A stretch of DNA of 26,155 nt from a virus. The DNA lies in the IMG/VR virus record IMGVR_UViG_3300037587_000095, positions 1-26,155 of that record, one strand, 5' to 3'. How positions within the stretch are numbered: the first letter of the stretch is position 1; every line of letters begins with the position of its first letter. This document shows positions 1 to 26,155 of the stretch, piece by piece. The translations under genes were made by a program, and so were the position numbers. The notes below the pieces were generated by a model. It ran no database searches and was not told where the DNA came from. It worked only from the letters and a program-made list of their open reading frames with translations.

Positions 1-1
1 G

Positions 2-50
2 TCCAGTGCCACAAGTTGTGAGTCGAAAGACAAGGGTTAAGAGCACTGGA
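2..50. repeat. perfect 8-bp inverted repeat enclosing smaller hairpins
   Basis: TCCAGTGC (2-9) is the exact reverse complement of GCACTGGA (43-50). Between the arms lie CACAAGTTGTG (10-20), itself an interrupted palindrome, and GTC-GAAA-GAC (22-31), a short stem capped by a GAAA tetraloop. As RNA this would be a compact multi-stem element; as DNA it could be a protein binding site. Function unknown. Confidence 0.5.
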
Positions 51-79
51 TGTGGAGATAAGCGCCCACCAGACACATT

Positions 80-96
80 CCCTTCCCTCCCTCCCC
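80..96 (-). other. G-quadruplex-type motif (minus strand)
   Basis: The + strand reads CCC-TT-CCC-T-CCC-T-CCCC. The minus strand therefore has four runs of at least three G separated by loops of 1, 1 and 2 bases, the pattern of a stable parallel G-quadruplex, with a possible i-motif on the C-rich strand. It sits in the structured region before the first gene. Whether it folds or has a role is not shown by the sequence. Confidence 0.55.
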
Positions 97-242
97 TAAG
101 CAATAGTCTGTATCTGTGGTGGCGTCTGAGTCGCTTGGTTGCTCTAGCTAATGGGTTAACAGAGATCGGTTCCCAGCCAGCGCCCCTTCATATACGGACT
201 AACCAATCTGCTAGGGGTTTGTCCTATGTATGTCTACATGAT

Positions 243-270
243 CAGTGCTTCATGGGGGAAAGGAGCACTG
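243..270 (+). promoter_or_regulatory. hairpin covering the ribosome site of the first gene
   Basis: CAGTGCT (243-249) pairs perfectly with AGCACTG (264-270) across a 14-base loop. The AGGAG ribosome site (261-265), 7 bases before the ATG at 273, lies at the 3' side of the loop and enters the stem. The hairpin could lower translation of the 101-residue gene. Regulation is inferred. Confidence 0.4.
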
Positions 271-272
271 TT

Positions 273-578
273 ATGACTTCAATTAATAAATGGAGAAATG
301 ATATGAGTGATCTACAGAAACTAATGTCCCTGTGTAAGTGTGGCGTATTTGTTAGCGTCAATCTGCACAGAGATTATTATCAGACCGTCGAAGAATACTT
401 TGATGAATTGAAATGCTGTGGTGATCAACGATTAGACGATGATGTGAAAGCCAAGATGATAAAGACGGATACGGTGATCCATATTCAGTTCTATCCTGAT
501 ACGCCTGGTGGTAGCCACAACATCTATCATCATGACCTAGAAAAGGCGTTTGAAGAATCATTTGAGTGTTTTGGATAA
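273..578 (+). CDS. hypothetical protein, 101 residues
   Basis: I do not recognise this protein. The ATG at 273 is chosen because AGGAG lies 7 bases upstream; a second ATG at 303 is a possible internal start. The product is small, soluble and acidic towards the end, with a cysteine pair near the start (CKC) and another at DELKCCGDQ, but no arrangement that clearly binds metal. It has no signal peptide or membrane segment. It is separated from the structural genes by a terminator at 619-644 and a new promoter at 661-669, so it probably ends a different transcription unit that began to the left of the window. It may be an early or accessory gene. Confidence 0.65.
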   Translation: MTSINKWRNDMSDLQKLMSLCKCGVFVSVNLHRDYYQTVEEYFDELKCCGDQRLDDDVKAKMIKTDTVIHIQFYPDTPGGSHNIYHHDLEKAFEESFECFG

Positions 579-618
579 GACAATAACGATCTATGATGTA
601 ACAAGCTCTCTCCCTCTT

Positions 619-644
619 GGCCGTCCTTAGTGGCGGTCTTTTTT
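619..644 (+). terminator. rho-independent terminator
   Basis: GGCCGTC (619-625) pairs with GGCGGTC (632-638) through seven pairs, two of them G-U, around a six-base loop. Six T follow directly (639-644). It ends the unit carrying the 101-residue gene and isolates it from the promoter 17 bases further on. Confidence 0.8.
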
Positions 645-660
645 CGTCTATGCTTTGTTG

Positions 661-669
661 TGGTATAAT
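661..669 (+). promoter_or_regulatory. extended -10 sigma70-type promoter
   Basis: TGGTATAAT is a perfect extended -10 element (TG-n-TATAAT). No good -35 hexamer lies 16-18 bases upstream, which is common for extended -10 promoters. Transcription would start near 676, giving a leader of roughly 24 bases before the GTG at 700. It directly follows a terminator and precedes a long run of same-strand virion genes, so it is the likely promoter of the structural operon. Confidence 0.7.
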
Positions 670-699
670 TAAGCTTATTCTTTAAGCAAGGGGGCTATC

Positions 700-1041
700 G
701 TGCCATCTATTAACCCGTTCGGACCAACTGGCAACACCTACAAAGACGTTCGGGAAACCGTCCACACGATGACCTCAGCTCTAGTAGATGGGACCAATGG
801 CAACTGGCAGACGCGGGAAGTAACGGGGGCAGAGACACCCACCTTCAACTTCAACGCACCCGGACAAGCAATTCTTGTCCAATACACTGTTAACGGGGGG
901 TCTTTCATTTGGACTAATGTTGATGTTTGGTTGGGTGAAGTCGAGCCCGGCTCTCTCACTGACGGTGATTACGATTTTGTTTTTAAATCCATAGACGAAG
1001 GTACCGTTACCCAAGGTCAACTCAACGGGAAGGTCGGCTAA
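700..1041 (+). CDS. small beta-rich structural-type protein, 113 residues
   Basis: The GTG start at 700 has an AAGGGGG ribosome site about 6 bases upstream and is the first start after the promoter at 661-669. The product begins MPSINPFGPTGNTYKDVRET and is rich in Gly, Thr, Asn and aromatic residues arranged in short alternating segments, as in beta-sandwich virion proteins. There are no membrane segments or cysteines. Its stop overlaps the start of the LamG-fold gene by one base, so the two are probably translated together. By position it may be a small fibre or capsid-surface protein. I cannot assign a family. Confidence 0.7.
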   Translation: MPSINPFGPTGNTYKDVRETVHTMTSALVDGTNGNWQTREVTGAETPTFNFNAPGQAILVQYTVNGGSFIWTNVDVWLGEVEPGSLTDGDYDFVFKSIDEGTVTQGQLNGKVG

Positions 1042-1805
1042 TGTCTTTTTATGCTGCTAGAAAGGCTATGATGATTAATCCTATACCCGCTATAGCTAGA
1101 TCAGACCACCCTAATCTTGTCGCCATGTGGACTATGGATAATATATCCGGGGCCACACTACTTGATGAGACCGTTAATAATAATGATGGGGCTATTACTG
1201 GTGCAACTGCTGTATCTGGGAAAGTAGGCAATGCCCTTGACTTTAATGGGTCAACTGACTTTGTAAGCTTTGGTGATATTCTTGATAGCGTTATAACAGG
1301 AGTGGGCAAGAAGTTCACTCTTACTTTTTGGATAAATATAGATAGTTTTGCGTCTATACATATCCCTATCGGAAAAATTGGTAATACTACTGAGCAAGGA
1401 GAAGATCAAAGGTCATGGGCGGTAATAGTAAGAACTAACAAAGATTTAGATTTTATATATTACTCTGCTGTAGACGGAACAGCAGCATCCTTAGCAAGAG
1501 CAGTGACCGGCATCGACGCTATCGATACTTGGTACATGATCACTTTAACTTTTGATCAGACACAATCTACTACCAGCCAAGCAAAAATATCCGTTAACTC
1601 TGTACCTCAGAGTACAAGCTACGTCCTTAGTGCCGCAGATCGAATAGTGGATTCAGCAGCACGAATGTCTCTTGGGGGTCAGATCGGCACAGCGGGGCCG
1701 CTGACCAATCCGCTGAATGGCCAAGTAGATGTTATTCGGATCTTTGACAGATTGTTAATCCAAACAGAAGACGAGGATCTTTATAATGGGGGAGTTGGAA
1801 TATGA
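1041..1805 (+). CDS. LamG/concanavalin-like fold protein (putative virion adhesin)
   Basis: From about residue 25 to the end the protein has the pattern of a LamG jelly-roll domain (Laminin_G_3 type): an opening WTMDNISGATLLDET followed by NNDGAITG, the GNALDFNGSTDFVSFGD segment, a KFTLTFWINID strand, an isolated TWYMITLTFD strand, and the closing LNGQVDVIRIFDRLL. LamG folds commonly bind sugars. In phages they occur on fibres, decoration proteins and other surface-exposed virion parts. A short N-terminal segment of about 25 residues with a Met/Ile/Pro-rich stretch may anchor it to the particle. It overlaps the next gene by four bases. A role in binding host polysaccharide is inferred from fold and context. 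Confidence 0.75.
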   Translation: MSFYAARKAMMINPIPAIARSDHPNLVAMWTMDNISGATLLDETVNNNDGAITGATAVSGKVGNALDFNGSTDFVSFGDILDSVITGVGKKFTLTFWINIDSFASIHIPIGKIGNTTEQGEDQRSWAVIVRTNKDLDFIYYSAVDGTAASLARAVTGIDAIDTWYMITLTFDQTQSTTSQAKISVNSVPQSTSYVLSAADRIVDSAARMSLGGQIGTAGPLTNPLNGQVDVIRIFDRLLIQTEDEDLYNGGVGI

Positions 1806-2248
1806 GTTTGTATGTAGATGAGCTAGACGGTGAGATTCTTAATATCCACCAGATGAGTAGAAAGAGGAATTGCAGTCTGAACCCGACATCCTCTGAGCAG
1901 TACAATATTGATAACCATCAGGTTGCGGTGTTGACGGAGGAAGCCGCCCCGCCTGGCGATGTTGTCTCAGGTACACAGGTAGCAGAACTTCGTGGAGACG
2001 GGAAGTGGTATCGTATCTATGATGTCAGCAGCTTTACGGCAGAAGAGATCGTAGCGACTGAAAACGCTTGGGCATCACAAATGCTCACCGAGTCTGATAG
2101 GCCTCTGGCTGCACATAACGACTCTCATGGAAGGGCGGTGGGTACTAAGCCCCAGTGGGTTGCATACCGTAACGCGCTCCGTGATCACGTTATTGGGGGA
2201 GTAGTGCAGGAAGATCGATCAATAGTTGAAGCTCTGAAGCCAAGTTAA
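1802..2248 (+). CDS. putative tail-fibre assembly protein, 148 residues
   Basis: The start overlaps the stop of the LamG gene (ATGA). The N-terminal half (residues 1-75) is an unrecognised mixed segment with WYRIYDVSSFT. The C-terminal part, KPQWVAYRNALRDHV followed by a short tail, resembles the W-x-x-Y-R-x-x-L-R-D ending of tail-fibre assembly chaperones and related small proteins encoded next to fibres. The position right after a putative receptor-binding protein fits a chaperone or fibre-tip attachment role. The evidence is one motif plus context, so an unrelated structural protein remains possible. No membrane segment or cysteine pattern suggests otherwise. Confidence 0.65.
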   Translation: MSLYVDELDGEILNIHQMSRKRNCSLNPTSSEQYNIDNHQVAVLTEEAAPPGDVVSGTQVAELRGDGKWYRIYDVSSFTAEEIVATENAWASQMLTESDRPLAAHNDSHGRAVGTKPQWVAYRNALRDHVIGGVVQEDRSIVEALKPS

Positions 2249-2260
2249 GAGAGGCGCGTT

Positions 2261-2524
2261 ATGGAAGTTTTAGATGGAGTCCAATTTACCAAAGCCCCCG
2301 GTATCTATGTTTATGTTGCTACAATAACGGGCAATCCTATTGTGTGGCAGATAAGCGTGGATGGGGGAGCTAATTTTCAGAACATGACGAACGGCTCAAT
2401 CGCTGCTTCAGAAGACAATATCATATATATGGCAAAGCAATTTACATACAAGGTAACGGTTCCATCTGGAGACACGTTATTTCTCGATATTGCCGATTCT
2501 GGTGCATATCTGAAGAGGGGTTAA
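2261..2524 (+). CDS. small beta-rich protein, 87 residues
   Basis: The ATG at 2261 follows GAGAGGCG 6-12 bases upstream. The sequence alternates hydrophobic and polar residues (IYVYVATITGNPIVWQISVD, then TYKVTVPSGDTLFLDIADSG) as in a single small beta-sandwich. No family is recognised. It sits between the fibre-type genes and the packaging genes and could be a small fibre, hub or decoration subunit. Confidence 0.65.
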   Translation: MEVLDGVQFTKAPGIYVYVATITGNPIVWQISVDGGANFQNMTNGSIAASEDNIIYMAKQFTYKVTVPSGDTLFLDIADSGAYLKRG

Positions 2525-2526
2525 TC

Positions 2527-2670
2527 ATGCCAGGCCATACGAAGAAAGAGCGCAAGAAGACAGCAAAGAAAGTATCACGGAAGATCAAGAAGATCAGATC
2601 AGAAGGGAAGTCTCAGAAGCGAGCAGTGGCGCAGGCCATCAATACCGTCAAGAAGCGTAAGAAGGGTTGA
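2527..2670 (+). CDS. very basic small protein, 47 residues
   Basis: The ATG at 2527 is two bases after the previous stop, giving tight coupling. The product starts MPGHTKKERKKTAKKVSRKI and nearly half of it is Lys or Arg, with a hydrophobic register (V, I, I, A, V, I) compatible with one long amphipathic helix. Similar short basic proteins starting MPGHTKK occur in other podophage packaging regions, by my recollection; their function is unknown to me. Nucleic-acid binding is a reasonable inference from charge alone. The gene is short but has clear in-frame structure and fills the gap exactly. Confidence 0.7.
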   Translation: MPGHTKKERKKTAKKVSRKIKKIRSEGKSQKRAVAQAINTVKKRKKG

Positions 2671-2671
2671 T

Positions 2672-2827
2672 ATGTGCCCTGATTGCATTAAGGTTAAAGA
2701 CAAGCCGCTGACCTATACCAAGTGTAGGAATTGCGGTGGATGGCGCGAGATGACCCCAGCGGAGAAGGACCAAGCCAAGAAGCCTTGGCGTTTCGATGGG
2801 AGCGGACAAGCTACGAAGAGTTACTAA
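2672..2827 (+). CDS. small zinc-ribbon protein, 51 residues
   Basis: The ATG at 2672 overlaps nothing and begins one base after the previous stop. The product has two C-x2-C knuckles (Cys2, Cys5, Cys18, Cys21), the layout of a minimal zinc ribbon, followed by a charged tail with KKPWRFDGSG. It lies directly before the small terminase. Zinc ribbons this small usually mediate nucleic-acid or protein contacts, and a packaging-related role is possible but not shown. A reading frame for an N-terminal extension of the small terminase overlaps it; I prefer this gene because of its cysteine pattern. Confidence 0.65.
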   Translation: MCPDCIKVKDKPLTYTKCRNCGGWREMTPAEKDQAKKPWRFDGSGQATKSY

Positions 2828-2844
2828 CCGTAGAGGCGGTGAAG

Positions 2845-3231
2845 ATGAACAGTAAACAACAGGCATTCGTAGAGGCGTATTGCTGCAACGGATTCAACGC
2901 TACCCAAGCCGCAATCACTGCAGGCTATAGCGAGAAGACCGCCGAATCACAAGCATCCCGTCTGTTAACTAATGTCAAGATCAAAGAAGCTGTTGATGCA
3001 TTCAAAGCTAAGGCGTCTAAGAAGGCCCTGGTGACCATGGAAGACGTGGTTAATGGATTACTCCTTGAAGCCACAAGCAACGGCGAGGGATGCACTCAGA
3101 GCGCTAGGGTGGCAGCATGGAAAGCCCTGACTGACTTCACTGGCGGATTCGATGCTAACGTGAAGAAAGTGGCGGTTGATACTGACGTGGCTTTCAACAT
3201 GAACTTCAATGGGGAGAAGGGCGATGAGTGA
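2845..3231 (+). CDS. terminase small subunit
   Basis: The 128-residue product begins MNSKQQAFVEAYCCNGFNAT and continues QAAITAGYSEKTAESQASRL, the classic N-terminal helix-turn-helix of Terminase_2-type small subunits. It binds the packaging initiation site on concatemeric DNA and hands the DNA to the large subunit. The C-terminal half is helical with an acidic tail. The ATG at 2845 is selected over upstream in-frame starts because it has a GAGGCGG ribosome site and begins exactly at the conserved domain. The large subunit follows after one small gene. The packaging recognition site may lie within or near this gene, as in P22, but I cannot identify it. Confidence 0.9.
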   Translation: MNSKQQAFVEAYCCNGFNATQAAITAGYSEKTAESQASRLLTNVKIKEAVDAFKAKASKKALVTMEDVVNGLLLEATSNGEGCTQSARVAAWKALTDFTGGFDANVKKVAVDTDVAFNMNFNGEKGDE

Positions 3232-3448
3232 TAGGAAAGCTTATAGTGATCCTGTCAGTGTTTCCGATTCAGTCCTATTTCTTAGAAAGACTACTTCGGC
3301 CTCTTTGGAATATCATCCTTTGCACTATCTTAAGGACAAAGGCGCTCCGATAGAGGGCTACACCAACCCAAGATGGAAAGAAGGCGTTGAGGTTGAGATG
3401 TGGCATGACGATGATCTGAAGGTGACTTGGTTTAAGTGGAGTCTATGA
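3224..3448 (+). CDS. hypothetical protein between the terminase genes, 74 residues
   Basis: The ATG at 3224 lies inside the end of the small terminase gene and has GGAGAAGGG just upstream; an ATG at 3209 would add five residues. Its stop overlaps the large-terminase ATG (ATGA at 3445-3448), so all three genes are coupled. The protein is unrecognised. It contains SASLEYHPLHYLKDKGAP in the middle and ends with tryptophan-rich strands (EVEMWHDDDLKVTWFKWSL). No metal site or membrane segment is seen. Confidence 0.65.
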   Translation: MSDRKAYSDPVSVSDSVLFLRKTTSASLEYHPLHYLKDKGAPIEGYTNPRWKEGVEVEMWHDDDLKVTWFKWSL

Positions 3449-5028
3449 AGACAATAGAATATATAGCCTCACCCACAGCCGCTCGCTTCCATGCCTCCGA
3501 TAAGGTTGTACGGGGCTTTCTTGGCCCGGTAGGCAATGGCAAGAGCGTATGTTGCATCAACGAGATGCATCGGCTAGCTGTACTCCAGGAGCCTAACTGT
3601 GACGGCATAAGACTGACCAAGTGGGCTATCGTTCGTAACACCTACGATATGCTAGAGACAACCACACTCGCCACGTTCAAGCAGTGGATACCTCATGAGA
3701 TATGCGGGATCACTCTCAAGCCTATGCGGGGGGATATGGATTACCCTCTGCCTGATGGCACCAGGGTGCAATGCAAGTTTATCTTCTTGGCGCTTGATCG
3801 ACCTGATGACGTTAAGAAGCTTCTATCGCTTGAGGTAACAGGCGTATTCATGAACGAGGCTAAGGAGCTGCCGTATGCGGTCCTTAAAGCGTCCCGTGAG
3901 CGTATTGGTCGCTACCCTTCACAGATTGATGGATATGTAGACAAAGGGGCGTATAAAGCTCCACGGGACGAGCAAGGTAACTATAAGCCCTGCACTCGTA
4001 AAGCCGTACTGATGGACACAAACCCGCCTGAAGACGATCATTGGTGGTATCAGTTAGCAGAAGAGGGAAGTTTAAGATCCAACAAGACGAGCCAAGCCAA
4101 ACGTGCAGTCAGTGAGATATTTGATTTCGTTCGTGGTCCATCTCCTCTGCTCAAGATGCCTGATGGCGAATACAAGCCCAACCCTTTAGCTGAGAACATT
4201 AAGTTCCTGCCCGGTGGCTATCAGTATTACCTGGATATGATCGCCGGTAACACTGACGATCATATCAATGTGATGGTGATGGGCAACTATGGCACGATCA
4301 AAGACGGCAAGCCTGTATATCCTCAGTATAACGACCGCTTACACTGCCCTGAGAAGCCGTTAGGGGTGATTGAAGACCTGCCCATAGGGTTAGGCTGGGA
4401 TGGTGGACTAACCCCCTCCTGCATCATTGGGCAGATGACACAGCGTGGTCAGCTCCGGGTTATAGCTGAGCTAGTGTCAGAGGATATGGACGTAAGGCAG
4501 TTCGCTAGGGATGTTGTTAAGCCGTTCCTACAGCGCAACTTCTACGGCATCGAAGTGGCATTCTCCTACATCGATCCGTCTGGCAAGAATAGAGGTGAAG
4601 CAGAGGGAAGGTCTTCGCTAGGGATACTTAATGATGAATATATAGAAGACAATGCTCATGGCGATATAATGCAACCTCTTGATATGGGGTTCGAGACTGA
4701 GTACGCCCCAACTAATGACCCGCCCAAACGAATTGATGCGGTGAACAGCTTTATCATCAAGCTGGTTGACGGTGAGCCTGGTTATCTCGTAAGCCGTAAA
4801 TGCCCTATGATTCGTAAAGGTAAGATCGGCGGATATCAATATAAGCGCGTTCAGGTATCTGGTGAAGATCGGTATAGGGATAAGCCGGACAAGAATAAAT
4901 ACTCTCACCCTGCAGACGCAGAGCAATACATGGCGCTTGGTTTCAGTGGCGGATACGTCAACGATTCGTCTGATGACTGGGATGAATATGAGGATGATTT
5001 CAGCGAAGTTAGTGTCATGGGCTATTAA
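3445..5028 (+). CDS. terminase large subunit (packaging ATPase/nuclease)
   Basis: The motor powers DNA entry through the portal and cuts the concatemer. With the ATG at 3445 the protein has 527 residues. The ATPase half carries a Walker A-type loop GPVGNGKS (27-34), a Walker B-type strand ending in GVFMNEAKE (catalytic Glu near 138) and a coupling-type segment MDTNPPEDDHW (190-199). The nuclease half has the expected acidic triad: Asp319 in GWDGG, Asp377 in YIDPSG and Asp491 in SHPADAEQ. Length and motifs are complete. A GTG at 3436 is an alternative start; I chose the ATG because it forms an ATGA overlap with the upstream stop. Confidence 0.95.
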   Translation: MKTIEYIASPTAARFHASDKVVRGFLGPVGNGKSVCCINEMHRLAVLQEPNCDGIRLTKWAIVRNTYDMLETTTLATFKQWIPHEICGITLKPMRGDMDYPLPDGTRVQCKFIFLALDRPDDVKKLLSLEVTGVFMNEAKELPYAVLKASRERIGRYPSQIDGYVDKGAYKAPRDEQGNYKPCTRKAVLMDTNPPEDDHWWYQLAEEGSLRSNKTSQAKRAVSEIFDFVRGPSPLLKMPDGEYKPNPLAENIKFLPGGYQYYLDMIAGNTDDHINVMVMGNYGTIKDGKPVYPQYNDRLHCPEKPLGVIEDLPIGLGWDGGLTPSCIIGQMTQRGQLRVIAELVSEDMDVRQFARDVVKPFLQRNFYGIEVAFSYIDPSGKNRGEAEGRSSLGILNDEYIEDNAHGDIMQPLDMGFETEYAPTNDPPKRIDAVNSFIIKLVDGEPGYLVSRKCPMIRKGKIGGYQYKRVQVSGEDRYRDKPDKNKYSHPADAEQYMALGFSGGYVNDSSDDWDEYEDDFSEVSVMGY

Positions 5029-5029
5029 T

Positions 5030-5224
5030 ATGAGAAAAGACAATACAAGAACTTATCTAGTACAATATTATAATTGCGGTGATTGGTATCTCACAAAGAT
5101 AAGCGCCGCTGACTGGAATGACGCTGAGAGCATATGCAGGCGCCATAGTTTGCAGCTCCTAGGCGAACATATGATTACATTAAGGTGGCCCTTTGGCTGG
5201 TTACTATCAAAATTCTTTATTTAG
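5030..5224 (+). CDS. hypothetical protein, 64 residues
   Basis: The ATG at 5030 lies one base after the large-terminase stop. The product (MRKDNTRTYLVQYYNCGDWY...) is basic and aromatic, with a C-terminal stretch PFGWLLSKFF that is hydrophobic but too short to be a clear membrane anchor. No family is recognised. An in-frame upstream extension overlaps the terminase gene in another frame and is unlikely to be translated. Confidence 0.55.
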   Translation: MRKDNTRTYLVQYYNCGDWYLTKISAADWNDAESICRRHSLQLLGEHMITLRWPFGWLLSKFFI

Positions 5225-5244
5225 GCGGGTGATGGGGTATTAGC

Positions 5245-5427
5245 ATGAAGCTGAAAGATTTAATACAGGCTCTTTCAAAGCCTGATCATGCTGACTTAGA
5301 TTCAGTAATGGAAATGGAAGTAGAGTTTTGTACAATTAGTTCTGATAGCTTATCTTTGCTGTCAGTCATAACAATGGACTCAGATCAGCGTGATGGGGTA
5401 CTGATATGGGTGTTACATATTCGATAA
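5245..5427 (+). CDS. hypothetical small protein, 60 residues
   Basis: It starts MKLKDLIQALSKPDHADLDS, a helical opening seen in many short phage proteins of unknown role that pair 'LIEAL' helices with a small beta-sheet. The ribosome site is in GTGATGGGGTA (5229-5239); the same 11 bases recur at 5390-5400 before the next gene. Its end overlaps the following gene by 22 bases in another frame. Function unknown. Confidence 0.55.
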   Translation: MKLKDLIQALSKPDHADLDSVMEMEVEFCTISSDSLSLLSVITMDSDQRDGVLIWVLHIR

Positions 5428-5693
5428 CATGCAAGGACTGCAAGGTAACCAGGGATCTAGACAAGTTTTACACGTCCGATATATACAAGATTGAAACCAG
5501 AGAAGACGCCCTCGAATATAGAGAAAAGATCGAGAAAGACAGTTTCAGAGCTGGTTTACTGGTTTCATTCATGGCTAAGCATAGAACTCATGAATGCGTA
5601 TATCATAGCGAGTCTGACTGTTTAGACGAATATGAGCCGTTTGAAGATGATGATGGTTTTATAGAAGATACCGACTTCTGGAAGGATAAATAA
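5406..5693 (+). CDS. small Cys-containing acidic protein, 95 residues
   Basis: The ATG at 5406 has GGGG about 7 bases upstream. The protein opens with MGVTYSITCKDCKVTRDLDK, where Cys9-x2-Cys12 is a zinc-knuckle half. A later HRTHECVYH segment (about residues 60-68) could provide the other ligands, so a small zinc-binding fold is plausible. The C-terminus is strongly acidic (EYEPFEDDDGFIEDTD). Its stop overlaps the next start by one base. No function is assigned. Confidence 0.6.
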   Translation: MGVTYSITCKDCKVTRDLDKFYTSDIYKIETREDALEYREKIEKDSFRAGLLVSFMAKHRTHECVYHSESDCLDEYEPFEDDDGFIEDTDFWKDK

Positions 5694-5716
5694 TGGCAAT
5701 CATTAGCAGCGATGTA
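5689..5716 (+). repeat. 28-bp direct repeat, copy 1
   Basis: These 28 bases are identical to 6105-6132. They cover the last bases of the upstream context, the ATG at 5693 and the first eight codons (MAIISSDV). The two copies are 416 bases apart and bracket the 138-residue gene exactly. Confidence 0.9.
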
Positions 5717-6109
5717 TCAGATAAAGATATGAAGCGTTGGCACGATGCTATCGACGCTAAGACTATGACGTTTGACCGTTGCATTGAGTTGGCCCCGTTA
5801 CGCGCCTTACTGATCGAGCATGAGAAGACTGCATCAAACGGGGGCTGTCTTCATATCATCACTGAGGATGGCAACTATGATGATAGCTGTATTGATTACT
5901 GTATTGAGTCTATAGAGAGCGGCGAATGGCGTAAGCATCATGCCGAATGGGTAACGGAAGAAGAAGCACTGAATCAGCTGGCCATCGCAAAGCAACTCAG
6001 AGAGTTGACAGAGTGGGAGCGCGAGATGGTGGACAACGGAACGACTATGAATGAGGACGTTTTTAACTGCCTCTATAACCTAGATGCTAGCGGAGTGGTG
6101 GAAGAATAA
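5693..6109 (+). CDS. hypothetical protein sharing its N-terminus with the portal, 138 residues
   Basis: The first eight residues, MAIISSDV, are identical to those of the portal protein that follows, and the DNA there is an exact 28-bp repeat. After residue 8 the two proteins are unrelated. The remainder is helical, acidic and Cys-containing (CLHIITEDGNYDDSCIDYC), with no recognised domain. The gene overlaps the portal start by one base. The arrangement suggests that the gene is an inserted cassette that uses a copy of the portal translation start. The function of the body is unknown. Confidence 0.65.
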   Translation: MAIISSDVSDKDMKRWHDAIDAKTMTFDRCIELAPLRALLIEHEKTASNGGCLHIITEDGNYDDSCIDYCIESIESGEWRKHHAEWVTEEEALNQLAIAKQLRELTEWEREMVDNGTTMNEDVFNCLYNLDASGVVEE

Positions 6110-6132
6110 TGGCAATCATTAGCAGCGATGTA
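6105..6132 (+). repeat. 28-bp direct repeat, copy 2
   Basis: This is the second identical copy of 5689-5716, at the start of the portal gene. Identity begins four bases before the ATG at 6109 and stops right after the codons for MAIISSDV. Confidence 0.9.
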
Positions 6133-8295
6133 GAAGACCAAGAGCTAGACAAAGAGGAAGACCGGGATATTACCGATCTTGAAGGCGTTGAGCTTCTAGC
6201 TGATATGTTCGATGTATCTCAGGGTCCAGACGGACGGGTTATCTTCAGCCCTAAGCCTAACATCGCTGATATGTTCTCTGATGACACGTTGTTAGCTGTC
6301 GGGCGTCTAGCTAAGGAAGGATTTGAGGCAGACTTAGACTCAATGACGGATTGGGCGGAGCTAGTAGACTTCGGCCTAGACCTAGTTAAGCAAGAGACAC
6401 ACGCACGTTCTGAGCCTTGGGAAGGGGCATCAAATTTCAAATCTCCTGAACTGATGAAAGCCTCTCTCAAGTTCTCCGACAGGGCATCGACTGAATTGCT
6501 CCGTGGTTATGAAATTCTCAAGATTAAAGTCATTGGTAAAGATGCACGGAATCAGAAGTTTGAGAGGGGTGAGCGGGTAGCTGAATTCCAGAACTGGCAG
6601 CTAAACGTGGAAATGTCTGAATGGCGTGATGAGCATGAAAAACTAATCTATGACATTCCCTACACTGGAACAGTATTCAAGAAAACCTTCTTCGATGCTC
6701 AACTAGGGCGACCAGACTCAAGGCTAGTTACATATCCGAACTTCGCAGTTAGCCAAGACGCCACATCTATCACTCGCTTGCGCCGGTTTAGTGAAATCCA
6801 CGACTTCAGCGCCAATGAAGTAGAAGAGAAGCAACGGCAGGGACTATGGCTCGATGTAGAATTAAGCTTGGGAGATCGAGAAGACGACTCAGATCAAGAA
6901 GCATCTAACGACAAGTTCACTAGCTTTATCGAACAAGACGGATATTTTGATTTAGACAAAGACGGTTACGAAGAGCCTTACACCATCGTGTTCCAAGAAT
7001 CGACCGGCATAGTTGTAAGAATTACGCCAAGATTCGAGCCTAAAGACGTATTGGTCAAGGATGATAAGAATCGCAGAGCGTCAACGCTTGACCGGCTGAT
7101 GGCTGATGGAGGGTCATTACCTGAAACTTCTGGTGATCGTGAAGTTGTGCGAATTGATGCACAAGAAAACATTACTAAATATGGATTCCTTCGTGATCCT
7201 CAAGGTGGCTTCTTAGACGTTGGTTATGTCCATCTGTTGAGCGCCATCATTTCAGGTATTAACGCAGTTACAAACCAGCTCTTTGATGCAGGCGCATTGG
7301 CTAATTTACAAGGCGGCTGGGTAGCGAGAGGGTTCAGAAAAAGGATGGGCACAAGTTCATTCAAGCCTGGTGAGTGGAAACAAACAGGGATTAGCGCTCA
7401 AGACCTGCAGAACGGCATCCGCCCTCTGCCATTCAAAGAGCCTAGCCCTACCCTATTCGCGCTATTGCAGTTCATGATTGCTAATGCTAAAGACCTAGCC
7501 TCTTCAGCTGATCTCAAAGGGGCTTTGGGTGCTAACACCCCGGTAGGGACAACACTAGCTCTTGTAGATGAACAGTTGGAAGCTACTGGCGCTATTGTTA
7601 AACGCTTATATCGGGCTATGTCATCGGAGTTCCGTAAGTTACATGAATTGAATGCTAAGTTTACCGACCCTCTGCAGTATCAGGAGATACTGGATGATGA
7701 AGAGGCAAACTTTGAAGCAGACTTCAACCTCACAGGGATGGATATCGTACCGGTTGCGAATCCTGAGATTGCGACTAAAACACAGCGCATCATCCAGGCT
7801 AACGCAGAGATTTCACAAGCCCAATTGGTGGCGTTCACGGGTGGCGATGTGCGGCCTATCATCAAGAACTTCTTTGAGGCTATCGGTTCAACGGTAGGTG
7901 ATGAGGTTTATCCAGAAGAGACCCCGGATCAGCAGTTGCAACGGTTGCTGGCAGAGAATCCACAGCTTGAGCAGCTTATTCTCGGTGAGCAAGAAAGGCT
8001 TGATCTAATAGCTTCAGCACAGGCTGACGCATTGGAGAGAGAAGAGGCACGGAAGGACGCTAAACTAGCTATGGACCTAGATAAGGGTGATTCAGAGACA
8101 ACCCTGAACGAAGCGAAGACCATCAAGACCCTCGAGGAGGCCGAAACAGAAGATACGAAGAACCTTTCGAATCAGTACACAACCGCGCTCCAGCTAGACC
8201 AGCAGGAGTTGCAAAACGAGCAGGCTTTGCAGAAGTTAAACCAACCACAGGGGTTGAATGATGGACAACCAGGTAGCAACAACGTTTCTCAATGA
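6109..8295 (+). CDS. portal protein (P22-like)
   Basis: It forms the dodecameric ring at the packaging vertex through which DNA enters and leaves. The 728-residue length is close to that of the P22 portal (725, from memory). Near residues 97-125 it has the podophage portal signature RSEPWEGASNFKSPELMKAS. The core runs through SSADLKGALGANTPVGTTLAL around residue 470. The last roughly 120 residues form a long charged helical stretch rich in Leu, Glu and Gln, matching the extended C-terminal barrel of P22-type portals. It follows the terminase block, as in P22. The start codon lies in the 28-bp repeat shared with the preceding gene. Nothing suggests truncation. Confidence 0.92.
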   Translation: MAIISSDVEDQELDKEEDRDITDLEGVELLADMFDVSQGPDGRVIFSPKPNIADMFSDDTLLAVGRLAKEGFEADLDSMTDWAELVDFGLDLVKQETHARSEPWEGASNFKSPELMKASLKFSDRASTELLRGYEILKIKVIGKDARNQKFERGERVAEFQNWQLNVEMSEWRDEHEKLIYDIPYTGTVFKKTFFDAQLGRPDSRLVTYPNFAVSQDATSITRLRRFSEIHDFSANEVEEKQRQGLWLDVELSLGDREDDSDQEASNDKFTSFIEQDGYFDLDKDGYEEPYTIVFQESTGIVVRITPRFEPKDVLVKDDKNRRASTLDRLMADGGSLPETSGDREVVRIDAQENITKYGFLRDPQGGFLDVGYVHLLSAIISGINAVTNQLFDAGALANLQGGWVARGFRKRMGTSSFKPGEWKQTGISAQDLQNGIRPLPFKEPSPTLFALLQFMIANAKDLASSADLKGALGANTPVGTTLALVDEQLEATGAIVKRLYRAMSSEFRKLHELNAKFTDPLQYQEILDDEEANFEADFNLTGMDIVPVANPEIATKTQRIIQANAEISQAQLVAFTGGDVRPIIKNFFEAIGSTVGDEVYPEETPDQQLQRLLAENPQLEQLILGEQERLDLIASAQADALEREEARKDAKLAMDLDKGDSETTLNEAKTIKTLEEAETEDTKNLSNQYTTALQLDQQELQNEQALQKLNQPQGLNDGQPGSNNVSQ

Positions 8296-8626
8296 GAACA
8301 TAGAGAATCGATTTAAAAACAGGGACAATTCAATCATCGGAACTAAGACATGTTTCGATTCTATGGGCGGGAAGTACACAACATATGCACAGTTATGGTA
8401 TGAGTTGCCTTGTCTAACGCATCTATCTACGCTAACAAAGATCACAGAATGGGTTGACTCAATCGTTAACGGCCTGATTAACGCAAAGCAATCAGAGAAG
8501 CCCGAAGGCGACGAGGCAAAGATTCGTGATGTGGTTGTTGATTGGCGGATGTTCCCGAAGGTGGAAATAGAAGGCAATAAGATGCACATCATCATGAGAT
8601 TATCAGTTCACCACAAAGAGCCCTAG
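8258..8626 (+). CDS. hypothetical protein, 122 residues
   Basis: The start (ATGATG at 8258-8263) lies inside the end of the portal gene, overlapping by 38 bases, with CAGGGG upstream. The protein is mixed alpha/beta with LTHLSTLTKITEWVDSIVNG in the middle and a C-terminal strand KMHIIMRLSVHHKEP. No metal-binding or catalytic motif is apparent and I recognise no family. It begins a run of four small genes between portal and co-chaperonin. Confidence 0.65.
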   Translation: MMDNQVATTFLNENIENRFKNRDNSIIGTKTCFDSMGGKYTTYAQLWYELPCLTHLSTLTKITEWVDSIVNGLINAKQSEKPEGDEAKIRDVVVDWRMFPKVEIEGNKMHIIMRLSVHHKEP

Positions 8627-8636
8627 GAGGCGAAGC

Positions 8637-8858
8637 ATGACGTTAACCAAAGCGGACCTACAGGATTGGAATAGCCACCCTGTAACCCGAGCAGTATTTA
8701 AGAAGATCAAGGAGGAGTTAGAAGGGGCAAGATCAGAGTCTAGCATGATGGACACAGTAGATCAGACAGCGCTTAGAACAGCGTTTAAAGAGGGGTTTAT
8801 TGAAGGCGCAGAAGCGCTTTTTATGGCCTACGAAGACGCCTTAGAGGAGGCTGAATGA
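8637..8858 (+). CDS. hypothetical helical protein, 73 residues
   Basis: A strong AGGAGG (8625-8630) overlaps the stop codon of the previous gene and lies 6 bases before the ATG. The product is almost entirely helical (MTLTKADLQDWNSHPVTRAV, then ALRTAFKEGFIEGAEALF) and resembles the many short proteins found near podophage head genes that begin with a 'DWxxHPVT' segment. Function unknown. Confidence 0.65.
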   Translation: MTLTKADLQDWNSHPVTRAVFKKIKEELEGARSESSMMDTVDQTALRTAFKEGFIEGAEALFMAYEDALEEAE

Positions 8859-8860
8859 TG
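8845..8860 (+). repeat. 16-bp repeated ribosome site/start, copy 1
   Basis: AGGAGGCTGAATGATG at 8845-8860 is identical to 9033-9048. It includes the last codons of the upstream gene, its TGA, and the ATGATG start of the next gene. Confidence 0.8.
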
Positions 8861-9046
8861 TATGATTATCAGATAACGACCAGTGAAGGAAGTGTAGTTA
8901 ATCTAGATGCTGACTGGTTTGACTATACCAGCCAACAACAGGCGCTTTTTTATCACGACAAAGATTTACCAGTATTAGTTGCAGCATTTAACAATCCTGT
9001 CAGTGTCATAAATCTCCACTCTTTTGCTGATAAGGAGGCTGAATGA
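8855..9046 (+). CDS. hypothetical protein, 63 residues
   Basis: The start is the first ATG of ATGATG (8855), overlapping the previous stop; the second ATG would shorten it by one residue. AGGAGG lies 4 bases upstream. The product is acidic, with YDYQITTSEGSVVNLDADWF and a beta-like C-terminus (LVAAFNNPVSVINLHSF). No family is recognised. Its own end repeats the same start cassette for the next gene. Confidence 0.6.
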   Translation: MMYDYQITTSEGSVVNLDADWFDYTSQQQALFYHDKDLPVLVAAFNNPVSVINLHSFADKEAE

Positions 9047-9048
9047 TG
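9033..9048 (+). repeat. 16-bp repeated ribosome site/start, copy 2
   Basis: Identical to 8845-8860, here joining the 63-residue gene to the 67-residue gene with the same stop/start overlap. Confidence 0.8.
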
Positions 9049-9246
9049 GATAAAATTGAATATGACAGCCAGCAGCAGGGGTCGACAATTAAGGTAGGAA
9101 TGGTCTACTTTGACGCCAGAGGAGTAAGGCTAAGTAAGCCATATCTAGGGGTGAAAATTGATGATTCAGACTGGAATGAAGTAAAGCACATCAACGAAAT
9201 GGCCCTCGAATTTGCCGAACGCAAGCTATCAAAGGGGGTTAAATAA
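9043..9246 (+). CDS. hypothetical protein, 67 residues
   Basis: It has the same AGGAGG-CTGA-ATGATG start cassette as the gene before it. The product (MMDKIEYDSQQQGSTIKVGM...) is a small mixed alpha/beta protein ending in a charged helix (MALEFAERKLSKGVK). The stop overlaps the co-chaperonin start by one base. No function is assigned. Confidence 0.6.
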   Translation: MMDKIEYDSQQQGSTIKVGMVYFDARGVRLSKPYLGVKIDDSDWNEVKHINEMALEFAERKLSKGVK

Positions 9247-9626
9247 TGAATCAACCACCAGTACTACCACTCGGTTATAACGTCCTGGTTGAAATCCTGC
9301 CCGTTCAAGTTAAATCTGACAGCGGCATCATCCTCACATCTCACGATGAAGAAAAGCGAGAGCGCAAGGGCCGCGACTTAGCCCGCATCATTGCGTTTGG
9401 TCCTACCTCATTCATGGGCTATGCAGGTTGCGAGACGCCTGCTGATTGGGGCGTTGATATAGGTGATATCGTGGAGTTGTCTACGCGGTATGATGGCAAG
9501 TTTACCCGCGCCGGGGAATATGGGAAAGAGTTTGAAAACTACCGCTATGTAAACGACCAAGACATTATGGGCTTGGCTAACGGTGACTTTCTAACCATGC
9601 TGCAGAAGCAGCTGGAGGATAAGTAA
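9246..9626 (+). CDS. GroES-like co-chaperonin
   Basis: The 126-residue protein has the GroES layout. An N-terminal strand PLGYNVLVEILPV is followed by a mobile-loop equivalent SDSGIILTSHDEEKR, whose Ile-Ile-Leu (28-30) corresponds to the Ile-Val-Leu that GroES inserts into GroEL. Then come a GRDLARIIAFGP strand, VDIGDIVELSTRYDGKF (GroES 'VGDIVIF'), and a closing DQDIMGL. An insertion around residues 55-70 (SFMGYAGCETPADWG) lengthens it compared with host GroES. By analogy with T4 gp31, it probably replaces host GroES to fold the coat protein. Its place directly before scaffold and coat supports this. Confidence 0.82.
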   Translation: MNQPPVLPLGYNVLVEILPVQVKSDSGIILTSHDEEKRERKGRDLARIIAFGPTSFMGYAGCETPADWGVDIGDIVELSTRYDGKFTRAGEYGKEFENYRYVNDQDIMGLANGDFLTMLQKQLEDK

Positions 9627-10451
9627 ATGTCTGAAGAGCAGATCGCAGAAGCGCTAGGTGCTGAACAGTTGCCAGATGAGGTAAATCAAGTTGAAGAACA
9701 ACAAGAGGAGCAGCAAGAGGAGCTGAACCTATCCCCTGTAGAGCAGCGGGCATATGATGACGGATGGCGACCAGAAGATCAGTTTGAAGGGAACCCGGAT
9801 AACTGGAAGACCGCGGGCGAGTATAACCTGTATGGGGAGATGCAATCCCAGGTACGTGATGCCAAGGCTGAGTCCCGGCGCACACAACAGGAGATGGACA
9901 CACGCATTGCCAACCTGAACAAGCTGCATGCAAAACAACAAGAGAGTGCCATCAATGATCTGAAGGCCAAGCAACGCCAAGCTGTAGAAGAGGCTGACAC
10001 AGCTCTTTATGATCGGCTTCAAACGCAGATCGAGAACACTGTTGTTGAACCTGTTGTTGATGGCGTTCCGGGTAAAGCTGCAGAGGTTCTTGAATGGGAG
10101 GCTAAGAACTCTTGGTGTTCAGATCCTAACGACGAGCGCACAATTCAGGCGAACACCTTTTATCAGATCGCATCGAGTAAGCCCAACGCAACGTATGAGT
10201 CAGCGCTTGAATATGTCGATAAGCAACTTGCGAAACTATATCCAGGACAAGCACCCACTAACCCTCGCAGAGAGAGTGTAACCATGACTGAGCAGAGCAG
10301 ACAGCCGCGACAACGACAGCGGAGCAATAAAGAACTATCGATGAGCGATCTAACCTCCCAGGAAGCGCGCGAGTATGAGCTGTTTGGCAAGTCGATGTTC
10401 AAAGATGAGAAGCAGTTTCTGAAATCAGTCCAAGACGCGAGGAAATCATAA
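9627..10451 (+). CDS. scaffolding protein
   Basis: The 274-residue product lies directly before the coat-gene region. It has a Glu/Gln-rich N-terminus (residues 1-40), a DDGWRPEDQFEGNPDNW segment typical of podophage scaffolds (around residues 45-61), a long coiled-coil-prone charged helix (roughly 70-130), and a basic helical C-terminus with PRQRQRSNKELSMSDL. Such proteins guide coat assembly and leave the procapsid before or during packaging. The C-terminal basic helices are probably the coat-binding part, as in P22 gp8. No protease domain is seen. The start directly abuts the co-chaperonin stop. Confidence 0.8.
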   Translation: MSEEQIAEALGAEQLPDEVNQVEEQQEEQQEELNLSPVEQRAYDDGWRPEDQFEGNPDNWKTAGEYNLYGEMQSQVRDAKAESRRTQQEMDTRIANLNKLHAKQQESAINDLKAKQRQAVEEADTALYDRLQTQIENTVVEPVVDGVPGKAAEVLEWEAKNSWCSDPNDERTIQANTFYQIASSKPNATYESALEYVDKQLAKLYPGQAPTNPRRESVTMTEQSRQPRQRQRSNKELSMSDLTSQEAREYELFGKSMFKDEKQFLKSVQDARKS

Positions 10452-10861
10452 TGGCTAAGCCCGGACCTAAACCCCGCACTCCAGATCGTGACGGCGAACG
10501 TAACTCAGCACGCCCTGCACGCGTACCTATGGGATCAGGTGGCAAACTGTCTGCACCACAACGAGAAGGTTATCAACGCTATTGGTCACTAACCGGCCCT
10601 GATCATCCTGGCAAATTGGAGCAGATGAAGGATGCATGGTGGGAGATCGTTAAGCGTGAGGACGGCTCAGATTGGACGGTAGCCGCAGGCAAAGGTAACA
10701 CTCATGTTCTGATGGAGATCCCCCAACGATACTATGACGAGGATATGGCGGCTCAACAAAAGCGCAATATCGAGACCGATCAAAGCAAGCTCCAGGCTCT
10801 AGGTGATTCGGAGTATGTGCCAAAAGGTCAGACGAACGTCGTGGAGCGAGACATTATTTAA
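10451..10861 (+). CDS. hypothetical protein after the scaffold, 136 residues
   Basis: The start overlaps the scaffold stop by one base. The N-terminus is basic and Pro/Arg-rich (MAKPGPKPRTPDRDGERNSA) and likely disordered. The middle has GYQRYWSLTGPDHPGKLEQM and a tryptophan-rich segment. The end is helical. It is unrecognised; by position it may be a capsid accessory protein. It is the last gene before the 234-base non-coding region, so it may be translated from the upstream transcript only. Confidence 0.65.
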   Translation: MAKPGPKPRTPDRDGERNSARPARVPMGSGGKLSAPQREGYQRYWSLTGPDHPGKLEQMKDAWWEIVKREDGSDWTVAAGKGNTHVLMEIPQRYYDEDMAAQQKRNIETDQSKLQALGDSEYVPKGQTNVVERDII

Positions 10862-10885
10862 CGAATAGTGTTTTATATCAGTTTA

Positions 10886-10894
10886 TGCTATAGA
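10886..10894 (+). promoter_or_regulatory. extended -10 promoter for the capsid-leader region
   Basis: TGCTATAGA (TG-n-TATAGA) is a good extended -10 element, 25 bases after the previous stop. The -35 region is poor (TAGTGT at 17 bp spacing). Predicted transcription would begin near 10901, only about five bases before the first arm of the RNA fold at 10906. It resembles the extended -10 at 661-669. Confidence 0.5.
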
Positions 10895-11002
10895 ATACCC
10901 ACATAGGGACTCACGCCCGAAGAAAAGTCATGTTCGTCGATGACAGGCGCACCCGGAGTCCCGATAGTCAATTAGTGGTTGGAATGTAGAAGCATACAGC
11001 CC

Positions 11003-11040
11003 CTAATCAATTAGCCAGGTTAGAAGACCGGATTGATTAG
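11003..11040 (+). promoter_or_regulatory. long stem-loop, alternative to an upstream hairpin
   Basis: CTAATCAAT (11003-11011) pairs perfectly with ATTGATTAG (11032-11040). Inside, CC/GG and GGT/ACC extend the stem to a TAGAAG loop. The same CTAAT (11003-11007) can instead pair with ATTAG at 10971-10975, with GG/CC and TGTA/TACA stacking inside. The two hairpins exclude each other, which is a hallmark of a conformational switch. Function is inferred. Confidence 0.5.
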
Positions 11041-11050
11041 TTAAACGTTT

Positions 11051-11070
11051 GCCCTTTTGGGCTTATTTTT
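11051..11070 (+). terminator. terminator-like hairpin before the decoration gene
   Basis: GCCC (11051-11054), a TTTT loop and GGGC (11059-11062) are followed by TTATTTTT (11063-11070). The stem has only four G-C pairs, so termination is probably partial. It ends 25 bases before the ATG at 11096 and could limit or gate expression of the capsid genes, or end the small RNA. Confidence 0.55.
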
Positions 11071-11095
11071 GATTACTCAATTTGAGGATTCTATT

Positions 11096-11665
11096 ATGGC
11101 TGGCGGATTTCGTCCCATTCAGGATCTATCCGGGCAAGGTTATACGGGTAAGGTCCAAACATTCGCGGTTGACGCGACCCATGCAACTCTGTTGTCAGTA
11201 GGTGATCTAGTCGTTGAGACTGGTAACCTGGAAGCTGCAACAGGTCTTTCCGAAGTCGATGCAATCACTGCTGGTACTGGTAATCTGATTACCGGTGTCA
11301 TCGTCGCAATCGATACAAACATCTCTGACCTAGAGCAAAAAGGTCTGCCTGCTTCCACAGGTAGCACCATTAAAGTGGCTGTCGACCCCGATATGCTGCT
11401 AGAAGCTGAAACCCTTGGCGGTACTTTTGCACTGACTGATGTAGGCGGTAACCTGCCTGTGACCGTCACTGCTGCAACCGCTTCTGGTAACTTGGTCAAT
11501 TCCAATATGGTCGTTAATACAACCGGTAACGCTTCCAGTTCTACTGAGCAGGTCCGCGTGGTTGGTGTTAAAGACTCAGGGGATATCACCTTCCCTGCTC
11601 CCGTAGGTACGACTCTTATTGTTCGTATCAATGAATCCACTGTTAACGGCGCTGTAGGCGTATAA
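11096..11665 (+). CDS. putative capsid decoration/head-stabilising protein, 189 residues
   Basis: The ATG at 11096 has TTTGAGGATT (11081-11090) upstream, with GAGG 8 bases before the ATG; an in-frame TTG further upstream lies in the terminator hairpin and is rejected. The sequence is Gly/Thr/Val-rich with repeated beta-type segments and no cysteines or membrane segments (MAGGFRPIQDLSGQGYTGKV, later SGDITFPAPVGTTLIVRINE). Small beta proteins directly before the major capsid gene are often decoration proteins that cement the shell. The assignment rests on position, composition and size, and no specific family is recognised. Confidence 0.65.
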   Translation: MAGGFRPIQDLSGQGYTGKVQTFAVDATHATLLSVGDLVVETGNLEAATGLSEVDAITAGTGNLITGVIVAIDTNISDLEQKGLPASTGSTIKVAVDPDMLLEAETLGGTFALTDVGGNLPVTVTAATASGNLVNSNMVVNTTGNASSSTEQVRVVGVKDSGDITFPAPVGTTLIVRINESTVNGAVGV

Positions 11666-11675
11666 GGAGCAGATC

Positions 11676-12599
11676 ATGGCTGGTGTAATCACAACTGGTA
11701 ATATCTCGCGCCTTTTAGTCGAAGGCGTCAAAAATGTATTCGGGCAGGAATACGATTCGCATCAAACTCAGCGAACCATGCTGTTTGATACAGAAACCTC
11801 CAGCAAATCATTCGAGCAGGATCAACAGTTCGAAGGCTTCGGCCTAGCCCCTGTTAAGCAGGAAGGCGCGGGCGTTGCTTATGATTCGCAACAAGAGGGT
11901 TTCTCTCCTAAGTTCCCCAACTTGACATATGCCAAAGGCTTTATTGTCACGCGGGAAGCGATGGAAGATAACCTTTATAACCTGTTTAATCGACGGGCTC
12001 GGGCGTTGGCTTTCTCAATGGTTCAAACTCAAGAAGTGGTTGCGGCTAACGTTTATAACCGAGGCTTTAACTCTTCGTTCCTGATGACCGGTGGAGATGG
12101 GGTGGAGTTGTTTAGCTTGCTTCACGTCAACGGCCCATCTGATAGCACAACCTTCCAGAACGAGCTGACAGTGCCAGCGGCGTTCAGTGAAACCTCTCTT
12201 GAGGATCTGCTGATTGTCATCAACGAGGCTACCGACCCTCGCGGTCTGCGTATCGCTCTACGGGGTGAGCGTCTGATCGTTCCGCCTAAGTTGAGCTTTG
12301 ACGCTGAGCGGGTGTTGAATTCGGTTCTGCAGAACGATACCGGCGATAACGCAATCAACGCGCTGCGGTCAACAGGGATGCTGCCAGCTGGTCACATGGT
12401 TAATAACTATCTGACCTCTGACTCTGCCTGGTTCGTCAAGACCAATGCCCCTGACGGCATGAAACACATGCAGCGTCAGACGGTGCGGTTTGAGGAAGAT
12501 AACGACTTTGGTACTTCCAATGCTCGTTTCAAGGCTGACTTGCGCGAGGCTTACGGGTGGAGTGATCCACGCGGCGCTTACGCTTCGGCTGGCGTTTAA
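11676..12599 (+). CDS. major capsid (coat) protein
   Basis: The 307-residue product has features of an HK97-fold coat protein: a flexible N-terminal arm (SRLLVEGVKNVFGQEYDSHQ), an E-loop-like Phe/Gly/Gln-rich region (FEQDQQFEGFGLAPVKQEGA), the long spine-helix region around LYNLFNRRARALAFSM, and a C-terminal strand ending ADLREAYGWSDPRGAYAS, a common ending in coat proteins of this type. AAGGAG overlaps the previous stop and gives a strong ribosome site. It is smaller than P22 coat (430 residues, from memory) and lacks an obvious inserted domain, so the head module is not simply P22-like. It follows scaffold and decoration genes. Confidence 0.88.
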   Translation: MAGVITTGNISRLLVEGVKNVFGQEYDSHQTQRTMLFDTETSSKSFEQDQQFEGFGLAPVKQEGAGVAYDSQQEGFSPKFPNLTYAKGFIVTREAMEDNLYNLFNRRARALAFSMVQTQEVVAANVYNRGFNSSFLMTGGDGVELFSLLHVNGPSDSTTFQNELTVPAAFSETSLEDLLIVINEATDPRGLRIALRGERLIVPPKLSFDAERVLNSVLQNDTGDNAINALRSTGMLPAGHMVNNYLTSDSAWFVKTNAPDGMKHMQRQTVRFEEDNDFGTSNARFKADLREAYGWSDPRGAYASAGV

Positions 12600-12607
12600 C
12601 AATACTG

Positions 12608-12631
12608 GTGGGGGGATTAGCCTCCCCTCAC
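12608..12631 (+). promoter_or_regulatory. strong G-C hairpin after the coat gene
   Basis: GTGGGGGG (12608-12615) pairs with CCCCTCAC (12624-12631), eight pairs including one G-U, around an eight-base loop. It lacks a proper T tract (TGCTTCTAACTTTT follows), so it may act as a weak terminator or as an mRNA-end stabiliser that keeps coat mRNA abundant relative to downstream genes. Confidence 0.5.
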
Positions 12632-12656
12632 TGCTTCTAACTTTTGAGGTGGTATT

Positions 12657-13628
12657 ATGGGCTTTACTAATTTTCCTAATGGATTGACCAGTTTTGGCAT
12701 TCCACAATTGGGCGATGGCATTCCCAGCACGTTTGGCGAATACATTTTTGTTGATCCTGATGCGGTTGGGGCAAACAACGGAAGGAATCGGCGTGATGCG
12801 TTTCGAACTGTTGGCCAGGCTGTAACAAAGGCAGCAACCAATACTCACGCGGTTATCATGATGGCTGGTAACTCAGCGCATTCAACCGCAACCGATAATG
12901 ATGAGCTGACTCTTACCAAGAGCCGAATTCACTTTGTTGGCTTGGGTGGGGGTTCACGTTATCTCGGTCAGCGTACCCGTTGGACTATGGGCGTTACTAC
13001 CGGGACAGCAATCGCAATCGTTCAGAATACTGGTGTGGGTAATACCTTCACCAACATCAAGTTCGACTCTGCTGATACGCTATCAACCAGCAAGTATGCC
13101 TTTGCTGATGGTGGCGAATACACCCAAATGACTAACTGCGAGATCGTTCATTCTGGTCAGCTCGGTGTAGCAACCGCTGCTCCTCTGTTGTGTAACGGTG
13201 ATTCGGCCTATTACCTGGGTTGTGCAATTGGTTCGCTGGTACATGTCTGGACTGTGGCGGCTCAGAATGTACTGTTTGACCGGGAAACAATCTCCGGGGC
13301 GGTAGCGCGTGACGTTATCTTTGAGGATTGCTTCTCTTTGGCTAAAACGACTAACGCTTCGTTTGTCCACCACAGAGGAACAGGCGCAACTGATATCGAA
13401 CGGATGCTGATCTATAAAGGCGAATGTGGATTCATCAACGCTAAGCTGGGATCAGCTAATCCGGCGCAGTGTGTTGGATTTACATCTGAGCAGACCCAGG
13501 GGGATATTGTTATCGGTCCTAACTGTTATGACCGGGGCAATAGCGCAGTTTCAACCACTACCGGAGTGTTTATTTATAACTCTGGAGCACCGGCCAACAC
13601 CGGCAACTCTGGTATTCAATCAGCATGA
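12657..13628 (+). CDS. beta-helix virion protein next to the coat gene, 323 residues
   Basis: The ATG at 12657 has TTTTGAGGTGG upstream. The N-terminus MGFTNFPNGLTSFGIPQLGD is a short segment I recall from other phages just downstream of coat genes. It is followed by YIFVDPDAVGANNGRNRRDA-FRTVGQAV, the typical entry of a parallel beta-helix. The remainder consists of repeated short strands with NTFTNIKFDS and similar rungs, plus cysteines spaced along the helix. It may be a capsid fibre or decoration; no catalytic residues stand out. A second, enzymatic role on polysaccharide is possible but unsupported. Confidence 0.7.
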   Translation: MGFTNFPNGLTSFGIPQLGDGIPSTFGEYIFVDPDAVGANNGRNRRDAFRTVGQAVTKAATNTHAVIMMAGNSAHSTATDNDELTLTKSRIHFVGLGGGSRYLGQRTRWTMGVTTGTAIAIVQNTGVGNTFTNIKFDSADTLSTSKYAFADGGEYTQMTNCEIVHSGQLGVATAAPLLCNGDSAYYLGCAIGSLVHVWTVAAQNVLFDRETISGAVARDVIFEDCFSLAKTTNASFVHHRGTGATDIERMLIYKGECGFINAKLGSANPAQCVGFTSEQTQGDIVIGPNCYDRGNSAVSTTTGVFIYNSGAPANTGNSGIQSA

Positions 13629-13840
13629 TCTACGAATATAGGTGCGGGTGCGGAAACAAATGGGAAGAAGTCAGAAAGCTGTCTGATTATTCCCAGCCCG
13701 CGTTTTGTGAGTGCGGGGAAGTCGGTAAGCGTGTTCTATCTGCGCTTCCGTCTTCTTCCCGCAGAACTCACCCTGATGTTAAACAGGACATTCATGAACT
13801 TGTCGCTGGTGTGCCTGCCAGCAATTACACAGAGATTTAA
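13625..13840 (+). CDS. FmdB-type zinc-ribbon protein, 71 residues
   Basis: The ATG overlaps the preceding stop (ATGA). The opening MIYEYRCGCGNKWEEVRKLS and FCECGEVGKRVLSA match the FmdB family zinc ribbon, with Cys7-x-Cys9 and Cys28-x-Cys30 as ligands. The family normally has C-x2-C knuckles, so the shortened C-x-C spacing is unusual but symmetric. The tail (residues 41-71) is polar. These proteins bind zinc and have been proposed to regulate expression; their role in phage head-gene clusters is unknown. Confidence 0.75.
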   Translation: MIYEYRCGCGNKWEEVRKLSDYSQPAFCECGEVGKRVLSALPSSSRRTHPDVKQDIHELVAGVPASNYTEI

Positions 13841-13878
13841 TTCCCTTGCCAAGGACGGCACCCTTTGAGGATTAACAG

Positions 13879-14496
13879 ATGCGTCCGATTCAACTCTTAT
13901 CTACTCCAGCAGCGGCGGATCTAACGGGTTTCGCAAGCAATGTTACCGGGGATACCTTCACTCTTACAGCTAATGATTCGGGCGATTCACTAGGCCACCA
14001 AGTCAGCGTTCGCAACGACACGGCCAATAGTCATGCCGGAAAAACTATTACCCTAGTCGGCACTGATCCAGATGGACGGCCATTGACTGAAGTAGTTACT
14101 GGCCCAGGGGTTAGCGCAACAGTCGAATCAGCCGGTTATTTCCTGACTCTAGAGAGCGCAACCCCATCAGCCACTATTGGCGCTGATACGTTTGATATCG
14201 GCTGGGTAGATGAATTCTCAACACAATCCATTCCGTTGAATTGGCGTGGTGCAGATGTGGCGTTGAATGTAACTGTATCAGGAACCATCGATTATACAGT
14301 TCAACAGACTTTTGATGATGTGCAGTTTGAAAGCGATGCATTCACTTGGAATAACCATTCCGATACTAATCTAGTAACGGCCACAATTACTCTAAACGGG
14401 TCTTATAATGAAATCCCCACTGCCACCAGGCTGATTGTTAACTCTTACTCAACAGGGGCCACAGTCGAATATAACGTAGTTTCACGGGATGTTTGA
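13879..14496 (+). CDS. beta-rich structural protein, 205 residues
   Basis: The ribosome site repeats the decamer TTTGAGGATT found before the decoration gene, with the same spacing to the ATG. The protein is Thr/Asp/Ser-rich with beta strands throughout (FASNVTGDTFTLTANDSGDS; later TATITLNGSYNEIPTATRLI), consistent with a tandem Ig-like or jelly-roll fold. It contains no Cys and no membrane segment. It lies between the coat and portal-sealing genes, so it may decorate the head or form part of the neck. I cannot name a family. Confidence 0.65.
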   Translation: MRPIQLLSTPAAADLTGFASNVTGDTFTLTANDSGDSLGHQVSVRNDTANSHAGKTITLVGTDPDGRPLTEVVTGPGVSATVESAGYFLTLESATPSATIGADTFDIGWVDEFSTQSIPLNWRGADVALNVTVSGTIDYTVQQTFDDVQFESDAFTWNNHSDTNLVTATITLNGSYNEIPTATRLIVNSYSTGATVEYNVVSRDV

Positions 14497-14498
14497 TC

Positions 14499-14759
14499 AT
14501 GCGCCGCAAGAGCCGCAGGAATAATCTAAAGCTTGGTGATTCAAACGCAATAGATGACATTACCGGGTTTAAGCACAAGCGTTCTGAGATGCGGAAACTT
14601 AGTGGCGAACAGAAAGGTTTACTTACCCATAAGCGCAATTGGAACCCGCCTCATCCTCAGTTAAAGATCAAAGGGCGCACAGACAAGATTGCGGTTGAAG
14701 ACACCAGGGTACGCCCTGCTGATGACTTCTCTGATCCACCTACACAGGATGACTTATAG
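14499..14759 (+). CDS. hypothetical basic protein, 86 residues
   Basis: The ATG at 14499 is two bases after the preceding stop; a TTG at 14493 is an alternative that would overlap it. The product is strongly basic at the start (MRRKSRRNNLKLGDSNAIDD) and charged throughout, with NWNPPHPQLKIKGRTDKI in the middle. It is probably flexible. Its stop overlaps the GTG start of the tail factor by one base. A virion or assembly role is likely by position; nothing more can be said. Confidence 0.6.
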   Translation: MRRKSRRNNLKLGDSNAIDDITGFKHKRSEMRKLSGEQKGLLTHKRNWNPPHPQLKIKGRTDKIAVEDTRVRPADDFSDPPTQDDL

Positions 14760-15703
14760 TGGCAACTTCTGGATCAGTCGATTTCACCATGACAGCCGAA
14801 AAGGTTATCGAAAAAGCCTTTGGTAAGATCGGCGTCAAGGTGGCAGAACAAAGCCTACAAGCTTCTGAGATCCAGGATGGGCTCGATGAGCTTAATATCA
14901 TGCTCAAAGCTTGGCAGGGTCAGGGTTTACACCTGTGGTCTAAAACAGAGGGCGTTATATTCCTTGATAAAGGCAAGACAGACTATCTCCTAGGCGCTAC
15001 AGGCGACGAAGCGACCGACTTCGATGACTTTGTAAGCACTACCACAACGAACGCTGAGGCGGCCTTAGCGGTCGTTATAGAGGTATCTGACACAACCGGA
15101 ATGATTGCCTTGGATAACGTGGGCATCGCGTTGGATTCAGGTATTCGCCATTGGACGACCATTGTTAGCGTCGATTCGCCCACTCAGATCACCATCACCA
15201 CAGGCATTCCTACCGTATCAGAAGCCGGAAGCACTGTTTTCACCTTCACCGACCTGATTAAAAGACCTTTGCGGGTAATTGGTGCTCGTCGTAAGACGTT
15301 TAATGTCGATTCCGAGATCGAAGTACCGGTTATGTCGCGGTTTGACTACTTCAACCAGCCTGCTAAAGAAGCTCAAGGCACTGTGGTTAACTATTACTAC
15401 TCTCCTCAGCTCGGTAATGGTCGGTTTTATGTATGGCAAACAGCAGATAGCATTGATGACTTCGTGCGCATTACTTACGAGCGTCCGATTGAGGATATTG
15501 ACGACAAAGAAAACAACCTAGACATGCCTGTTGAGTGGTTGCAGGCAATTATCTATAACCTGGCTGCTAGATTGGCCGATGATTATGATGCGCCAGTAGC
15601 TAAGGTTCAAAGCGTGATCGGTAAAGCGGCGGTGTTCCTCGAGAACATCTTAGGCTTTGATGAGGAGCCTAGTTCACTGTTAATCCAGCCGGAGTTTGAC
15701 TGA
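14759..15703 (+). CDS. gp4-like head-tail adaptor (tail accessory factor)
   Basis: The GTG start at 14759 overlaps the previous stop by one base. The N-terminal 60 residues have the helical pattern of P22 gp4-type adaptors (KVIEKAFGKIGVKVAEQSLQ, then DELNIMLKAWQGQGLHLWS), which assemble on the portal. At 314 residues it is much longer than P22 gp4 (166, from memory). A central beta-rich insertion runs from about 75 to 165. The C-terminal part includes SRFDYFNQPAKEAQGTVVNY and YERPIEDIDDKENNLDMP, as in related podophage adaptors. The gp10-like gene follows directly, as in P22. Confidence 0.8.
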   Translation: MATSGSVDFTMTAEKVIEKAFGKIGVKVAEQSLQASEIQDGLDELNIMLKAWQGQGLHLWSKTEGVIFLDKGKTDYLLGATGDEATDFDDFVSTTTTNAEAALAVVIEVSDTTGMIALDNVGIALDSGIRHWTTIVSVDSPTQITITTGIPTVSEAGSTVFTFTDLIKRPLRVIGARRKTFNVDSEIEVPVMSRFDYFNQPAKEAQGTVVNYYYSPQLGNGRFYVWQTADSIDDFVRITYERPIEDIDDKENNLDMPVEWLQAIIYNLAARLADDYDAPVAKVQSVIGKAAVFLENILGFDEEPSSLLIQPEFD

Positions 15704-17175
15704 TGCCGCGGGTTCAACTGGAGATAGGCACAGGGTTCTATCAGAGCGCTTCTCTGCCATTAGCGGCGCAAAGGTGCATCAATCAATACCCTGTGATTCC
15801 TCAAGCCACAGCGCTCAATCAGAGGGCTTTATTCGGCTGCCCAGGAACTAAGACGCTCTCAACTTCAGGCGATACCATCAGCGGATCTAATCGCGGTTCC
15901 CAAATCATGAAGGGAGTGGGGTATTTCATTAATGGAACTCGGCTTTATTCCCTAACTACTGGTGGTGTTGTTGTAGATATCGGAGCCATTACAGGGACAG
16001 GGGAGGTTTCACTAGCTAACAACGGTCAATTCCTTGTCATTGTTGTACCTGGTGGCGATGCTTTTGCATTCGATAACGTAGCCGATACGCTCACCCAGAT
16101 TACAGATGTAGACTTTATCACCTCTAACACAGTGGTATTTAAAGACGGGTTCTTTGTCTTCTCTGCAGCAGATGGAAGCGTATTCTTTAATTCTGCCCTC
16201 AATGATCCCTTTACTTATGACGCGCTGGACTTTGGAACAGCAGAAATTAATCCTGATCGTATTGTTGCTTTGCATGTTAACCATAATGAGTTGTTTGTAA
16301 CTGGTGAGCAGACGATAGAGCTATTCCAGAATGTGGGTGGATCAGGCTTCCCATTTCAACGTATCCCTGGCGCGAATATCCAAAAAGGCGTCTATGCAAA
16401 GTTCAGCCTGGCTGAGTTTGACAACACGTTTGTATTTGTTGGTGGGGGAGAGAACGAGGAGCCTGCAATTTGGAAAGTAACTGGATCAAGTTCAGTCCAG
16501 AAGATTTCAACCAGCGCGATTGATAACGCTATTCAGAAGTTTACTGAGGCAGAGATAGAAAGGGCATTCTCATGGACATACCAAGAAGGCGGCAACTTCT
16601 TTGTAGGGTTCACGTTTGAAAGCTCTAGGATACCCTCTAAGACGTTTGTTTATGATGCCACTACTAGCGCACTAGCTGGCGGCTCAACATGGCATGAGAG
16701 ACAGACAGGAGTCACAGACAACAGGTGGCGCGTTAACTCCATGATCAGGCTAGGCGGAAAGCTGCTGGTTGGTGATCAGGTCGACGGTCGAATTGGAGAG
16801 TTGGATTTAGAGACCTTTGACGAATATGGAAACGTTTTGTTCTGGTCTAAATCGTCTGCTCCATTCTCTAATCAAGGCATGAGTTCGTTCTTTGGTGAAG
16901 TTGAGTTATTTATGCAAGCGGGTGAGGGTTTAACTACAGGCCAGGGTTCTGATCCAGTTGTAAGAATGGACTTCTCCGATAGCGGGGGAAGGGCCGGGAC
17001 GTTCTCAAGTGAGTTCAGCCGTAACTATGGTAAAATTGGAGAATTCAATCAAAGAACTATTTGGCGCAGGCAGGGAGACATCCCTAATTCAAGGGTTATA
17101 AGGTTTAGCGGATCTGATCCAGTTATCCGTAATATTCTTAAGCTTGAAGCCAACGCGGAGAGCGGCACACAATGA
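15703..17175 (+). CDS. gp10-like packaged-DNA stabilisation protein
   Basis: The 490-residue length is close to P22 gp10 (472, from memory). The opening MPRVQLEIGTGFYQSASLPL and AAQRCINQYPVIPQ corresponds to the conserved start of the phage-stabilise family ('...RxxNxYP'). The remainder is beta-propeller-like, with repeated aromatic/Gly strands (FKDGFFVFSAADGSVFFNSA; later RVNSMIRLGGKLLVGDQVDG). In P22 it plugs the portal after gp4 and carries the needle. The start overlaps the gp4-like stop by one base. Function follows from family and order. Confidence 0.85.
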   Translation: MPRVQLEIGTGFYQSASLPLAAQRCINQYPVIPQATALNQRALFGCPGTKTLSTSGDTISGSNRGSQIMKGVGYFINGTRLYSLTTGGVVVDIGAITGTGEVSLANNGQFLVIVVPGGDAFAFDNVADTLTQITDVDFITSNTVVFKDGFFVFSAADGSVFFNSALNDPFTYDALDFGTAEINPDRIVALHVNHNELFVTGEQTIELFQNVGGSGFPFQRIPGANIQKGVYAKFSLAEFDNTFVFVGGGENEEPAIWKVTGSSSVQKISTSAIDNAIQKFTEAEIERAFSWTYQEGGNFFVGFTFESSRIPSKTFVYDATTSALAGGSTWHERQTGVTDNRWRVNSMIRLGGKLLVGDQVDGRIGELDLETFDEYGNVLFWSKSSAPFSNQGMSSFFGEVELFMQAGEGLTTGQGSDPVVRMDFSDSGGRAGTFSSEFSRNYGKIGEFNQRTIWRRQGDIPNSRVIRFSGSDPVIRNILKLEANAESGTQ

Positions 17176-17435
17176 CGCATTTGATACCGCCAAGACGAGG
17201 AGAGGTATTAACCAATAAGGGCATGGGTACAACTCGCCTGATGGAATACCTTGAGCGTCTGACTGGTACCGTTAATGATTCAGCCGATTCTGTAGATGCT
17301 CAAATCATTCAAAACCTGTCATCAGCAGTATTCGCGCTACAGGTTCAGATTGGTTCAGGTGATGCGCTAACATCTGACACGGATAGTTTAACAGTAGATT
17401 CTGATATTCTTTTTATAGATCAGACGGAGGCTTGA
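17172..17435 (+). CDS. small protein after the gp10-like gene, 87 residues
   Basis: The ATGA overlap with the gp10-like gene couples the two. The middle part (MEYLERLTGTVNDSADSVDA and QNLSSAVFALQVQIGS) looks like an amphipathic or coiled-coil helix, and the C-terminus is acidic. The gene sits at the place of the P22 needle gene (gp26) but is far shorter. It could be a needle-hub or fibre subunit; the evidence is position only. Confidence 0.6.
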   Translation: MTHLIPPRRGEVLTNKGMGTTRLMEYLERLTGTVNDSADSVDAQIIQNLSSAVFALQVQIGSGDALTSDTDSLTVDSDILFIDQTEA

Positions 17436-17437
17436 TT

Positions 17438-17605
17438 TTGATTGACTTCCAAGATGAAAAGATAGTTAAGGTTGATCTTTCACAAAAGCGAGTGATCATC
17501 TTAACATTGAAAGACGGTATAGAAATAAGTCTATTTATCGATGAAATAGAAGAAATAAACAACCTGATAAAGATAGATAACCCGACGACTAAAAGGCGTT
17601 ATTAA
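17438..17605 (+). CDS. small protein with TTG start, 55 residues
   Basis: A TTG at 17438 opens a frame ending at TAA 17603-17605, filling the gap between its neighbours almost exactly. GGAGG (17426-17430) lies 7 bases before the TTG, an ideal spacing. The product begins MIDFQDEKIVKVDLSQKRVI and continues ILTLKDGIEISLFIDEIEE; it looks like a compact beta-hairpin pair followed by a helix and a basic tail. No family is recognised. The ribosome site, snug fit and protein-like composition argue that it is real despite the rare start. Confidence 0.6.
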   Translation: MIDFQDEKIVKVDLSQKRVIILTLKDGIEISLFIDEIEEINNLIKIDNPTTKRRY

Positions 17606-17607
17606 TC

Positions 17608-18867
17608 ATGCCCCAGCAATTGATAGGCGTAGGAGCAGCGGCCAACGATGGTACGGGCGATAATTGGCGTGACGCTCTTATTAAAGTAAACGACAATTTC
17701 ACTGAATTGTTTGATACAGGGAACCCAACGCAACGAGTAATCATAAACGCTCTGGCTGATTTCCCTACTCCTGTGTCTAACGTAATCACATTAGCTAACG
17801 ACACCGAATATTTGCTAGGCGATGATATTAGTCTTGGGCTCAATGAGCTTGTTATGGGTGACGGTTGCGCAGTTTCAGGAATAGAATCTATTGCTATTAC
17901 GCTGACCTATACCGGGACTGGTGATATGTTCACTATCCTAAACAATACGGCACGAATCAGCGATATATCGCTATCGTGTGCAACTGGTCGGGTTATTAAC
18001 TTCTCAGATAATACAGACACGTTATTCAGGATGAACGATTGCACTGTCACATGCGCCACATTTGGATTGTTTAATAGCTCAGGAGCAAGTGGATCAACAA
18101 CACGATTCACAAACGTCAGCCCAGCGTCGATAACCTCTAGCGGCTGTACGATTACAGGTGGCTGGAATACCTGGCTTTGGGAGGTATCAGCAACAAATAT
18201 AACAGGCGGAACATTTTTCAATTTCGGGACGGCAACATTTGATGCGATAGTTTTAGATTTGGTATTGGCGAATCTTGGAGCCGGGACAACATTAATTAAC
18301 GGCGCCGTATCATCTGCAAACATAAACGCAGGCGGGACAGCGATTATTACCCGAATGCTTACATCAGGTTCAGGGGCTATTCTTTCTGGTGTGACTGTTG
18401 ATGATGCATTATGGAATTTCCACCATAATGATGATATAGCGGATACTCGTCCAGACGGTTTATTGTCAATGCAAGGAAATGCAGTTAATACAGTAATTGC
18501 AGTAGCAGGCACCCCCGTGCTAATAGCGGGAACATGGGTTGTCGAAAGGGCGAGTCAGTTCACTGGAACAACGGCGGGCAGACTGACCTATGACGGGGGA
18601 AAAGACGCGACTTTGCCAATAACTGGGTCGTTTACAGTAGAACCTGATTCGGGAGGCGCTGTTAATATTTCTATTGAAGTTGCCATAGATGGGAGCGTAA
18701 TCCCCGGTTCAAAACGTACAGGTAACACATCTGCAGGGAACCCGATATCTGTTACGGTCCCATGGCAAGAGATTTTCTCTACTGCTACTTTTGTAGAATA
18801 TTTTGTGACAAATGAGACAACAACAGTAGATATTCTTGTGTCTAGCGCAGTTGGGAGAGTTAACTAA
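17608..18867 (+). CDS. beta-helix fibre-like protein, 419 residues
   Basis: The N-terminus has IGVGAAANDGTGDNWRDALI followed by KVNDNFTELFDTG, a motif found near the start of many phage fibre and baseplate proteins. From about residue 75 to 300 the sequence shows short repeated strands with Asn, Thr, Ser and Cys, the profile of a parallel beta-helix (TRFTNVSPASITSSGCTITG). The last 110 residues look like a separate beta-sandwich. It lies where P22 has its needle, between gp10 and ejection genes. A needle-tip or second receptor-binding protein is likely. No catalytic residues are evident. Confidence 0.65.
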   Translation: MPQQLIGVGAAANDGTGDNWRDALIKVNDNFTELFDTGNPTQRVIINALADFPTPVSNVITLANDTEYLLGDDISLGLNELVMGDGCAVSGIESIAITLTYTGTGDMFTILNNTARISDISLSCATGRVINFSDNTDTLFRMNDCTVTCATFGLFNSSGASGSTTRFTNVSPASITSSGCTITGGWNTWLWEVSATNITGGTFFNFGTATFDAIVLDLVLANLGAGTTLINGAVSSANINAGGTAIITRMLTSGSGAILSGVTVDDALWNFHHNDDIADTRPDGLLSMQGNAVNTVIAVAGTPVLIAGTWVVERASQFTGTTAGRLTYDGGKDATLPITGSFTVEPDSGGAVNISIEVAIDGSVIPGSKRTGNTSAGNPISVTVPWQEIFSTATFVEYFVTNETTTVDILVSSAVGRVN

Positions 18868-19202
18868 TGGCAACTACTGTATTAGTTAACAGCGTTCAGA
18901 ACTCGCTGACAAACACTATACAGAAGTTTTATACATCTCCTGCTGATGGTGCCGGGACAGTAATTACAGCTTTCACGGCGACGAATAACACAGGGTCGAA
19001 CAGAACTTATAAGGCTTATATATTCGCATCAGGGGCAACAAGTGTTGAAGCGGTCACTCCATTAAAGATTGTAATTCGGAATCGCTTTGATCCAGGTAAT
19101 GCAATTGTTAACCATGTTATACCGCCTGGGGGAACATTGAGAATGGAAACAGATTTGTTGGATACCATTGTTTATCGTGTAACCGGAAATGAACTTTCAT
19201 AA
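18867..19202 (+). CDS. small beta-sandwich virion protein, 111 residues
   Basis: It overlaps the fibre-like gene by one base. The sequence (MATTVLVNSVQNSLTNTIQK, then RTYKAYIFASGATSVEAVTP and HVIPPGGTLRMETD) has the pattern of a single small beta-sandwich of the kind used as trimerisation or tip domains. There is no Cys or membrane segment. It probably acts with the preceding gene product. Confidence 0.6.
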   Translation: MATTVLVNSVQNSLTNTIQKFYTSPADGAGTVITAFTATNNTGSNRTYKAYIFASGATSVEAVTPLKIVIRNRFDPGNAIVNHVIPPGGTLRMETDLLDTIVYRVTGNELS

Positions 19203-19216
19203 GTAGGTAATTAATT

Positions 19217-19903
19217 ATGCCAGCAGCAGGAGCAGCAGGACCAAGAGGGGGAAGAGGAGGCGCTGAAACTGGTGGTTTCGGTAGTCGAGGAGGCTTAGGC
19301 TCAGCGGGCGGGTCAACTGGTGCGCTAGGTCGTGGTATTGCTGAAGCGTCTAGGCGTTCACGTGAGCTTGAAAGAGAGCGAGCGCCCACGTCAAAGGATC
19401 TTGGTCAACGAGCACTAGCGGCCGGTCGTTCTCGTTTTGGACAATCTCTGATTGAGAAACTTAAAAGCCCAGAAGCTTTGGGTGCTTTAGGCGGAGCAGT
19501 TATAGGTACTCTTGCAGGGGTCGGTCCATTAGCTGGGGCAAAACTCGGTGTGGATTTCGCAAGAAGCGGTCTTTTCTCTTCTGAGGCTGAAAAAGGCGAA
19601 GGGTTTGATTCTTTCGGCCCGACTCAAGAAGCTCAAGCAGCACAGCCATCGGCTGCTCAACCTGGTCAAACTCAACAACTAGGTGGGCAGGCTCTTGCTG
19701 GCATCTCTCCGGGTGGTGGAGCGGGGGTAGACTCAACAGGCCAGCCGGCTCAAGAACTAGCAGCAGCAGGAAGAACAAGCGGTCTAGCACAGGCACCCCA
19801 GCAATTAGCTTTCCAGCCGCCTCAGAATCAATTTCTTAATCGACTAGGCCCATTGCCTGCGGTTAACTTGCAAGCGTTCCCAGGCGCTTTAGGGAGGGTT
19901 TAA
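19217..19903 (+). CDS. putative ejection protein (position and size of P22 gp7)
   Basis: The 228-residue product is extremely rich in Gly, Ala, Arg and Gln. Residues 1-50 are low-complexity (GGRGGAETGGFGSRGGLGSA). A Gly/Ala-rich hydrophobic stretch GALGGAVIGTLAGVGPLAGA (around residues 93-112) could span or perturb a membrane. The remainder is Gln-rich and disordered-looking. P22 gp7 is 229 residues (from memory) and lies in the same place. Ejection proteins enter the host envelope ahead of DNA. The assignment rests on composition, size and order. Confidence 0.6.
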   Translation: MPAAGAAGPRGGRGGAETGGFGSRGGLGSAGGSTGALGRGIAEASRRSRELERERAPTSKDLGQRALAAGRSRFGQSLIEKLKSPEALGALGGAVIGTLAGVGPLAGAKLGVDFARSGLFSSEAEKGEGFDSFGPTQEAQAAQPSAAQPGQTQQLGGQALAGISPGGGAGVDSTGQPAQELAAAGRTSGLAQAPQQLAFQPPQNQFLNRLGPLPAVNLQAFPGALGRV

Positions 19904-19904
19904 C

Positions 19905-20498
19905 GTGGTTGATTTTCTTGATCCAACAGGAGCACAAGCAGCAGCAGAGGAAGCGGCTAGGGTTCAGTCTCAAGCGGCGGTGTCGGCTGTTCCTATTCAA
20001 CAACAGGCTTTCCTTGGTGCTCAACAGAATATCCAACCATTCGTAGGGGTCGGACAGGCAGCACTTGGAAGTCGCGCGGCTCTAGCTGGGCTTGGCGGGC
20101 AAGCCGGACAAGAGGCCGCGTTTGCTCAGATTGCTGAATCACCTGGACAGAGGTTTATCCGTGATCGACAACAACGCGCATTATTGCGTAATGCTTCGGC
20201 TATCGGTGGCTTAGGTGGTGGCAATATTCGCACAGCCTTACAAGAACAGGCGGCAGGGTTTGCGGCTCAAGACATAGGCGCACAAAGGCAGGAACTTGCT
20301 CAGCTATCAGGAGGAGGGTTGCAGGCTGCAGGGACGCTAGGCGGTCTAGGAGCAGCCACAGCAGGGAATATAGCCGATCTAACACAAGCAGAGGCAGCAG
20401 CAAGAGCAACTGGTATACTTGGCTCACAACAGGCGCAAGCTTCAGGAGTAGAACAAGCTCTAGGTCTTGCAACCACACTAGCGAGCATTTTTGGGTGA
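19905..20498 (+). CDS. putative DNA-transfer/ejection protein, 197 residues
   Basis: The GTG at 19905 has GGGAGGG upstream. The protein is Ala/Gln/Gly-rich and helical (DPTGAQAAAEEAARVQSQAA), with the segment SPGQRFIRDRQQRALLRNAS followed by AIGGLGGGNIRTALQ. I recall similar arrangements in podophage proteins annotated as DNA-transfer proteins. It resembles the position and rough size of P22 gp14 (172, from memory). No signal peptide; the Gly-rich hydrophobic parts may interact with membranes on ejection. Confidence 0.65.
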   Translation: MVDFLDPTGAQAAAEEAARVQSQAAVSAVPIQQQAFLGAQQNIQPFVGVGQAALGSRAALAGLGGQAGQEAAFAQIAESPGQRFIRDRQQRALLRNASAIGGLGGGNIRTALQEQAAGFAAQDIGAQRQELAQLSGGGLQAAGTLGGLGAATAGNIADLTQAEAAARATGILGSQQAQASGVEQALGLATTLASIFG

Positions 20499-20502
20499 TA
20501 TT

Positions 20503-21843
20503 ATGGTTTTAGCACCATTACAATTTAGCGGTAGGTCACTTGCTCCCGATTTGCTTGGTGGTATCCAGCAGGGGCAGCAGGTCTTGCAGGGTGAAAACAT
20601 CCTCCAACAGCAACAACTGGGTATTCAGCAGACTCAGCAACGGCAGGCCCAGGAGCAGCAACAGGCCCAACAATTAGCCCAACAGCAAGAGGTTGCCCGT
20701 GGCTTGGCTCAACGTAGCGCACAAGGCCAGCCGATACAGACAGGAGCAGAGCTTGCTCAGTTGTTTATCGACAATCCTGATCTAGCACAGACTGTTCAGG
20801 ACTCTGCTGGTGCGCGCACAGAGTTCCAGAAGAATGATCTGGCTGAGTTCGGGTTTCAGTTAGAGCAATTGTCTGGAAACGAACAAGCCCAGCAGCAACT
20901 AATCCAGCAGCGTGTTCAGAATCTCACAGACCAAGGGCGTGACCCAAGTGATACGGCTGCATTGTTACAGGCAGATCCTAATCGAAGGGCGCAATTTGCT
21001 CGTACTGTTCAGCTTGCGGCTTTGAATAACGAAGAACGGCTGGAGATTGCAGGAGGTGGCAGACAGGGGCTGGCTTCAGCTAAGACTGAGTTTCTACCTG
21101 GCGGGGGTTCGCTTCAAGCTCTACCTAATGGCGAGATCGTAGCAAAAGATGAGCAGAATAGAGTCGTTACAGGACAGGAACGCCAAGACTTGCTAGACCG
21201 ATCTAAAGACTTTCAACTTGAGATAGCACAGGGCAAGGCAGATATTGCCGTTAGAAAAGCTGGTGAAGTAGCAGCGGCCCAGGCTGGAGTTAAGCTTGAA
21301 ACAGAGCCTGAGATTCAGGCCAGGGTGAAACAAGCATCGACGGAGGCAGATAAAAAAGAGATCAGAGAACAATCCTCGATTGATAGGGGGATAACTGCCG
21401 CTGACTCAACCGCCAATATCCGTAGAGCTGTATCGTTATTAGATACCGTTAAAACTGGTGGATTTGATGCCGCGCTGGTTAGGGCTAAACAGATATTTGG
21501 TATTGAGGGTGCAGATGAGGGCGAATTATCCTCTAATCTAGGAAAGGCCATCATCGCCCAACTTCGAGAGACATTCGGGGCCGCGTTTACTAAATCTGAG
21601 GGTGATAAACTAGATAGGATTGAGGCATCGTTTACCAAATCACCAGCATCTAACCGCAGACTGCTTAATAACACTTTGAAGCTTATGGAGCGTTTAGCTA
21701 ACAGAGGTCTAAAAGCAGCAGAGTCGAGAGAGGATGATTTCGCTATTCAATCAATCACCGATGCGCTCACGTTTGAGTTAGGTGATGAGGCCACTAACAC
21801 GCGGCGTATAAAGTTGGACGCACAAGGGAATATAGTACAATGA
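20503..21843 (+). CDS. putative ejection protein (gp20-like position), 446 residues
   Basis: I chose the ATG at 20503; a TTG at 20491 would overlap the previous stop. Residues about 15-65 are a Gln-rich coil (GQQVLQGENILQQQQLGIQQ). The rest is helical and charged, with SEGDKLDRIEASFTKSPASN near the C-terminus. P22 gp20 is 471 residues (from memory) and is likewise helical with coiled-coil parts. The gene ends in an ATGA overlap with the next. The function is inferred from synteny, composition and coupling. Confidence 0.65.
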   Translation: MVLAPLQFSGRSLAPDLLGGIQQGQQVLQGENILQQQQLGIQQTQQRQAQEQQQAQQLAQQQEVARGLAQRSAQGQPIQTGAELAQLFIDNPDLAQTVQDSAGARTEFQKNDLAEFGFQLEQLSGNEQAQQQLIQQRVQNLTDQGRDPSDTAALLQADPNRRAQFARTVQLAALNNEERLEIAGGGRQGLASAKTEFLPGGGSLQALPNGEIVAKDEQNRVVTGQERQDLLDRSKDFQLEIAQGKADIAVRKAGEVAAAQAGVKLETEPEIQARVKQASTEADKKEIREQSSIDRGITAADSTANIRRAVSLLDTVKTGGFDAALVRAKQIFGIEGADEGELSSNLGKAIIAQLRETFGAAFTKSEGDKLDRIEASFTKSPASNRRLLNNTLKLMERLANRGLKAAESREDDFAIQSITDALTFELGDEATNTRRIKLDAQGNIVQ

Positions 21844-23612
21844 CCATTGAGGCGGAGCTTCCAGACGGCACAATCCTTGAATTCCCCGACGGCACTTCTG
21901 ACCAAGTAATTCAGAACGCTGCTAAGAGCCAGTTAGGTATAGCTGAACAGGCTGCCACTATTGCTCCACAGGAGGCACCACAACCAGCGCCACAGATTAC
22001 GCCCGTTGTATTGCCAGTACCGCAGCCACAACAACAGGTTGTAACGGAAGAGCCTCAGCAACAGATCACACCAACACAACAGGAGCCTGTAGAGCAACAA
22101 CCTGACATCTTACAGCAGGCGGGCCAGTTTGCTGCTGAAAACATACCAGGGTTTAGCGCTGCTTCAGAATTCGCAGGCGGGGCAAATGAGGCTATTATTG
22201 AATTAGTGGATTTCTTCGGCACTAAATCAATCAATGATATTCTAAAATTGACAGGTTCAGAGGCTAGAATTCCAGAACTAGGAAAGACTGAGTTTGGTCA
22301 ACGAGTAACAGCGCAGGCATTGCCTGAAGGACTCGCGCAGGAAGTCTTAAGGAGTGCTGGCAAATTTTCGACAAGTGCGGTAGGGTTCGGCGGATTGATC
22401 CGTGGAATAGCTAAAGAACTACCTAGATTATCGGCTTTGGCAGGAGGCGGCGTGCGTACAGATATAGCCGCAGGTGCTGGCGCAGGAGTTGGTGCTGAGC
22501 TAGGTGAGGAGGTTGGCGGTGAGACAGGAAGGACTATTGGTTCTATTGTTGGTGCTTTTGCTCCTGGGGCAACTCTCCTAGCGGCGCGCGAAACAGGCAG
22601 AGGGATACTTGCAAAGGCTTCTCCTGATATCCAACTGTTGAAGAATACCGCTAGGGATCTGTATAAACGGATTGATGGGTTAGGGGTCACGGTTAAACCT
22701 AAGGCTGTTGATGATCTATCGAAAGGACTAGCGCAAACGGTCCGCAAAGAAGGATTTAATACACGAATTCATCCAAAGGTATCTGCTGCATTAGATGAGT
22801 TTGGAACGGCTGCAGCAAGCGGAGCACAGACGCTATCAGAGATTGATATCCTGCGTAGGGTCGCCCAATCAGCAGCAAAAAGCATTGAGCCTGATGAGGC
22901 GCGTTTAGGGTCGATCATGATCAACAAGATCGATGATTTCCTAGATGGTCTTGGTCCTGCAAATCTAACTGGCGGAAAACAATCTGATGCTGGGTTGTTG
23001 TTCAAACAGGCCAGAGGGTTATGGGGAAGGGCTAGAAAAGGAGAGCTTTTAGAGGAAGCTTTCGAAAAAGCGGGGTTACAGGCTAGTGGTTTTGAAAACG
23101 GGATAAGAGTTCAGTTCAGATCAATATTGAACAACAAGAAAAAACTTAAGGGGTTTAACAAGGAAGAAATTGCAGCGATGCGTAAAGTTGTTCAGGGTGG
23201 TCGGGCTGAAAACATCGCCAAAGCTTTAGGAAGGTTCGGATTCACAGAAGGTCAATCAACCAGCATGTTACTTGGTTCGCTAGGTGTCGCCGGTGGTGCG
23301 ATTGTTGGTGGTGCTCCTGGTGCTGTAGCGGTTCCATTATTGGGTCAATTGTCCAGAAACCTAGCCCAGAGACTAACCAGGAAGAATGCCGAGTTTGCTT
23401 CTCAAATCGTTAGAGCAGGCAAAGACGGTAAAAAAATAGCAGAGACATACCTTAAAAACACGCCAAAGGATCAGCGGAGTTCTGAAGAGTTGACGCAGAT
23501 TCTAGTCAACACAAAGGCAGACCTGAGCGGGATTAAAAACTCACCAAATAAGATTTTCAGTGACTCAGCGTTCTTTGCAGCATTTTTAGCTGACCAAAAC
23601 CAGGAGCAGTAA
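21840..23612 (+). CDS. putative ejection protein (gp16-like position), 590 residues
   Basis: The N-terminus has LPDGTILEFPDGTSDQVIQN, a small repeat-like module that I recall at the start of several large phage ejection proteins. A Gln/Pro-rich linker follows (residues 40-90). Gly/Ala-rich hydrophobic stretches (ALAGGGVRTDIAAGAGAGVG; later LLGSLGVAGGAIVGGAPGAV) may insert into membranes. P22 gp16 has 609 residues (from memory) and lies last in the ejection block. I see no transglycosylase Glu motif, so cell-wall cutting is not supported. It is probably part of the channel that carries DNA across the inner membrane. Confidence 0.65.
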   Translation: MTIEAELPDGTILEFPDGTSDQVIQNAAKSQLGIAEQAATIAPQEAPQPAPQITPVVLPVPQPQQQVVTEEPQQQITPTQQEPVEQQPDILQQAGQFAAENIPGFSAASEFAGGANEAIIELVDFFGTKSINDILKLTGSEARIPELGKTEFGQRVTAQALPEGLAQEVLRSAGKFSTSAVGFGGLIRGIAKELPRLSALAGGGVRTDIAAGAGAGVGAELGEEVGGETGRTIGSIVGAFAPGATLLAARETGRGILAKASPDIQLLKNTARDLYKRIDGLGVTVKPKAVDDLSKGLAQTVRKEGFNTRIHPKVSAALDEFGTAAASGAQTLSEIDILRRVAQSAAKSIEPDEARLGSIMINKIDDFLDGLGPANLTGGKQSDAGLLFKQARGLWGRARKGELLEEAFEKAGLQASGFENGIRVQFRSILNNKKKLKGFNKEEIAAMRKVVQGGRAENIAKALGRFGFTEGQSTSMLLGSLGVAGGAIVGGAPGAVAVPLLGQLSRNLAQRLTRKNAEFASQIVRAGKDGKKIAETYLKNTPKDQRSSEELTQILVNTKADLSGIKNSPNKIFSDSAFFAAFLADQNQEQ

Positions 23613-23614
23613 TA

Positions 23615-25600
23615 ATGGCCTCAAGATTCATCATGCCGACAGCAGACGTAGGTTCTGGAATCACTCCTTCTGATGGCGCAACGCTCACATTCACGGAAAC
23701 TGGAACCGACACGCCCAAAGACACCTTTACCACTGAGGCGGCAACAGTTGCCAATTCTAACCCTGTCGTTGCAGACGCCACTGGTGTATTTCCTGACATT
23801 TTTCTAGTCGGTACATATCGGGTACGTCTTAAAGACAAAAACGGAGTGCAGACAGGTTTCGGGGTGGCTGATCCTGTAACCGCTGATTCTGCAGCACTAA
23901 CATCCTATAACCAGGGTTCTGCCAATGCAGTTGATAGAACCCTGGAAGACAAGAACCAAGAGATTATTAGCATATTTGACTTTATCGGTGATGACGCAGA
24001 TGGAACAGGCGCAACTGATTATCAAACGGGGATCGTAAACGCTGTAGCAGAGGCTAATACGAGAGGCGCTTTTCTATTATGGCCTCATGGCGTAGGTGGA
24101 AGGACTTATCTGACGAGTGCCACCATCCCTAATCTCCACGATGTAACACATGTTGGCCCAGGTATAATCAAACGTGGATCGGATCTGTTCCACATCACGC
24201 CAGACCCAACTACTACCAATATTATTTACGCATCATTGACCGGCAGCGCGACTAATGACGGCCTGAGTTCAAGCGAGCCTATCTCTACTCTTCAGGGTGC
24301 GATTGATGTATTACCTAACTATGGCCCTTTGCTAAAAGGTACATGGGCTATTCAATTAACAGCAGCCACATTCGCTCGCGGGCGATTCCCAGACGGGGGA
24401 TTGTTGTCGGATCTGCCTATTGAAGTTAGGGGTGTGGCTGTGGGTGGTCATCCAAATGTTCCTACTACTAAAGTTACCGAGGGGGCTAATGGAATAACAG
24501 CCGAAGGCATCAGGATTAGAGAAGGTACTCGAGTAAAATGCTCGAATATCCTCTTTGAAGGATTCAACGGGTCCACAGCATCAGGCGGCTTCACTGCTGG
24601 AGATGACTGTGAAGCAACAACTGATAACTGCCATTTTACAAACTGTACTTTTGGAGTATCCGGGGCTCAGTATACTCATGTTGATGTAAAGGGAGGGATC
24701 TTTGATGGAAACGGATTTGATTCGTCGGCAGTTCCGTTTGCTACAGGGGCGGGGATCAGGGGTTTATTCCATACAAAATTTTCAGTAGGCACGCAGAGTG
24801 CAGGCGATTTAACGCAAGGCCCAATCCTACGGAATAATAATTTCGGAGTTTACACACAGGAGCATGTAAACGGGCATCTGGATTTCTGCACGATAGAAGA
24901 TAACACCCACGGAGTTCGGTTAAACGTGGCATCCCGTTTAAACATGGACGGCACATCGTTTAAAAGACAAACGGCGGCTGCTATTTGGGCAGAGACGAAT
25001 AGTGTCGTATCGTTCTCAAGTAACACTGTATTCGGAACCGGAGCGGACGCAAACGCGATCAACACAATCGCAAATACAGGTGCTGTAGTCGATCCTGATC
25101 TGATGATCACTGAGGCCGTTGGTGCAGCTACATCTGAACGTTGCATAGAACGCGACATCATCAATCAGGTAGTAAGCACTACGGGTGCAACCGTAATATT
25201 CCAGGTGAATTTAAAGGCGGAATTGTGGCGTGATAGCTCCGCTTCTCCTTCTGGCATGAAACTCGTAAGATTTAAGATATCAGGGACTCTCAATGGCACT
25301 ACCGATACCAAGCGCTTACAGATGAGATTCGGGACTTCGCAGACAAGCGTCACGTTTACAGCAAGTGAAACCGGCGCGTTTGAATGTGAAGGCAAGGTGT
25401 TCATAGGTGTGAACCCAATCGGGACGCAGTATGAGATAATTACTGCCTTTAGAAACGGCGGAGGCGGAACCCGAGTTGGTACTGCTGTACCCACAGAGGC
25501 TATGACTTCTGATACTCCGTTTAATATAGAGATATTGGTTGGAAATGTGGCCGATAATGTTACCGTCAACGTATTGGAAGTTTGGGTGGGTGGTCTGTAA
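23615..25600 (+). CDS. tailspike protein with head-binding and beta-helix domains
   Basis: Residues 1-90 form a compact beta domain with the motif NSNPVVADATGVFPDIFLVG followed by TYRVRLKDKNGVQTGFGV, typical of the particle-binding end of podophage tailspikes. Around residues 112-135, DRTLEDKNQEIISIFDFIGD then DADGTGATD gives the entry of a pectate-lyase-like right-handed beta-helix. NIIYASLTGSATNDGLSSSE restarts the helix near 208. Rungs continue to about residue 490, and a beta-sandwich cap ends the protein. Such spikes bind and often cut surface polysaccharide; the catalytic residues cannot be located here. It is the main receptor-binding candidate. Confidence 0.85.
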   Translation: MASRFIMPTADVGSGITPSDGATLTFTETGTDTPKDTFTTEAATVANSNPVVADATGVFPDIFLVGTYRVRLKDKNGVQTGFGVADPVTADSAALTSYNQGSANAVDRTLEDKNQEIISIFDFIGDDADGTGATDYQTGIVNAVAEANTRGAFLLWPHGVGGRTYLTSATIPNLHDVTHVGPGIIKRGSDLFHITPDPTTTNIIYASLTGSATNDGLSSSEPISTLQGAIDVLPNYGPLLKGTWAIQLTAATFARGRFPDGGLLSDLPIEVRGVAVGGHPNVPTTKVTEGANGITAEGIRIREGTRVKCSNILFEGFNGSTASGGFTAGDDCEATTDNCHFTNCTFGVSGAQYTHVDVKGGIFDGNGFDSSAVPFATGAGIRGLFHTKFSVGTQSAGDLTQGPILRNNNFGVYTQEHVNGHLDFCTIEDNTHGVRLNVASRLNMDGTSFKRQTAAAIWAETNSVVSFSSNTVFGTGADANAINTIANTGAVVDPDLMITEAVGAATSERCIERDIINQVVSTTGATVIFQVNLKAELWRDSSASPSGMKLVRFKISGTLNGTTDTKRLQMRFGTSQTSVTFTASETGAFECEGKVFIGVNPIGTQYEIITAFRNGGGGTRVGTAVPTEAMTSDTPFNIEILVGNVADNVTVNVLEVWVGGL

Positions 25601-25623
25601 ACAGAACGAGATTGGACATAATC

Positions 25624-26019
25624 ATGGGTGATCTAACTAAAAATATTAGCCGCCACGAATTAGCCTGCAGGTGCGGTTGCGAGCTTGACTCAATGGATGT
25701 AAAGACCATTGAGATTGTTCAGGAGTGCTGCGATCACTTTGCAGATATTCTAACTGTTGATAGAGTCGTGCTTAATATTAACAGCGCAGCTCGATGTTTT
25801 GAATATAACCGAAAGCCGATCAGTCTTGGTGGCCCTGGGAGCACTGACGGGTCACAGCATCCAAGATGCAGAGCGATGGACTTCAGTATAAGCAATGTCA
25901 GCCCTATTGATGTCTATGCTTACCTTGTGACGAGATACCCTGATAGGTATGGTTTCGGTAAGTATTCGACCTTCACGCACGCAGACAGCCGGTCTAATGG
26001 TCCGGCGAGGTGGGGATAA
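25624..26019 (+). CDS. endolysin, peptidase M15 family (M15_3-type)
   Basis: The 131-residue protein starts MGDLTKNISRHELACRCGCE, a usual N-terminus of phage M15 peptidases. NINSAARCFEYNR is followed by DGSQHPRCRAMDFSIS, which fits the S-x-H-x4-A-x-D zinc motif (His79, Asp86). The third ligand is His119 in FTHAD, followed by GPARWG. It would cut D-Ala-containing peptide cross-links or stems in peptidoglycan. There is no signal peptide, so release depends on a holin, whose candidate gene begins at the stop. The ATG at 25624 is preferred over upstream starts overlapping the tailspike. Confidence 0.9.
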   Translation: MGDLTKNISRHELACRCGCELDSMDVKTIEIVQECCDHFADILTVDRVVLNINSAARCFEYNRKPISLGGPGSTDGSQHPRCRAMDFSISNVSPIDVYAYLVTRYPDRYGFGKYSTFTHADSRSNGPARWG

Positions 26020-26155
26020 TGATTGGTTTTATAAAAGGTCTTTTTGGCTCGGGTATTGTCGGCTCAATTGAACGACTTGCAAGCGAAGCCATCGAGACAG
26101 ATATGGAATCGGCAGAAGCCAAATCTCTTTGGATTAAGACGCTTGACCCTAATGG
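26019..26155 (+). CDS. putative holin, cut by the window end
   Basis: The ATG overlaps the endolysin stop by one base, so the two are coupled. The first 45 residues (MIGFIKGLFGSGIVGSIERL, then ASEAIETDMESAEAKSLWIK) are visible. An amphipathic start is followed by a charged helix; the membrane segments would lie further on. It resembles the N-terminus of three-segment holins (GTA_holin_3TM type) by general pattern and by place next to the endolysin. Without the remainder the family cannot be confirmed. Confidence 0.5.
   Translation, partial: MIGFIKGLFGSGIVGSIERLASEAIETDMESAEAKSLWIKTLDPN

Follow-up and report, generated by a model that had tools for sequence, protein, structure and literature searches.

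AbiF toxins form a family that has been proposed as the ancestor of Cas13. The antitoxin of AbiF is the abiF RNA, which in C. difficile acts both in cis and in trans, the locus of that bacterium's RNA (RCd22) showing the order promoter, RNA, terminator, gene (PMC12373285). An abiF RNA has already been reported from cyanophage S-CREM1 (PMC9964418), and RNA mimicry of a type III antitoxin has a precedent in the pseudo-ToxI of phage PhiTE (PMC3475682). Here we explore the 234-nt gap at 10862-11095 in the structural gene cluster of a 26-kb virus record (IMGVR_UViG_3300037587_000095; the whole stretch analysed, 26,155 nt, is hereafter the window), where a preliminary description had placed a structured RNA with its own promoter and terminator. 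According to the ORF list it is, as that description held, the longest gap in the cluster. The features of the gap named below and the two genes that follow it lie on the + strand. The gap is followed by the first gene of the transcript (11096-11665), which encodes a 189-aa putative decoration protein without a family match, and by the gene for the major capsid protein (11676-12599; PF25209 and phrog_371). The head genes of the window include one for a head-closure protein, kin to the P22-type phage stabilisation proteins; a GroES-like co-chaperonin gene lies within the head gene cluster at 9246-9626 (phrog_3188, E 5.5e-9). A search of genome contigs for the decoration gene gave no match.

About 35 distinct related leaders were collected by searching with the downstream 189-aa protein and with the upstream protein. 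These split into clade 1, which comprises the window and the leaders near to it, and clade 2. The extended -10 promoter element TGCTATAGA is located exactly where it had been noticed, at 10886-10894, with a predicted transcription start near 10901. Nearly every clade 1 leader has TGnTATAGA there, and TGG-TAAAGT-like sites occur at the equivalent place in clade 2 or more distant ones. A T7- or SP6-like promoter was considered and dismissed, since TATAGA-type sites are not repeated at other gene starts. The unit as a whole folds into a more stable structure than its shuffles (z -3.09, 2/200). Scanning the window against Rfam, at the gathering threshold and at E<=10, yielded chance matches only (TarA, RybB). 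The search of the window for tRNA/tmRNA returned none; the hammerhead core CUGAUGA...GAAA is not in the window, which has no Rfam hammerhead match either, and only the leaders L092 and L297 have one.

The best conserved segment of the gap, at 10974-11046, was overlooked in the preliminary description. This core consists of two adjacent hairpins. Hairpin A (10977-11001) carries the loop UAGAAG at 10987-10992, with the consensus UAGANG in the alignment of distinct sequences, and hairpin B (11003-11040) is formed by CTAATCAAT at 11003-11011 and ATTGATTAG at 11032-11040, with an inner stem and a loop at 11021-11026; its end reads GATTGATTAG in clade 1 and GATTGATTTG in clade 2. A covariance model, R1, was built from window positions 10974-11046 and 15 relatives. 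It identifies the core as a single copy directly before the same gene in about 34 relatives, the most diverged ones excepted, and no core among 61 distant capsid-gene relatives. A further match to the core pattern, in L129, lies inside a coding frame and was dropped. With a plain MAFFT alignment none of 500 shuffles covaried as well as the core. In an alignment of 29 distinct sequences, which was fitted to the core structure so that its counts lean towards that structure, 86% of cells pair, both sides change in 18 of the 23 pairs, double-changed cells number 100 (31 in shuffles), and covariation scores 0.410, compared with 0.145 for shuffles (0/500) and no more than 0.076 with the strands slid; the MAFFT alignment, not fitted in this way, agrees on the covariation of the core. 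Unpaired letters are kept as well, namely AG(T/C)G ahead of hairpin A, its UAGANG loop and the C's separating the two hairpins, and the stretch 10970-11048 folds better than all its shuffles (z -3.08, 0/200). No Rfam family matches the core. Judged by this conservation and covariation, it is a real, conserved and previously undescribed structured RNA. The preliminary description deserves credit for an unusual find, and its structured RNA ahead of the capsid genes stands, but the hairpin P1-P3 on which it based the claim is the variable part; the conserved core lies downstream of it.

A second helix, competing with hairpin B, covaries in one of the clades, which makes the core look like a translational switch with two states. 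The ribosome-binding region ahead of the next gene (11077-11093, with GAGG at 11084-11087) is complementary to hairpin B in its loop and 3' strand, and duplex and pairing analysis predicts that the segment at 11021-11036 can pair with this region instead and mask it in the alternative fold. Two paired stretches make up this helix in the window, 11029-11036 with 11077-11084 and 11021-11024 with 11090-11093. At -13.5 kcal/mol this duplex is the top one among 156 leader segments, shuffled partners giving a mean of about -5 to -6, and in 24 of 31 leaders the competing segment is among the five best, scores that have to be read with the caveat that A-rich and U-rich leaders form pairs easily. In clade 2 the native partners beat all partner permutations (0/5000 reached the native mean) and the pairs of the competing helix covary (0/500 shuffles, with lower values for slid controls), where it should be kept in mind that kinship can inflate shuffle tests, related sequences sometimes exceeding shuffles without any structure. 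For clade 1, to which the window belongs, the competing helix is well formed and almost invariant, so that it shows no covariation and the clade is uninformative on this point; native partners there are only slightly better than permuted ones (267/5000). The competing helix is weak in L093-L095. Since hairpin B and the competing helix exclude each other, the layout is the usual one of a two-state switch: two mutually exclusive helices, one of which would mask the ribosome site, stem B covarying throughout the core alignment and its competitor in clade 2. We regard the evidence for the competing helix, drawn from such alignments, as good but not final.

Downstream of the core lies hairpin 3 (11051-11070), a GCCC/GGGC stem followed by a U-rich stretch, which is predicted to cap the competing helix. 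The components GCCCTTTTGGGC and TTATTTTT of the terminator-like hairpin that had been proposed here are indeed present. The region 11040-11075 folds better than any of 200 shuffles (z -4.14); a simple terminator scan did not report the hairpin at 11051-11070. Hairpin 3 is conserved, and a U-run follows it directly in clade 1 only, being displaced in clade 2. From its sequence, hairpin 3 is a plausible terminator in clade 1 only; termination in clade 2 is doubtful because the U-run is displaced. This bears on the two options that had been offered for the unit, a free small RNA of about 170 nt or a 5' leader. A trans-acting small RNA ended by hairpin 3 would agree with the promoter-like element, the conserved fold and the clade 1 hairpin with its U-run, as well as with the comparable order of promoter, RNA, terminator and gene at C. 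difficile RCd22 (PMC12373285), but it is quite unlikely in view of the clade 2 arrangement and of a core that always lies directly before the same gene and pairs with its ribosome site. We favour the leader because the core is fixed in this position and because the competing helix includes the ribosome site of that very gene; part of the clade 1 transcripts may nevertheless end as a small RNA. The core can also be likened to a put RNA, given its two adjacent hairpins with conserved loops, situated between a promoter and a terminator-like hairpin, in which case it would act as an antiterminator for read-through of hairpin 3 and later terminators. We hold this very improbable, as the conserved 3' strand of hairpin B is better explained by the competing helix with the ribosome site.

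Comparison of the leaders shows a conserved and covarying core, a competing helix that covaries in one clade, a promoter-like element and an exchange of what lies between promoter and core. With moderate confidence, we interpret the gap as the 5' leader of the capsid transcript, with the core as a cis-acting two-state translational switch that is preceded by an exchangeable slot. The transcript would probably start near 10901, at the extended -10 promoter. When hairpin B is formed, the decoration-like gene would have a free ribosome-binding site, and the way into the capsid genes would be open as well; when the hairpin opens, its 3' strand would pair with the ribosome site, which would then be masked by the helix capped by hairpin 3. 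The balance between the two states, which would regulate translation, might be triggered through hairpin A, its UAGANG loop perhaps being a protein or ligand site, or be set by the order of folding during transcription. The slot would make up the 5' end of this transcript; the RNA elements in it differ from relative to relative.

This slot indeed differs completely among relatives whose flanking genes may be 97% identical (window versus L082). The window allele is the hairpin P1-P3 at 10906-10962, with an asymmetric internal loop A / CACCCG. Its helices are as first described: P1 pairs GGGACTC (10906-10912) with GAGTCCC (10956-10962), P2 CGCC (10914-10917) with GGCG (10946-10949) and P3 GTCAT (10927-10931) with ATGAC (10940-10944). 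On its own P1-P3 of the window is not exceptional (z -1.55, 13/200 shuffles as good); the sister allele of L083 gives z -3.54 (0/200). P1-P3 is common to six leaders only, unrelated sequence replacing it in the others, and compensatory changes, which had been named as what would support P1-P3, are few among these six (3 pairs, 58/500 shuffles as good). L083 and L089 have the window allele, P3 showing a compensatory change from U-A to C-G, and L086, L085 and L088 keep its base with a different tip. Pattern scanning of viral sequences for the window allele returned only leaders of its own group, and BLAST against plasmids chance matches only; the seven matches of a genome-contig pattern scan were rejected, all lying within open frames and having unrelated folds. 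The slot is empty in L084, holds long, nearly perfect hairpins in clade 2 and contains a genuine abiF RNA in L090 (a 43.7-kb record). In L092 and L297 the slot is taken by a common element, about 270 nt long, that contains a type I hammerhead ribozyme with a complete core and a covarying stem I (CCUAAGA/UCUUAGG versus UCUACGC/GCGUAGG); the L092 hammerhead scores below the Rfam cut-off. This element (L092:3640-3870, L297:2630-2870) has a 5' three-way-junction-like part, then the hammerhead and finally a structured 3' part that no Rfam family matches.

Such variation in sequence, with a stem near the 5' end nonetheless frequent, raises the question whether the hairpins merely stabilise the capsid mRNA, from which a high yield is needed, or mark an RNase processing site, their sequence identity being irrelevant. 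We consider this unlikely, since the core keeps unpaired letters and a fixed two-hairpin layout, L084 has no slot hairpin at all and the abiF RNA of L090 retains its loop sequence.

The L090 abiF RNA scores 48 bits (E 1.4e-9 for its genome), above the RF03085 cut-off of 37 bits, and begins about 8-9 nt after the predicted transcription start. The AbiF toxin gene (Abi_2, PF07751) is absent from the window and 12 relatives, L090 included; Abi_2 was detected in a control plasmid that bears abiF RNAs. With this sister allele in the same slot, P1-P3 of the window might tentatively be read as a diverged abiF-type antitoxin mimic, transcribed from the capsid promoter, that would bind and silence an AbiF-like toxin of the host, a reading compatible with the switch as the explanation of the core. 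P1-P3 has the outer layout of abiF, GGGACUC A CGCC ... GGCG CACCCG GAGUCCC, that is an outer stem, a single unpaired A, an inner stem and a six-base 3' bulge starting with CA, which is a likeness of layout and not a family score; CACCC occurs in genuine abiF RNAs too. The L088 allele keeps unpaired abiF letters and has a compensated inner pair, its likeness to abiF being only suggestive (6.1 bits, E 0.19). L151 (below) provides a genuine abiF RNA whose tip is enlarged, and orphan abiF RNAs are common in viral contigs. Against such a mimic, window P1-P3 is matched neither by RF03085 at E<=10 nor by our own abiF model R2, the conserved letters AAGCCUCU...AUGCUCA are lost from it, and a search with one exact pattern found no bacterial relative of the window allele. 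The conserved abiF loop CUCU..AU and AAGC/GCUCA do not occur in P1-P3 of the window, which has CGCCCGAAGAAAA instead, and CUCU is retained in L085 and L088 only. An abiF-like match at 8027 in L089 was discarded as lying within a coding frame.

The abundance of orphan abiF RNAs was surveyed with a scan for the abiF apical pattern, which hit at least about 80 viral contigs among the matches listed. Abi_2 was lacking in 49 of the 50 tested (L168-L246, L147-L149), a count to be read knowing that some sites may be chance matches inside genes and that contigs are fragments; wherever a toxin gene was found it adjoined the RNA. A partial abiF-like stretch in L235 (31.8 bits, below the cut-off) was left out of the count. 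In Roseobacter phage CRP-143 (Autographiviridae) an abiF RNA of 50.8 bits, absent from the annotation, lies after the scaffold gene and directly upstream of the capsid gene (L147:2500-2537), the L182 group has one of 45 bits directly upstream of a capsid gene (PF13252), and the abiF RNAs at L198:8204-8240 and L199:346-382 lie just downstream of capsid genes related to that of the window.

Some further observations were made on these RNAs. Acinetobacter phage Acj61 has an abiF RNA of 58 bits just before a GIY-YIG homing endonuclease gene (L148:1497-1533). The L151 abiF RNA, whose apical hairpin is enlarged, comes from a Phocaeicola plasmid (L151:3023-3082); an AbiF gene there is preceded by a standard abiF RNA and has the enlarged one on its far side. 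In the abiF alignment A7, columns 16 and 20, corresponding to x and y in CUCU-x-A(A/G)C-y-AU, covary (C-G, U-A, A-U), which suggests an extra base pair that is absent from the Rfam structure line. Bacillus phage P59 carries a skipping-rope RNA (RF02924) within its tRNA cluster (L152:1417-1486). A region of lactococcal phage sk1 reportedly protects another phage against AbiF (work cited in PMC12737573); the model found no abiF RNA in sk1.

Orphan abiF RNAs that are common in viral contigs, capsid leaders of unrelated phages included, form a pattern for which we found no report, single phages being known (PMC9964418). A genuine abiF RNA without its toxin, in an exchangeable slot, hints at RNA-based counter-defence against AbiF. 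Unrelated phages could conceivably load antitoxin mimics (abiF, diverged P1-P3) on the strong late capsid mRNA against AbiF-like toxins, the slot being fused here to a capsid-timing switch, an idea we put forward with reserve. It is unusual for capsid genes to have a conserved regulatory RNA of their own, and the present one offers a concrete two-state model; overall, the core most likely switches capsid translation in cis, and the slot before it takes up RNA cargo.

Set beside the described systems, P1-P3 of the window is like the abiF RNA (RF03085; RCd22 in C. difficile, AbiFr of PbAbiF) in its outer layout and its position relative to the promoter, but the family model does not match, the conserved apical letters are lost, a toxin gene is lacking and the downstream gene is a phage head gene. 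The pseudo-ToxI of PhiTE is a phage-borne type III antitoxin RNA copy without a toxin, as the slot RNAs would be in the abiF reading (PMC3475682); it belongs, however, to another RNA and toxin family, and mimicry was demonstrated experimentally for PhiTE whereas it is inferred here. The type I hammerhead (RF00163), absent from the window, is held in the slots of L092 and L297 together with other undescribed folds. The core, finally, differs from known riboswitches in having neither a known aptamer nor an Rfam match and in preceding phage head genes, and resembles translational riboswitches and RNA leader switches that mask the ribosome-binding site in its two mutually exclusive helices, one of which would mask the ribosome site of the next gene.
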